The notes under the pieces: model-generated
What the model saw: the letters and a program-made list of their open reading frames with translations, nothing else
Database searches by the model: none
Told to the model about the DNA's origin: nothing
Shown: positions 1 through 64,000 of the stretch, piece by piece
Numbering within the stretch: the stretch's first letter is position 1
How the letters are laid out: each line of letters opens with the position of its first letter
Program-made: the position numbers and the translations under genes
Source: Acidimicrobiales bacterium
GTDB taxonomy: Bacteria; Actinomycetota; Acidimicrobiia; Acidimicrobiales; SHLQ01
Assembly: GCA_020629635.1 (NCBI GenBank)
Contig: JAHDCX010000011.1
Coordinates: 1 to 64,000, forward strand
Length of the DNA: 64,000 nucleotides
Direction of reading: 5' to 3'

Positions 1-833
1 CCGCGGCGGAGTTCGGGGAGGTCGTCGAAGTCGGGGTCGCGGCCTTCGAGTTTGGCGCCGAACGCTTCCATCATGTCCGTCGGCTGGAACATGCCGGTCT
101 GCCAGGTGGCGATGTACTGCAGGGAGTCGGCGACGCTGTGGTCGCGGGTGTAGTTGATCATTTCCTTGGTGCCGTGGACGGCGAGCGGCGACTTGGCGGC
201 GATCATTGCTGCGATCTCCATGACCGCGCCGAGCATGGTGTCGTGGTCGGCGTACACCTCGTTGACCAGGCCGATCTCTTTCGCCCGCTGGGCGGGTAGC
301 CGTTCGCCGGTGTAGGCGAGCTGGCGCGCAATGCCTTCGGGGATGAGCTTGGGAAGGCGTTGGAGCGTGCCGACATCGGCGGTCATCCCGATGTTGATTT
401 CCTCGATACTGAAGAACGCGTCTTCGGTGGCGTAGCGACAATCGGCCGCGGTGACCATGTCGACCGCTCCCCCGACCACGCCGCCCTGCATGGCGACGAG
501 CACGGGCATCCGCGCTCGTTCGAACGCGGTGAACGTGTCCTGCAGATGCAGCACGTTGTACCGGAAGTTCGCTCGAGCGCGACCGACCTCGATGTCACTG
601 TTGTTGCCGAGGTCGGCGCTGGTGAAGACCGACAGGTCCATGCCTGCCGAGAAGTGGCGTCCAGTTGAGGACACGACGATCACTCGGGAGGCGCCGCGGT
701 CGGAGATCTCGTTGACGAGTTGGGGAAGCTCCCGCCAGAAGTCCGGCGTCATCGTGTTGAGCTCGTCCGGACGGTTGAGGACGATGTGGGCGATCTTGTC
801 GGTCTCGGTGACCTCGAAGCACTGCGAACCCAT
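1..833 (-). CDS. Enoyl-CoA hydratase/isomerase, dienoyl-CoA isomerase-like (3' end outside window)
   Basis: Crotonase-fold enzyme acting on acyl-CoA thioesters in fatty-acid degradation. The ATG at 833 opens MGSQCFEVTETDKIAHIVLNR, followed by the oxyanion-hole region FSAGMDLS and then GGAVDMVTAADCRYA. The stretch FFSIEEINIGMTADVGTLQR carries Glu and Asp spaced as in the delta3,5-delta2,4-dienoyl-CoA isomerase ECH1 (family knowledge), so isomerase activity is more likely than simple hydration. It continues through GAKLEGRDPDF to the left edge without a stop, so only the last few residues are missing. The start lies 2 nt after the stop of the diiron gene, implying one transcript with it and the TetR gene. 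Confidence 0.9.
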   Translation of the reverse strand, partial: MGSQCFEVTETDKIAHIVLNRPDELNTMTPDFWRELPQLVNEISDRGASRVIVVSSTGRHFSAGMDLSVFTSADLGNNSDIEVGRARANFRYNVLHLQDTFTAFERARMPVLVAMQGGVVGGAVDMVTAADCRYATEDAFFSIEEINIGMTADVGTLQRLPKLIPEGIARQLAYTGERLPAQRAKEIGLVNEVYADHDTMLGAVMEIAAMIAAKSPLAVHGTKEMINYTRDHSVADSLQYIATWQTGMFQPTDMMEAFGAKLEGRDPDFDDLPELRR

Positions 834-835
834 GC

Positions 836-1954
836 TCAGGCGGCCTCGACGGGGTTCTCGGTGATGTCGAAGTCGACGTATTCCTCGCTGGTGTCCTCGT
901 GATGCTCGAACTCGATCACGCCGATGTCGGTGAAGCGATCCCGAAGCCAGCCGTCGCCGGCGTCGAGCAGTCCGAGCTTGCGACAGTTGGGCACGATCTT
1001 GGCGAAGAGCAGCCGCTGGAAGGCCTTGAGCTCCCAGGGCATGTCGAGCATGTGCTTGACCATGTCGTACTCGTCGACCCCGAGATTCTGCCAGACCTCT
1101 TGTCGCATGAAGCGGTCACGCATCCGCAGCGCGGCGTCGAAGGCGAACTCCTGGCGCTCGCGGATCTCGGCTGCGGTGAAGCCGTCGTACACCTCTTGCA
1201 GGCTGAGCACGCCGAAGGCGACGTGACGGGCCTCATCGGACATGACGTACCGAAGCAGTTGCTTGAGGAGCGGTTCGTTGGTCATGCCGTGCATGAAGCC
1301 GAACGCGGCGAGCGCCAGACCCTCGACCATGATCTGCATGCCCAGGTAGGTCATGTCCCAGCGGCTGTCGTTGATGATGTCGTCGAGCAGCAGCCGCAGA
1401 TGGGGGTTGATCGGATACGGTCCGCCCAGCTTCTCGTGGGTGTAGCGGGCGAAGACCTCGACGTGGCGGGCTTCGTCGACAACCTGCGTGGCGGCGTAGT
1501 ACTTCGCGTCGATCCACGGCACGGTCTCGACGATCTTGGCGGTGCACAGCAGCGCGCCCTGCTCGCCGTGCATGAACTGGCTGAGGCTCCACTTGAACGA
1601 CTCGAGGTTGACCTCGTGGCGTTGCGCGTCGTTCATGCCCTTGAGCGGACTGTTCTCGTGGTCGAAGAAGTACTCGATCTCGAGCGGGTCCGAGACCGGC
1701 TCGAAGGCGTCGAGGTCGACCTCGGTCTCCCATGGCAGGTCGGTGGTGCCGTTCCATTGCGACCGCTTGGCCTTCTCGTACAGCTTGTCGAGCGCAGCTC
1801 GTTGGCCCTTGCCGTAGTCCCAGGTGAACAATGCGTCGGCGTTGTCCTTGACCGCGTGGACGACCTCGTCGGGGTCGACGTTGGCTTTGGCGATCTCGAG
1901 GATGCGGTCCGGATCGTTGAGGTCGATGCCGTGCGGGTTTTCGGTGATGGTCAT
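836..1954 (-). CDS. Ferritin-like diiron protein
   Basis: A 372-residue all-helical protein with two diiron-type motifs, DEARHVEVFARY near residue 160 and SDEARHVAFG near residue 240. Each is preceded by a helix Glu (EQGALL; MVEGLALAAFG). This E..DExxH duplication is the metal site of ferritin-like oxidases and oxygenases such as R2-like or AurF-like proteins; the substrate cannot be read from sequence. It lies between a TetR regulator 31 nt upstream and a dienoyl-CoA-isomerase-like crotonase 2 nt downstream, which suggests lipid or acyl-CoA oxidation under TetR control (inference). The ATG at 1954 follows a purine-rich stretch. Confidence 0.85.
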   Translation of the reverse strand: MTITENPHGIDLNDPDRILEIAKANVDPDEVVHAVKDNADALFTWDYGKGQRAALDKLYEKAKRSQWNGTTDLPWETEVDLDAFEPVSDPLEIEYFFDHENSPLKGMNDAQRHEVNLESFKWSLSQFMHGEQGALLCTAKIVETVPWIDAKYYAATQVVDEARHVEVFARYTHEKLGGPYPINPHLRLLLDDIINDSRWDMTYLGMQIMVEGLALAAFGFMHGMTNEPLLKQLLRYVMSDEARHVAFGVLSLQEVYDGFTAAEIRERQEFAFDAALRMRDRFMRQEVWQNLGVDEYDMVKHMLDMPWELKAFQRLLFAKIVPNCRKLGLLDAGDGWLRDRFTDIGVIEFEHHEDTSEEYVDFDITENPVEAA

Positions 1955-1985
1955 CGCTGGGCCTTTCAGCGGATTCGGGACGGGG

Positions 1986-2591
1986 TCAGGGTGAGGTCTG
2001 GCGGGGCGCGGCTGCGCCGACGACGACGTCGATCACGTTGTTCCACTCATCGGCACCCGGAGGCGTCCTCTGGATGAGTTGACCAACTTTCACGCCGAGG
2101 CCGAGCGAGGCGGCGAAATGCACGATGGCCGCAGTGTCGAGCGACGAGTCGATCGCGCCGTCCGCCTTGCCCTGCTCGACGAGCTTGGCGAGACGTGATT
2201 CGTCGTCTTCGAATGTTCGGCGAATGACGTCGGCGAGCTCGGGGTCACGACGGCTCGCCACGATGCCTTCGAGCAGGAGCCAGCCGTTGGAGTGGTCCAT
2301 CTCGAAGAGGTTGGTGCCGAGCAGGTGCAGCAGATCGGCGCCGCCACCCGGCGCCTCCGGGAGGAATGCCTCGATCTGTTCGACGAGCGCGTCCCCGAGG
2401 GCATCGGCGAGCAGGTCGGCCTTCCCGCGGTAGCGGCTGTAGATCGCACCCGTGGTGACTCCGGCTCGACGCGCGATCTCTGCGACGGTGGCCCGGTCGT
2501 AGCCGCGTTCGGTGAAGACTTCTGCTGCAGCCGACACCAGCCGATCGCCGAGATCGCCGCGTGGCGAGACAGAGGTCGTGTCCGAGGTCAC
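1986..2591 (-). CDS. TetR-family transcriptional regulator
   Basis: A 201-residue protein with the TetR helix-turn-helix at the N-terminus (VFTERGYDRATVAEIARRAG then TTGAIYSRYRGKADLLADAL) and a C-terminal ligand domain. The start is a GTG at 2591, immediately downstream of an AT-rich imperfect palindrome (2596-2616) that could be its own operator. It is first in a minus-strand group with the diiron protein and crotonase, so it probably represses those genes in response to an acyl-CoA or similar ligand (inference from context). The gene upstream on the same strand, a PfkB kinase, stops 40 nt away. Confidence 0.88.
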   Translation of the reverse strand: MTSDTTSVSPRGDLGDRLVSAAAEVFTERGYDRATVAEIARRAGVTTGAIYSRYRGKADLLADALGDALVEQIEAFLPEAPGGGADLLHLLGTNLFEMDHSNGWLLLEGIVASRRDPELADVIRRTFEDDESRLAKLVEQGKADGAIDSSLDTAAIVHFAASLGLGVKVGQLIQRTPPGADEWNNVIDVVVGAAAPRQTSP

Positions 2592-2595
2592 ACTT

Positions 2596-2616
2596 CGACA
2601 ATAACGATCATTATCG
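2596..2616. promoter_or_regulatory. Candidate TetR operator, 21-bp imperfect palindrome
   Basis: An AT-rich dyad in an otherwise GC-rich region, with half-sites CGANAAT / ATTNTCG; 15 of 21 positions are symmetric. It sits 5 nt upstream of the GTG start of the TetR gene and 15 nt from the end of the kinase gene. Position and symmetry suggest autoregulation, but no experimental consensus supports it. Confidence 0.45.
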
Positions 2617-2631
2617 AGGTGTCAAGCGCGC

Positions 2632-3654
2632 TCAGCCGCAGAAGGTCTGCAGCGGCTGGCGCGGACGCGCGCCGATGTGGGTGATGATCTCGGCGGCGGC
2701 GCAACTGCCCATCGCACCGGCACGAGCCAGGTCGATCCCCTGGGCCAGACCGGCGAGCACGCCCGCGGCATACAGGTCGCCGGCACCCGTCGTGTCGATT
2801 CGCTTGTCGACCTCCACGACTGGGACGTCGATCACCTCGGACGGCGTCACGATCATCGAACCCTGCCGCCCTCGGGTGATGCATGCCGTCTCCGTGAGCG
2901 AACGAAGGCCCTCGACCACCGCCGCATCGTCGTCGGTGTCCAACAACGAACGCGCCTCGTCGATGTTGCCGAACAACAGATCGACGCGATCCGCGATCAA
3001 CGTCAGCCATTCTTCCTTGTGGCGGTCGACCGCAAAGCTGTCCGAGAGGGTCAGCGACGCGGTCACGCCATTGGCCCGAGCGATGTCCATGGCATGGCGA
3101 ATGGCGGCCTTCGCCTCCTCCAGATCCCACAGATATCCCTCGCAGTAGAGCACCGTGGCGCCCGCCACCAACGACTCGTCGACGTCGTCGACGGTCAGCA
3201 CCGACGACGCGCCGAGGAAGGTGTTCATCGTCCGTTGCCCATCGGGGGTCACCTGAATGAGACAGCGCGCCGTCGCTGGCCCGGATGCCGCAGGCGCGAC
3301 GTCGTACGCGACACCGGCGGCGCGAAGGTCTTCGATGAAGACCGCACCGAGCGTGTCGTCGCGAACCTTTCCGATGTAGGCCGCCGATGAACCGAACGAC
3401 GCGACACCGACCATCGTGTTGGCCGCCGACCCGCCCGATTCCTTGAGCCCACCGAGCATCAGACTCGTCAGCTCTTCGGCGCGAGGCTCGTCGATCAGGG
3501 TCATCGCACCCTTGTTCAAGCCCCACTCGTCGATTGCCGAATCATCGACCTGCCCGATGACATCGACAATCGCATTTCCAACACCGACCACTTGACTGTT
3601 TGCCACGGGGGGCGAGGGTAGCATTCGGGCCTTCGGCGACCCCTCGCCGACCAC
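2632..3654 (-). CDS. PfkB-family carbohydrate/nucleoside kinase (adenosine-kinase-like)
   Basis: Ribokinase-fold kinase. GVGNAIVDVIGQVDD opens the substrate domain, GGSAANTMVGVASFG gives the first PfkB signature, and DTTGAGDLYAAGVLAG holds the anion hole and catalytic Asp. The order resembles bacterial adenosine kinase-like proteins more than fructokinases, but the substrate is not certain. The start is ambiguous: the farthest start is at 3654, an ATG lies near 3624 and a GTG (VANSQVVGVG) soon after. Homologues usually begin close to the last of these. The gene is divergent from the small ORF and phosphoesterase on the plus strand. Confidence 0.85.
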   Translation of the reverse strand: MVGEGSPKARMLPSPPVANSQVVGVGNAIVDVIGQVDDSAIDEWGLNKGAMTLIDEPRAEELTSLMLGGLKESGGSAANTMVGVASFGSSAAYIGKVRDDTLGAVFIEDLRAAGVAYDVAPAASGPATARCLIQVTPDGQRTMNTFLGASSVLTVDDVDESLVAGATVLYCEGYLWDLEEAKAAIRHAMDIARANGVTASLTLSDSFAVDRHKEEWLTLIADRVDLLFGNIDEARSLLDTDDDAAVVEGLRSLTETACITRGRQGSMIVTPSEVIDVPVVEVDKRIDTTGAGDLYAAGVLAGLAQGIDLARAGAMGSCAAAEIITHIGARPRQPLQTFCG

Positions 3655-3665
3655 AGGAGCGACAC

Positions 3666-3764
3666 GTGTCTGAGACCAACTCCCACCAACGGTCGTCCCT
3701 CGAACGACTCTTGGTCAACGCCGCGTTCCGGACCCGCGCCCGCACGGCTCTTTCGTCGGACTGA
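3666..3764 (+). CDS. Small 32-residue hypothetical protein
   Basis: A short GTG-initiated frame (begins MSETNSHQRSSLERLLVNAA, ends ALSSD) with a clear AGGAG ribosome-binding site six bases upstream. It stops nine bases before the GTG of the metallophosphoesterase. The sequence is polar with one amphipathic stretch. It could be a real small protein or a leader peptide coupling translation to the next gene. No family was recognised. Confidence 0.4.
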   Translation: MSETNSHQRSSLERLLVNAAFRTRARTALSSD

Positions 3765-3773
3765 GCGGCGCTC

Positions 3774-4910
3774 GTGACCGGACGCTCGGCGCCGTTCAGC
3801 CGACTCGAACCGGTGACGGTCTTCGCGGTCGACGATCGCTCCATACAGATCAGCGCCCGCAACCTCGCCCGATCGACGGCGGACGTCACCATTCGTGGGG
3901 CTGGCTTCGAGCGCCAGTTGACGGCGCCCGTGTCCGCCGGCGCAGCGGTCTTCACGGTTGACGGACTCACGCCGGACACCCACTTCGAGCTCACCGTCGA
4001 CCATCACCCGGCCGTCACTGCACGGACGGTGCACGACCTCGGCCCGGTCCTGGGTCGGGCGGCAACGATCTCGGACGTGCATCTGGGTCTCGACGACTTC
4101 GGGATCCTGCATCGGATCACCGATCCGGCGGGACCCCACGAACGCCCGTCCACCTACCGATGCGCCGCTGCAGCGATCGGCGAAGCGCTCGACTGGGGCG
4201 CGGAACTGTTGATCGTCAAGGGCGACCTCACCAACGAAGGCCAACGCGACGAGTGGGACCTGGCGGCGGCGCTGCTCGAGAACGTGCCGGTGCCAGTGCT
4301 GTTCGCGCCCGGCAATCACGACTGGCTCCGCAAACGAGACCTCGACCCGACGAGGGCGCCCGTCCCGAGCAATGCCAGCGGCGGCGTGCTCGCCACCGAA
4401 CTCGCAGGTGTGCGGATCATCACGGCCGACACGTCGGTGCCGGGCTGGGGTTTCGGACGGCTTCGACCCCGCGTCGACGACATCATCGAACACTGCGACC
4501 CCGATGTCCCGACATTCCTCGCCATTCACCACAATCTCCAACGCACACCCGTGCTGTGGTTCTGGCCACCCGGCATCGCGTCGCCCGAGGTCGGCTCGTG
4601 TCTGACCGCGCTCGCCGCCCACACACCCAGCCTGTTCGTCACGTCCGGGCACACGCACCGAAACCGTTCGCATCGCCTCGGCCCCGGACGACGCGTCACG
4701 TTCACCGAAGTTGCGGCAACGTCGGACCACCCCGGCGTCTGGGGCGCCTACACCTTCCATGCCAACGGGATCCGCCAATGCGCGCGGCGTATCGAAGATC
4801 CCGATGCCCTGGTCTGGCTGGAACGGACCGCACGGGGCGTCGGGGGCCTCTGGCCACGCTGGTCACAAGGGCGCCTCGGCGACCGGTGCATCGATCATCG
4901 CTTCGACTGA
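3774..4910 (+). CDS. Calcineurin-like metallophosphoesterase
   Basis: A 378-residue protein with an N-terminal beta-rich domain (about residues 1-90, fibronectin-like) followed by a metallophosphoesterase core. All metal-binding blocks are present in order: ISDVHLG, KGDLTNEG, APGNHDW, AIHHN and TSGHTHRN. The family hydrolyses phosphodiesters or phosphomonoesters with two metal ions; the substrate is unknown. No signal peptide is visible, so it is likely cytoplasmic. The GTG start was chosen because upstream codons in frame belong to the preceding small ORF region. Confidence 0.87.
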   Translation: MTGRSAPFSRLEPVTVFAVDDRSIQISARNLARSTADVTIRGAGFERQLTAPVSAGAAVFTVDGLTPDTHFELTVDHHPAVTARTVHDLGPVLGRAATISDVHLGLDDFGILHRITDPAGPHERPSTYRCAAAAIGEALDWGAELLIVKGDLTNEGQRDEWDLAAALLENVPVPVLFAPGNHDWLRKRDLDPTRAPVPSNASGGVLATELAGVRIITADTSVPGWGFGRLRPRVDDIIEHCDPDVPTFLAIHHNLQRTPVLWFWPPGIASPEVGSCLTALAAHTPSLFVTSGHTHRNRSHRLGPGRRVTFTEVAATSDHPGVWGAYTFHANGIRQCARRIEDPDALVWLERTARGVGGLWPRWSQGRLGDRCIDHRFD

Positions 4911-4936
4911 TCTCCGACGTCTCCTACGCTCATCGC

Positions 4937-6193
4937 ATGCGTCTCGACTTCGAACCCGCTCAGGTCCGCGTCCTCGGCTCGCTCATCGAGAAGGAGTCCA
5001 CCACCCCGGACCAGTACCCGCTCAGCACCAACGCGCTCCGCAGTGCGTGCAATCAGAAGACGAGCCGCGACCCGGTGATGGACCTCGCCGAACGTGACGT
5101 CGATGCCGCTGTGCTGGCACTGCGCGAACGTGGCCTCGTTCGATCATCCAAGCCCACCGGGTCGAGGGCCTGGAAGCACCGGCACGTGATCGATGAGACC
5201 CTTCCGCTTCCACCAGACCAGCGCGCGGTCCTGGCCGTCTTGATGCTTCGAGGGCGCCAGACGCCGGGCGAACTCCGGACGCGTACCGAACGCCTGCACC
5301 CCTTCGAATCGCTCGACGACGTCGAAGCGGCCCTCGCCGGCCTCCGGTCACACGAGCCGAGCCTCGTCCACAACCTCGGCCGGTCGACTGGCCAGAGCCA
5401 GGATCGTTGGGAACACCTGCTCTCGAGCGAGGCCGAAACGCCCGAGAGCCGCGCGCGCCGGGCGACCACGAATCGATTTGCCGAACTCCACACCGCCGGC
5501 ATGTTTGTGATGCCCAATGCATGGGACCGCGGATCGCTGCGCACCTTGGTCGAGATGGGTTTCCCGGCTGTTGCGACCACCTCGGCTGGCTACGGTCGCG
5601 TGATCGGCAAGGACGACCAGGAAGTCACGAGGGACGAACTCGTGGCTCACGTCGAGGACCTCGCCCGCTTCTCGACCGTGCCGATCAACGTCGATTCGGA
5701 ACGTCTGTACCCGGACGACCCCGGCGGCGTGACTCGATGCGTCGAACTTCTCGCGTCCGCCGGCGCCGCCGGTTGCAGTGTCGAGGACTGGAATCCGGCG
5801 ACCGAGGCGGTCGATTCGATCGACCGAGCGACCGACGCCGTCCAGGAGGCCGTGGCCGCGTGCAAGGACGCCGGACTCGTGCTCACCGCCCGCGCCGAGA
5901 ATCACCTCTACGGCATCGACGACCTCGACGACACGGTCGCGCGGCTCCGGTCGTTCGAGACCGCTGGGGCCGACGTCGTCTATGCACCGGGTCTCCGGGC
6001 CGTCGAGGAGATCGAGTTGGTGCTCTCCGAAGTGTCGGTGCCACTGAACGTTCTCGGCATCGCCGGCACGCCAGACGTCGAGACGCTCCGATCCCTGGGG
6101 GTTGGCCGAGTGTCGACGGGCTCGCTCCTTCACTCCGCCGCCATGGCGGCGGCACGAGAGACCGCAGAGAGGTTTCGACCGTCGAGCCTCTAG
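4937..6193 (+). CDS. Fusion of YceH-like (DUF480) and PEP-mutase/isocitrate-lyase-like domains
   Basis: One 418-residue frame. Residues 1 to about 160 are a full YceH/DUF480 tandem winged-helix domain (AQVRVLGSLIEKESTTPDQY, LNALRSACNQK-type region, ending DRWEHLL). Residues about 170-418 are a PEP mutase/isocitrate lyase superfamily barrel: FVMPNAWDRGSLRTL, AVATTSAGYG, SVEDWNP, TARAENHLYG and NVLGIAGTP. The barrel's usual N-terminus (RFAELHTAGMFVMPNAWD) has no start codon of its own in the linker, so this is a real translational fusion rather than two genes. Such barrels cleave or form C-C or C-P bonds of oxo-acids. The stop codon shares CTAG with the convergent gene. Confidence 0.85.
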   Translation: MRLDFEPAQVRVLGSLIEKESTTPDQYPLSTNALRSACNQKTSRDPVMDLAERDVDAAVLALRERGLVRSSKPTGSRAWKHRHVIDETLPLPPDQRAVLAVLMLRGRQTPGELRTRTERLHPFESLDDVEAALAGLRSHEPSLVHNLGRSTGQSQDRWEHLLSSEAETPESRARRATTNRFAELHTAGMFVMPNAWDRGSLRTLVEMGFPAVATTSAGYGRVIGKDDQEVTRDELVAHVEDLARFSTVPINVDSERLYPDDPGGVTRCVELLASAGAAGCSVEDWNPATEAVDSIDRATDAVQEAVAACKDAGLVLTARAENHLYGIDDLDDTVARLRSFETAGADVVYAPGLRAVEEIELVLSEVSVPLNVLGIAGTPDVETLRSLGVGRVSTGSLLHSAAMAAARETAERFRPSSL

Positions 6194-8937
6194 CGAAGCC
6201 CGGCGTCGATCCCCGCAGCGAGACTCGCGGCGGTGACGAGTTCGGTTCCGCAGAGTTCGACCTCGACCGAGTTCGCTCGACGATCGTCGGTGTTGATCAC
6301 ACTCCAGTGTTCGATACGGACTTTGCCAGTCACCGGCGCCGTCACTCGCAACGTGCCCAGGCCTTCAGGCGTAGGCCCGAATCGCTCGTCACCGATCACG
6401 ACGTACACCTGCTCATGGGGCTGCTGAGGCGACTCGCCCGGCTCGGTCGTCGTGACCACGAGCTCGGATCCCGCCATGGCAACCAGACCGGTGTCCCAGA
6501 CGGTTTCGCCACCACGGAACAGGCGTGGCCCCGCAATCACGGCCGGGCAGGTGTGCACGACGGGAATCGACAGCTCCGAGCCGCACCAGGCGAACTCGAC
6601 AGAGTTGGCTCGTCGATCATCGGGGTGGTGAATCGACCAGTGCTCGAAGCTGACCGGACCACCGGCCTCGACGACGAACTCCAGCTCGCCGAGTCCGACC
6701 GGCGTCGGGCCGTAACGGGTCTCGCCGACGACCACGTACAGCTGTTCATGCGGCTGGTCCGGTGAGTCCCCGGGCTCGGAGGTCACGACCCGAATCGTCG
6801 AGCCTGGCTCGGCATCGAGACCCGTGACGTGACGGGTCGTCCCGTAACGGTTGAGGCGCGGACCCGACAGCGTTGCGTCACAGACCGGGCCCTCGGGCAG
6901 GCCGACGTAGTGCGAGGGATCCGAATCCTCCACCATCTCGTCGGTGGGGAGCCCCGACTCGTCGAGCACGACGGCCGACACCGATCCGACATTGGCGTGA
7001 GGTCCGACGACGGCGATCGAGCGGAAGGCACACACGGTCGACTCGTCCACAGCGAGGAAGCCGATCTGGCAGACGAAACCGAGCACGTCGTCGGTGACTC
7101 GGAGCGTCATGAGGTCCGTGTTGCCCGTGTTCGTGATCTCGAAGGCCCATTCGACGGAGGCACCCTCGAGAATCTCGGGACCGGGAGCGACGTCGGCGTC
7201 GACACCATTCGTCGACTTCTCGATCTGGATGGACGGCTCCGCAACGAACGTCACGACGCCTCGATGGTGGCTGGGGTCGGAGGCCTCGATCGGCGCGCCG
7301 ATGGCGGCGCCGACGTCGTCGACGGGCTGCGCACGCACCGTGCCGACATTGCGGTAGTTGCCGGGGGCGACCACGCCGGTTGCCCGACACGTCACCGACT
7401 GATTGGGCGCGAGTCGGTCGACCGGACAGGTCACGGCGCCGAGCACCGAGTCGTCCAGTTCGACGCCGGCAAGTGTCACGTTGCCGGTGTTCGTGATCAC
7501 GTAGGAGAACTCGACGTCTTCGCCGACCTCGAGGTCGGGTCCGGGCGCCGTGTCCGCGTCGACGCCGTTGGTCGCCTTCTCGAGAGAGACGCCCGGCGCT
7601 GCGACGAATCGGATGAGACCAACGTCGAGGTCGAAGCGAGCGTCGCCGGGCTCGAGCGTTACCGTCGACGTGAGACCCGTGTCGGGATTGACGTCGCTGT
7701 CGCGCGAGTCGTCGACACCGACGTCTTGTGGCGAGAAGGTCGAGTTGCGAGGCGCCTGGACCTCGATCGCCCAGTCCCCCGGGGCGACGGTGAAGCTGTA
7801 GAGGCCGGACGGATCGGTGAGCGTGACGGCCCGAGTGATCCGGTCTGCATCGACGAGGCGGACCGTGACTCCAGCCAGGCCGACTTCGCCGTCGTCCTGA
7901 AGGCCGTTGCTGTTGACGTCGTCGAAGACCCGGTCGCCGAGTTCGGCCTCGAGGACGACTGGGACGGTTTGGGCAACGGTGACGAGCGTGTCTTCGCCGA
8001 CGGCGTCGGCGATCGAACCGGCGAAGACGTTGACGCCGAAGTCGAGCGAGGTGTCACCGTCGAGAAGTTCGGCGAAGTCGGTGATGGTGAACACGAGGTC
8101 GGGGTTTGCTGCATCCGGCGACGGAGAGCGCGCGCCGATCTGGTCGACGGGGTCGCCCCAGAAGACGGCTGCCTGCGGACCGAACTGGTGGCCGGGCAGT
8201 GCCTCGGCGAGCCGGAACGAGGACCAGTCATCGTCGGCTGGAACGCCGGCGAGGAAATCCGCGGTGCCGTCCTGATCGATGTCGAGCAGCAGGACGACAG
8301 CCTCGCCAAGCCCGACGTCTGCCGGGTCATCGCCGGCCTCGGTGTTGGCGGGCCCCCACGACGCGGGGTCGCCGTCGGCGTCGGCGTCGCCGAGTAGGCC
8401 GAACACGTTCACCCCGATGATCAGGGTGTCCGTCTCGACGTCGTAGCGGAATCGAAGGTCCTTGATGTCCCATCCCGAGACCTCGCCGTTCGGGGCGATG
8501 ATGCTCGGCTGAATTCGGCCATCGACGAGGTCGGGGATCCGGACGACGCCGGACTCGGCCCGAGGCAGGACGGCTTCGGCATCACCGGAAATCGACGAGG
8601 CCTGAAGACTGGCGACGGATACGGCACCGACAACGGTCGCGTCGGCGCGATCGGCGACGTCGGTCTCCTCGGACGCGGGCGTCGCGGCTGAGCCTTCGAC
8701 GCCCGCAGATCGACCGATGTCGGTGTCGGAACCGTCGCTGTCAGGCGAGGTTTCGACCGCACCGGCGACCTCGACCGTGATCGCGGCCGCGTCGTCGCTC
8801 GCGGAGCCGGTCGTGGAGGTCGACGATTCGTTGCCGAGTCCGAAGACGAGCAACGCCAGGGCGGCCACGCCCAACAGCAGGATTGCCGCCGTGCGAAGTC
8901 GCACCGAGCGGGTCACATTCTCGATCGTGGTCATCAC
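6190..8937 (-). CDS. Large surface protein with SdrD-B-like and DUF11-like repeats
   Basis: A 915-residue exported protein. Residues 15-37 (LRTAAILLLGVAALALLVFG) form a signal anchor, followed by an acidic low-complexity stretch. A long N-terminal region ends before an SdrD B-like Cna repeat (LGDRVFDDVNSNGLQDDGEV). Two DUF11-like modules follow, each starting KxTNGVDADxAPGP, then a tandem pair of about 110-residue C-terminal modules (PDQPHEQLYVVVG / PQQPHEQVYVVIG, each ending DDRRANSVE). No LPXTG or C-terminal membrane anchor is visible. It is probably attached by its N-terminus or secreted. The stop overlaps that of the YceH fusion gene. Confidence 0.8.
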   Translation of the reverse strand: MMTTIENVTRSVRLRTAAILLLGVAALALLVFGLGNESSTSTTGSASDDAAAITVEVAGAVETSPDSDGSDTDIGRSAGVEGSAATPASEETDVADRADATVVGAVSVASLQASSISGDAEAVLPRAESGVVRIPDLVDGRIQPSIIAPNGEVSGWDIKDLRFRYDVETDTLIIGVNVFGLLGDADADGDPASWGPANTEAGDDPADVGLGEAVVLLLDIDQDGTADFLAGVPADDDWSSFRLAEALPGHQFGPQAAVFWGDPVDQIGARSPSPDAANPDLVFTITDFAELLDGDTSLDFGVNVFAGSIADAVGEDTLVTVAQTVPVVLEAELGDRVFDDVNSNGLQDDGEVGLAGVTVRLVDADRITRAVTLTDPSGLYSFTVAPGDWAIEVQAPRNSTFSPQDVGVDDSRDSDVNPDTGLTSTVTLEPGDARFDLDVGLIRFVAAPGVSLEKATNGVDADTAPGPDLEVGEDVEFSYVITNTGNVTLAGVELDDSVLGAVTCPVDRLAPNQSVTCRATGVVAPGNYRNVGTVRAQPVDDVGAAIGAPIEASDPSHHRGVVTFVAEPSIQIEKSTNGVDADVAPGPEILEGASVEWAFEITNTGNTDLMTLRVTDDVLGFVCQIGFLAVDESTVCAFRSIAVVGPHANVGSVSAVVLDESGLPTDEMVEDSDPSHYVGLPEGPVCDATLSGPRLNRYGTTRHVTGLDAEPGSTIRVVTSEPGDSPDQPHEQLYVVVGETRYGPTPVGLGELEFVVEAGGPVSFEHWSIHHPDDRRANSVEFAWCGSELSIPVVHTCPAVIAGPRLFRGGETVWDTGLVAMAGSELVVTTTEPGESPQQPHEQVYVVIGDERFGPTPEGLGTLRVTAPVTGKVRIEHWSVINTDDRRANSVEVELCGTELVTAASLAAGIDAGLR

Positions 8938-9061
8938 AACGCTCCCTGTGGCTCTTCAGGCCATCGGGGGCCAATCGGCCGAGATCCCGAGGAGATGAGT
9001 CGTTTGGCCCATGAGCCGATCGCGAGCGGAGCCGCTTCGGCCCACGCCCTAAGGTGAGGCC

Positions 9062-9682
9062 ATGGCCCCCGTCCGAGTGACCCTCTGGTCCGACTTCCTT
9101 TGACCATGGTGTTGGGTCGCGGCGGTCCGCCTCGACGAACTCCGCGAACGGATCGGTGATCGAATCGAGATCGAACGACGCAGCTTCCTGTTGCGGGTCG
9201 AGCCCAAGACGGGTGACCACGAACGATTCGTCGCATACACCGAGTCCTGGTTGACCCCAGCCGCCCAAGAGCCCCGTGCGCCGTTTCGGGTGTGGTCGTC
9301 GGACGAACGCCAACCGGCATCGAGCATTCCTGCCCAAGTGGCGTTTCGGCTCGTTTCTTCCGCGTGGCCGGATCACGCCGAGGCCTATCACCACGCGTTG
9401 ATGACGGCGTACTTCGTCGACAACCGCAACATCGCTGACGCGGAGAATCTGATCGACATCGCCGAGTCGGTCGGCGTGCCGGGGGACGAGCTCCGTGAGC
9501 TGGCCGCCGCCGAGACCGAGGCGACGACACAACTCGTCATCGACGACCACAACTCGGCGATCGAGTCCGGAGTCACCGCCGTCCCGACAATCGTGCTCGA
9601 CGATGCCGTCGCAGTCCCTGGCGCGCAACCGGTGGAGACCTGGGAGCGATTGATCACACGAATCGAGTCCGCTCGGGCATGA
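9062..9682 (+). CDS. DsbA/FrnE-like thiol oxidoreductase, candidate selenoprotein (TGA = Sec14)
   Basis: Reading from ATG 9062, which has a strong AAGGTGAGG ribosome-binding site a few bases upstream, gives MAPVRVTLWSDFL, then TGA (9101-9103), then PWCWVAAVRLDELRERIGDR and on without break to 9682. Homologous DsbA/FrnE proteins have CPWC exactly here, so the TGA replaces the first active-site Cys and yields UPWC. The cis-Pro loop (SGVTAVPTIVLDD) is intact near the C-terminus. A hairpin at 9116-9136 fits a bacterial SECIS. Starting after the TGA, as an automatic caller would, removes the redox motif. The protein has 206 residues with no signal peptide. Alternative: a nonsense mutation, but frame and motif conservation argue against it. 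Confidence 0.82.
9116..9136 (+). promoter_or_regulatory. SECIS-like hairpin downstream of TGA at 9101
   Basis: The RNA can fold as GUCG/CGAC (4 bp), one C-U mismatch, GGCG/CGCC (4 bp) and a three-base loop GUC at 9125-9127. Twenty-one bases separate the UGA from the loop, and the loop begins with G. Both match the general bacterial SECIS description (apical loop about 16-37 nt after UGA, G in the first loop positions). The element lies inside the coding sequence, as expected for bacteria. Confidence 0.65.
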
Positions 9683-9712
9683 TGGCGTGATCGCTCGCAC
9701 CCCGGCACGTAC

Positions 9713-10306
9713 ATGACCTTCTCGTTTCAACCACAGATCATCAAAGGTGACTCCCTCGTCCCCTTCCGCATGGTGGTCGGCGGATGGGCGATCGCGATCC
9801 TGGCCGTTCTCCTCGACGGGCCCGTCGCCAACCGCCTGATCGGCCTCATGGGTCTCACCCTGGTCGCCGGAGCGCTCGCGGCGATCTCGCTCTGGGGCGA
9901 CCGGATGTGGACGATGCTCATCGGTGCCGCAGGTGGTGCGGCCACCGCCTGGCTCGGATTCGACTTTGCGTTCGGCGAGCGCCTTATCCCAGCCCGCAAC
10001 GATGTCGGCGAGCTGCTCGATCGCCCGCACCTCGCGGCACTTGCGGTCGGCCTCGGGGTCTTCGCGATCGGACTCGGCGGCATGCTCGAAGCGATCCGAG
10101 CCCAGACTCAGCCCGGAACGTCGCCGTTCGCGATCCGGATCGTCCTGATTGGGATCGGCATGGCCATCGTCGGCGCGATGTGCGCCCGTGCCGGAGTCTC
10201 GCCAACGATCTCGATTCTCGCCATGCTCGCCACGGCTGCGATCCTCTCCGCGATGGCGTGGTTGCGCCGCGAGCGACCAACGAGCGCCTTCATCCCAACC
10301 CCGTGA
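9713..10306 (+). CDS. Polytopic membrane protein of unknown function
   Basis: A 197-residue hydrophobic protein with about six predicted transmembrane segments (for example MVVGGWAIAILAVLLDG, LIGLMGLTLVAGALAAIS, AALAVGLGVFAIGLGGML, IVLIGIGMAIVGAMCARAG). No family motif was recognised. Its stop overlaps the GTG start of the next gene (GTGA), placing it at the head of the glycosyltransferase cassette, so a role in envelope or polysaccharide assembly is possible but only inferred. Confidence 0.7.
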   Translation: MTFSFQPQIIKGDSLVPFRMVVGGWAIAILAVLLDGPVANRLIGLMGLTLVAGALAAISLWGDRMWTMLIGAAGGAATAWLGFDFAFGERLIPARNDVGELLDRPHLAALAVGLGVFAIGLGGMLEAIRAQTQPGTSPFAIRIVLIGIGMAIVGAMCARAGVSPTISILAMLATAAILSAMAWLRRERPTSAFIPTP

Positions 10307-11403
10307 CCGACATGGCCTCGTGCGCCATCGTTGCGAACGACATCATCCCGGAGCTCGGCGGCCCGGTCGCCGCTCCGGGCCTGCGGGCGTCGGCAATGGC
10401 GGCCGGTCTTCGGGCCAACGGCATCGACGCGCACCTCCTCGTACCGGCCGATGCGGTCGACGCGGCGTGGTCTGGCCGGCTTCCCCCGGCACACGGCGAC
10501 GGATGGACGATCCTCGATCGCTCCGACATCGCCCACCACGTCGCCCGACATGGGCACGATCTCGTGGTGTTGACCGGCCCACACGCCGCATCCACGATCT
10601 CGCCGACGCTCGATGTCCCGTTCGTCTTCGATCACTTCGCGCCAAAGGATCTCGAAGCCGATGCTGCTGGTGCGCCGACGGAACACGTCGAGGAACTCCG
10701 TGCGCACACGGCTCGGATGGCTGCTGCGAGCGCCACGACCTGGGTCAACGGCCAACGCAAGCTCGACGCATTGCAGGCGGAGCTGGAGCGCGACGACATG
10801 GCCGCGTCGCCGATGGTGCTCGTCGAGATGGCGGTCGCCCCGACCGGCGGAATCCCCGAAGACGACTCGCCGCGGCCCCTTCGGGCCGGCGTGGCGGGAT
10901 ACCGACAGGACTGGAGCGAGGGCGGGACTGCGGACGCAGTCAACGCCGCCCTCGATCTCGATTTCGAGGTGGAGGTACTTCAGCCATACCACTGGGCGCA
11001 GGTGACCCGAGCCGATCCAGTCACGCCCGATGAGCGCGTCCGGACCACGACCGGCCCGCTGCCTTGGCGCGCCTTTGGCCGCTGGCTCCATGGGGTCGAC
11101 GTGATGCTCGACGTCTTCCCCCAGACGCAGGAGCGAACCATGGCGATGGTCACGAGGACGGTCGTCGCCCTCGCCCACGGGGTTCCGGTCATCCACGGCG
11201 TCGACAGCGAGTGCGCACCGCTGATCGAGCGCTGGAATGCAGGTTGGCTCCCGCAGAGTCTGATGGAGTGGACCGAAGCGCTCCGCGAATGCGCACAACC
11301 CGAGGTCCTCGCAGAGAAGCGCCTGGGCGCTCGGCAGCTCGCCGACGATCGATTCGACCCTCGCCGGGCCATGGCCGAAGCGGCGCGACAGCTTCTGCCA
11401 TGA
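10303..11403 (+). CDS. Glycosyltransferase-like protein (GT4-type fold)
   Basis: A 366-residue protein that looks like a two-domain GT-B glycosyltransferase. The N-terminal domain opens ASCAIVANDIIPELGGPVAA with GLRASAMAAGLRANGIDAHL. The C-terminal domain has MVTRTVVALAHGVPVIHGVD, the nucleotide-sugar-side region where an active site loop precedes a Glu or Asp. The GTG start at 10303 overlaps the upstream stop by four bases, and the stop overlaps the next ATG (ATGA), so the genes are translationally coupled. Donor and acceptor are unknown. It probably builds a surface glycan together with its neighbours. Confidence 0.72.
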   Translation: MTDMASCAIVANDIIPELGGPVAAPGLRASAMAAGLRANGIDAHLLVPADAVDAAWSGRLPPAHGDGWTILDRSDIAHHVARHGHDLVVLTGPHAASTISPTLDVPFVFDHFAPKDLEADAAGAPTEHVEELRAHTARMAAASATTWVNGQRKLDALQAELERDDMAASPMVLVEMAVAPTGGIPEDDSPRPLRAGVAGYRQDWSEGGTADAVNAALDLDFEVEVLQPYHWAQVTRADPVTPDERVRTTTGPLPWRAFGRWLHGVDVMLDVFPQTQERTMAMVTRTVVALAHGVPVIHGVDSECAPLIERWNAGWLPQSLMEWTEALRECAQPEVLAEKRLGARQLADDRFDPRRAMAEAARQLLP

Positions 11404-12398
11404 ACTCCAACAACACGGCGAACGTACTCCTGCCTTTCTGGGGTCTCGGCGGGGGCGTGCTGAAGCTGATCGATCACGCAGAGCATCTCCTGGAGAGCTT
11501 CGACAATCTCCGCCTGTGGGGTCCGCCGATCCCTTCCGACGACGACCTGGTCTTCACGGTGCCGGCCGTCCAGCGAGTTCTCGACAACGCACGCGTCCGC
11601 GTCGACCCGATCGAGCGCTTCGACCCCGAGCCGACGGACTGGGTGCTGTTCACCGAGCCCGGACATCATCGCCTCGCAGACCGGCCGCGCTCGCCTGCCG
11701 CGGCCAGCCGCCTCATCCAACTCGTCCAGGGCGTGGTCCACGCCGACCCGACCTGGAACGGTGGGCTCCACAGGCGGGTACTCACGCGGCCGGCGTCGCG
11801 GATCTGGATCTCCCCAGCGGTCGAGGCCGCCTGTGCGCCCATCGCCAACCAGCGATGCCCGGCGACGATGATCCTCCAGGGCCACGACGTCGACTTCTTC
11901 GCGGGAGCCCGAGATCGAGCGGGTTCGACACGGATGCGTGTCGGCCATGCGCCGTGGAAGAGCGATCTCGGCGATCGGGTCGCAGAGCGGCTTCGCGACG
12001 ACACCCGCGTCGAGTTCGTCGCAGCTGGGTCGCCGATCGGATGGCCAGCGCTCCGCGACTTCTACCAATCGATCGATGTCTTTCTGGCGACTCCGCTCGC
12101 CGCCGAAGGCTTTCATCTCCCGGGCCTCGAAGCACTCGCAGCGGGGTGTGCCCTGGTCGCCCCCGAGGTGGGAGGCAATTCCTGCTATCTCCGACACGAG
12201 TCGAACGCCCTTGTCGTCGGTCACGAATCCGTGGACGATGCCGTTGCGGCCGTCGAACGGCTCGCAGCGAATCCGGACCTGCGTCGGCGTCTCGCATCGA
12301 CCGGCAAGGCGGATGTCGCGGCACACCGCCTCGAGCGTGAACGCGTCGAATCGGCGGCGTTCATCGCGTCGATCCGAGCCATGAGCTCGCCTGACTAG
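11400..12398 (+). CDS. Glycosyltransferase family 4-like protein
   Basis: A 332-residue GT-B-like protein. VLLPFWGLGGGVLKLIDHAE at the N-terminus resembles the acceptor-side glycine-rich loop. LRDFYQSIDVFLATPLAAEG, FHLPGLEALAAGCALVAPEV and GGNSCY together form the classic GT4 C-terminal signature for nucleotide-sugar binding. ATG 11400 overlaps the previous stop (ATGA). Ten bases separate its stop from the following coiled-coil gene. Confidence 0.8.
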   Translation: MNSNNTANVLLPFWGLGGGVLKLIDHAEHLLESFDNLRLWGPPIPSDDDLVFTVPAVQRVLDNARVRVDPIERFDPEPTDWVLFTEPGHHRLADRPRSPAAASRLIQLVQGVVHADPTWNGGLHRRVLTRPASRIWISPAVEAACAPIANQRCPATMILQGHDVDFFAGARDRAGSTRMRVGHAPWKSDLGDRVAERLRDDTRVEFVAAGSPIGWPALRDFYQSIDVFLATPLAAEGFHLPGLEALAAGCALVAPEVGGNSCYLRHESNALVVGHESVDDAVAAVERLAANPDLRRRLASTGKADVAAHRLERERVESAAFIASIRAMSSPD

Positions 12399-12408
12399 CC
12401 TGCGGGGC

Positions 12409-12663
12409 ATGGACCCGTCGGCCGAACTCGAGCTCCTTCGGACCGAGAACGATCATCTGCGCGCCCGACTCCGGGACGTCGAAGGCCGAATCGAGGCACT
12501 CCGGATCGATGCGGACACGGTTCGCCACGAGCGAAATCTGTTGCGACAGGATCTCGTCTGGACGCTCGATCGACTGGATCGGTCCCCCGCCGGCCCACTG
12601 CTGCGACGCACGGCAGGGTTTCGTCGACTCCGCACGCAGTGGGCCGAACCCGAGGCCCCATGA
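12409..12663 (+). CDS. Small coiled-coil protein
   Basis: 84 residues, of which about the first 50 form a strong heptad-patterned helix (ELELLRTENDHLRARLRDVE) with Leu, Ile and Val at regular positions. The tail is basic. It lies between glycosyltransferase and modifying genes and its stop overlaps the next start (ATGA). Small coiled-coil proteins in glycan clusters often act as scaffolds or chain-length rulers; that role here is inference. Confidence 0.65.
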   Translation: MDPSAELELLRTENDHLRARLRDVEGRIEALRIDADTVRHERNLLRQDLVWTLDRLDRSPAGPLLRRTAGFRRLRTQWAEPEAP

Positions 12664-13469
12664 CGAGCGCGTCGATGCGCTACGTCGGCCGTCACGGGAC
12701 GACCGACGCCCACGCCGGAACGATCGGAGACGATCGCAGCGGACCGGACACGATTCGGATGCTCGCCGACGCCGACCACATTCGCATCGAGGACGCAAGG
12801 TCGTTCCCGTGGGAGCTCGCCGCGCAACTCTCGGCGCCATTCGACGTCGACCTCGGCACCATGTCGGCCGACGACATGACGGCGACGCTTCCGATGCTCG
12901 GGGTGCTGACGCCTGAAGACTCGGTGACGGGCTCGGCCGCGTCCGATGTCCGCGACGCCCTCGGGCAGCCAGCCCCCGTCACGCCACGCTCCCTGTCGAC
13001 ACGCCACGCCGACAAACGGCGGCGGATCGACCAGCGAGCGCTCTGGCGACGAGTGATCGACGACCAGACAACCCAGCGACCCTGGAGAACGGCGCTCACG
13101 TGGATCGACGACGCGGCTACGTCGTCACCCGACGACGTGCGCTGGCTCGAGACGTTGCTCGCGCCAGCGGGATGGGTCGACCGAATCCCGGCAACAGCAG
13201 GGCTCGGCGATGAATACGCGTTTCTGTCCGTGCCGGCCGACTCCCTCCGTCGGGAACACCTCGACGCCGTCCAATCCGGCGGCTCGATTGCGGTGCGCTA
13301 CGGACCCGATGCCACCGCCGACCACGTGATTCGGGGCCGTGCGCTCCTCGCCGAGTGCTGGGGCCCGCATCGGATCCTCCACACCGCCGTGACCTGCCTC
13401 GGAGCCGACGGTTCGACTGCGGCGGCGATCGAGGTCCATGGTCGGCTCCGTGGCAGTGGGCCGACGTGA
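12660..13469 (+). CDS. Hypothetical protein in glycan cassette
   Basis: A 269-residue soluble protein starting MTSASMRYVGRHGTTDAHAG at an ATG overlapping the previous stop. No catalytic motif was recognised. The second half (residues about 130-260, containing RTALTWIDDAATSSPDDVRW and DHVIRGRALLAECWGPHRIL) looks like an alpha/beta domain. Its stop overlaps the GTG of the sulfotransferase gene (GTGA), so it is translated as part of the same unit. Confidence 0.65.
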   Translation: MTSASMRYVGRHGTTDAHAGTIGDDRSGPDTIRMLADADHIRIEDARSFPWELAAQLSAPFDVDLGTMSADDMTATLPMLGVLTPEDSVTGSAASDVRDALGQPAPVTPRSLSTRHADKRRRIDQRALWRRVIDDQTTQRPWRTALTWIDDAATSSPDDVRWLETLLAPAGWVDRIPATAGLGDEYAFLSVPADSLRREHLDAVQSGGSIAVRYGPDATADHVIRGRALLAECWGPHRILHTAVTCLGADGSTAAAIEVHGRLRGSGPT

Positions 13470-14209
13470 CCGGACTCCTGATCACCGGATTTCATCGGAG
13501 CGGGACCTCTGCGGTCGCCGGTCAGCTCGCTGCGGCCGGCGTCCACCTCGGCGATCGACTGCTCGGCGTCGACGTGGGCAATCCCCACGGCCATCACGAG
13601 GATCTCGATGTCGTCGAGCTTCACGACGAGCTGCTTGCGATCAACGGCCTCGAGTGGTGGTCGGCACCTCCCCGCGAGCTGTGGGTTCCCGATCACTGCT
13701 GGCAACGAATCACCGACATCGTGCGTCGTCGGCGCACCCGCCACACCGACTGGGCCATCAAGGATCCGCGGCTCAGCTTCTTCGTCCCGCTGTGGCGCCA
13801 CGTCGACCCGACCCTTCGTGTGCTCGTGGTGGATCGGCGGGTCGACGATTGCGTGGCGTCGCTGATCGAGCGACACCGAACCCGTGCTGCGAGCGAAGAC
13901 GACCCCGCACACGACGCATTCGCCACCGACCCGACACTTCCGTGGATCGCCTGGGCAACACAGGTCAGCCACCTTGTGGACTCGATCGACCCGGCTCGGA
14001 CACGACGCCTCCGCTTCGAGGACCGTGACCGCGTCGCCACCGCGGCCCAACGAGTGCACGATCACTGGCGCATCGGCGCTCCCATTCCGGCGCAGTCGCT
14101 CGATCCGTCCCTCGGCGGACCCCGCGAAACCGCGCCGCCAGCCCCACCGGAGCTTCGCCACGCCATCGACGCGACCACCGAGCGCCTCGAGGAACTCAAG
14201 GCGCTGTGA
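13466..14209 (+). CDS. Sulfotransferase-family protein
   Basis: A 247-residue protein beginning LLITGFHRSGTSAVAGQLAA. GxxRSGTS is the 5'-phosphosulfate-binding P-loop of PAPS-dependent sulfotransferases. AIKDPRLSFFVPLWRHVDPT, LRVLVVDRRVDDCVASLIER (the 3'-phosphate-binding region with Arg) and a final basic helix fit the family. It would transfer sulfate to a hydroxyl or amine, most plausibly on the glycan made by the two upstream glycosyltransferases. The GTG at 13466 overlaps the previous stop. Confidence 0.78.
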   Translation: MTGLLITGFHRSGTSAVAGQLAAAGVHLGDRLLGVDVGNPHGHHEDLDVVELHDELLAINGLEWWSAPPRELWVPDHCWQRITDIVRRRRTRHTDWAIKDPRLSFFVPLWRHVDPTLRVLVVDRRVDDCVASLIERHRTRAASEDDPAHDAFATDPTLPWIAWATQVSHLVDSIDPARTRRLRFEDRDRVATAAQRVHDHWRIGAPIPAQSLDPSLGGPRETAPPAPPELRHAIDATTERLEELKAL

Positions 14210-14230
14210 AAGTGCGCCGACCCCCACTCC

Positions 14231-14740
14231 ATGGACCAACGTCTGGGGGCCGGCGACGACCGACGAAACGATGCACCGCGCTCGTTCGTGGTCATCGACC
14301 TCGAGAACCTTCTCCACGGTAAGCATCGGACGCTCGATCCAGCCGCCATCGGCGCCCAAGCTGCGCAGATTCTCGCCGCCGCCCATGGTCGTCGGCCGGG
14401 CGATCACCTGCTCGTGGGGTGCAACCCTCACCTCGCGTTTTCGGCGAAGGACACCTTCCCGAGCGCACGGCTCGTCGTTGGGCGTGGAGCCGATGGCGCC
14501 GACCGCGCCCTGCTCGACGCGATCGACGACGCCGTCATCGATCGCCAATTCAGCGGGCTCAGCATCGTGAGCGGCGACCACGCCTTCGCCGAACTCGCGA
14601 TTCGGACACGGGCACGAGGCCTCCCCGTCCGGGTCGTGGCTCCTCGCCACGGCCTCAGCGCGGCGCTCAGACTCGCCGCCGACGTGACGGCAATGATTTC
14701 CCCACCGGTGGTCGACGACGTCCGCGACCTCGCTGCCTGA
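14231..14740 (+). CDS. NYN-domain (PIN-like) putative ribonuclease
   Basis: 169 residues with the acidic pattern of NYN domains: FVVIDLENLLHGK near the start (first Asp), VVGRGADGADRALLDAIDDA in the middle and GLSIVSGDHAFAELA near residue 115, with Asp after SG. The family binds metal and cleaves RNA. It is 21 nt after the sulfotransferase gene but functionally unlike it. Confidence 0.7.
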   Translation: MDQRLGAGDDRRNDAPRSFVVIDLENLLHGKHRTLDPAAIGAQAAQILAAAHGRRPGDHLLVGCNPHLAFSAKDTFPSARLVVGRGADGADRALLDAIDDAVIDRQFSGLSIVSGDHAFAELAIRTRARGLPVRVVAPRHGLSAALRLAADVTAMISPPVVDDVRDLAA

Positions 14741-14802
14741 GGCGATCGATTTGTCACGAATCTGTCGCTCAGGTTCGTTCGACAGCAACCGAAAACGAGC
14801 AC

Positions 14803-15183
14803 ATGGAACGTCGCTTCTTTCAACGATTCGACGTCCAGGCGAATGGTGAACTTCTCTGGGCGACAAAATCACGTTTCGGCAAGGTCACCAACCACCGAGC
14901 CTTCGTCGCCACCGAGAACCTCTCGGTCGACGGCGCCCGACTCGTCCTCTTCGGAGATCACGAGCTTCCGAGTGGGTCGCGGGCCCGACTGAAACTCGGC
15001 CTCGAGTTCGCCGATGTCGAGATCCTCGGCGAGCACAACGCGGCGACCGAACGGACCATTCTGCGAGCCATGTTCATCTCGCCTTCGGCCGCCTTCGTCC
15101 GCGCCATCGAAGAGCAACTCTCGTTGCCGACGATCGGCGTTCGCGAGGAGTTCGAGTCGAGCTGGACCGGACTCGAACTCTGA
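14803..15183 (+). CDS. PilZ-domain c-di-GMP-binding protein
   Basis: A 126-residue single-domain protein. RRFFQRFDVQANGELLW supplies the RxxxR motif and TENLSVDGARLVL the D/NxSxxG motif, the two conserved c-di-GMP contacts of PilZ domains. The domain continues through the expected six-stranded barrel (GSRARLKLGLEFADVEILGE). It probably senses c-di-GMP and controls an envelope or motility process; the partner is unknown. Confidence 0.82.
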   Translation: MERRFFQRFDVQANGELLWATKSRFGKVTNHRAFVATENLSVDGARLVLFGDHELPSGSRARLKLGLEFADVEILGEHNAATERTILRAMFISPSAAFVRAIEEQLSLPTIGVREEFESSWTGLEL

Positions 15184-15187
15184 CACC

Positions 15188-15844
15188 TCAGCGACGACGC
15201 GACGGAGATTCCTGCGCGATCCGCTTCTTGGTGGCCGCCCACCCGCAGATCGGGCACCCCTCCAGATCGTGATTTCGGGCCGGGCAGTACTCGCGTCCGA
15301 AGAAGATGATCTGCAGGTGGCGGTCGTTCCACGTGTCTTCGGCGAAGACCGCTTTGAGGTCCCGCTCGGTCTTCTCGACAGTCGTCCCGTTCGAGAGCCC
15401 CCACCGTGCAGCCAGACGATGGATGTGGGTGTCGACCGGGAACGCCGGCACGCCGAACGCACCCGCCATCACCACGCTCGCCGTTTTGTGGCCCACGCCC
15501 GCCAGCGACTCGAGGAAGTCCCAGTCCGGGATGATCTCGCCACCGGCATCGAGGATCTGGTGCGCCATCGTCGAGAGGTTGCGAGCCTTGGTGGGGGCCA
15601 GGCCCACCTCTCGGATCAGCTCGAGAATCTCGTCGGGGTGCAGCGCCGCCATTGCTTCGGGCGTCCCACCGCGGGCGAACAATGCCGGAGTGACCTGGTT
15701 GACCTTCTTGTCGGTCGTCTGCGCGCTCAACGCAACGGCGACGGTGAGGGTGTACGGGTCGGTGTGGTCGAGCGGGACGGGTGGCTCCGGGTAGAGGTCG
15801 TCCAGAATCTCGCCGATGCGCTCGGCCTTGTCGGCACGCTTCAT
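15188..15844 (-). CDS. nth: Endonuclease III (DNA glycosylase/AP lyase)
   Basis: A base-excision repair enzyme removing oxidised pyrimidines. The helix-hairpin-helix ESLAGVGHKTASVVMAGAFG contains the catalytic Lys and PVDTHIHRLAARWG the catalytic Asp. The C-terminal iron-sulfur loop is unusual: YCPARNHDLEGCPICGW shows C-x9-C-x2-C with no fourth Cys behind it, unlike the C-x6-C-x2-C-x5-C of E. coli Nth, so the cluster may be modified or absent. ATG 15844 was chosen; an in-frame ATG 12 codons earlier is possible. Confidence 0.88.
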   Translation of the reverse strand: MKRADKAERIGEILDDLYPEPPVPLDHTDPYTLTVAVALSAQTTDKKVNQVTPALFARGGTPEAMAALHPDEILELIREVGLAPTKARNLSTMAHQILDAGGEIIPDWDFLESLAGVGHKTASVVMAGAFGVPAFPVDTHIHRLAARWGLSNGTTVEKTERDLKAVFAEDTWNDRHLQIIFFGREYCPARNHDLEGCPICGWAATKKRIAQESPSRRR

Positions 15845-15913
15845 TCGTCGCAACGTTAGCGGCCGGGTCGAACGACTCATTCCAAAGCCCCGATCCACAC
15901 CGATCCAACCATC

Positions 15914-17359
15914 ATGCGTGCCGAACTGGTCATCGATCTGCCGTCGCTGGGCAACGAACTTGCCGCCCTCACCGACCGCCGGGCACCCGTCCTGCCCGAC
16001 CTCACCGCGCTTCACGCCATGTTCGAACAGATGGGGATCCACGTCGACACGATGCATGTCGTCGCGCCCCGAATGAACCTTCGCCCCTTCGGTACGCCGT
16101 GCTTCGGGATCGAACACGTCAGTGTCTGGTGGGACGTCGAGAAGGTCCTGCACGACGAGGCGACCTTCGACGCCTTTCTCGTGCAGGCGTCCCACGATGC
16201 GTCCGGCCCTGTCGCCTCTGTCGAGCTGGCGGTCGTCACCGCGCTCCGACGATCTGACGAAACCGACCGAGACCTCGTCATCGTGCTCGGAAGCGACCCT
16301 GCGCTTCGGGTCGCCACCACCCATGCCAGGGGCGCAGTGGTTGCGATCGCTGGCACCGAGGTCGATGAGGACATTGCGCATTTGCGCCTCGACGAAGTCT
16401 GGTTGTGCGGTACCACCGAGCGATTCGAGAAGCCCAACGTGTCTGCTCGCCTCGACGCCGCGACGGTCCTCCTGAACGGCGACGCCATCTCGACCGATTT
16501 GACGCAGCCGGTCGGCCGGGACGCCACCGTGACCACGATTCCGTCGATGGCGGGCTCGGTTGCGCTGTTCGATCCCGAGTGGTTCGGTTCCGAACACACC
16601 CTCCCCACCGAGGAAGGCATCGCTCGGATCGTGCACACGCTCAACCTCGGCGAGCTCGTCCACGTCGCAACCCCAGACGCTGACGACGACCCGCTCGTCG
16701 TCAGCACCCGTCTCGCGGCCGGGTTGTACCGCATCGCGACCGATCACCCCGAGTTGCCGATCATCGTGGCGTCAAGCCGATCGAGTCTCGTGCTGGCCAC
16801 GTCTGATCCGGTCACGTGGGGCTTGACGGCGCCCCGCCGCTTTCTGCGGCTCTGCCTTCCGCAACGGCCTGCCCAATTCGACGAGCACCTGTTCAATGCG
16901 ACCAGTCCGATCACCCGCGTCGTGCTCGAGCGCCGACTGAGCGGTCCGCTGTTCGAGCCGGAGTCTCCGATCGTCAGCCGCGATCGAGGGTTCACCGTCA
17001 TCGATGGCGATCGTTCCGAAGAGGCACCGGGTCGTTCGGGTTCGCCGAGCCTCGTGCTCTACACCAATCCCAACCGGGTCAAGGCAGAGTCGTCGGAGTG
17101 GCGGGCAGATCACGACCGTCGCTTCTTGATCGTCAGCGCGGACGGCCAACAGGGCGTTCCCGCAGACGATCCCGAGGGATCCTGGCTGCCGCTGGAGGTC
17201 GGTCACTGTGACGATTTCCTCGCCCGTCAGCCATCGTTGTCGCCGGGAGTCGTCGTCGAGGCGGTGCTCCGTGACGATCGCGAAGCCTGGGTCGTGGTCT
17301 CGGACCCGATCGAACGACGCCGAGCCGTCCGGTCCGCCGAGCAGGCACACGCCGTCTGA
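15914..17359 (+). CDS. Hypothetical protein, possible N-terminal NYN-like domain
   Basis: A 481-residue protein of unknown function. The first 160 residues show a weak Rossmann-like acidic pattern (MGIHVDTMHVVAPRMN, VASVELAVVTALRRSDE, LVIVLGSDPALRVA) that resembles NYN domains, with DVE and SDP at metal-ligand-like positions. The rest contains repeated NYN-like segments (for example LVVSTRLAAGLYRIATDHPE, LPIIVASSRSSLVLATSD), suggesting an internal duplication. It is divergent from nth, with about 70 bp between. Confidence 0.6.
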   Translation: MRAELVIDLPSLGNELAALTDRRAPVLPDLTALHAMFEQMGIHVDTMHVVAPRMNLRPFGTPCFGIEHVSVWWDVEKVLHDEATFDAFLVQASHDASGPVASVELAVVTALRRSDETDRDLVIVLGSDPALRVATTHARGAVVAIAGTEVDEDIAHLRLDEVWLCGTTERFEKPNVSARLDAATVLLNGDAISTDLTQPVGRDATVTTIPSMAGSVALFDPEWFGSEHTLPTEEGIARIVHTLNLGELVHVATPDADDDPLVVSTRLAAGLYRIATDHPELPIIVASSRSSLVLATSDPVTWGLTAPRRFLRLCLPQRPAQFDEHLFNATSPITRVVLERRLSGPLFEPESPIVSRDRGFTVIDGDRSEEAPGRSGSPSLVLYTNPNRVKAESSEWRADHDRRFLIVSADGQQGVPADDPEGSWLPLEVGHCDDFLARQPSLSPGVVVEAVLRDDREAWVVVSDPIERRRAVRSAEQAHAV

Positions 17360-17384
17360 GTTGCGAACGCGCCGTCCGGTCTTC

Positions 17385-18200
17385 TCAGAGTCGGACCCAG
17401 CCGTGTTCGATCTCGACTTCGGCGTCGGCGTAGCCATCATCTTCGGGGAGCAACACCTCGTAGGCACCGTCCGGATCATTCACGCGGACGCGTCGCGGCT
17501 CGGGACGTGACCGGGCTGCGGTGAGGACGTCGCTGGTCGAGTCGTAACGCCGCAGACACGCAAGGATGCGATGCGTGACGCCCATCATCGGAAACGTGTC
17601 GGCCGTCCACAGATCGATCGCGTCCGCAGGCCGGACCCAGCGGGCGTCGACGATCTCGTCGCCATCAACCGACTCGACCTGACCATCGGGGGCACGCGCC
17701 ACGAGGAACCGTGTGTCGAATCGCCTCGGCGGGCCGACTGGCGTGATGAACCGGGCGACCTCGGTGATGTCGGTGAGATCGAGCATGAGGTGGCTGTCGG
17801 TCAGTTCGGCGAGCATCGAATCGCCCCGCCGGACGGAGTCGATGAGCGCTTCGACATGGTCTGAAGGCGTGGCTCCGAGCAGCAGACCTGCTTCTTCTGC
17901 GGTTTCGCGGACTCCGGCGACCCACCAGGCCAGCCCGTGAGATTCGACGCCGAGTTGCTCGGACGCCTCGGCATCGGAGACGCCGGCGACGACCGCCGAC
18001 CAGGCCCCGATGTCGGTGTCATCGGGGTCGACCCGCCCTCCGGGAAACACCCAGACGCTCGGCGCGAACACAGCCTTGGGAGTGCGTTGCACCATCAACA
18101 CCTCGAAGGCGGGTTCGTCGCGAAGCACGACGATCGTTGCCGCGTCCCGCACATTCACGGCCCCGGCATCGTCGACGGCGTTGAGGCGATGGCGGACCAC
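17385..18200 (-). CDS. NUDIX hydrolase (NUDT19-like, split NUDIX box)
   Basis: 271 residues from GTG 18200. VWVFPGGRVDPDD and VRETAEEAGLLLG are the two halves of the NUDIX box GX5EX7REUXEEXGU, separated here by about 35 residues. That insertion is characteristic of NUDT19-like acyl-CoA-active hydrolases (family knowledge). The N-terminal strand AATIVVLRDEPAFEVLMVQR is typical. The likely substrate is a CoA derivative or nucleotide diphosphate. Frames reaching further upstream are low-complexity and overlap the next gene's promoter, so they were not used. Confidence 0.8.
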   Translation of the reverse strand: MVRHRLNAVDDAGAVNVRDAATIVVLRDEPAFEVLMVQRTPKAVFAPSVWVFPGGRVDPDDTDIGAWSAVVAGVSDAEASEQLGVESHGLAWWVAGVRETAEEAGLLLGATPSDHVEALIDSVRRGDSMLAELTDSHLMLDLTDITEVARFITPVGPPRRFDTRFLVARAPDGQVESVDGDEIVDARWVRPADAIDLWTADTFPMMGVTHRILACLRRYDSTSDVLTAARSRPEPRRVRVNDPDGAYEVLLPEDDGYADAEVEIEHGWVRL

Positions 18201-18273
18201 GGTCTGCACCCTAGACCGCGACCGAGGCGTATTCGGGCGCCGGTCGCGGGCGTGCGGTGGGCAGACTTGGACG

Positions 18274-19506
18274 ATGCGTCTCACCTCGCCCATCACCCGA
18301 ATCGCCCGTCGCGGGGCTGTCCTCGTGGCGCTGGCGCTGCTCGTCGTGGCGTGCAGCGGCGAGTCCGACGACACCGCGAGTTCGCCATCGAGCGACCCGA
18401 CAACGACCGTGGAGCCGACCGACACCACGACCACGGCAGAGCCCACGACCACCACCGAAGCCACAACGACCACCGAAGCGCCGCTCGCAGATTTCGAACC
18501 GATCGGGCTTGGCCCCTACGACGTTGGCGTCACCACCGTCGAGATCGGCGCGGAGACCGAACGGCCGCTCACGGTCGACATCTGGTTCCCGCTCGAGGAT
18601 GCGCCGACCGGCGACCCCCAGCAGTACACCTTCCTGCCCGGGATCTATTACGAGTCGCCCACCGCACATGTGGCAGAGCTTTCTGAGGCTTCGCCCGGCC
18701 CGTTCCCGCTCGTCGTGTACAGCCACGGCTCGGGCGGGCTGCGCTGGATCCACTCCAACTACACCGAGACCATCGCGAGTCACGGCCACATCGTCGTGGC
18801 GGCCGACCACACCGGCAACACGACGCTGAACCTGCTTGCCGACAACGCCGACGACCCTTCGGTGATCGCGGCGAATCGCCCGCAGGACGTGAGCCGGGTG
18901 ATCGACGCCTTCACGTCGAGCACGCTCGAGGCCGCAGCGCTCGTCGACGCGGAACGCATCGTCGTGACCGGACACTCATTCGGCGGGTACACGGCGTATG
19001 CGATGCTCGCCGGCTTCGAGAACGGCGATGTCGTCGTCGAACCCGATGCGCGCGTCGATGCCGTCATCGCCCTGGCTCCGGCAGCGTCGGCCGAACTGCT
19101 GCCCGATGCGCGGCTCCAGGGGATCGACGTGCCGACGATGGTCATCGTCGGGACCGACGACAAGACGACACCGATCGACCCCAATGTCGAGCGACCGTGG
19201 CAGCTGATCCCAGGCGCTCCGGCGTACCGCGTCGAGCTCGTGGCCGCAGAACATCAGACCTTCACCGACGTGTGCGACTACGAGGCGTTTCTTCCGACGC
19301 TCGGAGAAATCCCCGACTTCATCGGTGCCACGATCGCCGACTTCGGCGAGGCCGGCTGTCGGGAAGGGGACATGGCCATCGAGCGGGCGCAAGAGCTCAC
19401 CAACACGTTCGCCGTGACCTTCCTCGACGAGGTGTTCGATGGAGGTGCGCCGATCGATCCCGAAACGACCGAGATTCCCGACGACGTCGTGTACCTCGTG
19501 CGGTGA
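18274..19506 (+). CDS. Lipoprotein alpha/beta hydrolase (PAF-acetylhydrolase/dienelactone-hydrolase-like)
   Basis: A 410-residue exported lipoprotein: signal peptide ending LALLVVACSG (lipidated Cys about residue 27), then a Thr-rich linker of TTTTE repeats (residues 35-70). The hydrolase domain follows, with FPLVVYSHGSGG as oxyanion region, VVTGHSFGGYTAY holding the nucleophile Ser, and a late Asp (VGTDDKT) and His (AAEHQTF) in the expected order. It probably cleaves esters on the outer face of the membrane. Its stop overlaps the start of the next gene (GTGA). Confidence 0.85.
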   Translation: MRLTSPITRIARRGAVLVALALLVVACSGESDDTASSPSSDPTTTVEPTDTTTTAEPTTTTEATTTTEAPLADFEPIGLGPYDVGVTTVEIGAETERPLTVDIWFPLEDAPTGDPQQYTFLPGIYYESPTAHVAELSEASPGPFPLVVYSHGSGGLRWIHSNYTETIASHGHIVVAADHTGNTTLNLLADNADDPSVIAANRPQDVSRVIDAFTSSTLEAAALVDAERIVVTGHSFGGYTAYAMLAGFENGDVVVEPDARVDAVIALAPAASAELLPDARLQGIDVPTMVIVGTDDKTTPIDPNVERPWQLIPGAPAYRVELVAAEHQTFTDVCDYEAFLPTLGEIPDFIGATIADFGEAGCREGDMAIERAQELTNTFAVTFLDEVFDGGAPIDPETTEIPDDVVYLVR

Positions 19507-20414
19507 TCGAGGTCGAACCGTTCGAGCATCTCGGTGCCGACGTCCGAATCGACGACCTCGCCTCGCTCGGCGACGACGAGACGGAAACCCTCGTCGATCT
19601 GTTCCGAGCCCATGGCGTGCTCCGGATCCGAGATCAGCTCCTGCTCGACGACGAGTTGCTCGAGGTCGCGAGCCGTTTCGGGACCGGTGCACCTCGCCTC
19701 GACGTGGCGAGCTGGCCCGGCCCGGAGCTCTCGCCACTCGCCTGGCGCATGGTCGACCAGCGTCTTCCTCCCGCCGAGATCGCGCTCTCGCTGATTCGGC
19801 GTGCGCCGATCGAGGGTGTGTCGATCGAGGTGCTCTCGACCGCCAACGCTTTCGATCGACTGGACACGGCGAGCCGCTCGTTGCTCGAGACGATTCGCAT
19901 CCAGCATCCCGAGGCAGATCGCGCCATGCCGTTCGCCATTCGTGATGGCGCAACGGGACGGCCCACGATGCTCTTCGACCCGTCGCAACCGTTCGAGGTC
20001 GAAGGCGTCGAGGGTGTCGACGCCGACGTGTTGGGGGCCACGCTCGTGGCGCACGCGACTGAGGACGAGACGGGGCAGCGGATCGATCTCGACTCGGGCG
20101 ATCTGTTGATCGTTGCGGCGCGCGCCCATTGGATTCGTGTTGTGCCGACTCGGGCGGCCGATGAGGCTCGCCGGGTGGACGTCTTCGTCCCCGGACTTCC
20201 GCCGCAGCCTGCGGTCATCGATCGGCGGGAGCTGACGTTCGCCGAGCGTGCGGGAGCGACGATCGCCGGCGGGGTGATCGCTGCGGCGATGACCGGCATC
20301 GCCGAGGTCCTCGACCCCGAGCGGCTCCGTCAAGACATCGAGATCGTGTCCGAAGCTCCAGAACCTGAGCCGCTGACCGAGCTCGATTTTGGCGACCTTC
20401 CTCCCCTCGACTGA
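19503..20414 (+). CDS. TauD/TfdA-like protein lacking the iron-binding HxD
   Basis: 303 residues. The N-terminus, HLGADVRIDDLASLGDDETE followed by LVDLFRAHGVLRIRDQLLLD and EVASRFG, follows TauD/TfdA dioxygenases closely. So does NAFDRLDTASRSLLETIRIQ and the late GDLLIVAARAHWIRV, where a distal His is present. However, the facial-triad HxD expected near residue 90 is not there (the region reads SPLAWRMVDQRLPPAE). It may be a pseudoenzyme or a diverged enzyme. GTG 19503 overlaps the lipoprotein gene's stop, so the two are coupled. Confidence 0.6.
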   Translation: MIEVEPFEHLGADVRIDDLASLGDDETETLVDLFRAHGVLRIRDQLLLDDELLEVASRFGTGAPRLDVASWPGPELSPLAWRMVDQRLPPAEIALSLIRRAPIEGVSIEVLSTANAFDRLDTASRSLLETIRIQHPEADRAMPFAIRDGATGRPTMLFDPSQPFEVEGVEGVDADVLGATLVAHATEDETGQRIDLDSGDLLIVAARAHWIRVVPTRAADEARRVDVFVPGLPPQPAVIDRRELTFAERAGATIAGGVIAAAMTGIAEVLDPERLRQDIEIVSEAPEPEPLTELDFGDLPPLD

Positions 20415-20439
20415 GCAGCCAATGCACGACATGGCGACT

Positions 20440-20457
20440 TTGTGAACAGATTCACAA
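20440..20457. promoter_or_regulatory. Rex-type operator upstream of ndh
   Basis: TTGTGAACAGATTCACAA is an 18-bp inverted repeat with seven-base arms. It fits the actinobacterial Rex operator TGTGAACnnnTTCACA (established for Streptomyces Rex, which senses NADH/NAD+). It lies 34 bp before the ATG of a type II NADH dehydrogenase, an expected Rex target, giving redox control of respiration. Confidence 0.7.
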
Positions 20458-20491
20458 GGACATCGGGACCGGCGTTCGTCAGAATGAAGAC

Positions 20492-21922
20492 ATGACCTCC
20501 TCGCTCCCCTCCACCACGCCGGATCGCTCCCTCGAGGACACCGTCGTCGTGCTCGGCGCGGGCTTTGGTGGACTGGCGGCCACGACTCGTCTGGCCGAGC
20601 TCGGGGTGCCGGTCACGCTCATCGACCAACGCAACCATCACACGTTCCAGCCGCTGCTCTACCAGGTGGCGACTGCGGGCCTCGATGTCGACGACATCTG
20701 CTACACGACACGGGCGATCGTGTCCCGACACGACCACGCCTGCACCCGACAGGCTCGCGTGACCGACATCGATCTGGACACGCGGATCATCCGCACGGAC
20801 ACGGGCGACATTCATGGATGGCGGGCGCTCGTTGTCGCCCTCGGTGCCACCACCGCAGACTTCGGCGTCCCCGGAGTGGCAACGCACGCGTATGGCCTGA
20901 AGAGCGCCGCCGAAGCGACCGCAATCCGGGATCACGTACTCGATGCGTTCGAAGCCGCAAGCCGGATGCCGAGTGCCGATCGACCCGACGCGCTCACCTC
21001 GATCGTGATCGTCGGTGGCGGGCCAACCGGCGTCGAGATGGCCGGTGGCTTTGCGGAGCTGTTCGAACGCGTGCTTGCCGTGGACTTTCCCGAACTGGAT
21101 CGACCGGCGATGACCGTGACCCTCATCGAAGCGGGACCTCGCCTTCTCAGCCATCTGGACGAACGCTTGTCACGAAACGCCCTCGTGAAACTGCAGAAGA
21201 TGGGCGTCGAGGTCCTGCTCGACACGGCCGTTGCCGGCGTCGATGCCGACGCGGTTCGCCTCGCCGACGGCACGGTGCGCCCGGCCGGGACCACGGTCTG
21301 GGCGGCGGGAGTCAAAGCCAACCCGCTCGCCGAGCGCCTGGGAGTCCAGACGGGACGCGGCGGACGGGTCATCGTCGATGCCGAGCTTCGGTTGCCGGCC
21401 CATCCCGACGTGTTCGTGATCGGCGACATTGCCGCCACGCCGGATCTGGACGCCGGACACACCGATGAGCAACCGGTGCATGCGCCGCAGGTCGCGCCGG
21501 TCGCCATGCAGGCCGGCCGGTATGTCGCCGACCTGATCCATGGCGAAGGGGATGCGACGTCGCCCGAGCCGTTCGCCTACCGAGACAAGGGCTCGATGGC
21601 GACCATCGGCCGCAACTCGGCCGTGGTCGAACTCCCGAACGGTCTCCGGTTTGGCGGGTTTGTCGGCTGGCTGTCGTGGTTGGGACTCCACCTGGTCATG
21701 CTCATTGGCTTCCGAAACCGAGCCAACGTGCTCGTGAACTGGGCGTGGAACTACCTGACGTGGGATCGGGGCAGCCGAGTCGTCGTCGACGCAGACGAAG
21801 CCGAACTCATGCTCGGCACCAACGACACAGCCGAGCTCATGCTCGGCAGCGAGGGGACCGCTGGGCTTACGGAACCAGGGTCTCGGGCGGCGCTCCCCAA
21901 CGCCGACGCAGGACGTCCCTGA
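20492..21922 (+). CDS. ndh: Type II NADH dehydrogenase
   Basis: A 476-residue FAD-dependent NADH:quinone oxidoreductase. VVLGAGFGGLAATTRLAELG is the FAD Rossmann motif, TSIVIVGGGPTGVEMAGGFA the NADH one, and FQPLLYQVATAGL the conserved family stretch. The C-terminal part has a hydrophobic amphipathic region (WLSWLGLHLVMLIGFRNR) for membrane attachment. After it comes a short duplicated tail, AELMLGTNDT then AELMLGSEGT, seen also as a DNA tandem repeat. The Rex-like box upstream implies NADH-controlled expression. The 3' end overlaps the convergent glycosyltransferase gene by 56 bp. Confidence 0.88.
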   Translation: MTSSLPSTTPDRSLEDTVVVLGAGFGGLAATTRLAELGVPVTLIDQRNHHTFQPLLYQVATAGLDVDDICYTTRAIVSRHDHACTRQARVTDIDLDTRIIRTDTGDIHGWRALVVALGATTADFGVPGVATHAYGLKSAAEATAIRDHVLDAFEAASRMPSADRPDALTSIVIVGGGPTGVEMAGGFAELFERVLAVDFPELDRPAMTVTLIEAGPRLLSHLDERLSRNALVKLQKMGVEVLLDTAVAGVDADAVRLADGTVRPAGTTVWAAGVKANPLAERLGVQTGRGGRVIVDAELRLPAHPDVFVIGDIAATPDLDAGHTDEQPVHAPQVAPVAMQAGRYVADLIHGEGDATSPEPFAYRDKGSMATIGRNSAVVELPNGLRFGGFVGWLSWLGLHLVMLIGFRNRANVLVNWAWNYLTWDRGSRVVVDADEAELMLGTNDTAELMLGSEGTAGLTEPGSRAALPNADAGRP

Positions 21923-22739
21923 TCGCATAGAGCCGCCCTCGGGTCGACCAGCCTTCGATCCGAGCCGCGGGCCGGACGAGGCCGTGGACGAGTTGGGCGA
22001 CCGTGAGGACGAATCGCATCGCTGCCTTCCGGCGCCCGAAATGGACTCGCTGCAACAAGATGGTGTTGCGCTCTTTGAGGTATTCGACGAGCGGTGATGG
22101 CGTGTTGACGTGCGGGTTGTACACCCGGGCCCCTCGCATGAGCACGGTTCGCCATCCGGCGGCGATGGCGCGCAGGCCCAGATCGGCTTCCTCGTCGTAG
22201 GCGAAGTAGCGCTCGTCGAAGAGTCCGATCTCGGTGAGACACTCGCGGCGGGCCATCATCAGGGTGCCGTGCGGATAATCGACGGCTTCGGGGCCGGACT
22301 CGCCGAGCGCTGGCTCGAGGATCGGACCGAAGACGTGATCGACGCGGGGACGCATCCCATCGCCCACGTCCGCACTCACGAGACCGATGTCGGGGGTGTG
22401 CTGCACCGCATCGAGAATCTGCCCGAACACCCCCTCGCCGGGGATGGCGTCGTGGGGTGCGAGGGCGACCCACTCCCCCGCCTCGGACGACTCCAACCAC
22501 CGCTCGATACCTCGATTGGCCGCTGGACCGAAACCGGTGTTCGATCCACAGCGAATCAACTCGGCATCGGCGAACGACGAGATGCCGGCATCGATCGACT
22601 CCAGCACCTCGGGGGACGACCCGTTGTCGACCACGATCACCCGGCCGACCTCGGGCTCGGCGAGAAAGCGGCCGACCGTCTCGATGCACGCCTCCGGCTG
22701 GCGCCAATGGATGATGACCGCCGTCACCGGAGAAATCAT
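21867..22739 (-). CDS. Glycosyltransferase family 2
   Basis: 290 residues: TAVIIHWRQPEACIETVGRF, VIVVDNGSSPEVLESI (nucleotide-binding DNGS) and CGSNTGFGPAANRGIERWLE (NTGFGxxxNxG) are the rhamnosyltransferase-like GT2 signatures. A late FDERYFAYDEEADLGLRAIA contains the acidic ED motif, and the C-terminus is basic. It transfers a sugar, often rhamnose, to a cell-wall or surface glycan. Divergent from the COQ4-like gene, tail-to-tail with ndh. Confidence 0.85.
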   Translation of the reverse strand: MISPVTAVIIHWRQPEACIETVGRFLAEPEVGRVIVVDNGSSPEVLESIDAGISSFADAELIRCGSNTGFGPAANRGIERWLESSEAGEWVALAPHDAIPGEGVFGQILDAVQHTPDIGLVSADVGDGMRPRVDHVFGPILEPALGESGPEAVDYPHGTLMMARRECLTEIGLFDERYFAYDEEADLGLRAIAAGWRTVLMRGARVYNPHVNTPSPLVEYLKERNTILLQRVHFGRRKAAMRFVLTVAQLVHGLVRPAARIEGWSTRGRLYAIRDVLRRRWGAPPETLVP

Positions 22740-22772
22740 GCATCGAGCGTACGGAGCGATCAGACTTCGGAG

Positions 22773-23909
22773 ATGCCCGTTCCGTTTCCGTCCGACGACA
22801 CCGTCAATCTCGAGCCTCCCGACTTCGACGAGACCGTGGTCAACGCCGCGGCCATCCTCACCGCGACGCGTCCTCCGGGGGGCACCACCGAGATGCAGCG
22901 AGTCCTGTTGGACGCAACCTTCGAGGCGATGACGGGACATCGACTCGAGGGCGTGGAGCTCGACGACATCGATGCGCGCACGGCTGCGCAGAACCTCGCT
23001 CGGCGGGCGCCCGGATTCCGCATGCGGATGGTGCACATGATGGTGCTGTCGGCGCTGGTCCTTCGCCCCCTGCCGAAAGCGGTCGCGGATCGGGTGGCGG
23101 AATACAGCCGAGAGCTCGGTATCGACGATGACCTCCTCGGAACCGTCGAAGCGTTTGCGACGAGCGATCGGGCCCTCGCCGCTGTCGACTTCGAACGCAA
23201 CGGCTACACGAAGGACTGGAGCGACGACCGGAGCTCGGCGCTGCACTCCGACGCCTCGGGTTGGGAACAAGCCGACTCGGACGAGGCGCTCGCCGACCGT
23301 TGGCGGGCCTTGGCGGATCTTGCACCCGGAACGCTCGGAAAGCAGATCTCCGACTTCTACATCGCTCGCGGGTTCAACGTGCCGGGCACACCGGGATCGG
23401 CGCCGCCGCTGCTGGCGCAACACGACTGGGTGCACATCCTCGCCGACTACGGCACGAAGGTGGAGGCGGAGCTCGAGGTGTTTGCGTTCATTGCGCGGGC
23501 CAACGACGACCCCCGCGGCTTCAGCCTGCTCGCCATGGTCGTGTCGTTGTTCGAGACCGGGTATCTGGCCGACGGCGCCGGGCTGTTCGAGGCGTTTCCG
23601 GGCCAGTTGTCCCAGGACGGCATGTCGGTCCGGATCGGCGATGCCATGCGGCGAGGTGCACTGAGCCACGGACTGGGCGACGCACCCGACGTCGACTTCA
23701 TGGCCGTGGACTGGTTTGGCGTCGCCGACCGGCCCGTCGAAGAGGTCCGGGCGATGTACGGAATCGTCGCCAAGGACGAGGGCGCGGTGGCTGCGGGCTC
23801 CGTCGGGCCATGGGAGGTCGGCGGCATCTCCGAGGCGCAACTCGCGATGGGCATGGCGGCTGCCGAGGCTCGAGGCCAGCCCTACGACTCGTTCGGGGCC
23901 AGCGTCTGA
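22773..23909 (+). CDS. COQ4-motif protein with TerB-like N-terminal region
   Basis: 378 residues. LLAQHDWVHILADYGTKVEA gives H217-D-x-x-H221 followed by Glu233, i.e. HDxxH-x11-E, the zinc motif of the ubiquinone-biosynthesis protein COQ4. The N-terminal 60-140 region (RMRMVHMMVLSALVLRPLPK, AEYSRELGIDD) looks TerB-like and helical. A role in quinone metabolism would fit the nearby ndh, but actinobacteria use menaquinone, so the function is open. ATG 22773 follows a purine-rich CGGAG. Confidence 0.6.
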   Translation: MPVPFPSDDTVNLEPPDFDETVVNAAAILTATRPPGGTTEMQRVLLDATFEAMTGHRLEGVELDDIDARTAAQNLARRAPGFRMRMVHMMVLSALVLRPLPKAVADRVAEYSRELGIDDDLLGTVEAFATSDRALAAVDFERNGYTKDWSDDRSSALHSDASGWEQADSDEALADRWRALADLAPGTLGKQISDFYIARGFNVPGTPGSAPPLLAQHDWVHILADYGTKVEAELEVFAFIARANDDPRGFSLLAMVVSLFETGYLADGAGLFEAFPGQLSQDGMSVRIGDAMRRGALSHGLGDAPDVDFMAVDWFGVADRPVEEVRAMYGIVAKDEGAVAAGSVGPWEVGGISEAQLAMGMAAAEARGQPYDSFGASV

Positions 23910-23913
23910 ACGT

Positions 23914-24906
23914 TCAGCGCGTCCGGATGGCGGTGACGACGACAGAAGTGTCGAGGTCGGCCATTTGCTCGACCAATCGCTGGATCAACTCGTTGGGGAC
24001 GTCGATGATGCCAGCGGCCACGAGTCGCTGAATGTCGAGATGTGCGCTCAGTGCATCGAGTCCCACGCCGTTGGTCTCGACTGCGGCGACGTCGACTTCG
24101 ACATCATCGCCGTGCGCGTCGACGCCCTTTGGCGCGACCCACGTCGGAACGTAGACCTGCAAACGGCCGCTCCCGTCGGTGATGGTGCCGACCGTGCCCG
24201 GAATTGGACCGCCCGACAGTTCGTCGCGCCACACGCCGGTGAGCGTGGCTGACGCCGAGCCGCCGACGGACGCCCGACGCTCCTCGAACGCAGCCACGGT
24301 TTCGATCCGTCGTTCGTCTCGCCAGCCGTCCGGGACCGAGCTGGATGCGGAAAGCTGGACACGTCGGTCGGCGAGCCGGAGACCATCGCGGTCCATCCGT
24401 TCGGCGGCGAGACGCCGCACTGCTCCGGGATGGAGCTGACCGCGTCGATCATCAACAAGATCGCGTTCGAGCGCCTCGCCCAGCAGGTCGACCAGGCCGG
24501 CGATGTCCCATGCCCACAGCTCAACGACGTTCGATCCCGGTATGGAGGCGAAGACCCGGCCGCCGAGGTTGTAGACCGATTCGAGTTCGACCCAGAGCTC
24601 GAGGTCGTCTTGTTCGAGGATCGGGAGCAGGCCCGGGGGCACCGATGGGTGCCGTTGCGCCCACGCAAGGCCCGTCGCATCGACGCTGTAGAACCCACCG
24701 AGAAGGAGGCGGTCGAGTCGTGCCGGATCCTGCATCGTCCAGAACTGGCGGAGCTGTTGGGGCACCGCGCGAGGACTCACGAGCGCCGAGACGGTCGTGA
24801 TCGACGATGTCGGGACGCGGCGAATCGTCCGAGGGCGTCGCACTCCGTACGAGCGACCAGCGGAATGCAGGCGAGCGAGCGCCTCGTCGAGCAGGATCAC
24901 GCCCAA
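23914..24906 (-). CDS. Hypothetical protein
   Basis: Up to 330 residues, not matching a family I recognise. Positions about 30-60 (TVSALVSPRAVPQQLRQFWT) and 75-120 look helical. The C-terminal half contains a beta-rich segment (SASATLTGVWRDELSGG, GTVGTITDGSGRLQVYVP) and a conserved-looking acidic DALSAHLDIQ end. The start is uncertain: TTG at 24906 gives the longest frame, and an ATG lies at about residue 58. The neighbours give no functional clue. Confidence 0.5.
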   Translation of the reverse strand: MGVILLDEALARLHSAGRSYGVRRPRTIRRVPTSSITTVSALVSPRAVPQQLRQFWTMQDPARLDRLLLGGFYSVDATGLAWAQRHPSVPPGLLPILEQDDLELWVELESVYNLGGRVFASIPGSNVVELWAWDIAGLVDLLGEALERDLVDDRRGQLHPGAVRRLAAERMDRDGLRLADRRVQLSASSSVPDGWRDERRIETVAAFEERRASVGGSASATLTGVWRDELSGGPIPGTVGTITDGSGRLQVYVPTWVAPKGVDAHGDDVEVDVAAVETNGVGLDALSAHLDIQRLVAAGIIDVPNELIQRLVEQMADLDTSVVVTAIRTR

Positions 24907-25049
24907 GGTGTCGGTGCGTCGGCCGTTCGCCTTGATGGGGCAGAACGACCCGATCTGGTCCGGCTTCGAGCCTCAGGCCCAACGCCGAAGACGTCGATCC
25001 AGATCTCTGACAGACTGAACCCACCCGCTGCTCGAGAGGAAAGCCCCAA

Positions 25050-25493
25050 ATGGATGCTCGTCACGCCGAAACGGTGGAGGTCACTCGACTTCGCCGAATC
25101 ACCGAACGTCCCGCCGAGTGGGTCGCCGCCGCACCCAACCCGGTGCTCAACGTCGGCCTTGCGTCCGCGTGGATCGGGTTCCTCTGGTCGATCGGCTTCT
25201 TCGGCACGTCCGAGGCGGGTCTGGCCACCGAGCTGAGCACGCTCGACCAGTTCGCGCTCGCCATGTTCTTGGCCACCCTCGGCGGCCTCATTGCCGTCGT
25301 CGCCTATGCCCTGGTCAATTCGCCGCGGACCGCCGGAGTGTCGGCCGTGTGCGCGATCTCGATGGTCACCATCGGCACGTTGTGCGGCTTCGTCGGCCAC
25401 CCGATCTCCGCGTGGGGGCCGAGCACCTTCTTCGCCGGCGCAATCGGTGCCGCCAGCCTTGCGATCGCGGCCCGCCGCGCCCCAGCAAGCTGA
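25050..25493 (+). CDS. Small membrane protein (about four TM helices)
   Basis: 147 residues with a soluble N-terminal 30 and four hydrophobic segments (VLNVGLASAWIGFLWSIGFF, FALAMFLATLGGLIAVVAYA, VSAVCAISMVTIGTLCGFVG, FFAGAIGAASLAIAARRAP). ATG 25050 has a GAGAGGAAAG site upstream. It is the first gene of a three-gene unit with two transporters; its stop codon overlaps the apparent CTG start of the next gene. Confidence 0.7.
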   Translation: MDARHAETVEVTRLRRITERPAEWVAAAPNPVLNVGLASAWIGFLWSIGFFGTSEAGLATELSTLDQFALAMFLATLGGLIAVVAYALVNSPRTAGVSAVCAISMVTIGTLCGFVGHPISAWGPSTFFAGAIGAASLAIAARRAPAS

Positions 25494-26908
25494 GCGTCGA
25501 GAGCAGCGCCGCCGACGTCGACGAGGCGGCCGAACAACTCCCCCAGCGCATCGTTCTCTGCCTCGCCGCGGGCTACCTGGGGATGTCGATCCTCGCCAAT
25601 CTGTTGAACACGCTGCTCGTGTTCTTCTATCTGCCGCCCGACACTGCGGGCCTGCCGCAGCTGGTCACGGACCGCATGGTCCTGGGGGTGTTGACCGTGG
25701 TGGCGATCATCGCGGCGGCCGGCCGGTTGACCGATGCGATCACCGACCCGCTGATCGCCTCGTCAAGCGACAGCTCCACCCACAAGCGGGGACGACGGAT
25801 TCCGTTCATGGCGGTCGGGATGATCCCCGCGGCGTTCGGCACGCTGTTGATGTTCGTGCCGCCGGTGGGCGAAGAGTCGGGCTGGAACATCGTATGGCTG
25901 CTCGGGGTCCAGGTCGTGCTCTACATCGCACTCACGGCATACGTCACGCCGGCGTTCGCCCTCGTCGCCGACCTGGGACGCACCCCCGATGAGCGGCTGC
26001 GGTTGTCGACGTGGACGTCGATGGCGTGGGCGATCGGTCTCGTGCTGTCGAGCCTCACGTTTCTCGTGGCCGGCATTCTCGACGGTACCTTGTCGACCGT
26101 CCGGGCCTGGCAGGTGGCGGTGGCGATCGTGTGCGTGATCGCCGTGTGTTTCATGGCGGTGCCGGTCTTCACGATCGACGAGCCGCGCTACGCCCGCCAC
26201 GAACCGTCGACGACGCCGTTGATCCAGTCGATCAAAACCGTGCTCACCAACCCGTTCTTCCGCTTCTACGCCGCAGCCGACTTCGCCTACTTCGGCGGTC
26301 TGGCGATCATCCAAACCGGGATCCTCTTCTACGTGTCCGTGCTGTTGGAGCTCGAGGAATGGGTCAGCTCGGTGCTCCTGCTGCTGATGGTGGTGGTTTC
26401 GGCGGTCTTCTTTCCACTGGTCGCCAAGTGGGCTCGGGGCATGGGCGGAGGCAAGCGGCTGACCATCCGGGCGTTCCTGCTCGCCGCCGTCGTCTTCCTC
26501 GCCATCGCGGGGCTCGGACTCTGGGACGGCGTGCCGTTCCTCCAGGCGGCGGTACCGATCGCCGTGTTCTCGTTGCCGTTCGCGATCCTGTCGATCATGC
26601 CCCAGTGGATCCTGTCCGACATTGCCGAGCATGCCGCCCGAACCGGCGGCGAGGCGCAAGCCGGCATGTTCTATGCGACGCGGACGTTCCTGCAGAAGCT
26701 GGCCACAACGCTCGGCGTCGTGATGTTTGCGCTGCTGCTGCAGTTTGGTCGGGACGTCGGCGACGACCTGGGCGTCCGTCTGACCGGCATCGGCGGAGCC
26801 ATCTTGTACCTCGTGGCGGCCTCGCTGTTCGGCCGATACGACGAGGCGCGTCTCCAGCGAGAACTCGCGGCGACGGGTCATGCGGGCGAGTTCGGCGGCT
26901 CGAACTGA
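25490..26908 (+). CDS. MFS/GPH-type sugar:cation symporter-like transporter, apparent CTG start
   Basis: A 12-TM transporter. GYLGMSILANLLNTLLVFFY opens TM1, and RLTDAITDPLIASSSDSSTH with KRGRRIPFMAVGM is the GPH/MFS_2 loop signature. FFYVSVLLELEEWVS-type segments and DIAEHAARTGGEAQAGMFYA match family loops. No ATG, GTG or TTG exists in frame before TM1 until residue 31. The frame opens exactly at CTG 25490, overlapping the previous stop as CTGA, so a CTG start is the best reading. Substrate unknown. Confidence 0.75.
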   Translation: MSVESSAADVDEAAEQLPQRIVLCLAAGYLGMSILANLLNTLLVFFYLPPDTAGLPQLVTDRMVLGVLTVVAIIAAAGRLTDAITDPLIASSSDSSTHKRGRRIPFMAVGMIPAAFGTLLMFVPPVGEESGWNIVWLLGVQVVLYIALTAYVTPAFALVADLGRTPDERLRLSTWTSMAWAIGLVLSSLTFLVAGILDGTLSTVRAWQVAVAIVCVIAVCFMAVPVFTIDEPRYARHEPSTTPLIQSIKTVLTNPFFRFYAAADFAYFGGLAIIQTGILFYVSVLLELEEWVSSVLLLLMVVVSAVFFPLVAKWARGMGGGKRLTIRAFLLAAVVFLAIAGLGLWDGVPFLQAAVPIAVFSLPFAILSIMPQWILSDIAEHAARTGGEAQAGMFYATRTFLQKLATTLGVVMFALLLQFGRDVGDDLGVRLTGIGGAILYLVAASLFGRYDEARLQRELAATGHAGEFGGSN

Positions 26909-27819
26909 GCGCCACCGACATCGAACCAACTGAGGGGATCGCGAGCGCCGGGCTGATCGGCGCAGCGATTGCGGTCTCCGCCTGGGGATTGTCGGGCGTC
27001 GTCGCCAAGAACATCGACATGGGCGGCGTGGCCATCGCCGCTTACCGATTCCTCGTGTATGCGCTCGTCGTGGGGGCGGTCATGGCGATCCGGTCGAAGC
27101 CGATCTCGGCGCGGGCCCTGCGCATCGCCCTCCCGGGTGGCATTGCGCTGGGCGCCGACGTGGCGTTCTTCTTCTCGGCGATCAAGGAGACGACGGTCGC
27201 CAACGCGACGATGATCGGCGCGCTGCAACCAATCATCGTCGCTGCCGTGGCGTGGCGATTCTTCGGCGAGCGCATGACCCGACGCGACATGGTGTTGGCT
27301 GGCGTGGCGATCGCCGGGGTGTTCGCCGTGGTCGTCGGGGCGCAAGGTTCGGACGAATGGAGCCTCCGCGGCGACCTGTTGGCCGTCGGCGCGTTGTTCT
27401 CGTGGTCGGCGTACTTCGTGTTCGCCAAGCAGTCGAAGGACCAGATCAGCTCGAACGAATACACGATCGGTGCGGCGTTCTGGACGGGAGTGATCAACGT
27501 GCCGATCGCCGTGACGTTCGGTCAGAGTCTGGCGTGGCCGAGCGCGACGAATTGGCTGTGGCTGCTCGCGCTGGCCTTCGGTGCCGGAATCCTGGGTCAC
27601 GAGGCGATGAACTGGTCGCTTCGTCAGATCCCGCTGTGGCTCGGCTCGACGATGACATTGCTGGTGCCGGTCGTGTCCGCCGCGGCCGCGTGGATCTTCC
27701 TCGACGAGGCGGTCACGGCGTTCCAGGTTGGCGCAATGATCGTGGTGCTCGTCGCGCTCGCCGCAGTGATCGTGGGGCAGTCGGGGGTGGGGTCGCGGCC
27801 GCGGCCATTGCGTCGTTGA
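26905..27819 (+). CDS. EamA/DMT-family transporter, apparent CTG start
   Basis: A 10-TM drug/metabolite transporter of about 304 residues with two EamA repeats: GLIGAAIAVSAWGLSGVVAK at the start and ALFSWSAYFVFAKQSKDQIS in the second half, with ETTVANATMIGALQPIIVA matching the family. As with the previous gene, the frame opens at CTG 26905 overlapping a stop (CTGA), and no standard start precedes TM1. It is translationally coupled to the symporter gene. Substrate unknown. Confidence 0.75.
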   Translation: MSATDIEPTEGIASAGLIGAAIAVSAWGLSGVVAKNIDMGGVAIAAYRFLVYALVVGAVMAIRSKPISARALRIALPGGIALGADVAFFFSAIKETTVANATMIGALQPIIVAAVAWRFFGERMTRRDMVLAGVAIAGVFAVVVGAQGSDEWSLRGDLLAVGALFSWSAYFVFAKQSKDQISSNEYTIGAAFWTGVINVPIAVTFGQSLAWPSATNWLWLLALAFGAGILGHEAMNWSLRQIPLWLGSTMTLLVPVVSAAAAWIFLDEAVTAFQVGAMIVVLVALAAVIVGQSGVGSRPRPLRR

Positions 27820-27893
27820 CCCTCCGAGTGGAACAGCGAGTTCTGGCGCCGGGTTACGATCCAGCCATCCCCGCCGACATCCCTGGAGATCTG

Positions 27894-28454
27894 ATGAGCG
27901 ACAACCTTCGTACTTTCACCGCTGCGGTGTACGGCTTCGATGCCGTCGTCAACCGCGTCCCCGCGGACGGTTGGGACGCCCCGTCGGCGTGCGAAGGCTG
28001 GACGGCACGCGACCTCGTGCAGCATCAGTGCGCCGTGCTGAACGGCGTTGCCGCGATCGCCCAGACCGGGGCGATGGCCAAGCCGGCTCCCCCGGAGGAC
28101 ATGTCGGACCCGGCGGCGGTGTGGGCCGAGACCCGCGAGAACCTGCTGGCGGCGTTGGATCAGCCTGGCGTGCTGTCTCAGCAGGGACCGTTCTGGTTCG
28201 ACGCGGCGGATGTCGACGACCTCATCGGCGTCGTGCAGTGGGATCCGCTGGCGCACACCTGGGATCTCGCGCAGGCGCATGGCCAGCCGTGGGCGCTCGA
28301 CGAGCGAGCGGCCGCGCACAGCCTCGCCTGGGTCGAAGCGTCCCAGGCCATGCTCAACGAGTCAGGCCGAACCCAGGCTGCCGTCGCCGTCGCCGACGAC
28401 GCCTCAACGGCCGAGAAGTTCCTCGCCGCCACGGGCCGTCAGCCGACGAGCTGA
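27894..28454 (+). CDS. TIGR03086/DinB-like metal-dependent protein
   Basis: 186 residues, four-helix DinB-like fold. ADGWDAPSACEGWTARDLVQ with HQCAVLN supplies the W..CEGW..RDLvxH motif, and QWDPLAHTWDLAQAHGQPW carries the second His/Asp pair. In actinobacteria these proteins are mycothiol-dependent metalloenzymes or regulators. The ATG at 27894 has GGAG upstream. It is the last gene before the lower-GC island. Confidence 0.72.
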   Translation: MSDNLRTFTAAVYGFDAVVNRVPADGWDAPSACEGWTARDLVQHQCAVLNGVAAIAQTGAMAKPAPPEDMSDPAAVWAETRENLLAALDQPGVLSQQGPFWFDAADVDDLIGVVQWDPLAHTWDLAQAHGQPWALDERAAAHSLAWVEASQAMLNESGRTQAAVAVADDASTAEKFLAATGRQPTS

Positions 28455-28582
28455 GGGCCTGCGAGTTCTCTGAGAGCGACGTGCCCGGTGCTCGCCAAGG
28501 TCGACCGGGTGTCGTGAGTTTTCGTGGAACTCGACGGCACTGGCTCCGAGATTGGACGCTGGACTTTGTACTGAAATCACGC

Positions 28583-28635
28583 GGGACCTCCGAGGGCGTC
28601 TAGGCACCCAGAGCATTGGTCCGCTCGGAGGTCCC
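28583..28635. repeat. Perfect 12-bp inverted repeat with 29-nt loop
   Basis: GGGACCTCCGAG at 28583-28594 and its exact complement CTCGGAGGTCCC at 28624-28635. The hairpin lies 130-180 bp past the DinB-like gene and at the left edge of the lower-GC island, with no T-tract after it. It may act as a terminator for one of the flanking convergent genes, or be a footprint of the insertion. Which of these cannot be decided here. Confidence 0.4.
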
Positions 28636-28665
28636 CAACGCTCCGTCCGTGCAATCGATGAAGCT

Positions 28666-29010
28666 CTAGATCACATTCGGGTGCCAAATTCTTTGATGAC
28701 ACGACCAATGCCCTGTAATGCAGAGATCAGCGTACCAAACTGTGCTGGCTGAATTTGTGTTCTTGTTGACTGGCGGGCCACACGACTTAGCGCCGTCTGT
28801 TCGTGTTACGTTGGCTTGAAAGTAGCTGACGTAGACGCAGTGGCCGTCCGTAACGTTGTCGTCTGCATAGGTGCCCCATGTCGTACCAAACGAGGTTACA
28901 AATACCTCAGAAGGCTGCTTCGCCCCAGCGGTATGGGCAGAAGCGGAAGGTGCCGATATACCCAAAGTCATGGCGAAAATCGCCGCAGCTCCGATCATCT
29001 TCTTCTTCAT
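28666..29010 (-). CDS. Small secreted Cys-containing protein
   Basis: 114 residues with a signal peptide, MKKKMIGAAAIFAMTLGISA, cleaved after APSASA. The mature part is about 89 residues with four Cys (GHCVYV, KSCGPP, DLCITG, WSCHQR), probably two disulfides, and is rich in Trp and Thr. An AGGATAC site precedes the ATG. Base composition is visibly more AT-rich than neighbours, suggesting horizontal origin. No family recognised. Confidence 0.72.
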   Translation of the reverse strand: MKKKMIGAAAIFAMTLGISAPSASAHTAGAKQPSEVFVTSFGTTWGTYADDNVTDGHCVYVSYFQANVTRTDGAKSCGPPVNKNTNSASTVWYADLCITGHWSCHQRIWHPNVI

Positions 29011-29035
29011 GTATCCTATCCCTTTAGCTTGTGGC

Positions 29036-30127
29036 TTACTCTAGACTAAAGTCGCCCAACAGAGTCGCGAACATCTCCGCTTCTTGGATGGGATGCACGC
29101 CACAGCTGTACAGCATGTCAGCCACGCCCAACTCAAATTCCTGAGCACGAGCGAGGATTGAGATGAATTCCGCTGGCAGCTCTCGAGCATTAGGCGAAAG
29201 TTCAGCCCATCTCAGGTCGAAAAGCCCAAGGCCCATGAACTCTTGGTTGAGAAGAGCGCGTATCGAATCGGCACTGCTTGCACTAATTCCAGTGCTTTGC
29301 ACACACTGCCAACCATTCGCTAAGTACTCCTCCCACTCCGGCGAGGCCCTCAGTCGGATTGCAATGTCTTGATCTTCATCGAGTGCCACAATCGGCTCGG
29401 GGTGTTGGCGATGAGCGAGACGACGACACGAAGCGTTAACCGCCTCCTCAGAGAAGTTCTCACCGGTGGCGCCGTAGACCTCGAGATTCACGTCGTAGGG
29501 GTCCACACCATCAAGGGCGATCGAGTACTGCGTGTATTCCTCGCGACTGAGACCACCGAGGTAGATCGTCTCAGGCGAATCTTCCGATATCCGGGGACCG
29601 CTTGGCCTTGAGCCCTCAAATCCAATTGCAGCGTTACCTAGGGACTCTTGACTGAAATAGGTTGTCGACATTCCAAGGCCATAGATGGAAACCCACTCTC
29701 GGGACTCTGAGTCGACCAAGAAGCCTGGGCGCCACGGAAGGGTTTCCTCTCCGCCAATGAAATATTCGAAGCCGCGATCTTTCATACAAAGGAAGATCGC
29801 CTCTTCTCGAAGGCGGTGGCCTTCAGTGAAGTCAGTTAGGTAACTATCCCAGGCTTCCTCAGTGAACCTCAGGTATCCCTGTGAAAAGAGGATGGCCTCT
29901 GCGCGTTCGTCGCTGATCCAATCCTGAGTTTGGTTGGAGTCGGGTGCATCGATCGTGGATGAATCGACTGACACCGAGTCATCCACGATCGAGGCCGCGG
30001 GAACTTGAGTGGAAGCTGTCAAAGTTTGACCAGACGCGGATCCACTTGGAGATTGTGCGCATCCTGACGCTGCCGCAGCGAGTACGAACAGGTACGGCAG
30101 CATTTCAGTTACCCGCCGGATCGCCAT
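29036..30127 (-). CDS. Putative lipoprotein of the lower-GC island
   Basis: 363 residues. MLPYLFVLAAAASGCAQSPS is a lipoprotein signal with the lipidated Cys about residue 23, followed by a Ser/Thr-rich linker and a soluble domain. That domain has Cys (LCMKDRG, ASCRRLA, WQCVQS, YSCGVH) and repeats of acidic motifs; no family was recognised. The sequence is AT-richer than the surrounding genome. Its upstream region ends within about 30 bp at the remains of an ISL3 transposase gene, so its original promoter may be lost or supplied by the element. Confidence 0.65.
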   Translation of the reverse strand: MAIRRVTEMLPYLFVLAAAASGCAQSPSGSASGQTLTASTQVPAASIVDDSVSVDSSTIDAPDSNQTQDWISDERAEAILFSQGYLRFTEEAWDSYLTDFTEGHRLREEAIFLCMKDRGFEYFIGGEETLPWRPGFLVDSESREWVSIYGLGMSTTYFSQESLGNAAIGFEGSRPSGPRISEDSPETIYLGGLSREEYTQYSIALDGVDPYDVNLEVYGATGENFSEEAVNASCRRLAHRQHPEPIVALDEDQDIAIRLRASPEWEEYLANGWQCVQSTGISASSADSIRALLNQEFMGLGLFDLRWAELSPNARELPAEFISILARAQEFELGVADMLYSCGVHPIQEAEMFATLLGDFSLE

Positions 30128-30149
30128 AAGGCGAGACCCTATCGGAGCG

Positions 30150-31013
30150 CCAGGATCTCAGTCGCGTATTTGAGTTTTGCACTTGGCTGTGCGGGACGGT
30201 GGCGTGGGTGAAGGACCGCCGCGAGGTCGACCTGGTGGATCTCCCGACGTTCGGTCAGACCGTCACGCTGCGAGTGTTGAGAACCCGGTGGTCGTGCCCG
30301 CGGGTTCGATGCCCAGTGGGGTCGTGGACGATCGAGCAGCCCGACATCGCACCAGCGGGTCATCGGTTGACGGCGCGTGCCGGGCGGTGGGCGACCTGTC
30401 AGGTTGGCCGGTCGGGGCGCTCTGTTGCGGAGGTCGCGGCGGAGTTGGGGCGTGATTGGCACACGATCAACGACGCCGTGATCGCGTATGGGTCGGCGTT
30501 GTTGGAGGCGGATGTGGATCGGGTTGGGGTCGTGCACGCGGTGTCGTTGGACGAAACGTTGTTTGTGTCGCGGCGAGTATCGGGTGCAGGGGTGGTCGAC
30601 CCAGATCGTTGACGTTCGCAGCGGGCAGCTGCTCGGCATCGTGTCTGGCCGTGACAGTGTCGAACCGACTCGCTGGTTCATGGACCGGCCGCAGTGGTGG
30701 CGGGATCGGGTCGGGTGGGCAGTGATGGACATGTCGGGCCCCTACAAGGCGGTGTTCGACACGGCGTTGCCCGATGCCGGCCAAGTCGCAGACCCGTTCC
30801 ATGTGGTCAAGTTGGCGAACGGTTGTGTTGATGAGTGCCGTCGTCGGGTGCAACACGAGACGCTCGGCCATCGTGGCCGCAAGGACGACCCGTTGTTCCG
30901 TTGCCGAAAGCTGTTGGTGAAAGCAGAAGAACGCGTCACCATCGACGGACGGGCCAAGGTGCAGGGCCTGTTGCGGGCAGGCGACCCCAAGGGTGAGGCC
31001 ACCTACGCGTGGC
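30150..31013 (+). pseudogene. ISL3-family transposase remnant (frameshifted, both ends missing)
   Basis: The 5' part (AWVKDRREVDLVDLPTFGQT, ATCQVGRSGRSVAEVAAELG, DWHTINDAVIAYG, SLDETLF) is an ISL3 transposase with its zinc-ribbon and HTH. At about 30570 the frame shifts. The continuation reads WSTQIVDVRSGQLLGIVSGR, MDMSGPYKAVFDTALPDAG, DPFHVVKLANGCVDECRRRV and GHRGRKDDPLFRCRKLLVKA, all family-typical. It stops matching after GEATYAWH at about 31013, where unrelated sequence begins. The N-terminus also lacks its start. It cannot encode an active transposase. Confidence 0.82.
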
Positions 31014-31020
31014 ACATGCT

Positions 31021-31798
31021 TCTATGTCAAGCGGCGGCTTCGGGTTGTCTGGTTTCGTGGACATCGAGGCGTAGGTCGAGGTCCGCTTTGAGTCGTTTCA
31101 TGACCTCGTCGGAGATCCGGCGTTTGAGGGCGCGGATCGCACAGCGTTTGCTGGCTCTTCGGATTTCCCCTATTGAGAGCAACCGCCGCACGGCCGACTT
31201 ACCTGTTCTGATGGCATCGGGATGGCAAAGGCACCAACCAAAACAAGCGGGCTCCAGAGGCCTTGAGTCCCGGAATCTCAATGGTTTCCAGCGCGACACC
31301 CCAAGGATCATTCCGGTGGCGGAGGGTTCATCGCCAAGACCCAACAGACATCGCCTACGGGGCACAGCCACGCCGCCTACCAACCCGCCCGAGACCGCAT
31401 CGAACCCCCGATCCCGAACTATTCACCGACGCGTACCACTCCACCACCTGCCACGAACTCGCCCACCACGTCCGACTCGGCCGAGTCCTCACCGGAAGAT
31501 GCGGAGACGACGCCTACGCCGCAGAAGAACTCGGCGACGAATGGTTGCGAAGGGTGGAGAGGGGTTGTCGGCGAACCCGGGGTTCTTCACCGTGGCAGCG
31601 ATCGCCAACGCGCTAGACGCACACCACTTGAGGGAATGGCGGGACTTAGAGCGGCACGGAGGTGCCAAGTGACAGCGCCTCACCTACTGCTGCGGGCGTC
31701 GCCAAAGGCTTCGTCGCTTCTATTGCGTTAGCCAAGGGTTACCGGTACACCCAGGGCGGTGGTCGTCTCGAATCTTTAGGATCCGATGAGCGCCAGCG
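31021..31798. other. Remnant-rich stretch without an intact gene
   Basis: About 780 bp following the broken ISL3 gene. It contains a frameshifted ArdC-like fragment (listed separately) and short frames on both strands that match nothing I recognise. One of these is a minus-strand frame ending at 31027 whose tail reads LKADLDLRLDVHETRQPEAA. No intact gene with a ribosome-binding site was found. It is interpreted as decayed mobile DNA closing the lower-GC island on the right. Confidence 0.6.
31330..31560 (+). pseudogene. Decayed ArdC-like antirestriction protein, zincin domain fragment
   Basis: Three consecutive pieces in different frames add up to an ArdC C-terminal domain. TDIAYG is in one frame and HAAYQPARDRIEPP in the next (compare AYYSPATDxIxLPP of ArdC). 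ELFTDAYHSTTCHELAHHVR then carries the HExxH zinc motif and continues to DDAYAAEELGDEW (YAxEELVAE of ArdC). At least two frameshifts and no start or end make it non-functional. ArdC genes travel on conjugative elements, so this marks past mobile DNA. Confidence 0.6.
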
Positions 31799-32206
31799 TC
31801 AGTCGGCCAGGCCGCCCACGTTGGCTTCGCGGAGCAGTTCGAGGAGGCGCATCACGAGGATCGCCGGACCGAAGATCGCCATTGCGAATCCGAGCCACAC
31901 GAGGATCGGCGTCTCGTCGACGGCGAAGTCTTCACTGACCTGACCCCACGTCAACAACCACCACCCGAGGGTGAGTGCGAGGGCGGGGGCGATGCGGCCG
32001 AGCGCATTCGACCGTGCGAGTACGAGCGACGAGATCAGCCACGTGAGCGACAGGACGAGCAGTCCGACGATCGCCCCCTCGAACGAGATCACATCGGCAG
32101 CACCGCCAACGGCCTGGGACAGCCGGTAGGCGACGACGACGCCCAGCATCCAAACGAAGAAGCTCGCGGTCATCCGTGCCGGGTCGCTGGCAAGCCAAGT
32201 ACGCAT
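31799..32206 (-). CDS. Small membrane protein
   Basis: 135 residues from ATG 32206 (MRTWLASDPARMTASFFVWM) with four hydrophobic helices, including FEGAIVGLLVLSLTWLISSL and ILVWLGFAMAIFGPAILVMR. A GTG two codons earlier is possible. No family recognised. It lies downstream of the ArsJ gene on the same strand, with 66 bp between. Confidence 0.6.
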   Translation of the reverse strand: MRTWLASDPARMTASFFVWMLGVVVAYRLSQAVGGAADVISFEGAIVGLLVLSLTWLISSLVLARSNALGRIAPALALTLGWWLLTWGQVSEDFAVDETPILVWLGFAMAIFGPAILVMRLLELLREANVGGLAD

Positions 32207-32272
32207 GAACACAACGGTCCCACGGTGGCCCCGGGCCAGGCCAGTGCCGTTTGGGGTGATCGTGCTGGGCCG

Positions 32273-33526
32273 TCAGGCTCTGGCCGTCGGCGCCGCCGAT
32301 GCGTCCGCGGACGCATCACCTGCGAGGCCGGGCAGACGGCGCGTCAACACATACGTGGCGAGCAACGACAGGGTCGAGCCCGCCAAAGCCACGTCCAGAC
32401 CACCGACCACGAACAAGACTCCCGACAGAAGCGTGCCCGCCAGGCGACCGGCGGCGTTGGCCGAGTAGTAGAAGCCCACATCGACCGCCACGTCGTCTCC
32501 CGAGGAGTAGGCGAGGATCAGATAGCTGTGCACCGAGCTGTTGACGGCAAAGACCAGGCCGAACACGATCAGCCCGCCGACGACCGCAACCTCGACCGCC
32601 ACATCGGCCACGGCGGCGACGGTGATCCCACTCGACACACCGAGAAGGATCGCCGCCCAGCGCACGGCCGACGCGACCGTTCCATCAGCCGAACCGGTCG
32701 AGCGGAGCACGGTGGGCGCCGCCGACTGCACCACTCCGTAACCGATCACCCAGAGGGCCAAGAATCCACCAACGCCTGCGTGAGGCCACCCGAGCTCGCG
32801 TTCGAGAAAGACCGGCAACGCCACAACGAACCAGATGTCGCGCGCCCCAAACAAGAACACCCGGGCCGCCGCCAGCCGATTGATGGCGTCTGAGCGCGAC
32901 AGCAGCGCCGATCGCTCCACCCGCTCCCGGGTCTTGCCGATCGGTTCGTCGAGCAGCACGACGCTCGCCACGAGCACGATCACAAGCACGCCAGCCATCC
33001 ACCACAGCGCCGCGTCGAAGCCGACCAGCTGGAGTAGCAACCCGCCCACGAAAAAGCCGACTCCTTTCAACGCGTTCTTCGATCCGGTCAACGCGGCAAC
33101 CCACCGGAACAACCGCGTCTGGTCGTCGGCGTCGCCGCGCTCGGCCACAAACTTGACGGAGCTCTTCGAACTCATCTTCGTCAGGTCCTTGGCCACACCC
33201 GACAGGGCTTGGGCTCCCATCACCCACGCAACGGCGAGCCATCGCTCCCACGACTCGTCGTGCGCCGACAGCGCAAGCAGCGCCACAATCTGCGTGGTGA
33301 GCCCGTACCAGAGCGTGCGCTGCAATCCGCGCCGTGACCCCACCAAACCGCCGAACAGATTGGTGATGACCCCGAAGAACTCATAGAGCAAGAAGAGGAA
33401 TGCGAGCTGGATCGGGCTGTACCCCAGCTCGTGAAAGAAGAGCAGCACCAGCGTGCGCAACGCGCCATCGGTGATCGTGAACGCCCAATAGGCGCCGGTT
33501 ACGACGGCGAGGGTGCGCGTCCGCAT
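32273..33526 (-). CDS. arsJ: Organoarsenical efflux MFS transporter ArsJ
   Basis: A 417-residue, 12-TM protein. The N-terminus (AYWAFTITDGALRTLVLLFF, HELGYSPIQLAFLFLLYEFF, GVITNLFGGLVGSRRGLQRT) is the characteristic ArsJ start, and KMSSKSSVKF with DDQTRLFRWVAALTGSKNAL matches the family's central loop. ArsJ exports 1-arseno-3-phosphoglycerate made by a dedicated GAPDH, which then breaks down to arsenate outside the cell. Here that GAPDH gene is immediately upstream with an ATGA overlap, the standard two-gene arrangement, which makes the assignment firm. Confidence 0.87.
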   Translation of the reverse strand: MRTRTLAVVTGAYWAFTITDGALRTLVLLFFHELGYSPIQLAFLFLLYEFFGVITNLFGGLVGSRRGLQRTLWYGLTTQIVALLALSAHDESWERWLAVAWVMGAQALSGVAKDLTKMSSKSSVKFVAERGDADDQTRLFRWVAALTGSKNALKGVGFFVGGLLLQLVGFDAALWWMAGVLVIVLVASVVLLDEPIGKTRERVERSALLSRSDAINRLAAARVFLFGARDIWFVVALPVFLERELGWPHAGVGGFLALWVIGYGVVQSAAPTVLRSTGSADGTVASAVRWAAILLGVSSGITVAAVADVAVEVAVVGGLIVFGLVFAVNSSVHSYLILAYSSGDDVAVDVGFYYSANAAGRLAGTLLSGVLFVVGGLDVALAGSTLSLLATYVLTRRLPGLAGDASADASAAPTARA

Positions 33527-34542
33527 CAGGTGTCGAGATGTCCGGCGACCATCGAGGCGAGCTCGACCAGCCGGAAGGCATAGCCGTACTCGTTGTCGTA
33601 CCAGACAAGGATCTTCACGAGTCGATCGTCCACCATCATCGTCGACGCCGCGTCGACGATCCCCGAACGAGTGTCGTTCACGTAGTCCGCCGACACCAGC
33701 GGACGTTCCTCGTAGCCGAGGATGCCGGCGAGAGGGCCGCGTGCCGCGGCGGCGAGCGCGGCGTTGACGTCGTCGACCGACGCATCGGTGGCCAGGTGGA
33801 AGACGCAGTCGCTGAGCGAGGCGTTGAGGAGCGGCACACGGACGGCGACACCGTCGAGCTTGCCGGTCAGTTCGGGGTAGATCATCGTGATCGCCGTCGC
33901 CGACCCGGTCGACGTGGGAATCAGCGAGTTCAGCGCCGAGCGGGCGCGGCGGAGATCCTTGTGGGGAGCATCAACCACGACCTGCGTGTTGGTGACGTCG
34001 TGAATCGTCGTGATCGCCCCTCGTTCGATCCCGAACGTCTCGTGGATCACCTTGACCACGGGCGCGATGCAGTTGGTCGTGCACGACGCCGCCGTTGCGA
34101 TGTCATGCACGGCCGGGTCGTAGATGTCATCGTTGCAGCCCATCACGATGTTCGGGACACCCGGGCTCTTGACCGGCGCCGCGACAAGCACCTTCTTCGC
34201 GCCTCTCTCGAGATGGGGCGTCAGCGTCCCGGTTGTCCGGTAGGCACCCGAGCAGTCGAGCACGACGTCCACGCCATGGCCCGACCAGTCGATGTCACGA
34301 GGCGCGTCGTGTGCCGACCACGTCACCGGCACTCCCTCGATGTGCAGCACGCCGTGGTCGAGGTGCACCCGACGGTCGAAGCGACCGTGCACCGTGTCGA
34401 ACTCGAGGAGATGCGCACCCGTCTCGACATCGCCCGCAACCTCGTTGATGTGGGCGAGCTCGAGCTCTGGGTGCTCGACGAGAGCTCGAACGGCCAGCCG
34501 TCCGATCCGGCCGAATCCGTTGATGCCGACGCGCGTGACCAT
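33526..34542 (-). CDS. gapdh: ArsJ-associated glyceraldehyde-3-phosphate dehydrogenase
   Basis: 338 residues, complete [25 protein letters not shown] is the NAD-binding motif, [20 protein letters not shown] holds the catalytic Cys, and [20 protein letters not shown] is the C-terminal signature. It differs from housekeeping Gap in its neighbour: the stop overlaps the arsJ start. In that pair the enzyme uses arsenate in place of phosphate to make an unstable arseno-phosphoglycerate for export. ATG 34542 fits the family N-terminus. Confidence 0.88.
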
Positions 34543-34613
34543 GTCGCCGAGTCTGCCGGGCCGAGATGAACCGCAAGTGAACTCACGACGATGCCGCCGC
34601 GTCGCCGGATCGG

Positions 34614-35861
34614 CTATTCGAGGGTGGCGTAGTTGGTCGATCGATCGTCGACCTGGTGGTTGCCGATCGACGGCGCGACCTCCCGAAGATCCTCGATCCA
34701 CGCGTCGACCTGGTCGACGTTGCCGAACGAGAGCGTGAGGTGCAGCGAATCGGGCGGTGTCTGGCGGTCATGGAACCATCCGCGAGCGGCCATGGCGTCG
34801 CCGAGCGCGAACGGATCGATCGGTGCAGCGTGCTCGGCGTCTGCGGCGATGCAGAAGATGTGGGCCGTCGGATCGCCCAGCACCACAAGACCCGGAGTCG
34901 CCCGGACCTCGGCGCGCATGCGGTCGGTCACCCCGAGTACCGCTGCGGTTCGCTCGACGTAGCCGTCGACGCCGAGATGGGCCATGACTCCCCACGCCAT
35001 CGCCATCGGCAGCCCGGCACGAGAACCTTGCAAGTTCGGTGAGGCATAGAAGCCGCCCAGCCAGTCGTCGAAAACGAACGTCTGATGTGCCCGGAGCGCC
35101 TTGTCCCGGTAGCAGATCACGGACGCGCCTTTTGGGGCGTAGCCGAGCTTGTGGACGTCGGCCGAGATCGACGTGACGCCCTCGACCGCAAAGTTCCACG
35201 GATCCACGTCATGGCCGAGACGTTCCATGAACGGAAGGAAGAACCCGCCCATGCACGCGTCGACATGGCACAACACTCCCCGATCCGCCGCTGCGGTCGC
35301 GATCGAGGCGATGTCGTCGATCACCCCTTGCGGATACGACACCGCAGAGGTGACGACCAGCGCGGTGTTCGGCTCGATCGCGGCGATCATGGCGTCGGTG
35401 TCGGCCCGCCAGTCTTCGCCCACCGGGACCACGACGGGGGTGACCCCGAACAGATGGGCCGCCTTGTGGAACGCGGCGTGCGCAGAATCGGCGAGCACCA
35501 TCTCGGGCTGGACGATGCCCCGCTCGTGACGAGCGTGCTCCCGGGCCGCCTTCACCGCGCAGAGGATCGACTCGGTCCCGCCGCTCGTCAGGAATCCCGA
35601 CGCACTGTCGGGGCCGGCGAGCAGGTCTGCGGTCCAGCGAACGACTTCTCGTTGGATCTCACCGAGCGACGGAAACGCGACGGTGTTGAGGGCGTTCTCG
35701 TGCAGATACATCGCCGCGACACGTTCGGCCACCTCGTGCACGGCATCTCCGCCGTCGTACACCATGCCGAATGCCCGTCCCTCCGCCCATGGCACGTCGC
35801 GGGCACGCTTGGCCGCGAGCGCGGCCACGACGTCGTCGATCGGAATGCCGCTGTTCTTCAT
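34614..35861 (-). CDS. PLP-dependent group II decarboxylase / sphinganine-1-phosphate-lyase-like
   Basis: A 415-residue fold-type I PLP enzyme. [20 protein letters not shown] binds the phosphate, [14 protein letters not shown] gives the PLP-pyridine Asp, and [20 protein letters not shown] contains the Schiff-base Lys. The pattern ([17 protein letters not shown]) is closest to sphinganine-1-phosphate aldolases and tyrosine/glutamate decarboxylase-like enzymes. The substrate is unknown. It lies in a co-directional run of metabolic genes ahead of gapdh/arsJ (71-bp gap). Confidence 0.8.
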
Positions 35862-35874
35862 CTCGCCCCGAACT

Positions 35875-36666
35875 TCACTGGCCCATGCTCATGAATCCGA
35901 GCGTGTCTTCGACGGCTCCGGTGACCACGTACTCGGCACCAAAGGGTCGACTCCACCCGGCGCGCACCAGCGCCGGCAACAGCCATTGGTAGTCGATCTC
36001 TCCATGGTCGGGCGTACCGCGGTCGGGCACCGCAGCAAATTGAATGTGCCCGATCCGGCTCAGGTTGTCGGTGATCCGCGTGAACACATCGCCTTCGGTC
36101 CGCTGGGTGTGGAAGATGTCGACCATCACCGTGATCGTCGGGTCGTCGGGCCCAACCGCGGCGTCGATTGCGGCCAACGCGTCGGCGATCGTGTGCACGT
36201 GATAGCCCGGGACCGCCTGCGGCGAGAGCGGCTCCACGAGCAGCCCGATGCCGGTCGGCCTCGCTCGCGCTGCGGCATAGGAAAGATTGTTGGCGAACGC
36301 CTCAGCGGCTGCCGGGCCCCGGTGGCGACCAGCGAAGACACTCACCGCTCGACAGCCGATGGCCTCGGCGTAGTCGAGCGCCTGGTCGATCAGCTCCCGA
36401 GCCTCCGAGATCCGGCCCGGGTCGGCCGCCAGCCCGAAGTCTGTCGGACCGTTCGGTCCGAGTCCCGTGTTCAGGCTCAACATGTCGAGGCCCGTCTCCT
36501 CGAGCGCCTCCCGCACTGCGGACGGATCGGTCTCGTACGGGAAATGGCATTCGACCGCCGCAAAGCCGTTGTCAGCGGCGAGTCGGATCGCCTCCGGAAG
36601 TGCACGTTCGGTCCACAAGAAGCCGAGGTTCGCGGAGAAGGTCGGCGCCGGCATCGCCCGGCTCAC
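35875..36666 (-). CDS. Hydroxypyruvate isomerase-family TIM-barrel protein
   Basis: 263 residues: FSANLGFLWTERALPEAIRL, GFAAVECHFPYETD, GCRAVSVFAGRH, IGLLVEPLSPQAVPGYHV and MVDIFHTQRTEGDV are the xylose-isomerase-like/Hyi blocks, with metal-ligand Glu (VEPL), Asp and His. It probably interconverts hydroxypyruvate and tartronate semialdehyde or a related sugar acid. GTG 36666 overlaps the SDR stop (GTGA), so it is coupled to the upstream dehydrogenase. Confidence 0.82.
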   Translation of the reverse strand: MSRAMPAPTFSANLGFLWTERALPEAIRLAADNGFAAVECHFPYETDPSAVREALEETGLDMLSLNTGLGPNGPTDFGLAADPGRISEARELIDQALDYAEAIGCRAVSVFAGRHRGPAAAEAFANNLSYAAARARPTGIGLLVEPLSPQAVPGYHVHTIADALAAIDAAVGPDDPTITVMVDIFHTQRTEGDVFTRITDNLSRIGHIQFAAVPDRGTPDHGEIDYQWLLPALVRAGWSRPFGAEYVVTGAVEDTLGFMSMGQ

Positions 36667-37556
36667 CCCTCGTCGGAGACGAGACCCGCCTGCTGGGCGA
36701 TGCCCGCCAGCAGACCGAGCCCACCAGCCGGGTTGGTGCGGTCCAGGATCTCGCCGTGACGTCGGGCGATCTCGCCGTCGAAGTCGTGGTCGGTGAACAC
36801 CCAGAATCGATCCTCGACGATCGCGTCGAGCAGCACGTCGGCCACTTGCTCGGGAGGCTTGCCGCCAGCGAAGATCTGCTTCACCATCGCCCGCATCATC
36901 TCGTTCTGAGGATCGGGCTCACCCTCGTTCTCGAGATGCGCCGGCCGGTTCCGCTCGGACTCGGCGATCCCCGTGCGAATCACGCCGGGACACAGACAGC
37001 TCACCTTCACGCCCGACCCCGCGGCACGCAGCTCGGTCTCGAGCGACTCGGCGATCCCGACCACGGCGTACTTCGACGCGACGTACGGGGCGGCACCGGC
37101 GGACGGCATGTGCCCGAGCACCGATGCCGTCATGATGATCCGCCCCGAATCCTGGGCCAGCAGGTGCGGAAGCGCCGCATGCATGCCGTGCACGACGCCG
37201 AACAGGTTCACGTCGAGCGTCCATCGCCAATCGTCGGGCGTCAGGTCGTTGATGGGACCACCGGCGCCGACCCCCGCATTCAGGCAGACGACGTCGAGAC
37301 GTCCGAACGTGTCGATCGCCGTGTCGATCATCGTCTGGTTGGCCGACCGGTCCGCAACGTCGACCACCAACGACACCGCAGAATGCCCCGCATCGGTGAT
37401 CGCTGCGGTTGCCTCCGCCAGCGCCGGTTCTTCGATGTCCGCGAGAAGCACGTTCATCCCCGCCTCCGCGAAGCGGGCAGCGAAGGCCCGCCCCATTCCG
37501 CTGGCGGCGCCCGTGATGACGGCGGTTTGTCCCTGGAGGCTCTCGATCGTGGTCAC
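36663..37556 (-). CDS. Short-chain dehydrogenase/reductase
   Basis: A 297-residue classical SDR: AVITGAASGMGRAFAARFAE is the TGxxxGxG coenzyme motif, followed by LNAGVGAGG (NAG), TASVLGHMPSAGAAPYVASK (Ser and YxxxK catalytic residues) and CLCPGVIRTG. A C-terminal extension of about 50 residues (RFWVFTDHDFDGEIARRH) is typical of actinobacterial SDRs acting on larger substrates. It is coupled by overlap to the Hyi-like gene. Confidence 0.85.
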   Translation of the reverse strand: MTTIESLQGQTAVITGAASGMGRAFAARFAEAGMNVLLADIEEPALAEATAAITDAGHSAVSLVVDVADRSANQTMIDTAIDTFGRLDVVCLNAGVGAGGPINDLTPDDWRWTLDVNLFGVVHGMHAALPHLLAQDSGRIIMTASVLGHMPSAGAAPYVASKYAVVGIAESLETELRAAGSGVKVSCLCPGVIRTGIAESERNRPAHLENEGEPDPQNEMMRAMVKQIFAGGKPPEQVADVLLDAIVEDRFWVFTDHDFDGEIARRHGEILDRTNPAGGLGLLAGIAQQAGLVSDEG

Positions 37557-37565
37557 TCCCCCGTC

Positions 37566-38189
37566 TTAGTGGCCGAGATGCTCCCTGAGCCAGTCGTCGA
37601 GGGGTCCGGCTGCCTGCCACGCGGCCCGAATTCGGTCGAACGCGTCGGCGGTGAAGAGCCACGCCGGGCGGGCCTCGAACCGGCTGACCTGAAGCGACTT
37701 GTGACGCGAGAGGTCGGGGTGTGGATGGTCTTCGGCCAGGTCTCGCAGCGGCCGCTTGAGCTGAGGGTCGTCAAGGTCAAAGCCGGCACCGGCGGCGTCC
37801 TCGACGATTTGGTGGAGCGACGTCGCAGTTGCCGGGTCGCTCACCGCTCGGCGATACGCCTCGAGTTGGGGCTTTTCGAACACCGGCATTCCGACTGAGA
37901 TCGCGATGCCGTCAGCGTCGATCCGAAACGAGTGGACTTCTCCACCCGGACGCCTGATGCCGGCCACGTGTTCGGTCCGGAACGGCGGCTGCCCCTTGGA
38001 GAAACGGGCATCCTTGCGGAGGCGGAAGATCTTCGACTCGCCGGCCGTGCGTTCGACCTCCGCAGCCAGAAACTGCTTGGTCGCGAGCTCAATCGACGCG
38101 TACTCGTCTTTGTGCTCGACGTACCACGAGGTCGTGTTGTTCGCCTCAAGCTCGGCGAAGAAGGTGTGGGTGTGGGTCGGCCAAGTCAT
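37566..38189 (-). CDS. DUF2461 (TIGR02453) family protein
   Basis: 207 residues starting MTWPTHTHTFFAELEANNTT, with WYVEHKDEYASIELATKQFL, KIFRLRKDARFSKGQPPFRT and RRPGGEVHSFRIDADG. The RDxRFSKxKxPFKT-like block (here KDARFSKGQPPFRT) is the DUF2461 hallmark. Function unknown. ATG 38189 was preferred to one seven codons earlier because AAAGGA precedes it at normal spacing. Confidence 0.8.
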   Translation of the reverse strand: MTWPTHTHTFFAELEANNTTSWYVEHKDEYASIELATKQFLAAEVERTAGESKIFRLRKDARFSKGQPPFRTEHVAGIRRPGGEVHSFRIDADGIAISVGMPVFEKPQLEAYRRAVSDPATATSLHQIVEDAAGAGFDLDDPQLKRPLRDLAEDHPHPDLSRHKSLQVSRFEARPAWLFTADAFDRIRAAWQAAGPLDDWLREHLGH

Positions 38190-38307
38190 CGAGCGTCCTT
38201 TTTCATTCATTGATCAGCGCATGGGGACATCGATCAGTGGGCGCCGATTTCGACAACCAGACGCAGATTCTTCGGAACCAGAGGGATTCGGCCGACGTAC
38301 TACTCAC

Positions 38308-39327
38308 ATGACCAACCGACTGCTGCCCTTCCGATTGCTGCTCCTCCTCGTCACGTGTTCGGCGCTGCTCGTGGTCTCGACCGCGTGTGGCTCCAGCGAA
38401 TCGACCGTGGCATCTGACGCCGGCAGCGCCGAGGGCGATTCGACCGGCGACGTCGCCCCCGAGGACACCGACCCGACCGACGTCACCCCTCCGACGACCG
38501 AGGCGCCCCCGTCGTCGATCGCGCCAAACAACTTCCCCGAGGTCACGGCCGATCTCGTCGCCGCCCGCGAACGTTGGCGAGCCGCGGCGATCACCGACTA
38601 CGTGATGACGTGGTCGCCGTCGTGTTTCTGCCCGGCGTCCACGTTCACCGACACGGTCAACGCCGGGGTCCTCGTCGACCACCAGAAGTCGGGCGACACC
38701 TTCTACCAGACCACCGGCTGGACCATGGACGACCTCTTCTCCAACATCGAACTCGTGCTCGCGGACGACCCGGCCCGGGTCGAGGCCGAATTCGACCCGG
38801 AGACCGGTGCGGTGATCAGCTACTGGGTGGACCTCGACGAGATGATGGCCGACGAAGAGTTTGGCATCGAGGTCGTCTCACTCGAGCCGATCATCACGAG
38901 CCAGCCGGGCGGCCCGGCGACCCTTCCCGATGTCGAACTCGTCGAGGACTGGGGATGCGGGTTCGGGTTCAACAAGGGCTCGGCCGACCAGACGCTCGGC
39001 CTCCAGATCTTCTTCGTCGGCGAATGGACCGACGACGGCCCCGACATCTCCACCCCCGTCGACATCAGCGGCGAGGACTGGGAGGCCATCGTGTACGTCG
39101 GCAAGGACCTCTTCGCCGACTGGTGCGACGACGTGCTCGAAGAGGGCGAACTGCTTCCGACGATCGACGCCGAGTACCGGGTCGTCGCCGGAACGATCGT
39201 GGGCCAGGTCGATGGCTGGATGGCCACCGGCACCCTCACCGGAGCGGTCGTCAACGTGGACGGACAAGAAGTCGCTCTGCCAGACCTCGACCTTCGCAAT
39301 GACGACTGGGGCTTCTTCGCTGGCTGA
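38308..39327 (+). CDS. Lipoprotein, possibly DUF6174-like
   Basis: 339 residues: signal peptide LLLLLVTCSALLVVSTACGS with lipidated Cys, an acidic Asp/Thr-rich linker to residue 75, then a domain with ITDYVMTWSPSCFCPASTFT. The W(S)PxCFCP element with following beta strands resembles DUF6174 (tentative). The C-terminal half is acidic, beta-rich and has paired Cys. Its stop abuts the stop of the convergent kinase gene in the palindrome TGATCA. Confidence 0.65.
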   Translation: MTNRLLPFRLLLLLVTCSALLVVSTACGSSESTVASDAGSAEGDSTGDVAPEDTDPTDVTPPTTEAPPSSIAPNNFPEVTADLVAARERWRAAAITDYVMTWSPSCFCPASTFTDTVNAGVLVDHQKSGDTFYQTTGWTMDDLFSNIELVLADDPARVEAEFDPETGAVISYWVDLDEMMADEEFGIEVVSLEPIITSQPGGPATLPDVELVEDWGCGFGFNKGSADQTLGLQIFFVGEWTDDGPDISTPVDISGEDWEAIVYVGKDLFADWCDDVLEEGELLPTIDAEYRVVAGTIVGQVDGWMATGTLTGAVVNVDGQEVALPDLDLRNDDWGFFAG

Positions 39328-39942
39328 TCAGCCCGCCAACACCAGCATCGCCTCGGCCGATTCGACGCGAGCCGTTCGGGCGTTGGGCAGATCGTTGGCC
39401 TCGGCTCGCATCCTTGCCGTCTCGTCGTCGAACCCGTGCGAACGCCAGCGTTCGAGAATCCGGGCTTCGACGATCGAATCTGCGACATCAAGCCCGACCG
39501 TCAGATCGAACAGGGAACGCAATGACCGCCAAGGGTCCCGGTCGAGCAGCAGCCAGTTCCCTTCGGTCACGATCGTCTCGACCGAGGCACCAACGATGCT
39601 GGCTGACCCTCGGGTGAGTTCCATCGACCGGTCGAACACGGGTATCGCCACGTCGGAATCAACGTTCGAACGGAGCCGCTCGAGCATCGCCCGATAACCA
39701 TCGACGTCGAACGTGTGCGGGGCGCCCTTTCGATCGCGATCGCCCCGCTCGACGAGAACGGCATCGTCGTAGTGGAAGGCGTCCATCCCGAACACGGCGG
39801 CGGTCTCGCCGAGGGCAGCGGCCACGGCTGCGGCCAAGGTGGACTTGCCCGCCGCCGGCGGGCCAGCGATGGCGACGACGCGCCGTCGGGTCGGCTCGAC
39901 GGCGGGCAGCGCTGCAAGCACCGCCATGACGTGGTGATCCAT
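39328..39942 (-). CDS. Uridine-kinase/nucleoside-kinase-like P-loop kinase
   Basis: 204 residues. RRRVVAIAGPPAAGKSTLAA is the Walker A motif. FGMDAFHYDDAVLVERGDRD, RKGAPHTFDVDGYR and TEGNWLLLDRDPWRSLRSLF match the uridine kinase/YggC-like group, with Asp of the acceptor site and a basic lid (ERWRSHGFDDETARMRAEAN). It phosphorylates a small sugar or nucleoside; the substrate is not determined. Convergent with the lipoprotein gene. Confidence 0.78.
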   Translation of the reverse strand: MDHHVMAVLAALPAVEPTRRRVVAIAGPPAAGKSTLAAAVAAALGETAAVFGMDAFHYDDAVLVERGDRDRKGAPHTFDVDGYRAMLERLRSNVDSDVAIPVFDRSMELTRGSASIVGASVETIVTEGNWLLLDRDPWRSLRSLFDLTVGLDVADSIVEARILERWRSHGFDDETARMRAEANDLPNARTARVESAEAMLVLAG

Positions 39943-39987
39943 GCGACAAGTTGAGCAGGTCCGGGGCGAGCGCCGTAGCTTTGCGAC

Positions 39988-40695
39988 GTGGTCTCCAAGC
40001 TCACCGCCGAATTCGTGGGTACGGCGTTCCTGCTCGCCGCGGTCGTCGGTTCGGGGATCATGGCCGAGACGCTCACCGACGACGTCGGCCTCCAGCTGTT
40101 CCAGAACGCCTTCGCGACGGCCGCCGTGCTCGGCGCTCTCATCCTCGCCTTCCAGGCGGCGTCGGGGGCCCACTTCAATCCGGCGGTGACCCTCGCCGAC
40201 CGAATCTTCGGTGACCTCGATACACAGACGGCGCTGCTCTACATGGTGGTCCAGGTATCTGGCGCGATCGTCGGCGTGATCGCGGCGAACCTCATGTTCG
40301 ACCTCGCAGCGATCGACTGGTCGACCAAGGACCGATCGGGAGCGAACCTGGTGTTTGCCGAGGTCATCGCCACCCTCGGCCTCCTCCTCGTGATCCACGG
40401 CCTGGTTCGATCGGGCACGCCCCGCCTCGCGGCCGCGTCGGTGGCTGGCTACATCGGGGGCGCGTACTACTTCACGTCGTCGACGAGCTTCGCCAACCCC
40501 GCGGTCACCATCGCCCGCACGTTCAGCGACACCTTCGCCGGCATCGAACCCGCGTCCGCGCCGGCGTTCATCGCCGCCCAACTCATCGGCACCGCCCTCG
40601 CCGTCGGCCTGATCCACGTCATCTGGCCCACACCGGTCACTTCGGGGTCAGACACGAACGTGACCAAAACCCAGGATGCGGGAGACGCCTCGTGA
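39988..40695 (+). CDS. MIP-family aquaporin/glyceroporin
   Basis: 235 residues with six TM helices and two half-helix NPA boxes, GAHFNPAVTLADRI (N64) and SFANPAVTIARTFS (N170). GTG 39988. The C-terminal tail after the last helix, PVTSGSDTNVTKTQ, is written by a palindromic repeat (40635-40665). The final TGA overlaps the GTG of the macrodomain gene, so this channel is the first gene of the macrodomain-sirtuin operon. Whether it conducts water, glycerol or a metalloid is not clear. Confidence 0.85.
   Translation: MVSKLTAEFVGTAFLLAAVVGSGIMAETLTDDVGLQLFQNAFATAAVLGALILAFQAASGAHFNPAVTLADRIFGDLDTQTALLYMVVQVSGAIVGVIAANLMFDLAAIDWSTKDRSGANLVFAEVIATLGLLLVIHGLVRSGTPRLAAASVAGYIGGAYYFTSSTSFANPAVTIARTFSDTFAGIEPASAPAFIAAQLIGTALAVGLIHVIWPTPVTSGSDTNVTKTQDAGDAS
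40635..40665 (+). repeat. Palindromic repeat, type A, inside aquaporin 3' end
   Basis: A 31-bp imperfect palindrome with arms GGTCAC / GTGACC and inner TTCG / CGAA around GGGGTCAGACA. It codes VTSGSDTNVT at the protein's C-terminus. Related copies lie at 43261-43290, 49776-49804 and 50441-50470. Confidence 0.75.
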
Positions 40696-41582
40696 TCGAT
40701 CTCGACGACTACGCCGATGCCATTGCCCTCGATGAGCGGCCGGTGATCGAGGCCGACCCGGACTGGCGCGAATCGCTGCGCCAACTCCTCGACGAAATTG
40801 CGCCGGGAGCGATCTCGACGAGCGCTCCGCCCGAACAGTTGTGGCGTGCCACCTGCGGGATGCTCGCCCCCGTCGAACCCAACGCCCTTCCCGACTCGAT
40901 CGTCGATCGGCTCGAAGGCATCGCACGCGCCATCACCCTCGAACGAGGGGTGCTCGACATCGGCGACCTGCCGACGATCGACGTGGTGTTCGGCACGGAC
41001 ATGGCGCACGGCGACCGGATCGTCCTCGACATCGGCGACATCACGCGACGCCGTGTCGATGCGATCGTCAATGCCGCCAACCGCCAGATGCTCGGGTGCC
41101 GGCAACCGAACCACCCGTGCATCGACAACGCCATTCACTCCGCAGCAGGACCGCGACTTCGGTCCGACTGCGAGATCGTGATGAGGCTTCAGGGCGAACC
41201 CGAAGCGGTCGGTTCGGCCAAGCTGACCCGTGGGCACGCCTTGGTGGCGCCGTACGTGATTCACACCGTCGGCCCACAACTCGAACCCGGCGCCGACCCC
41301 ACGCCCGACGACATCGGTGGCCTCGCGGACTGCTACCGATCCATCCTCGACCTCGCTGCCGCCCGCGACGACATCCGTTCGGTGGCGATCTGCGCGATCT
41401 CGACCGGCGTGTTCGCCTTCCCGCGTCCGGTCGCAGCCGGCATCGCCGTCGCCGAGATACAGGCCGGACTCGAACGCCACCCCGACACCATCGACCGGGT
41501 CGTGATCAACTGCTTCACGAACGACGACGCCGATCCGTACCTGGCGATCTTTCACGACGCATCCCCCGAAGGCGCATCGTGA
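40692..41582 (+). CDS. Zinc-containing macrodomain protein-ADP-ribose hydrolase (Zn-Macro)
   Basis: 296 residues: a helical N-terminal 100 residues, then a macrodomain with LDIGDITRRRVDAIVNAANR (ADP-ribose contacts). LGCRQPNHPCIDNAIHSAAG supplies Cys136, His141 and Cys143, the zinc site that defines Zn-Macros, and CAISTGVFAFPRPVAAGIAV closes the phosphate loop. Family enzymes remove ADP-ribose placed by the SirTM partner, whose gene follows with a four-base overlap (GTGA). GTG 40692 overlaps the aquaporin stop. Confidence 0.87.
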   Translation: MIDLDDYADAIALDERPVIEADPDWRESLRQLLDEIAPGAISTSAPPEQLWRATCGMLAPVEPNALPDSIVDRLEGIARAITLERGVLDIGDLPTIDVVFGTDMAHGDRIVLDIGDITRRRVDAIVNAANRQMLGCRQPNHPCIDNAIHSAAGPRLRSDCEIVMRLQGEPEAVGSAKLTRGHALVAPYVIHTVGPQLEPGADPTPDDIGGLADCYRSILDLAAARDDIRSVAICAISTGVFAFPRPVAAGIAVAEIQAGLERHPDTIDRVVINCFTNDDADPYLAIFHDASPEGAS

Positions 41583-42451
41583 GCCCGGACATCGCGCGTG
41601 AGCGTCTCGACAACGCCGAACATCTCCTCCTCACGGCCGGGGCGGGCCTCACCGCCGCCGCCGGCATCAACTACACCGACCGTGAGCTGTTCGCCCGAGA
41701 GTTCCCCGGCATGCTCCAGTACGGCGTCGGCGCCCAATACGAGATGATTGGCCAGCACGTCGAAGACTCCCAGATCTTCTGGGGCTACTGGGCGGCACAC
41801 GTCGACCTCGTCCGTTGGCGATGGCCGAGATCCGAGCCGTACCCGTCGCTTCGGCGGCTGGCCGACCGCTTCGGAAATCCCGACGACCGCGACGCCGAAG
41901 TGTTTGTCATGACATCGAACGTCGACGCCATGTTCGAGCGACACGGCTTCGACCCCGAGCAGATCTTCATCCCCCAAGGCGACTACGCACTCATGCAATG
42001 CGAGGTGCCCTGCACCCGCAATGTGTGGGATTGGAAGGACGAGCTCGACGCGATCACCGCCTCGACCGACCCGGCCACCCAACGCCTCACCGACCCGGCC
42101 CTCGTCCCCGTCTGCCCGTATTGCGGTGGGCCGGTGTTCATGAACGTCCGCAAGGACGCGTCGTTCATCGACGACCACTTGCTGGCGACCGGCGAACAGC
42201 TCGGCGAGTGGCTGCGGGAGCGGAGCGGTGGCCGTGGCGTCGTGCTCGAGATCGGCGCCGGCTTCAACACACCGACCGTGATCCGGCGGCCGGGCGAACA
42301 GATCGTTCGGGGCCTCCCGGACTGGACGCTCATCCGGATCAACATGGATCACGCCGATGTGCCAGACGACCTCGCCGACCGGGCGATCGGACTGTCGGGT
42401 GATGCGCTCACGATTCTGTCGAGCCTGATCGATACGGATGAGGAGTCCTGA
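41579..42451 (+). CDS. SirTM-class macrodomain-linked sirtuin (protein ADP-ribosyltransferase)
   Basis: 290 residues: LLLTAGAGLTAAAGINYTDR (NAD-binding GAG loop), VFVMTSNVDAMFERHGFDPE, FIPQGDYALMQCEVPC with later VPVCPYCGGPVF (four-Cys zinc site) and VLEIGAGFNTPTVIRRPGEQ. A Gln stands where deacetylating sirtuins have the catalytic His, as in SirTMs that ADP-ribosylate lipoylated GcvH-L (Rack and colleagues, Streptococcus/Staphylococcus). No GcvH-L or LplA gene is adjacent, so the target here is unknown. GTG 41579 overlaps the macrodomain stop; the stop overlaps the next ATG (TGATG). Confidence 0.85.
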   Translation: MSPDIARERLDNAEHLLLTAGAGLTAAAGINYTDRELFAREFPGMLQYGVGAQYEMIGQHVEDSQIFWGYWAAHVDLVRWRWPRSEPYPSLRRLADRFGNPDDRDAEVFVMTSNVDAMFERHGFDPEQIFIPQGDYALMQCEVPCTRNVWDWKDELDAITASTDPATQRLTDPALVPVCPYCGGPVFMNVRKDASFIDDHLLATGEQLGEWLRERSGGRGVVLEIGAGFNTPTVIRRPGEQIVRGLPDWTLIRINMDHADVPDDLADRAIGLSGDALTILSSLIDTDEES

Positions 42452-43242
42452 TGAGCACGACTGACCGTCCGTTCACCCGAGCACTGGTGACGGGGCCAAC
42501 AGCCGGGATCGGCGCCGCGATCGCCGATGACTTGCTTCGCCACGGCGTGGAGCTCGTGGCCGTTGCCCGCGACGTGTCGCGGCTCGAGGCGCTGAGCGTC
42601 GCCCACCCCGGCAAGGTCGAGGTAGTGGCTGCGGATCTTTCGGACCGATCTGCGGTGGCGCTCGTCGCCGACCGCATTCGGGCAGACGAGCTCCCGATCG
42701 ATCTGGTGGTCAACAACGCCGGATTCGGCCTGATCGGCAACTTCCATGAGGCCGACCTGTCGAGCGAATGGGGCATGGTGCAGGTCAACGTCGAAGCGTT
42801 GTTCGCGCTGACCCATGCGGCCGCAGGGGTGTTCGTCCAACGCGGCGGCGGCTCGATCCTCAACGTCTCGTCGATCGCCGCACATCTCGTTTCTCCTCTC
42901 GGGGCGACCTACGCCGCCACCAAGGCGTTCGTGACGTCGCTCGGCGACTCTCTCGTTGGCGAGCTGGCCCCACACGGGGTCACCGTCACGACGGTCGAAC
43001 CCGGGCTGACGCACACCGAGTTCCATCAGCGGGGCGACATGGACTACTCCAATGTGCCAGCCAGGCTGTGGTCAACCGCCGAAGAGGTCGCCACCGCGGC
43101 GCTCGACGGCGTTGCGGCGGGACGGGCGTTCGTCGTGCCGGGCGCGCACAACAAGGTCGGCCGCCGGGTGCTGGGCAACCTCCCCGGCCCCATCAGACGA
43201 CGCATCTCGCTCGCCGCAAACCGCCGCCGCGACGACCGCTGA
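42451..43242 (+). CDS. Short-chain dehydrogenase (SDR) in macrodomain operon
   Basis: 263 residues: ALVTGPTAGIGAAIADDLLR (cofactor loop), DLVVNNAGFGLIGNFHE (NNAG), LNVSSIAAHLVSPLGATYAA with TK (catalytic Ser, Tyr, Lys), and VEPGLTHTEFHQRG. It resembles DltE-like reductases. Its start overlaps the sirtuin stop, making it the last gene of the four-gene operon; a redox role linked to the ADP-ribosylation target is conceivable but unproven. Confidence 0.85.
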   Translation: MSTTDRPFTRALVTGPTAGIGAAIADDLLRHGVELVAVARDVSRLEALSVAHPGKVEVVAADLSDRSAVALVADRIRADELPIDLVVNNAGFGLIGNFHEADLSSEWGMVQVNVEALFALTHAAAGVFVQRGGGSILNVSSIAAHLVSPLGATYAATKAFVTSLGDSLVGELAPHGVTVTTVEPGLTHTEFHQRGDMDYSNVPARLWSTAEEVATAALDGVAAGRAFVVPGAHNKVGRRVLGNLPGPIRRRISLAANRRRDDR

Positions 43243-43257
43243 GCGCCCGTCGCCACA

Positions 43258-45402
43258 TCAGGTCACGTTGGTGTCTGCCCCCAACGTGACTCGACCGGCG
43301 GCGGCGTGAACGGTGACCTCGGTCCCGGTCTCGATGGCGCGGGTGGCTCCTCGCACGTTGGTGACCGCCGGGAGGCCGAGCTCCCGGACGAGGATCGAGC
43401 CGTGAGAGAGGTCGCCGCCGATCTCGACGACCACGGCGTCGACCATCTGCAGGGTGGAGATCCACCCGGCGTCGATCGACCGGGCAACCAGCACGACCGA
43501 CTCGTCGGACACGCGTTCCGGAGGCGCGGTGGCCGGTTCGTCGAGCACCCATGCCGTCCCCGTCACCGTGCCCGTCGTGAGCGCAATACCGGTGAGGTCG
43601 CCTTCGGCCAGCTCGTCGTTCCACACCGACGGATCGTCGTGCAGTCCCACCACATGGGGCATGTCGATCGCGGCGTGTTCGGCACGCTCGACCTCCCGTG
43701 CTGACCAGAAGGCGGCGTCAGGAACCCAACCCGAGTCCAGTTGACGGACCTCATCGGTCGTGAGCAACCACAGGTCGTCCACGGTCCGGAACACGCCGCG
43801 CTCGACCGCGTCCCCGGCGAGCGCCGCGCCGGCGCGACGGACTGCAGCAAAGGCTCGCATCGACTCGTGGCGATAACGCTCGCGTGCCGCCATCGGCTGG
43901 ACGCAGAGCCACCACAGCGGAAGCGTCAGCCACCCCTTCATGGTGCGGTTCGGCGGAGACGTCGACAGTGCCGGGGCATGGCCGCCAGACGCCAACAACG
44001 AAGGATCGTCGGCGTAACGGGGACGAGCGATGTCGGATTCGAACACGCCTCGATGGCCCCACTCCTCGAGAAAGTCTGCGATTGCGCGAGGCGATCGGTC
44101 GGCGCCGAGTGCCCGCACGGCGTCGGCAAGTTCGGCGGTGATCGTGCGATGACGCGACGCATGTTCGTGCAACGTTCCGGCCGCCCGCAGCGCAGACATC
44201 GGCGGGCCGATCGCGCTGGAGAGGGGGAACATGCCGGTGACGAGCTTCACGTGGGCGGCGCGCAGATCGTCGACGAAGGCCGAGAACGTCGTGGCCGCGG
44301 GCGTCCCGATGCGGGCCACCTCACGTTCGTTGCGACGCGACCGCACGACGGCAACGATCTGGGCCCACCCCAGTCGGATGAGCGACGGAATCGAGCGGGC
44401 GACCCGCACTGGCTGCGCCGGTACGTCACGCCCTGATCCTCCACCGATCGAATCGGCGACGAGCGCGGTCGGCAAACCGAGCTCGCGCATCATGTCCTCG
44501 AGAAGCGAGAGGTTGATCAACGGTCGCCCGAGCTTCACGTGCAGGAAGTCTCGGTCGGCAGGTAGGCCGGGCACCCGCTGGCGATACCAGTCGAAGAGCT
44601 CGGGGCCGGCATCTGCAATGGCGGTCGCCATCAGGGTCGACGGGAGGGGTGGCAGGATCTCGGCGTGGTTGGCTGCCGTGAGCACCTGGTCGCGGAGCGG
44701 CGCAGCCGTGATCGGGCGGATCTGGACGATCCAACAAGTGTCGCCGTCGTCGGCCCACTCGATGTCCCACGGCTCGTCGCCGAACGCCGATCGCACCTCG
44801 GCCAGAAGATGTTGGAGGCGACGTTTCCACCCTGGCTGCGCCTGCTCGAGGCGGGGAAGCTCGAGCCTGTCGCCCTCGACCTCGCCGCTGACGAGCTTGT
44901 CCGCCGTCCCCGCAGAAACGTTCACGATGTCGTCGTAGGTGCCCGGCTCACTGAACGCCACGCCCGCACGGCTGGCGTCCACCATCGCCATCACGAGGAC
45001 GTCGGTCCGGAAAGCGCCGTCTCGGCGGTCGGCGGAGCTGCGGACACGATCGATGGCGCCGCCGAGCTCGCCGACGGGCACGTGCAGCTCGGATTCGAAC
45101 CACCCGGCGAGGCTCTCCGCGGCGCCGTCCTCGGCACCGAAGGCCGAGCGGACGGCGCACGCCGCGATGTGCTGGCCGGCGAACCACCCTCGCAGCGCTG
45201 CAAGGTCTGCTTCAGTCGGTGACACGTCGCTTGGCACCACAACACCGGCGGGTACTGCGAGATCCGACTCGGCGGCCCGGTCGAGCAGCGCGGCCTTGGG
45301 GGCAATGCCGCGGCCCGCGGCTTCGCCCGACCCGAGCGTCACGAACGGACGCGGGGCAGGCTCAGGTGTTGCGGAGTTCTTCTGCGAGTTGGGCCACCAC
45401 AC
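43258..45402 (-). CDS. PEP-utilising synthase-like protein (rifampin phosphotransferase/PPDK-like)
   Basis: 714 residues. The N-terminal half is an ATP-grasp PPDK-type domain (AAGRGIAPKAALLDRAAESD, CAVRSAFGAEDGAAESLAGW, WDIEWADDGDTCWIVQIRPI). The end is the swivelling PEP-utiliser domain with VVEIGGDLSHGSILVRELGL carrying the phospho-accepting His. The middle about 350 residues fit rifampin phosphotransferase-like proteins. It transfers phosphate from ATP or PEP to an unknown acceptor. GTG 45402 has GAGGAA upstream and overlaps the hydrolase 3' end. The tail VTLGADTNVT is encoded by a type A repeat. Confidence 0.75.
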   Translation of the reverse strand: MWWPNSQKNSATPEPAPRPFVTLGSGEAAGRGIAPKAALLDRAAESDLAVPAGVVVPSDVSPTEADLAALRGWFAGQHIAACAVRSAFGAEDGAAESLAGWFESELHVPVGELGGAIDRVRSSADRRDGAFRTDVLVMAMVDASRAGVAFSEPGTYDDIVNVSAGTADKLVSGEVEGDRLELPRLEQAQPGWKRRLQHLLAEVRSAFGDEPWDIEWADDGDTCWIVQIRPITAAPLRDQVLTAANHAEILPPLPSTLMATAIADAGPELFDWYRQRVPGLPADRDFLHVKLGRPLINLSLLEDMMRELGLPTALVADSIGGGSGRDVPAQPVRVARSIPSLIRLGWAQIVAVVRSRRNEREVARIGTPAATTFSAFVDDLRAAHVKLVTGMFPLSSAIGPPMSALRAAGTLHEHASRHRTITAELADAVRALGADRSPRAIADFLEEWGHRGVFESDIARPRYADDPSLLASGGHAPALSTSPPNRTMKGWLTLPLWWLCVQPMAARERYRHESMRAFAAVRRAGAALAGDAVERGVFRTVDDLWLLTTDEVRQLDSGWVPDAAFWSAREVERAEHAAIDMPHVVGLHDDPSVWNDELAEGDLTGIALTTGTVTGTAWVLDEPATAPPERVSDESVVLVARSIDAGWISTLQMVDAVVVEIGGDLSHGSILVRELGLPAVTNVRGATRAIETGTEVTVHAAAGRVTLGADTNVT
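43261..43290 (-). repeat. Palindromic repeat, type A, at 3' end of the PEP-utiliser gene
   Basis: About 30 bp with GTCACGTTGG at one end and CCAACGTGAC at the other, around TGTCTGCCC. In the gene's direction it encodes RVTLGADTNVT and then the stop. Same family as 40635, 49776 and 50441. Confidence 0.75.
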
Positions 45403-46096
45403 GGGCGTATTCCTCGGGTTGTTCGAGCATGGGGAAGTGGTCCCAACCTGGATGGATCACTCGGCGGCCCTCGGGGACCTTGGCGGCGATCGAGTCGACC
45501 TGCTTGGACTTCAGCACTCGATCGTGTTCGCCCCAGAGAAGGACGGACGGGACCCCGGTGACGGGCGCAACGGATTCGAACCAGTCGGCGGTGATGATCT
45601 CGAACATCAGTCCGAACGCCGCGCAGTCGGCGTACCCGTCGAAGAACCGGTCAATGTCGTGATCGGGGGCCCCGGTCGGGAAGAAGAGCCGGCGCCACAG
45701 TGGTCTCGGCAGCTTGGCAGCGATGAGACGACGGATCGTCTCTCGGACGATCGTCGTCGACATGATCCGCGGGAAGAGCCGTGAGTCGAGGTCTGCACCA
45801 ACGGGGGCATGCAGGATGAAGCCCGAGACGAGTTCGGGTCTCCGGCTGACGAGGTCGAGGGCGATCGAGCCGCCGATGCCGTGGCTCAGGAGAACGGGAG
45901 GTTCGCCGCCGGCGATCAGTTCGCCAAGCCGATCGGCGTAGGTCGGGACCGAGTCGACGTCGGGGTCCAGCGGTACGCCGTTGAAGCCCGGCAGGTCGAT
46001 CGCTTCGAGCGTGACCCCAGCGGTCATGAACTCGGCCATCCTGGCAAAGCGAGTGCTTCCTCCGCCGTTTCCGTGGACGGCAACGATGCGAGTCAC
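45362..46096 (-). CDS. Alpha/beta-hydrolase
   Basis: 244 residues: RIVAVHGNGGGSTRFARMAE (oxyanion loop), PPVLLSHGIGGSIALDLVSR, where SHGIGG occupies the nucleophile-elbow position with His-Gly-Ile-Gly rather than the usual GxSxG, and LLWGEHDRVL (Asp) with a late His (HPGWDHFPMLEQP). The missing Ser at the elbow suggests an atypical or non-serine hydrolase. GTG 46096 overlaps the stop of the upstream thioredoxin-fold gene (GTGA). Confidence 0.72.
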   Translation of the reverse strand: MTRIVAVHGNGGGSTRFARMAEFMTAGVTLEAIDLPGFNGVPLDPDVDSVPTYADRLGELIAGGEPPVLLSHGIGGSIALDLVSRRPELVSGFILHAPVGADLDSRLFPRIMSTTIVRETIRRLIAAKLPRPLWRRLFFPTGAPDHDIDRFFDGYADCAAFGLMFEIITADWFESVAPVTGVPSVLLWGEHDRVLKSKQVDSIAAKVPEGRRVIHPGWDHFPMLEQPEEYARVVAQLAEELRNT

Positions 46097-46614
46097 GATG
46101 CTCCAATCAGCTCGAAGAGGTCGGTGGGGTCGGGATGGTCGCCTGCGTGTTCGCCGCGATGCACGGTGGTGAAGGCGCCATCGTCGATGGAGATGACCGT
46201 TGGCATCGTCCACGGATCGCCGATCTTGCGGCCGATGCGATGGCCCTGGAAGGTCGCCCGAACTCCCGCAATCCACGATCGAAGTCCGAACATCTCGCGC
46301 CATCCGCCTCGTTCGACCCCAAAGGTCGTGTACAACGCACCGTCAGGATCGGGCACGGCGATCGCGTCCAGATCGAGGTCGGCGAAGAACTGGTCGAACT
46401 GGTCAGTGGCGCCCTGATAGGCGAAGACGATGGCCGGAGGGGTCTCTTTCGCGTCTCGTGCGGCAGCGAACTCGCTCACCATCTGACGACGAAACAGTCA
46501 ACCGAAGTGGCGAAGGAAGACGAGCAGCGTGGGACCGTGCTGCGCGTCGACGAACTCCCCGAGCGTCGAACCGGCACCAGCACCGGCGAGGGGGACATCA
46601 CGCCATGTCGTCAT
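46093..46614 (-). CDS. AAED1/PRXL2C-like thioredoxin-fold protein, candidate selenoprotein (TGA = Sec39)
   Basis: From ATG 46614 the frame reads TLLVFLRHFG, then TGA (46500-46498), then LFRRQMVSEFAAARDAKETP and on to the stop at 46093 with no change of frame. Homologues of the AAED1/peroxiredoxin-like family carry Cys after the conserved RHFx, so TGA replaces the catalytic Cys; the usual second Cys is Arg here (R42). The rest matches the family (VPDPDGALYTTFGVERGGWR, PTVISIDDGAFTTVHRG). A SECIS-like hairpin follows at 46462-46480. Without readthrough, either half alone lacks a fold. It is coupled to the hydrolase gene by GTGA. Confidence 0.8.
46462..46480 (-). promoter_or_regulatory. SECIS-like hairpin downstream of TGA at 46498
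   Basis: The RNA can form AGCG/CGCU with loop AGUU, a bulged G below it, and a lower GGU/GCC stem. Twenty-five bases separate UGA from the loop, and a G is the second loop base. Both fit the bacterial SECIS description and parallel the hairpin of the DsbA-like gene. Confidence 0.6.
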
Positions 46615-46710
46615 GGCTCCATGCTGGGTGCTCAACGCTGCGCACGTCGGTTCGAACCGGTGTGACGCCGGGCCAGTTCGAGTGCGCGATCTCCGTGTCA
46701 GAATCAAGCG

Positions 46711-47112
46711 ATGGCGCACCCAAAGAACTTCGACGACGACGATCCGATCCTCGCGAAGGTGCGGGAGGTCGCGCTTGCCTTCCCGGAGGCAGCGGAGAAA
46801 GTCAGCCACGGTCGGCCGTGCTTCTTCACGAAGAAGATCTTCTGCATCTACGGCGCCGCGGTGAAGGGCGACGAGTGGGTGCAACATCCACAGTCGATCC
46901 TGGTTCTGCCCGACGAGGACGAACGACATGCCCTCCTCGACGACGAACGTGGATTCGTGCCGGCCTATTGGGGCCCGTACGGCTGGATCGGCATCGACCT
47001 CGACGCCGCAACCGACTGGGACGAGATCGCCGAACTCCTCGAAGACAGCTTCCGAGCCACCGCCCCCAAACGCGCCATCACCACCCTCGACATGGGGTCA
47101 GGTCTGACATAG
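46711..47112 (+). CDS. YjbR/MmcQ-family protein (DUF419)
   Basis: 133 residues: ILAKVREVALAFPEAAEKVS, HGRPCFFTKKIFCIYG, DERGFVPAYWGPYGWIGIDL and LLEDSFRATAPKRA are typical of the YjbR fold (CyaY-like). Proposed to bind DNA; exact function unknown. Its last six residues, MGSGLT, and the stop TAG are supplied by a type B repeat element at 47092. Confidence 0.8.
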   Translation: MAHPKNFDDDDPILAKVREVALAFPEAAEKVSHGRPCFFTKKIFCIYGAAVKGDEWVQHPQSILVLPDEDERHALLDDERGFVPAYWGPYGWIGIDLDAATDWDEIAELLEDSFRATAPKRAITTLDMGSGLT

Positions 47113-47121
47113 CAAGAGGTT
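47092..47121 (+). repeat. Type B repeat, single copy, ends the YjbR gene
   Basis: Starts ATGGGGTCAGGTCTGACA and continues to TAGCAAGAGGTT (30 bp). It contains a GTCAGGTCTGAC inner palindrome and an in-frame TAG that terminates the YjbR-like gene. Same sequence as the arms at 47930, 47992, 57391 and 57446. Confidence 0.78.
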
Positions 47122-47191
47122 CCCGTACCCTTGCAACCAGCCCACGTCACGCTCAGGGGCCCCAACACCGAACCCCCTGAAGGAGACGACC

Positions 47192-47922
47192 ATGGGCACC
47201 AAGCCCCTTGGGCACCGCAATAACGGATCGATTCCGCACTTACCTGACAGTCGAATGGGCCCGTCGGATCGGCATTGCGAAGTCGGCCAGGCACGGATCG
47301 CAACCGAGAAGGCCAGAGACCAACTCGACGAGATCTTCGTGCAGGAGAAGCTCGACGGCTCGAACGTCGGTGTCGCCCGGCTCGGCGACGAGATCGTGCC
47401 GCTCGGACGTGCTGGCTACACAGCCGCCTCGTCAGATTTTGAACATCATCAGCTCTTCCACGACTGGGCGATCGCCAACACGGGTCGATTCAAGCCGTCC
47501 TCGAAGAAGGCGACCGAATCGTCGGCGAGTGGCTGGCCCTCGCGCACGGGACGATCTACGAACTCGAACACGAGCCGTTCGTGGCGTTCGACCTGATGTC
47601 GGGCCATGTCCGACGCCCCTACGACGAGTTCGTCGACCGTATCGGAGCTGGCGACTTCGTGATCCCCCACCTCGTCCATCGGGGCGGCCCACTTTCGGTC
47701 GACGATGCGCTCAGCCAACTCGCTGACACCGGGAAGCATGGTGCGACGGAGACTGTCGAGGGCGCCATCTGGCGGGTCGAGCGCAGCAAGTCGACCGGAC
47801 GCAAGGGCGACTTCCGTCGAATCGTCGACTACCTCGTGAAGTACGTCCGGCCAAGCAAGGTCGACGGCAAGTACCTGCCCGAGCTCTCCGGCGAAGAGCC
47901 CATCTGGCTCTGGCGGCCCTGA
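47192..47922 (+). pseudogene. RNA ligase-family protein, broken by a one-base deletion
   Basis: The ATG at 47192 has AAGGAG six bases upstream. The first frame reads GSIPHLPDSRMGPSDRHCEV, QARIATEKARDQLDEIFVQE and KLDGSNVGVARLGDE. KLDGSN is the nucleotidyl-Lys motif I of RNA/DNA ligases. At about 47487 one base is missing after GRF. The next frame carries on as QAVLEEGDRIVGEWLALAHG, TIYELEHEPFVAFDLMSGHV, VEGAIWRVER and KYVRPSKVDGKYLPELSG. Both parts together are a full bacterial RNA ligase. It may be a recent mutation or a sequencing error. Confidence 0.78.
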
Positions 47923-47929
47923 TCCCACC

Positions 47930-48020
47930 ATGGGGTCAGGTCTGACATAGCAAGAGGTTCATGCTCGTTGGCCACGTTGACCAGCCAGCGCAACCCCTTG
48001 CTATGTCAGACCTGACCCCA
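47930..48020. terminator. Inverted pair of type B repeats, terminator-like
   Basis: Arm 1 at 47930-47959 (ATGGGGTCAGGTCTGACA...), 32-bp loop, arm 2 at 47992-48020 (reverse complement with one mismatch), followed by TTTTT at 48021-48025. The 29-bp stem with T-tract looks like a strong rho-independent terminator. It lies 7 bp after the RNA ligase stop and before the YCII gene. Confidence 0.75.
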
Positions 48021-48109
48021 TTTTTCTTGGGGAGCTGTCGATTTCGGGATTGCTCGCGCGTCAGAGTGGTGTCGGCAACCACGCCGGCACCGATCAAAGG
48101 ATCCGAATC

Positions 48110-48466
48110 ATGAAGTACTTCCTGTTGTTGGCGAGCGAGGCCGCCGAGTACGGGCCGTGGGAAGGGCGCACTCCCGAGAGCCAAGAGGAGGAGATGGCCA
48201 AGCACTTCGCCTTCGGCGAGGCCTGTGAAGCTGCCGAGGGTGTCGAGTTCGTCAGTGGTGAGGCGTTGGGCGACGGCTCGATGGCCACGACCATGCGCGT
48301 CGTCGACGGCGAGCACACCATCACCGACGGCCCATTCGCCGAAGCGGCGGAACAGATCGGCGGCTTCTACGTGCTCGAAGCGCCATCGCTCGATGTCGTG
48401 GTCGAGCTCGCCAAGATCCTCCCGGGATACGACATCGACATTCGACCGGTCATGGACGTCGGCTGA
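48110..48466 (+). CDS. YCII/DGPF-domain protein, partner of ECF42 sigma factor
   Basis: 118 residues starting MKYFLLLASEAAEYGPWEGR with GEHTITDGPFAEAAEQIGGF. TDGPF is the DGPF motif of the YCII-like family that sits next to ECF42 sigma factors. The C-terminal VELAKILPGYDIDIRPVMD is standard. The sigma factor gene begins 23 bp downstream, forming the usual pair that functions in stress or antibiotic response (family knowledge). Confidence 0.87.
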   Translation: MKYFLLLASEAAEYGPWEGRTPESQEEEMAKHFAFGEACEAAEGVEFVSGEALGDGSMATTMRVVDGEHTITDGPFAEAAEQIGGFYVLEAPSLDVVVELAKILPGYDIDIRPVMDVG

Positions 48467-48489
48467 TCAACCAACCCGTTGCGACGCAC

Positions 48490-49743
48490 ATGATTGCGAC
48501 CTCTGCTGACGGGGTCCTCGCCGAGATCCATCGCGCCGAATGGGGTCGGCTACTGGCATCACTGGTGGCCCGCACTCGTCGTCTCGATCTCGTCGAGGAT
48601 GCCCTCAGCGAGGCGTTCGCCCGCGCAGCGGCACGTTGGCCGACCGACGGTGTTCCCGACCGTCCCGCAGCATGGCTCTACACCACCGCCTACCGGCAGG
48701 TCCTCGGGCGGCTCCGGGGCGAAGCGATGGCGGGACGAAAGGCACCGCTGCTCGCCACCGGCCTCGGTTGGGAACCTCCACCGGCCGAACCCGATGCGTT
48801 GGGTGACGAGCGGCTCGATCTGATCCTCCTGTGCTGTCACCCCGCGCTTCAGCCGGAGTCGCGATCGGCGCTTGCTCTCCGGCTCGTGATCGGCACCCCG
48901 ACCGAGGAGATCGCCCGGCTGTTCCTGGTGAAGACCGCCACTATGGCGGCGCGACTCACCCGAGCGAAGAAGAAGATCGTCCAGGCCGGTATTCCGCTCT
49001 CGGCACCCGTCGGTGAGGAACTCGACCGGCGGCTGGACGAGGTGTGCCGGACGATCTATCTCGCGTTCACCGCCGGCTACACGCCCGGGTCTGGCAACGA
49101 TCTCCTTCGAGCCGACGTTGCCGGCGAAGCGGTGCGCCTGGCCTGGACCCTTTACCACCTGGTCCCCCGGTCGCCCCAAGCCCGCAACCTCGCTGGGCTG
49201 CTTGCGCTACAACATGCTCGACGTGACGCTCGGGTGTCTGCGGGAAGGCTGGTCACACTTGCCGACCAGGACCGTGCCCGGTGGCGACACGACGAAATCG
49301 CCGCCGCCATCGCCACGCTCGATGCGAAGGCAACGGCGTCGGCCGATGGGTATGCCGAGGAGCTGCGCCTTCAGGCGCGCATCGCCGCAGCCCACGCAAC
49401 CGCCTCGGTCGCTGCCGACACCGATTGGGGCCACATCGCCGAATGCTATGAGCGCCTGGAGCTCGTGACGGGCTCGCCGGTCGTCCGTCTCAACCGAGCG
49501 GTTGCCGTTGCAGAGTCGGCCGGACCCGACGCCGGGCTCCGCCTTCTCGACGGGCTCGATGATGCGTTGCCGACAAGTCACCGGCTCCCGGCCGTGCGCG
49601 CCGAGCTGGCGAGGCGTTCCGGCGATGCCGAACGGGCTCGGGCCGAGCTCGACACAGCGATCAGCCGGTGTGCCAACAGCGTCGAGGTGGCTCACCTCGA
49701 GGAGCGGCGCCGATCGCTCGATGCGCCGCACGAAAGCGGCTGA
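48490..49743 (+). CDS. ECF42-type RNA polymerase sigma factor
   Basis: 417 residues. Sigma region 2 (LLASLVARTRRLDLVEDALS, EAFARAAARWPTDGVPDRPA, AWLYTTAYRQVLGRLR) and region 4 (ALALRLVIGTPTEEIARLFL) are followed by a long C-terminal extension (VGEELDRRLDEVCRTIYLAF and TPR-like LRLQARIAAAHATASVAADT). The extension distinguishes ECF42 from short ECFs and needs no separate anti-sigma factor. The adjacent DGPF gene supports the group. Convergent with the SRPBCC gene, 22 bp between. Confidence 0.88.
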   Translation: MIATSADGVLAEIHRAEWGRLLASLVARTRRLDLVEDALSEAFARAAARWPTDGVPDRPAAWLYTTAYRQVLGRLRGEAMAGRKAPLLATGLGWEPPPAEPDALGDERLDLILLCCHPALQPESRSALALRLVIGTPTEEIARLFLVKTATMAARLTRAKKKIVQAGIPLSAPVGEELDRRLDEVCRTIYLAFTAGYTPGSGNDLLRADVAGEAVRLAWTLYHLVPRSPQARNLAGLLALQHARRDARVSAGRLVTLADQDRARWRHDEIAAAIATLDAKATASADGYAEELRLQARIAAAHATASVAADTDWGHIAECYERLELVTGSPVVRLNRAVAVAESAGPDAGLRLLDGLDDALPTSHRLPAVRAELARRSGDAERARAELDTAISRCANSVEVAHLEERRRSLDAPHESG

Positions 49744-49765
49744 CCCCTTCAGCGGAGTGCCGCGA

Positions 49766-50347
49766 CTATGCGTCTGTCACGTTGGGGTCTGACCCCGTAG
49801 TGACTGACCGGGGAGTAGCGGATTCGGAGACGGCGCTCTCGCACCACGACCCGAAGCGTTTCCAGAAGGTACGCATCGCGCCAATCCAGAGCTTCTGCGC
49901 CTTCTTGCGAACGTCTGCATCGACCTGGAGCCGCATCACTGTCGTACCTGGCGTTGCGCCGTCCTCGACCCAGAACTGGAGTCGCGTCGGGCGGAACAGC
50001 GCGTGACTCACGGCGTAGCTGCCATAGAAGTAATGCAGGTCTCGGTAGCGCTCGTGTTGGATCGTGCCGAGGATGCCCGAGAAGTTCATGAACGGCCCGA
50101 CGTGGGAGTTGTAGACCCCCTCGGCAAACCCGGTCTCACCGGCGTCGTTGGTCAAGAACTCGACCCGATACGGCGGAATCTGGCCGTCCACGAACGTTGC
50201 TGGATCGCACAGCCACGCCCACACGGCTGACCGAGGGCGATCGATCGTCCAAACGTGTTCGTACCCGGTCCGATCGAATCCCGGCGCAGGAATTGCCGGG
50301 TACGGACGGGCGGCATCGGCGCTGGGCGTGGTGAGCGTGCTCGACAT
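49766..50347 (-). CDS. SRPBCC/START-like protein
   Basis: 193 residues: YEHVWTIDRPRSAVWAWLCD begins the helix-grip fold. PPYRVEFLTNDAGETGFAEG, GTIQHERYRDLHYFYGSYAV and TRLQFWVEDGATPGTTVMRL give the central sheet, and KKAQKLWIGAMRTFWKRFGS the long C-terminal helix. The ligand is unknown. ATG 50347 was chosen; ATG 50365 is possible. The C-terminal tail SVTTGSDPNVTDA is encoded by a type A repeat (49776-49804), matching the tails of the aquaporin and PEP-utiliser. Confidence 0.65.
   Translation of the reverse strand: MSSTLTTPSADAARPYPAIPAPGFDRTGYEHVWTIDRPRSAVWAWLCDPATFVDGQIPPYRVEFLTNDAGETGFAEGVYNSHVGPFMNFSGILGTIQHERYRDLHYFYGSYAVSHALFRPTRLQFWVEDGATPGTTVMRLQVDADVRKKAQKLWIGAMRTFWKRFGSWCESAVSESATPRSVTTGSDPNVTDA
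49776..49804 (-). repeat. Palindromic repeat, type A, in SRPBCC 3' end
   Basis: About 29 bp, GTCACGTTGG ... GTAGTGAC around GGGGTCTGACCCC, which is itself a palindrome. It encodes VTTGSDPNVT before the stop of the SRPBCC gene. Confidence 0.75.
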
Positions 50348-50440
50348 ATCGAGAGTGTCACCCATAGCTCTCGGCATCGACGGCCCGAGCCGGGATTACA
50401 AACACCCGGGGCAGGGGCTGACGCCCCGACGTGTGCGCCT

Positions 50441-50470
50441 GTCACGTTGGTGTCTGATCCCGAAGTGACC
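50441..50470. repeat. Palindromic repeat, type A, intergenic copy
   Basis: About 30 bp, GTCACGTTGG ... CGAAGTGACC around TGTCTGATCC. It lies between the TetR stop (50517) and the SRPBCC start. It is in the same orientation relative to those minus-strand genes as the other copies, but here it is not part of a gene. Confidence 0.7.
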
Positions 50471-50516
50471 GACGGGGTGACGGCGTCGACCGAGAGCCGC
50501 GCGGGACACGCGCCGT

Positions 50517-51146
50517 TCAGCGGGGAGCGATGCCGAAGCCGATGATGTCGGCGAGCGCCGCAGCCACCCGGCGACGCTCGTCAGGATCTTCGAGGTTGAA
50601 GCCATGCACGACCCGGGCGGGGCCGGCTGCGCCGCCGAGCGAGACCATGCCGATGTTCATTAAGAACTGAAGTGCCCGAAGGTCGATGGCGCGGATGCGA
50701 CCGAGCTCCTGCAGTTCTTCGAACATTTCGCGTCCTCGATCATGCCGCTCCTTCAGTCGCCCGCCGAGATGTGACCAGCGGTCCTCATGGCCGGGCGATC
50801 GATCGTTGATGAGCGCAGCGACGAGTCCCGGGCGTTCGGAGCCGCGGCGGAGCAGCTGGTCGATCAGAGTGACGAGTGGCGTCTCGTCATTCTCGACCGA
50901 GTCCCATGGCGTGCCAAAGCTGTCGAGGAAGTCGTCGATGGCCGCTTTCCACAGATCGTCTTTCGTCGAGAAGTGTCGTTGCACCGTCGCGAGCGAGCAG
51001 CCGACGTCTCGGGCCACGCCGCGCATCGAGAGCGTCTCGTATCCCCCTCGGGCAATGGCCTCGAGCGCGGCGTCGACGAGGTCGGCGCGCTCGAAGACGC
51101 GGCCGCCGGTGGGACGGCCGGGTGGACGCTTCGACTCACCACTCAT
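50517..51146 (-). CDS. TetR-family regulator of the RND exporter
   Basis: 209 residues: RADLVDAALEAIARGGYETL, SMRGVARDVGCSLATVQRHF and STKDDLWKAAIDDFL form the TetR DNA-binding domain; the rest is a ligand-binding helical bundle. Divergent from the RND gene, with a 38-bp near-perfect palindrome at 51168-51205 between them, which it almost certainly binds to repress both promoters. Confidence 0.88.
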   Translation of the reverse strand: MSGESKRPPGRPTGGRVFERADLVDAALEAIARGGYETLSMRGVARDVGCSLATVQRHFSTKDDLWKAAIDDFLDSFGTPWDSVENDETPLVTLIDQLLRRGSERPGLVAALINDRSPGHEDRWSHLGGRLKERHDRGREMFEELQELGRIRAIDLRALQFLMNIGMVSLGGAAGPARVVHGFNLEDPDERRRVAAALADIIGFGIAPR

Positions 51147-51167
51147 CAGCTGGATTCTACGGTGCCC

Positions 51168-51205
51168 CGAGAGACAATAGAGTCACTTGACTCTATTGTC
51201 TCTCG
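51168..51205. promoter_or_regulatory. TetR operator, long perfect palindrome
   Basis: CGAGAGACAATAGAGTCA, two bases, then its exact complement TGACTCTATTGTCTCTCG: 18-bp arms without mismatch. It sits between the divergent TetR and RND genes and includes AT-rich promoter-like elements. Length and symmetry suggest two TetR dimers binding. Confidence 0.85.
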
Positions 51206-51243
51206 ACCATAGGGTCACGACACGTCGCAATCCGGGAGTTGCC

Positions 51244-53661
51244 GTGAAGACCGTGTTCGATTCGCTCGCTCGCCTCGTGACCGCGCACCCTCGGGCTGCA
51301 CTCGGGGTGCTGGCCCTCAGCACTGCGGTCCTCCTCTTCGGGAACACCCTCGTCGGACCGCAAGCCGGCAACGAAGCGTTTCTACCTGCGGACTCCGAGG
51401 TGGCCGTCGCTGCGGAGACCCTCGGAGACGCTTTTCCGGATTCGGCAGGCCTCACCAACGTCACGGTCATCCACCGCGGCGAGTTTCTGACGCCCGACGG
51501 CCTTGCCCAGATCGACAACGTCGTCGCCGCCAGCGTCGACCAACCCGGCGTGTCGGATCGCCTCGCCCTCACCGATCCCATCACCTCGATCGCTGCGGCA
51601 TACAAGCGCGCCCTCGACGTCGAGGATCTCTCCGCCGTGCCGCAGCAACAGATCGATGCCGTTGCTGCGCAGCCCCAATTCGCCATGCTCCTCGACAATC
51701 TGTCGGGCGTCGCCAACGGCGAACCACTCGTGATCTCGAGCATCAAACTTCGGAGCCTCGACGACGCTGCCGGACTCGAGGATGCCGAACTGGCCATCGC
51801 GGAGGTCGCCTCGGGCATCGAGGGGCCGCTCGCCGTTCGAAGCCTCTCGAGTGCGACGATCAACGCCGAGTCGGCCGAATCGTCGTCGTCGTCGATGAGC
51901 CGCCTGATGGTGATCGCCCTCGCCGTGATCGCTGCGCTGCTCTACGTCTTCTTTCGCAAGGGGTCAGACGTTGCACTCTCTCTGGCCGGTTTGGGCATCA
52001 CCATCTTGGGAACCCTCGGTTTCCAGGGCCTGATGGGCCCCGACGGACTTGGCCTCATCGGCTTGCCGAACTCCATCACGACCATGGTGCCGATCATGTT
52101 GATCGGGCTCGTCGTCGATTACTCGATCCAAACGGTTGCCCACTACCGCGAGGTACGAGCGCATGGCGAGTCGGTCGCCGACGCCGCCCGCCACGGACTC
52201 GCCGGAGTGATGTTGCCGCTCGGCCTCGCCGCAGGCACCACGATCATCAGCTTCTTGACGAATCTCACGTCGAGCATTCCGGCGAACGGCGACTTCGGTG
52301 TGGTCGCCGCCTTCGGCGTCTTCTTCGGCCTGTTCACCATGCTCGTCCTCCTTCCTGCCGCGCGCACGCTGCTCGATCAGCGAAACGAACGGAGCGACAC
52401 CCTCACCGTCACTCCCCTCATGGGGGACGCCATCCCGGGGGCTGGCCCACTGGTCGAACGCATCGGCGCGTTCGTCGCGACGAATCCGATGCCGGTGCTC
52501 GCCGCCGCCGGCGTCCTGACGATCGGTCTCGGAGCGGCAGCAACCCAGATCGGAACCGAGTTCAACTCCAACGACTTCCTCCCCTCCGACGGACAATCGA
52601 TCGACGACATCGAGGCCCTCGACGAAGCCCTCGGCGGCCAAACCGAGATCGTGACGGCCCTGATCGAAGCCGAACTCACCGACGACCGGACACTGCGGAA
52701 CATTCTTTCGGTGAGCGAAGCGTTTAGCGATGACCTCACCCGTCCCACGGGAGCGTCGAGCGGAATCACGCTCTCGCTCGGAGCGCTCTTCGACGACTGG
52801 TTGACCGACAGCGGCGAGGAAGGCGACAGGTACGACCCCGAACTCGCCGAGCTCACCGATGGAGTCGATCAAGGACTCACCGTCGACGCAGACGCCGTGC
52901 AAGCCGTGCTCGACCGGCTCGAAGAACTCGACCCGGTCGCCTTCGCCCAGGTCGCGGTCAACGACCCAAACGGCGAGGACAAAACGCTCCTGCAGTTCAA
53001 CGCTCTCACCGGCGACCAGGACCGAACGGCACAGCTCGTCGCCGATCTCGAAGGCCTCTGGTACGGCGACCGCTCCCAGATCACCGCCAGCTCGGGGGAG
53101 ATCGTGGCGCTCGAGGTCACGCAGGCGATGACCGACGGCCAGACAGTGTCGATCGCCGTCACGATCCTCGCCGCCCTGATCGTGTTGATGCTGTTCTTCT
53201 GGATCACCGAGTTCCGACCGATGCTCGCTGTCATCGCCGTGTCGCCGATCCTGCTGGTCCTGCTGTGGGTGCTCGGGACGATGACCATTCTCGGCATCTC
53301 GTACAACGTCGTCACCGCATTGATCACGGCCCTGTCGATCGGGATCGGCGTCGACTACACGATCCACATCATCCACCGATTCACCGAAGAGCTGAACTCG
53401 GGCAAGTCGCTGATCGACGCGACCACGACAACCTTGTCCACCACCGGGTCGGCGTTGATCGGATCGGCGTTGACCACCGCGCTCGCCTTCGCGGTCCTGC
53501 TGTTCAGCCCTCTCGTGCCGTTTCAACAGTTCGGCCTGGTGACCGGCGTGACCATTCTCTATGCCCTGCTCGCATCGATCATGGTGGTCCCACCGATGCT
53601 GATCGTCTGGGCGGCGTACCATCGCTGGCGCGAGGACATGGACACGAGGACCAGCGCATGA
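51244..53661 (+). CDS. RND/MMPL-family exporter
   Basis: 805 residues, 12-TM MMPL-like RND protein. TM1 begins VTAHPRAALGVLALSTAVLL. Two homologous halves each have a large extracytoplasmic loop and an inner TM bundle (MVPIMLIGLVVDYSIQTVAH and LITALSIGIGVDYTIHIIHR contain the conserved VDY of the family). MMPL proteins export lipids or hydrophobic compounds by proton motive force. GTG 51244 has GGGAG upstream; an earlier TTG lies in the operator. The stop overlaps the next ATG (ATGA). Confidence 0.87.
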   Translation: MKTVFDSLARLVTAHPRAALGVLALSTAVLLFGNTLVGPQAGNEAFLPADSEVAVAAETLGDAFPDSAGLTNVTVIHRGEFLTPDGLAQIDNVVAASVDQPGVSDRLALTDPITSIAAAYKRALDVEDLSAVPQQQIDAVAAQPQFAMLLDNLSGVANGEPLVISSIKLRSLDDAAGLEDAELAIAEVASGIEGPLAVRSLSSATINAESAESSSSSMSRLMVIALAVIAALLYVFFRKGSDVALSLAGLGITILGTLGFQGLMGPDGLGLIGLPNSITTMVPIMLIGLVVDYSIQTVAHYREVRAHGESVADAARHGLAGVMLPLGLAAGTTIISFLTNLTSSIPANGDFGVVAAFGVFFGLFTMLVLLPAARTLLDQRNERSDTLTVTPLMGDAIPGAGPLVERIGAFVATNPMPVLAAAGVLTIGLGAAATQIGTEFNSNDFLPSDGQSIDDIEALDEALGGQTEIVTALIEAELTDDRTLRNILSVSEAFSDDLTRPTGASSGITLSLGALFDDWLTDSGEEGDRYDPELAELTDGVDQGLTVDADAVQAVLDRLEELDPVAFAQVAVNDPNGEDKTLLQFNALTGDQDRTAQLVADLEGLWYGDRSQITASSGEIVALEVTQAMTDGQTVSIAVTILAALIVLMLFFWITEFRPMLAVIAVSPILLVLLWVLGTMTILGISYNVVTALITALSIGIGVDYTIHIIHRFTEELNSGKSLIDATTTTLSTTGSALIGSALTTALAFAVLLFSPLVPFQQFGLVTGVTILYALLASIMVVPPMLIVWAAYHRWREDMDTRTSA

Positions 53662-55271
53662 ATCGCCTTCGAGACGCCCGAATCGCGGTCGCAGCCGCCG
53701 CCGCCTGGTCGGTGTTCGACGCGCTCGTCCACGTCGCCGTCGACATGGTGGAGCCGCTGCGCATCATGGGGAACGTCGTCGGCGTCGCAGCGGCAGCGAC
53801 CGTGTGGGCGGCCCTCCGTCACCGACCGAAGCCCGCGGCCGTGGTTTCGGGACTCGCCGCAGGCGCCATCCTCGGGTTGAACGTTGCGTGGCTGATGACC
53901 GACGGCGCGCTGCGAGTCCCCAGCTTCGTGTTCATCACGGTGGCCGTCGGCCTCTTCGTTTGGGCGACGTGGCAATTCCTCTCCGAGGTGGGTCGTGCCT
54001 CGAGCGCCACCTCTGTGCCGCGGATGTGGTCGGCGGGGGCGATCGTTACGGGACTGGTCGCCGTCGTCGCCGGCGTGGCCTACGGCTTCCTCTCGACACC
54101 GATCCGCCAGCTCCACGACGACCGGCTCGTCGATGCCGACTACTGGCGCGACGAGCTCGTGATCCTCTCTGCGGGCATGGGGTTCGACAACATCATCGGT
54201 GTCCCCGACGACGACCTCGAGACCGTCCGAGAAGCGCTTGGCAGCTACGCGGCGAATCCCGATTGTGTCGACGACGACGACCCACTCGTGACCACTCAGA
54301 CATCAGGGGGCCTCGGCCTGTTCATCCGCGGGTTTGCCGACTACGACGACGGACTGCCGATCGTGATGAGCTGGCCGGTGCTGACCTCGACGATGCACCC
54401 CGAGGACTTCTTGTTCACGTTGAACGACGGCTCGCAGGTCATGCCCAACTCCGTGACAATGGTGCCGAACTGGGAGCTCAACGAGCGGAACACCCTCGTG
54501 ATGTTCGGCGACTTCGGGAACCGAGGCGTCGGCGACGAGCCGGGCACGTTGTTCCCGGTCAAGCTCGAACTCGTCGACGACGGGACACCGCTGATGTTCG
54601 TCGGACCCGGCGGCCAGGTGAAGAGCGGCGTCGGGCTCACGTGGGAGACCGACACCTCGCCGTACGAGTCGGGACCGAAGCTCGTCGGGGCGAAACTCAA
54701 TCGGATCGGCGACGAACCGTCGCCTGGAGAGGGCGGCGTGAGCCTTCTCGAACGGATCATTCTGCCGAATGACGAGCACGCCCTCTACGGGGGCGGCGAC
54801 TTCAAGATCCGGATCCTGACCACCGGCGGGTTCTCACCCGATGGGATGACCGGCGTGACCCCCGATCAGTACTCGGACTTCTTCCGCATCCACGCCACCG
54901 GCCCTGATGGCGAGACCGTGTTGATGACCGACACGGGGGTCGATTACGAGCTCGACGGCGGAACGTTGCGCGTTGTCGGGTTGTCGGATCTCGGCAAGCC
55001 GGCAGGCGACGGCGTCCACTACGACGATTGCTACGCCGAAGACTCCGACAACTACATCGACATCATCCTCGAAGGTGACGAAGCTGCCGCTCGTGGCCTG
55101 ACTCACCTCGAGATCCCGGCGGGCGAGGACGGCTACCTGTCGTTCTACAACCCGGGCGGACCCGGCCTCGAACCCTTCCCCGACGTGCGGTACACCGCAC
55201 CCGGGCCACCCGACCTCGAACCGATCATCCACGCGCTCGACGACCCGATGCGGGTCAGCTACGAACCCTGA
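53658..55271 (+). CDS. Membrane protein with large extracytoplasmic domain, RND partner
   Basis: 537 residues with N-terminal TM segments (VVGVAAAATVWAALRHRPKP region, VPSFVFITVAVGLFVWATWQ, IVTGLVAVVAGVAYGFLSTP) and a 360-residue outer domain (TMHPEDFLFTLNDGSQVMPN, VMFGDFGNRG, DYELDGGTLRVVGLSDLGKP). No enzyme motif recognised. ATG 53658 overlaps the RND stop, so it is probably an accessory or periplasmic-side component of the exporter. Function otherwise unknown. Confidence 0.7.
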   Translation: MNRLRDARIAVAAAAAWSVFDALVHVAVDMVEPLRIMGNVVGVAAAATVWAALRHRPKPAAVVSGLAAGAILGLNVAWLMTDGALRVPSFVFITVAVGLFVWATWQFLSEVGRASSATSVPRMWSAGAIVTGLVAVVAGVAYGFLSTPIRQLHDDRLVDADYWRDELVILSAGMGFDNIIGVPDDDLETVREALGSYAANPDCVDDDDPLVTTQTSGGLGLFIRGFADYDDGLPIVMSWPVLTSTMHPEDFLFTLNDGSQVMPNSVTMVPNWELNERNTLVMFGDFGNRGVGDEPGTLFPVKLELVDDGTPLMFVGPGGQVKSGVGLTWETDTSPYESGPKLVGAKLNRIGDEPSPGEGGVSLLERIILPNDEHALYGGGDFKIRILTTGGFSPDGMTGVTPDQYSDFFRIHATGPDGETVLMTDTGVDYELDGGTLRVVGLSDLGKPAGDGVHYDDCYAEDSDNYIDIILEGDEAAARGLTHLEIPAGEDGYLSFYNPGGPGLEPFPDVRYTAPGPPDLEPIIHALDDPMRVSYEP

Positions 55272-55310
55272 GTCCGGTTGAACGTCCCCCTTGGTTGGGT
55301 TCGGGGTTGA

Positions 55311-57386
55311 ATGACCGCCATGTCTCGTCACAGACGCTCCACGTTGCTCGCCGTACTGGCCGGGGTCTTCCTTCTTGGCGCCACGATCATGGTCTTCGCC
55401 CAGGACCGTCTCTTCGACGCAGATGACTTCGCCGTCACCCTCAGCTCGACCCTCGAAGACCCCGCGGTCAACGAGTATCTCGCCGACGAGGTGAGCGCAG
55501 CGTTGATCGCCGAGGTCCCCGATCTCGCCGTGAGCGGGCCACTTCTCGCCGACGTCACCGGATCCGTGCTCCAGTCAGACACCGCCAAGGGCATCGTCGA
55601 GTTCGCGGCGGTCGAAGCCCACCAGGTGGCATTCGAGGGCGGAGAAGGAACGCTGCTGCTCGAGCTGTCGGACCTTGCCGTCGCCGTGCAGGGTGCACTC
55701 CAGGGCATCAGCCCGGAGCTGGCCGACGCCATCCCGGAGGAGGTGGAGACGCTCACCGTTGCCCTCAGCACGGGAGACCTCACCGCCGACACCGTTCGGC
55801 TGGCCGAACGGCTCCGGTTCGCAACCGTCGTGCTCGTCGTGATCGCCGTCGCCTTGATCGCGGCGCTGCTCTTCACCGAGTCGGCACTTTTCGCTGGTCT
55901 CGCCCGCGTCGGGGCCATGTTCGGCGTCGTCGGGTTCGGCGTGGTCGTCATCGTGGCCGTCGGCGCCGCGATCGCCGCAAGCTACGGATTGACGCCGCTC
56001 CAGTCCGAGGCCATCGTTGGCATCTGGTCGGTCGTCCTCGGCGACCTTGCCCGTTGGGGGTGGACGCTCGCCGTGACGGGTGCCGTCCTCGCCGGCCTCG
56101 GTTGGGCGGTCGACACGGCCGACGACGTGGCCACCCGTGCCCGAGACCTGCTGAGCCGCGTCATCACACCGACCTCTCGGAGAGCGAGCATCGTTCGCAC
56201 GGTGGCACTGTGGGCGGTGGCGTTGTGGGCCATCTTCGAGCCCGCATCACTGGTCACCACCGGCGTCCGAGGACTCGGGCTCGCGCTCGGCGTGTTCTTG
56301 TTGGCCGAGTTGGTGGATCGCCTCGGGCTCCGAGACCGCTTGCGTCGCGCCCAGGAGCGAGTCGACCGGACGGGCGGCCCGCTCTCGCCTGGCCAGATCG
56401 GGACCCGCTTTGGCTGGAGTGCGCTGGTCGTCGTGGTGCTGGGCGTGGCCGCCACATTGCTGCTCGCAAGTGATGACGACGCGTCGGCGCTCGGCGACCC
56501 AGACGCATGCAACGGCCACGTCGAGCTGTGCGACCGAAGACTCGATGAGGTCACGATGGCGGCGGCACACAATTCGATGTCGTCGACCGCCACCGACTTC
56601 TACCTGCCGAACCACCTGATCCCGATGCGGTCGATGCTCGATCTCGGTGTGCGCGGCTTCATGATCGACACCGTCTACGGCCGGACGGCCGAGGACGGCA
56701 CGGTCCGGACCAGCCTCGGGCTCGGCGAGGTCGAGTCGCTCGACGAGGAGGCGCGCCGCGCTGCGGAGGCGGTTCAGGCTCGACAGACCGGTGACCTCGG
56801 CGAGGAGATGGTCTTCCTCTGCCACGGCTTCTGCGAGATCGGCTCGCTCGATGCCGTGGCCGAACTCGAGGTCCTGGCGGAGTGGCTCGACGCCAACCCC
56901 CGCGAAGTCGTGGTGGTCATCGTGCAGGACGAGACGAGCCCGCCCGACACCGCCCAGATGTTCGTTGACGCCGGCCTCGAATCCTCGATCGCCACACTCG
57001 TTCTCGACCAGCCGCTCCCGACCCTCGGCGAGATGATCGAGTCGGAGCGGCGAGTCGTGGTGATGGTCGAGAACGACGGATCGGGGATCGATTGGCTGCA
57101 CGACGCGTTCGCGTTCAGCCAGGAGACGCCGTTCAGCTTTGCCTCAGCCGAGGAGTTCAGTTGCGAGGCGAATCGCGGCGACCCCGATGCCCCGCTGTTC
57201 GTCGTCAACCACTTCATCACGTTGGCGCGCGCCAGCAACCAGACGATCAACGACCTCGACGTACTGCTCGATCGAGTCGAGGACTGTGCGGCGGCCAGAG
57301 GCCTGCACCCCAATCTGTTGTCACTCGACTTCGTCGGCCAGGGCGACGTGATGGAGGTCGTCGACCGACTCAATGGCGTCGACTGA
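55311..57386 (+). CDS. Membrane protein with PI-PLC X-like phosphodiesterase domain
   Basis: 691 residues. An N-terminal TM helix and outer domain (about 1-150) are followed by further TM helices (FATVVLVVIAVALIAALLFT, VGAMFGVVGFGVVVIVAVGA). The C-terminal PLC-X-like domain has DEVTMAAAHNSMSS (catalytic His), LGVRGFMIDTVYG, EMVFLCHGFCEIGSLDAV (second His) and EVVVVIVQDE. This matches PLCXD-like phosphodiesterases. It may cleave phospholipid head groups at the outer face. ATG 55311 or 55320 is possible. Confidence 0.72.
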   Translation: MTAMSRHRRSTLLAVLAGVFLLGATIMVFAQDRLFDADDFAVTLSSTLEDPAVNEYLADEVSAALIAEVPDLAVSGPLLADVTGSVLQSDTAKGIVEFAAVEAHQVAFEGGEGTLLLELSDLAVAVQGALQGISPELADAIPEEVETLTVALSTGDLTADTVRLAERLRFATVVLVVIAVALIAALLFTESALFAGLARVGAMFGVVGFGVVVIVAVGAAIAASYGLTPLQSEAIVGIWSVVLGDLARWGWTLAVTGAVLAGLGWAVDTADDVATRARDLLSRVITPTSRRASIVRTVALWAVALWAIFEPASLVTTGVRGLGLALGVFLLAELVDRLGLRDRLRRAQERVDRTGGPLSPGQIGTRFGWSALVVVVLGVAATLLLASDDDASALGDPDACNGHVELCDRRLDEVTMAAAHNSMSSTATDFYLPNHLIPMRSMLDLGVRGFMIDTVYGRTAEDGTVRTSLGLGEVESLDEEARRAAEAVQARQTGDLGEEMVFLCHGFCEIGSLDAVAELEVLAEWLDANPREVVVVIVQDETSPPDTAQMFVDAGLESSIATLVLDQPLPTLGEMIESERRVVVMVENDGSGIDWLHDAFAFSQETPFSFASAEEFSCEANRGDPDAPLFVVNHFITLARASNQTINDLDVLLDRVEDCAAARGLHPNLLSLDFVGQGDVMEVVDRLNGVD

Positions 57387-57390
57387 ACGA

Positions 57391-57475
57391 ATGGGGTCAA
57401 GTCTGACATAGCAAGAGGTTGCGTTGCGCCCACTCCCTTAGGTGGAACCTCTTGCTATGTCAGACTTGACCCCAT
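57391..57475. terminator. Perfect inverted pair of type B repeats, bidirectional-terminator-like
   Basis: Arm 1 at 57391-57420 (ATGGGGTCAAGTCTGACA...), 25-nt loop, arm 2 at 57446-57475, an exact complement over 30 bp. It lies precisely between convergent genes (PLC-like ends 57386, CIA30 gene ends 57476), the place expected for a bidirectional terminator. Confidence 0.8.
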
Positions 57476-58204
57476 TTATGCGCAGGCGTCGATCCAGTGG
57501 ACTTCGAGGCGGAAGGGGCCGTCGATCCCGTCGGCGAGGATGATGCCGACCTCGGTGATCTGGGCGGGGTCGATTGGCGCGTCGTCGACGGGGGTGCCGA
57601 AGAACCGGGGGTCGAAGGTGTCGAGGGCGACCTCGACCTCCTGCCAGTCTCCGGCACCAGCGAGCGGGATGGCACCGAAGTGGTTGACCCGCCGATCCCG
57701 CCCGTCGACCGCGTCGTCGATGATGAACTCGTACGAGCGCTCGTCGCTTCGGGCGGCGATTCGGAGCGTGCTCGCTGACGACAGGTCGACGTCGGTCATG
57801 ACGCCACGGATCGACGAGAAACCCCCGCCGTTCGTGTTGATCAGGCCTTCGTAGAGGAGGCGCCCGTCGACGATGCCCGCCACCCCGTCGGACAGGCCAC
57901 CCATCACGCCGTCGTTCACGATCCGCCAATGCGTTGCGGTCTCGTCGAGCGAGAAGTCGGCAATACGGATGCAACCCGGTGCCGGTGGAGCCACGGTCGA
58001 CGATGCTGTGGTCGTGGAGGTTCGTTCCGGGACGGTCGTCGTTGCTGCCTCTGTCACCGTCGTGGTGGTGGCCGGCTCAGTTGTCGTGCTTGAGGTCGAT
58101 GGAATCGTTGAGGATGCCGCGCTCTCCTCCGCGACGGCAGGCAGCTCGGCCCCGGATGCGCAACCGGACGCCACAACGACAAGGGCGAGCAGGAGTCGGC
58201 GCAT
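57476..58204 (-). CDS. Lipoprotein with CIA30/NDUFAF1-like domain
   Basis: 242 residues: MRRLLLALVVVASGCASGAE has the lipobox with Cys about residue 15, then a Thr/Ser-rich linker (TSSTTTEPATTTTV) to residue 75. The rest is a galactose-binding-like CIA30 domain (WRIVNDGVMGGLSDGVAGIV, GGGFSSIRGVM, DRRVNHFGAIPLAGAGDWQE, GIILADGIDGPFRLEVHWID). Mitochondrial CIA30 assists complex I; bacterial lipoproteins with this fold likely bind sugars. The stop TAA abuts the type B repeat. Confidence 0.78.
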   Translation of the reverse strand: MRRLLLALVVVASGCASGAELPAVAEESAASSTIPSTSSTTTEPATTTTVTEAATTTVPERTSTTTASSTVAPPAPGCIRIADFSLDETATHWRIVNDGVMGGLSDGVAGIVDGRLLYEGLINTNGGGFSSIRGVMTDVDLSSASTLRIAARSDERSYEFIIDDAVDGRDRRVNHFGAIPLAGAGDWQEVEVALDTFDPRFFGTPVDDAPIDPAQITEVGIILADGIDGPFRLEVHWIDACA

Positions 58205-58267
58205 GTCCGTCGACGGTACGGCGGTGGACGAGGGCGAGATTGCCTCAACCGGCGTAGCGTCGATGGG

Positions 58268-58726
58268 GTGGAGCTTCCGGTCTTCGATGAGATCGCCGAG
58301 TATGTGCGGGCGATGGTGCCCGATGAGCTGGGCGAACTCCGGCTGCGATCGCATCGACGCGGTGTGAAGATCTGGTTCGACACCGACAAGGCCCCCATGG
58401 AGCACTACGAAGCACAGCTCTTGGCGCGACGTCATGTCGACGGCAAGAGCGGGATGGCGGTGGAGGTCGGGTTCCACGCCGAACATCCGAGCCGCGAGCG
58501 CAACGAAGACGTCGTCGCTGGCCTGATCGAGGTCGAGGACGAGTGGCGCAAACAACTCGGGGGAGAGGCGGAGGCCGGGCTGTTCTTCGGGGCCGACAAC
58601 TGGACGCGCCTCTCCGAGGCGTGGATCGAACCCGACGTCGACGACCCCGAGTTCGCCTTCGAGGTGGCGAGCCGAACGGTCGACTACCTGACCGTCATCG
58701 AGCCCATCCGCCGCCGGATTGGATAG
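58268..58726 (+). CDS. Hypothetical protein
   Basis: 152 residues from GTG 58268: FDEIAEYVRAMVPDELGELR, HRRGVKIWFDTDKAPMEHYE, GMAVEVGFHAEHPSRERNED and LFFGADNWTRLSEAWIEPDV. Conserved-looking mixed alpha/beta with many Glu and Asp, no motif recognised. It ends 10 bp before the Sua5 gene on the same strand, probably one transcript. Confidence 0.55.
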   Translation: MELPVFDEIAEYVRAMVPDELGELRLRSHRRGVKIWFDTDKAPMEHYEAQLLARRHVDGKSGMAVEVGFHAEHPSRERNEDVVAGLIEVEDEWRKQLGGEAEAGLFFGADNWTRLSEAWIEPDVDDPEFAFEVASRTVDYLTVIEPIRRRIG

Positions 58727-58736
58727 ACAACGAGCC

Positions 58737-59804
58737 GTGCCGTCCGCCGTCCGTCTCGTTGTCGATCCCGACGCTCCCGACCCGTCGCTCATCGCCAAGG
58801 CGGGAGCGACGCTGAAGGCGGGCAAGCTCGTCGCCATCCCGACCGAGACCGTGTACGGGCTTGGCGCAAACGCGCTCGATCCCGCGGCGGTCCAGGCGAT
58901 CTTCGCGGCGAAGGGTCGGCCCGCGTCCGACCCGCTGATCGCCCACGTCGATGGCCCGGAGCTGTTGGCGATGGTCGCAGCGACTCCGATCCCCGACCAC
59001 GCTCGCTTGTTGACGGAGGCTTTCTGGCCCGGTCCGCTGACGATCGTGGTCCCCCGCCACCCTGACCTGCCGTCCGCCGTGACCAGCGGCCTTCCCGACG
59101 CGGCGGTCCGCTGCCCGGCACACCCTGTCGCCTCGGCGATCATCACCGCCGCCGGCGTTCCGATCGCCGCCCCAAGCGCCAATCGTTTCAGCCGGGTGAG
59201 TCCGACGTCGGCCGACCACGTCCTGGCCGATCTCGGTGATCGGATCGACATGGTCGTCGATGCGGGCCGATCCGAGCACGGGCTCGAATCGACCGTGGTC
59301 GGCTTCGACGCCGACGGCGCAATCGTGCTTCGCCATGGCGCCATCCCGCTCGAAGCGCTTGCCAAGTTCGTCCCGACGCGCATGCTCGGCGACAGCGGCG
59401 ACCGCAACAAGTCGAAGGCTTCGCCCGGCCATGACGAGCGCCACTACTCGCCGCGCACGCCTACCGTCACGGTGGCCGCCGAGCTTCTCTCGGACGCCTC
59501 GGAAGACGAGCTCGCGACGCTGGACAGGCCCGGCGTGATCTACGCCGGATACGACGATTCGGACACTCCGCTCCCCCACCGATGGACGTTCGTGTCCCTC
59601 GGCAGGCGATCGACGATCGCCGCCGTCGCCCACGACCTCTACGACACGCTCCGGTCGATGGACAGAGACGACGTCGAGCTGATCATCGTCGAACTAACGG
59701 GCGGCGACGGGCTCGGACGAGCGGTCGACGATCGCCTCACTCGGGCTGGGTCGAGTCGCATCATCGACGACCTCGCCGCGCTGGCTGATGCGATTGCATC
59801 CTGA
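58737..59804 (+). CDS. tsaC: L-threonylcarbamoyladenylate synthase (Sua5 type)
   Basis: 355 residues. The YrdC domain (1-200) has LKAGKLVAIPTETVYGLGAN, IFAAKGRPASDPLIAHVD (KxR motif) and VPIAAPSANRFSRVSPTSAD. The C-terminal Sua5 domain carries SPGHDERHYSPRTPTVTV and LYDTLRSMDRDDVELIIVEL. The enzyme makes threonylcarbamoyl-AMP for t6A37 of tRNA reading ANN codons. GTG 58737 was selected at the family N-terminus. Confidence 0.9.
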   Translation: MPSAVRLVVDPDAPDPSLIAKAGATLKAGKLVAIPTETVYGLGANALDPAAVQAIFAAKGRPASDPLIAHVDGPELLAMVAATPIPDHARLLTEAFWPGPLTIVVPRHPDLPSAVTSGLPDAAVRCPAHPVASAIITAAGVPIAAPSANRFSRVSPTSADHVLADLGDRIDMVVDAGRSEHGLESTVVGFDADGAIVLRHGAIPLEALAKFVPTRMLGDSGDRNKSKASPGHDERHYSPRTPTVTVAAELLSDASEDELATLDRPGVIYAGYDDSDTPLPHRWTFVSLGRRSTIAAVAHDLYDTLRSMDRDDVELIIVELTGGDGLGRAVDDRLTRAGSSRIIDDLAALADAIAS

Positions 59805-59955
59805 GATCAGCGACCAAGCGTCGCCCCCGGCGCAATCGCGGGTGGCGCGGCATTGAGCTGATCCTCTGGTTGCTGCCGGCGCGGTCCAGCCATTTGACAT
59901 CCGTAGTTCACGGGCCCAAAAATTGTTGAGAAATCAACGGTTCCAGGTAGCGAAC

Positions 59956-59976
59956 CGAACACCTGTTCGTTATACT
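59956..59976 (+). promoter_or_regulatory. LexA/SOS box with promoter for the HNH gene
   Basis: CGAACACCTGTTCG at 59956-59969 is an exact match to the actinobacterial SOS box CGAACnnnnGTTCG. It is followed immediately by a -10-like TATACT at 59971-59976 and the ATG at 59984. The box overlaps the promoter spacer, as expected for repression by LexA. Mycobacterial 13E12 (DUF222-HNH) genes are similarly SOS-regulated. Confidence 0.75.
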
Positions 59977-59983
59977 CGAATGT

Positions 59984-61201
59984 ATGGAGTTCGGCCTCGC
60001 ACAGGATCCCCACGTCCTCGCCAAGAACGCACAACACGCGCTCGACGAACTCCTCGACCTGCCCGTTGCGATGCTGTCGACCGAAACCCTCGACCAGCTC
60101 GCCTGCTGGGCACAGACAGCGCTCACCGCCCGCGTCGACACACTCCGCGCCCGGTTGGTGGCCGAAGCCGACCACGCCGGTGTCGGCCCGATCCAATCCG
60201 GGTCGCGCACCATCGACCAACACATCGCCGCCCGCACCGGCTCCAACCCCGCCGACACCCGCGCCGACCTACGCCTCGGACGATTCCTCGCCAAACATGC
60301 GATCTTCGATCACGCGTTCGCCAAAGGCTGGATCAGCCGAGCCCACATCGAACTCATCCGCAAAGCTGTGCGTCCTCGCTTCGCCGACCAACTCCACGCC
60401 GCCCAGGAGATGTTCGTCGAGTTCGCCCGCACCGTCGACTGGACCGACTTCCAAAAGCTGTTCTCCTATTGGCTCGACAACGTCGACCCCGACGGAGACG
60501 CCCCGCGAGAGCAACACGAATCCCGCTACTGCAACATCCATCGCCGTGGGGACGGGACCGTTGTCGGCCGATTCCAACTCGACCCCGTCTCCGGCGCCGC
60601 GTTGGTGCACATTCTCGAACGCGAACAAACCCGGCTCCTCGACGAAGAAACCGCAGCCGCAGACGCAGGCGAACCCATCGAACGCACGAGCAGTCAACGC
60701 ACCGCCGACGCCCTCTGCCGTATCGCTGCCCGCGGCGCCGAACGATCCGACACCGTCATCCCCAAACCACAGGTGATCGTCACGATCGGACAGGCACTGT
60801 TCGAAGACATGATCCACTCGGCGACCAACCCCGACCACGCCGATATGGCGTTGACCTCGTCGTTTGATGACCCTGAACGGCGCTGCGAACTCCTCGACGG
60901 CACCCCGATCCATCCGCACCTCGCGATGCAGGTCGCCGCCGTTGCCGAGTTCCGAAGACTCGTCCTCGAACCCGACGGCGGAATCCACGACTACGGAGCA
61001 ACCACCCGCACGCTTCCCGAACCCGCCCGAACGATGGTCATCGCTGCGGCCCGTGGACGATGCCGAAGTCCCGGATGCGATGCCCCGCTCTCCTGGCTCC
61101 AAATCGACCACAAAATCCCCTGGACCAAAACCCGAGACACCAGCCTCACCAACAGCGACCCCTGCTGCGGCCCAGACAACCGCGCCAAAGGCGACCGCTG
61201 A
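59984..61201 (+). CDS. DUF222 (13E12) family HNH endonuclease
   Basis: 405 residues: the DUF222 region (MLSTETLDQLACWAQTALTA, RTIDQHIAARTGSNPADTRA, RLGRFLAKHAIFDHAFAKGW) and a C-terminal HNH-like domain with RGRCRSPGCDAPLSWLQIDH, KIPWTKTRDTSLTNSDPCCG and PDNRAKGDR. The last His-Asn pair (usually HNRxK) reads DNRAK, and the protein stops just after, so the nuclease site may be weakened or truncated. The upstream LexA box suggests induction by DNA damage. Confidence 0.82.
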   Translation: MEFGLAQDPHVLAKNAQHALDELLDLPVAMLSTETLDQLACWAQTALTARVDTLRARLVAEADHAGVGPIQSGSRTIDQHIAARTGSNPADTRADLRLGRFLAKHAIFDHAFAKGWISRAHIELIRKAVRPRFADQLHAAQEMFVEFARTVDWTDFQKLFSYWLDNVDPDGDAPREQHESRYCNIHRRGDGTVVGRFQLDPVSGAALVHILEREQTRLLDEETAAADAGEPIERTSSQRTADALCRIAARGAERSDTVIPKPQVIVTIGQALFEDMIHSATNPDHADMALTSSFDDPERRCELLDGTPIHPHLAMQVAAVAEFRRLVLEPDGGIHDYGATTRTLPEPARTMVIAAARGRCRSPGCDAPLSWLQIDHKIPWTKTRDTSLTNSDPCCGPDNRAKGDR

Positions 61202-61211
61202 GCAACCCTCC

Positions 61212-62669
61212 TTACCCGAAGTCGATTGCGCTGATCTGGCGGGTCAATGCGTCGAGGTGGCCGTGGGCGGTGGCTTCGATCGCCGCGAGTTGGTCGTAGA
61301 CCGCGGTATGGGCGGCGATCGGTTCGAACATGTCGTCACGTTCGATCAGCACGGTCGTGGCCTCGCCCGGGTCCGACCAGATGCCTGCGTACATCCCGGC
61401 GTTGACAGCGCAGCCGATCGCGGCCGAGCTGCGGACCTTGTTGCGGGTCGCCGGCACGCCGTGGACGTCGGCGAGGATCTGCATCATCACGTCACTGTTC
61501 GCTCCCCCACCGCTGACCACGAGGTGCGTGAACGGCTGATCGAGTTCGGCAGCCATCGGGTCCATGTGGGTCCGGAGCCGCAGGGCGATGCCTTCGAGCA
61601 CCGACCGGTACAGGTGGCCTCGGGTGTGGCGACCGTCGAACCCGACCATGGCGCCCTTGCGGAAGGGGGCGTGAGGCGGGGCGGCCCAGTCGTGGATCGT
61701 GAGCAGCCCATCGGATCCTGCGGGCACGGCTGCGGCTTCGGCGTTGAGTGCATCCTCGACGGAACGTCCCTCGGCATCGGCGTCGATGCCCGCAAGTGCG
61801 GCGGCCCCGAACTCATCGCGGAACCAGCTGACGCTCCACATGCCCCGCCGCACTCCCCAGCACTCATAGAGGTAGGAGCCGGGGATCGAGGCCTGGAACG
61901 TCCAGAACGACTCGGCGTCGGACACGTACCGCGCACCGTGAGTCATGGCCGCGATGTAGGTGCCGAGCGAGACCAACCCCACGCCAGGGTCGAGCACGCC
62001 CGAACCGAGCGCTTCGACCGCCTTGTCGTGTGCGGTGGCGATGACCGGCAGACCTTCTGGCAAGCCGAGTTGAGTCGACGCGGCCGAACTGAGCTTGCCG
62101 ACAACGTCGCCGGGTCGCACGAGGTCGAAGACCTGGTCGCGGGTGAGACGGCTGGTCTCCCATGCGGCCGGGTCGTCGGACCAGTCGAGGGTGTGATCGT
62201 CGATCGGCCACCAGCCGATGAGGTTGGCGCACGTGTCGACACGCTGGCCGGTCATTCGGTAGCCGATATACCCCGAAGTGGTGGTGACGTGGGCGACCTC
62301 GCCGTACTGGTCCTCGTGGGCGTGCGGGTGGTCGAGGCGTTCGTCCATCCAGTTGATGACCGGATGAGCGAGCGTGCCATCCGGGCGGAGCAGCACTCGA
62401 CAGCACCGGATGACGCAGATGCCCATGGCGGCGATGTCGTCGAGATGATGTCCGGCAGCGGTGAACTGGGCGGCGGCCTTCTGCGACGCGGCGACGGTGG
62501 CATCCCAGAGGTCGTCGTCGGGATGAATGGCCCGGTTGGACGCCGGGATCTCGAGGGGGCGTAGTGGGTGGTGTCCTTCTGCGACGACCGCGCCCGACTC
62601 GGCGAAGATCAACACCTTGGCTGACTGGGTGCCGACGTCGACGCCGACGACGAAGCGCTCGCTGGTCAT
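61212..62669 (-). CDS. FGGY-family carbohydrate kinase
   Basis: 485 residues: FVVGVDVGTQSAKVLIFAES (phosphate-1 loop), PVIATAHDKAVEALGSGVLD, GLVSLGTYIAAMTHGARYVS and HLVVSGGGANSDVMMQILAD (adenosine loop) define FGGY kinases. Asp in HDKAVE is the catalytic base position. It phosphorylates a sugar or polyol; the substrate is not clear, though the family includes xylulose and ribulose kinases. ATG 62669 fits the family N-terminus. Confidence 0.85.
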   Translation of the reverse strand: MTSERFVVGVDVGTQSAKVLIFAESGAVVAEGHHPLRPLEIPASNRAIHPDDDLWDATVAASQKAAAQFTAAGHHLDDIAAMGICVIRCCRVLLRPDGTLAHPVINWMDERLDHPHAHEDQYGEVAHVTTTSGYIGYRMTGQRVDTCANLIGWWPIDDHTLDWSDDPAAWETSRLTRDQVFDLVRPGDVVGKLSSAASTQLGLPEGLPVIATAHDKAVEALGSGVLDPGVGLVSLGTYIAAMTHGARYVSDAESFWTFQASIPGSYLYECWGVRRGMWSVSWFRDEFGAAALAGIDADAEGRSVEDALNAEAAAVPAGSDGLLTIHDWAAPPHAPFRKGAMVGFDGRHTRGHLYRSVLEGIALRLRTHMDPMAAELDQPFTHLVVSGGGANSDVMMQILADVHGVPATRNKVRSSAAIGCAVNAGMYAGIWSDPGEATTVLIERDDMFEPIAAHTAVYDQLAAIEATAHGHLDALTRQISAIDFG

Positions 62670-62760
62670 GGCCGAGCAAGCTAGCGCCCGCCGAGGCTGA
62701 CTACCGTGGCGGCCAACGGTGCAGCCACCGAGCAGACACCCCGACCGAGGCGGAGCGGCC

Positions 62761-64000
62761 ATGAGCAACGAGTCCACCCCCGACCCCTTCACCCGAGCGC
62801 TGTCCGGTCTCGGGTTCCGGGCGATCGGCCCAGCCGTGCGCGGCGGGCGCATCAGCGACATCGCCGTGCATCCGTATCGTTCGTCGACGTGGTACGTGGC
62901 CGCCGGATCGGGCGGCGTGTGGAAGACCACCAACGCCGGCACGACGTGGACCCCCGTCTTCGATCACGAGGGGTCGTTCTCGATTGGCTGCCTGGCGATC
63001 GATCCAACCAACCCGGAGCGGATCTGGGTGGGCACTGGCGAGGCGGTCAGCGGACGCCACGTCGCCTGGGGCGACGGCATCTACCTGAGCGAAGACGGCG
63101 GTGCGTCATGGACCCGCAAGGGGCTCGAAGCAAGCGAGCACATCGCCCGGATCCTCGTCGACCCCCGCGACAGAAACGTCGTGCACGTCGCCGCCGAGGG
63201 CCCCCTGTGGTCGACGGGCGGCGATCGGGGCGTGTTCACCACCCGCAACGGCGGCGACACCTGGGAGCAGAGTCTCGAGATCGACGCCAATACTGGCGTG
63301 ACGTCACTCGAGTTCGCCCCCGACGACTGCGACACGTTGTATGCGGCGACCTATCAGCGGCGGCGCAGCGTGGCCTCGTTCGTCGGCGGCGGACCGGGCT
63401 CGGGCATCCACGTCTCGACCGATGGCGGCGCCACGTGGACCAAAGCGACCGACGGCCTGCCCGGCGGTGAGATGGGCAAGATCGGTCTGGCGACGACCGC
63501 AGCCGATCCCGACATCGTGTACGCCACGATCGAAACCGGAGACCCCAAGACCAAGGGCTGCTACAGGTCAACCAACCGCGGCCGCACGTGGGAACGCCGA
63601 AGCGACTACATCTCCGGTGGCACCGGACCGCACTACTACCAGGAGATCTTCGCCTCACCGCACAACGTCGACAAGGTGTATCAGGTCGACGTGTTCCTGC
63701 ACGTCACGATCGACGGGGGCGCCACCTTCCGGCCCGCCGAACGCCTGAAGAACAAGCACGCCGACAACCACGTCGTGTGGATCGATCCGGAAGATCCGAA
63801 CCATCTCCTCGTCGGGTGCGACGCCGGGTTGTACGAGACGTTCGACGACTGCGTGACCTTCCGGCATTTCCCGAACCTGCCGATCTCGCAGTTCTATCGA
63901 ATCGCTGTGGACGACGGCGTCCCGTTCACGACGGTGCTCGCCGGCGCACAGGACCTCGGCACCCTCGCCGGACCGACCCGCACCACCCACGTCGACGGGG
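62761..64000 (+). CDS. BNR/sortilin-type beta-propeller glycosidase-like protein (3' end outside window)
   Basis: At least 413 residues, running off the right edge. It contains repeated Asp-box motifs: TNAGTTWTPVFDH, SEDGGASWTRKGLEA, TRNGGDTWEQSL, STDGGATWTKATDGL, STNRGRTWERRSDY and TIDGGATFRP, each with the SxDxGxTW signature of BNR/VPS10-sortilin propellers. There is no signal peptide at the ATG. Family members are usually sialidase-like or structural; function undetermined. GGAGCGG precedes the ATG. Confidence 0.8.
   Translation, partial: MSNESTPDPFTRALSGLGFRAIGPAVRGGRISDIAVHPYRSSTWYVAAGSGGVWKTTNAGTTWTPVFDHEGSFSIGCLAIDPTNPERIWVGTGEAVSGRHVAWGDGIYLSEDGGASWTRKGLEASEHIARILVDPRDRNVVHVAAEGPLWSTGGDRGVFTTRNGGDTWEQSLEIDANTGVTSLEFAPDDCDTLYAATYQRRRSVASFVGGGPGSGIHVSTDGGATWTKATDGLPGGEMGKIGLATTAADPDIVYATIETGDPKTKGCYRSTNRGRTWERRSDYISGGTGPHYYQEIFASPHNVDKVYQVDVFLHVTIDGGATFRPAERLKNKHADNHVVWIDPEDPNHLLVGCDAGLYETFDDCVTFRHFPNLPISQFYRIAVDDGVPFTTVLAGAQDLGTLAGPTRTTHVDG

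Follow-up and report, generated by a model that had tools for sequence, protein, structure and literature searches.

We identified a gene in an Acidimicrobiales genome that almost certainly reads through an in-frame TGA, which, judging from sequence comparison, would place selenocysteine (Sec) in the active site of a DsbA/FrnE-type enzyme. The gene occupies positions 9062-9682 on the forward strand of the window, the 64,000-nucleotide stretch of DNA analysed here, and is predicted to encode 206 aa plus a stop, with Sec at residue 14 of a UPWC active site. Read-through to Sec is favoured because the relatives of this gene share the TGA and because the genome carries the complete machinery for Sec decoding. 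An earlier note on this DNA had proposed a selenoprotein at this locus, and both the Sec machinery and the occurrence of either TGA or Cys at residue 14 among homologues argue for that proposal.

The start and stop signals of the gene can be read from the sequence itself. A Shine-Dalgarno-like AAGGTGAGG (9051-9059, forward strand) lies just 5' of the ATG at 9062-9064, and an in-frame TAA at 9050-9052 stands upstream of this start codon. From the ATG, the frame contains a single internal stop, the TGA of codon 14 (9101-9103), and is otherwise open to the TGA that ends the gene at 9680-9682, just as the earlier note had described in pointing to a ribosome-binding site, an ATG, and an unbroken frame. 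With TGA translated as U, the product is a 206-aa protein beginning MAPVRVTLWSDFLUPWCW..., in which the putative resolving residue, Cys17, is encoded by the TGT at 9110-9112. Under translation table 11, with no read-through, the frame breaks off at codon 14 and the longest in-frame ORF is one of 163 aa beginning at TTG 9191, so that the active site is missing from its product. As the earlier note had suspected, standard annotation would be expected to remove the active site, and the gene would consequently be listed as a DsbA-like protein in truncated form. Scanning the window for other frames with UxxC, CxxU, TxxU, or UxxS/T returned many matches; on visual inspection of their flanking residues, only the one at 9101 stood out as a redox active site.

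The assignment to the DsbA/FrnE-like proteins, also first made in the earlier note, is backed by profile, sequence, and structural comparisons. The Pfam family DSBA (PF01323) matches residues 6-197, spanning the TGA, with an E-value of 9.9e-24 and 84.6 bits against a gathering score of 25.6, while a search of the protein against NCBIfam gave weak thioredoxin matches only, all below cut-off. Among PDB sequences, SCO1869 of Streptomyces coelicolor (PDB 3GL5) was the best match, at 3.3e-16, followed by Deinococcus FrnE at about 6e-12. SCO1869 has CPWC at the same site and differs in being the Cys form, with 28% identity to the window protein over the structural alignment. An AlphaFold2 model computed from six sequences (mean pLDDT 92, pTM 0.89) has a strand at residues 4-10 and then a helix at 15-34, residue 15 being the helix start according to DSSP, and U14-P-W-C17 is therefore predicted to lie at the start of this helix. 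When the model was used as a Foldseek query, FrnE structures ranked first (TMq 0.82) and SCO1869 sixth; a thioredoxin fold that has a helical insert, and its active site where helix 1 begins, was thus found in both the predicted model and the fold search. The best structural match is FrnE of Deinococcus radiodurans (PDB 5CNW, 5CO3, and related entries), with about 23% identity. The FrnE group corresponds to COG2761. Compared with D. radiodurans FrnE, a Cys enzyme with a further Cys pair, the window protein is shorter and lacks any Cys after position 17.

Several features of the protein bear on its active site and location. Cys17 is the sole Cys of the window protein and the sole Cys common to all 19 full-length members of the family set described below, and residues 4-26 are strongly conserved. 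Moreover, Pro175 in a VTAVP loop is invariant in an alignment (A2), making this loop a candidate cis-Pro loop facing the active site. As the chain begins directly at strand 1, no signal peptide is evident, and from this start we place the protein, probably, in the cytoplasm.

Our survey of homologues covered 59 related genomes, 19 of which, including that of the window, have a full-length gene. The 18 other full-length homologues, from 18 genomes, share 36-60% identity with the window protein, and in all 19 members the single internal stop is a TGA at the same codon, within UPWC. A twentieth and more distant homologue (L051), truncated where its contig ends, shows UPWC as well. The nearest homologues outside the Sec set, four CPWC proteins from Myxococcota and proteobacterial bins (L018-L021), are the closest non-Sec sequences found; they have 36-40% identity and similar length, but differ in carrying TGC or TGT at the Sec codon and in that folding their sequence does not show the eight-position stem described below. 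At residue 14, homologues carry either TGA or Cys, the TGA standing, as had been claimed, where DsbA/FrnE homologues have the leading Cys of CPWC. A tree places the 19 Sec sequences to one side of a branch; their separation from the four closest Cys sequences is, however, weakly supported (41/78), so that a single origin lacks firm support. A search of viral contigs for relatives found none.

The host genome (4.45 Mb, 96.5% complete) contains each of the four genes, selA, selB, selC, and selD, that the earlier note had named as a check. Specifically, one tRNA-Sec (selC) scores above the Rfam cut-off, at 65.1 bits, and is called by ARAGORN as tRNA-SeC with anticodon TCA; contig C28 carries selA (394.5 bits) and selB (280.8 bits) side by side, and the contig of the window also holds selD (362.7 bits), all three exceeding curated cut-offs. 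With all four present, the Sec-decoding trait is complete in this genome. We also observed that selD (L078; C13:133404-134318 of the same genome, reverse strand) is itself a selenoprotein gene, with a TGA in HGAG-U-GCKLDP. Across the survey, all but one of the 20 genomes with UPWC genes have selA over the cut-off, the exception being 73% complete, as do 24 of the 39 genomes without such a gene.

Downstream of the UGA lies a SECIS-like hairpin (9116-9136, forward strand), with a stem formed by 9116-9123 and 9129-9136, paired at seven of its eight positions in the window, and a loop, GGTCC (9124-9128), that starts 21 nt past the UGA with a G, as the earlier note had seen. The second and third loop bases, GU (9125-9126), are invariant across the 19 sequences. 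The loop of the E. coli fdhF SECIS also contains GU, nearly as far from the UGA as here. Across these 19 sequences, with eight stem positions and a five-base loop, 92.8% of cells are paired, as against 32-44% in slid controls, in which the stem partner was shifted by one to three columns; compensatory changes occur in two stem pairs, these being the only two that covary, among sequences that are related.

Since the stem lies within codons for conserved residues, constraint on the protein was considered as a source of this pattern. Codons 19 (GTC) and 24 (CTC) are identical in every comparable pair, for which codon usage predicts 0.36 and 0.32, and along the gene synonymous identity most exceeds expectation in the twelve-codon windows that start at codons 16-21, the stretch holding the hairpin. 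When codons 19-25 were resampled synonymously, the mean folding z was -1.94 for the Sec genes and -0.50 for the Cys homologues. Set against dinucleotide shuffles, the window hairpin alone has no extra stability (z -0.49), the hairpin folds weakly in four of the 19 sequences (L025, L027, L035, and L038), and an Rfam search of the window returned no match. The support for the hairpin thus comes from comparison of sequences across relatives and not from single-sequence stability.

These observations also bear on other explanations of the TGA. It might be a nonsense mutation in a decaying pseudogene of a CPWC protein, in keeping with a frame that, under table 11, ends at codon 14; yet 18 other full-length genes, with protein identity as low as 36%, hold a fixed TGA at the same codon and no other stop, so that a TGA retained across genera in an otherwise intact frame is what was found. 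Given in addition the conserved frame 3' of the TGA and the full Sec machinery of the genome, decay is exceedingly improbable. A second possibility is that near-cognate read-through or a variant code inserts Trp or some other amino acid at the TGA instead of Sec, and an open frame by itself indeed shows nothing beyond read-through. The same gene, however, terminates at a TGA, its homologues have the active-site Cys at the position in question, a tRNA-Sec with anticodon TCA and SelB are present in the genome, and a conserved hairpin follows the TGA, all of which make such decoding very improbable.

Translation might instead begin 3' of the TGA, at TTG 9191, leaving the upstream part as a leader or relic. 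By standard rules this is the longest in-frame ORF, but its product would lose strand 1, helix 1, and the active site, whereas the fold is predicted confidently from residue 4 and residues 4-26 are under strong conservation; we regard the chance that this is the true start as negligible.

We hold with very high confidence the full reading, namely SelB-dependent insertion of Sec14 by way of the hairpin, yielding a UPWC oxidoreductase of the DsbA/FrnE type with a Sec14-Cys17 pair. Building on the frame, the homology, the conserved TGA and hairpin, the decoding machinery, and the predicted fold, we infer the Sec insertion, localisation, and catalysis as follows. SelB and Sec-tRNA would bind the hairpin at 9116-9136 just 3' of the UGA, and Sec would be inserted as residue 14, placing UPWC at the N-terminus of helix 1 in the thioredoxin fold. 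Sec14 would then act as the attacking residue and Cys17 as the resolving residue, and the enzyme may cycle through a Sec-Cys selenenylsulfide while partner thiols are reduced, oxidised, or isomerised. In none of the 19 full-length members, drawn from 19 genomes of a single order, was Sec, the putative attacking residue, seen replaced by Cys. One tentative idea, which we think unlikely, is that these proteins are a cytoplasmic clade of FrnE-type selenoenzymes whose task in these bacteria could not be performed with Cys.

The observation is real and well supported, and it concerns a known kind of selenoprotein. Previous studies have described, in 2005, nine UxxC DsbA-like selenoprotein sequences of COG2761 from the Sargasso Sea (PMC1088965), four DsbA-like selenoprotein genes in a 2006 genome survey (PMC1794560), and, in the GOS data of 2008, DsbA 1 (63 sequences, UxxC) together with DsbA 2 and 3 (PMC2398784). 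A 2016 study counted 45 DsbA-like selenoprotein genes in 41 bacterial organisms (PMC5029168), and a 2026 review lists a DsbA-like protein form 1 (PF01323, UxxC) (PMC13188914). The statement that UxxC DsbA-like selenoproteins occur in bacteria thus agrees with a family known since 2005 (PMC1088965, PMC2398784, PMC5029168, PMC13188914). The published proteins share with the window gene the DSBA domain, UxxC, and a SECIS-like hairpin after the UGA, and in both cases Cys homologues are widespread; the members found here, likened to them by description, differ in forming a set within one order. Literature searches on selenocysteine in Acidimicrobi- taxa and on selenoproteins in Ilumatobacter turned up nothing on the window protein.

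Directly 3' of the selenoprotein gene is a gene for a predicted membrane protein (9713-10306, forward strand; 197 aa, no Pfam match), a neighbour kept in ten same-genus loci with the selenoprotein gene, the window included, and not in the other nine. The neighbourhood was set aside as a functional clue, this downstream protein having no Pfam match and not being conserved in nine loci. A glycosyltransferase group 1 gene (11361-12395, forward strand) lies two genes downstream, and divergent from the selenoprotein gene is a large gene (6190-8937, reverse strand) whose product has SdrD_B and DUF7507 domains and is probably a cell-surface protein. Elsewhere in the window, a repeat of about 30 nt, ATGGGGTCA[AG]GTCTGACATAGCAAGAGGTT, occurs at 47091-47122, 47929-48023, and 57390-57477, as two inverted pairs with 25-32 nt between arms plus one single arm; it resembles REP elements linked to REP-associated transposases.

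More generally, the key residue of a predicted redox enzyme would depend on selenium in these genomes. The family described here adds a well-supported set of selenoproteins, while leaving the general picture of bacterial selenium use unchanged.

Follow-up and report, generated by a model that had tools for sequence, protein, structure and literature searches.

An in-frame TGA in a peroxiredoxin-like gene of an Acidimicrobiales bacterium almost certainly specifies selenocysteine (Sec) at position 39 of a functional selenoprotein, as judged from comparison with homologous sequences. The gene is found on the minus strand of the window, the 64,000-nucleotide stretch of DNA analyzed here, which belongs to contig C13 in a genome of 4.45 Mb. 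Two further genes, for an alpha/beta hydrolase and a PEP-synthase-like enzyme, follow the selenoprotein gene in a conserved operon, an arrangement overlooked in the original prediction of this selenoprotein. The explanation that best accommodates all of the observations jointly, and which is probably correct, is that of a PRXL2/SelL-related protein whose Sec39 is supplied by the cell's own machinery, whose translation is coupled to the start of the hydrolase gene, and which cycles through one Sec with the help of an external thiol.

A Reading Frame Interrupted by UGA

The gene occupies positions 46093–46614 (minus strand, terminal TGA at 46093–46095 included) and encodes a SelL-related, PRXL2-like redox protein of 173 residues. 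Translation of the minus strand from the ATG at 46614 gives MTTWRDVPLAG...LVFLRHFG-TGA-LFRRQMVSEF..., in which 38 residues are followed by TGA as codon 39 (46500–46498) and then by 134 residues that stay open up to the terminal TGA. The original prediction was correct in its coordinates, in its RHFG-U motif and in the continuity of the frame from 46614 to 46093. A possible ribosome-binding site, GGAG at 46617–46620 on the minus strand, lies two bases upstream of the start codon, and the divergent neighbor of the selenoprotein gene, a YjbR gene, begins at 46711. The active-site motif is ULFR, with the Arg42 codon at 46489–46491 (minus strand) in the +3 position, and the entire protein is devoid of Cys. 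A scan for promoters and terminators found nothing, and searches of IMG/VR, PLSDB and INPHARED returned no matches pointing to a phage or plasmid origin.

Exchange of Sec and Cys at a Single Column

The in-frame TGA (46498–46500, minus strand) aligns with TGA or Cys codons of homologs, and conservation is present on both of its sides. In an order-wide search, 23 of 297 genomes gave a match, mostly with exactly one TGA which, where present and read on the correct strand, always fell in the motif R-H/Y-x-x-U. A class-wide search matched 70 of 395 genomes, with a single in-frame TGA at 68 of 84 match places; these are counts of TGA, the position of which was read directly only for a subset of loci. 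A scan of genome contigs contributed 31 loci. The nearest relatives are L072 (60% identity, ULFYRQ) and L073 (59%, ULFYRE, from an uncultured Ilumatobacter), both from the contig scan, and L020 (54%, ULFYRQ), from the order-wide search; all three carry TGA in the same aligned column. A clade of Acidimicrobiia with UxxP motifs (ULFPKE or ULFPRE) also has TGA in this column. Cys forms read CLFTR in Acidimicrobiales and CLFS in Ignavibacteria and their relatives, and the motif is CxxC or UxxC in Chloroflexi, Acidobacteria and Thermoleophilia. Across the alignment the Sec39 column is invariant, holding Cys or Sec only, which bears out the expectation in the original prediction that homologs would have Cys there. 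It is this comparative evidence, an exchange of TGA and Cys at the same column in many genomes, that exceeds chance.

It is extremely improbable that the TGA is a true stop in a decaying Cys gene or the product of a sequencing error. Such readings would suit the patchy distribution of the gene within its genus, where it is absent from ten other genomes searched, and the Arg at +3, a form found in this genome alone. However, independent genomes with 54–60% protein identity share the same TGA in an otherwise intact frame, and these close relatives show no frameshifts or other decay, which the original prediction had named as a sign of a pseudogene. The invariant residues are kept on either side of the TGA, as the original prediction had argued; the frame extends as far as the GTGA shared with the downstream gene, and the genome has a Sec system. 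It is also very unlikely that the locus makes two products, with translation stopping at TGA39 after a short leader peptide and restarting at ATG 46482. An ATG-started ORF of 129 residues does exist at 46093–46482, and gene finders would probably annotate the locus in this manner, but the restarted product would lose the first strand and the RHxG-U motif, which is invariant in the family, and Cys homologs read straight through. On the strength of the TGAs in relatives and the operon overlap, all three readings (pseudogene, restart and sequencing error) were discarded; in practice the relatives' TGAs already refute the pseudogene.

The tree of the family requires at least five changes between Sec and Cys and at least three between Cys and other residues at +3 by parsimony, with several deep forks poorly supported. 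The gene groups with L072 (96/86) among the UxxY sequences, and the deeper order is uncertain. Since several deep forks are poorly supported, no claim is made on whether Sec was gained before or after the second Cys was lost.

Sec Synthesis and Insertion Genes

The genome encodes genes for Sec synthesis and insertion, all of which score above cut-offs. These are selA (C28:65725–66858, 394.5 bits), selB just behind selA (C28:66882–67952, 280.8 bits), selD on the same contig as the window (L010, G000:C13:133404–134318, 362.7 bits, with one in-frame TGA), and a single tRNA-Sec (65.1 bits, above the Rfam cut-off) named tRNA-SeC(tca) by ARAGORN. The original prediction had regarded a lack of Sec machinery as grounds for abandoning its reading; selA, selB, selD and tRNA-Sec were all found. 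Together with the TGA/Cys exchange in homologs, this machinery supports the selenoprotein reading as first proposed. From the observed exchange, machinery and gene structure, we infer that Sec is incorporated at UGA39 in the cell.

Among the family genomes tested, selA was found in all 16 with a Sec form, this one included, vs. 8 of 14 with a Cys form (Fisher p = 0.005, relatedness uncorrected). In one of the Sec-form genomes (G559), selA is in two pieces. Three loci from Acidobacteria (L083, L084, and L087) encode Cys forms of the redox protein, yet their genomes carry selA; the same loci have a further set of common neighbors upstream.

RNA-Level Signals Downstream of the UGA

Bacterial SECIS elements have been described by a loop of 3–9 nt, a G in the first two loop positions, a spacing of 16–37 nt and a minimum free energy of −7.5 or lower (PMC13188914, Fig. 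2). The original prediction placed a SECIS-like hairpin 25 nt after the TGA, and a hairpin is indeed present there, with the core GGUGAGCG-AGUU-CGCUGCC at 46462–46480 (minus strand) and a loop, AGUU at 46469–46472, which starts 25 nt after the TGA. It satisfies the published constraints (PMC13188914), but its stability is no better than that of synonymous controls: 25% of synonymous recodings give a fold of equal or greater stability, rising to 66% under a strict stem rule. Relative to dinucleotide shuffles the hairpin has a z score of −1.35, and hairpin energies are flat between Sec and Cys members (p = 0.56). Taken alone the hairpin is weak evidence, with a stability within the range of chance, and it was not used as proof because several stability tests gave no significance.

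In the three nearest relatives (L072, L073, and L020), a stem likewise occupies this place and its loop opens with AGUU. The UxxP clade mostly carries GAGGTC-N6-GACCTC (or GATCTC), the loop lying 18 nt after the TGA and beginning GU in all members except L081. A better test than stability is codon identity at matching residues. Among 11 Sec sequences, the window spanning codons +3 to +15 downstream of the TGA was the most constrained of 193, a constraint at the RNA level in the Sec group taken together. Over codons +1 to +13, the observed codon identity was 0.72 vs. 0.52 expected in the Sec sequences, and 0.51 vs. 0.45, with no peak, in the Cys sequences. This synonymous constraint comes mainly from the UxxP clade and does not stand out in the four UxxR/Y sequences alone.

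A Divergent PRXL2-Like Protein

An AlphaFold2 model of the protein, with Cys substituted for Sec, reached a pLDDT of 95.8 and a pTM of 0.91. The best fold match in the PDB (Foldseek, VIA-align 2) is human PRXL2B, a prostamide/prostaglandin F synthase (PDB 9us9, 9usa), with Z 16.1 and an rmsd of 3.0 over 154 residues (TM 0.70). A profile search likewise ranked PRXL2B first (E = 4.8e-7), with Sec39 paired to the first active-site Cys of PRXL2B and Arg42 to the second; PrxQ/Bcp-type peroxiredoxins came next. The modeled thioredoxin-like fold is nearest to PRXL2B but is missing the CxxC/UxxC pair of the PRXL2 (PRXL2A/B/C) superfamily. At 15% identity, PRXL2B differs in having CxxC and no Sec, and its substrate is not transferable to the bacterial protein.

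Among named families, the closest is NCBIfam NF040769 (SelL-related redox protein), which the protein matches with 103.9 bits against a cut-off of 120, over positions 17–171 of the 173 in the model. The relatives L072 (107.8) and L082 (118.5) also fall below 120, and L084 (141.6) and L091 (132.3) exceed it. The model is matched at nearly its whole length by all 30 aligned relatives, the present protein included. Pfam AhpC-TSA_2 (PF13911) gave 17.1 bits against a gathering cut-off of 27, and 28 of the 30 aligned relatives match this family at E ≤ 0.001. The protein resembles NF040769 in its full-length match but scores below the cut-off and is without the second active-site Cys; on these sequence scores it is best described as a divergent relative of the SelL-related family, not as a certified member. 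The original prediction called the protein AAED1-like; its closest named family, within the PRXL2/AhpC-TSA_2 superfamily, is NF040769, and its best solved match is PRXL2B. A literature search found no paper naming the NF040769 family.

Other Sec-containing proteins of this type have been described. The eukaryotic selenoproteins SelL and SelU carry UxxU and UxxC, respectively. Compared by general description, SelL and SelU (PRXL2A-type) are, by established knowledge, Sec-containing and peroxiredoxin-like proteins of a related type, but they depend on a different SECIS and insertion system. SelL has been called Prx-like (PMC2398784). Bacterial selenoproteins of the superfamily are already known as the AhpC/TSA family (pfam13911/cd02970), with the motif UxxS (PMC9312934; PMC13188914). 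This family likewise has Sec in the first motif position; compared by listed motif, it has UxxS, whereas the present protein has UxxR and its nearest Sec relatives UxxY and UxxP.

Operon With a Hydrolase and a PEP-Synthase-Like Enzyme

The second gene of the operon encodes an alpha/beta hydrolase (Abhydrolase_6; 45362–46096, minus strand), the GTG start of which overlaps the selenoprotein stop (GTGA). The third (43258–45402, minus strand) encodes a PEP-synthase-like enzyme with PPDK_N and PEP-utilizers mobile domains, which keeps the phospho-His motif in GGDLSHGSI and is distant from all named enzymes. Its homology starts near residue 18–20, and the true start may be slightly downstream of 45402.

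The hydrolase gene is directly behind the redox gene in 18 of 32 loci, and the two overlap as ATGA or GTGA in 15 of the 21 relatives read. The PEP-synthase-like gene was found in 15 of 32 loci, some contigs ending before reaching it. These partners occur in Acidimicrobiia, Thermoleophilia, Chloroflexi and Acidobacteria, with Sec and Cys forms alike, and no other neighboring gene is as widely common to the loci (L072–L095). In L093, a single open frame fuses the hydrolase and PEP-synthase-like parts, and similar long ORFs are found in L081 and L082.

Probable Catalysis Without a Resolving Cys

At +3 this protein has Arg, the three nearest sequences have Tyr, the sister clade has Pro and the Cys forms of Acidimicrobiales have Thr. 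In PRXL2B and many distant relatives this position is Cys, the resolving residue of the UxxC/CxxC motif. The original prediction was right that Arg replaces the second Cys, but this loss is not specific to the gene and spans a group of Acidimicrobiia with UxxP, UxxY and UxxR. Several UxxP and UxxY relatives have no Cys at all, or one elsewhere.

Since the protein contains no Cys, it is likely to be a one-Sec redox catalyst that is reset by an external thiol, with cycle, reductant and substrate as proposed here. SelA, SelB, SelD and tRNA-Sec of the cell would insert Sec at UGA39 of the thioredoxin-fold protein, and translation would run through to the stop that overlaps the start of the hydrolase gene, the two probably being coupled. 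The Sec39 selenolate would then attack an oxidized substrate, which may be a peroxide, an endoperoxide or a disulfide, perhaps one handled by the hydrolase and PEP-synthase-like pair. Sec39 would become a selenenic acid or a selenenyl sulfide, to be reduced by an external thiol such as mycothiol with mycoredoxin, or thioredoxin. The genome encodes an MshA-like protein of full length (391.8 bits) along with proteins that resemble mycoredoxin (73.3 bits at most); as all of these are under curated cut-offs, mycothiol is considered a candidate reductant only.

Rather less likely is that the selenoprotein is not peroxidase-like, and that its lone Sec serves as a thiol/selenol carrier or dedicated redox partner of the hydrolase and PEP-synthase-like enzyme in a small-molecule pathway. 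Such a role would fit the close operon linkage to both genes seen in Actinomycetota, Chloroflexota and Acidobacteriota, and also the frame of L093 that joins the two partners; human PRXL2B is known to reduce a specific endoperoxide. However, enzymes in which Sec or Cys has no resolving partner are frequently peroxidases that depend on an external thiol for their reset, as is established for 1-Cys peroxiredoxins and GPx.

It is about as likely as not that, in this Acidimicrobiia group (UxxP/UxxY/UxxR), the PRXL2-type enzyme is a one-Sec catalyst with no resolving thiol in the usual position and carries out the seleno-redox step in a three-gene pathway not described before, alongside the alpha/beta hydrolase and the ATP-dependent PEP-synthase-like enzyme; relatives in other phyla would use UxxC or CxxC in this pathway. 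The conservation of the operon suggests that bacterial PRXL2-type proteins share a pathway with two partner enzymes. Neither the UxxR/UxxY/UxxP group without a resolving thiol, nor its abundance in Acidimicrobiia, nor the operon turned up in a literature search, which also gave no relevant paper on selenoproteins of these bacteria; most subscription journals lay outside its coverage. The motifs CxxC, UxxC, CxxS, CxxT, UxxP, UxxY and UxxR form a natural series within one related and often operon-linked family, which makes it testable whether Sec lets an enzyme do without a resolving thiol. Acidimicrobiia emerge as a class with many PRXL2-type selenoproteins, whose genes are truncated at the TGA by ordinary gene callers.

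Further Candidate Selenoproteins

The SelD protein of this genome, with its single in-frame TGA, is probably another selenoprotein. Within the window, the plus-strand gene at 9062–9682 is probably the first candidate of the original prediction. Its product belongs to the DsbA family (Pfam DSBA, 84.6 bits), and an in-frame TGA lies at the active site, WSDFL-U-PWCW (UPWC). More PRXL2/AhpC-TSA_2-like groups with UxxC were seen in the class (L026–L041 and L051–L071), in motifs such as RHFGULxCREHAAQLR, RHLAULPCQEH and RYYGUxPC.
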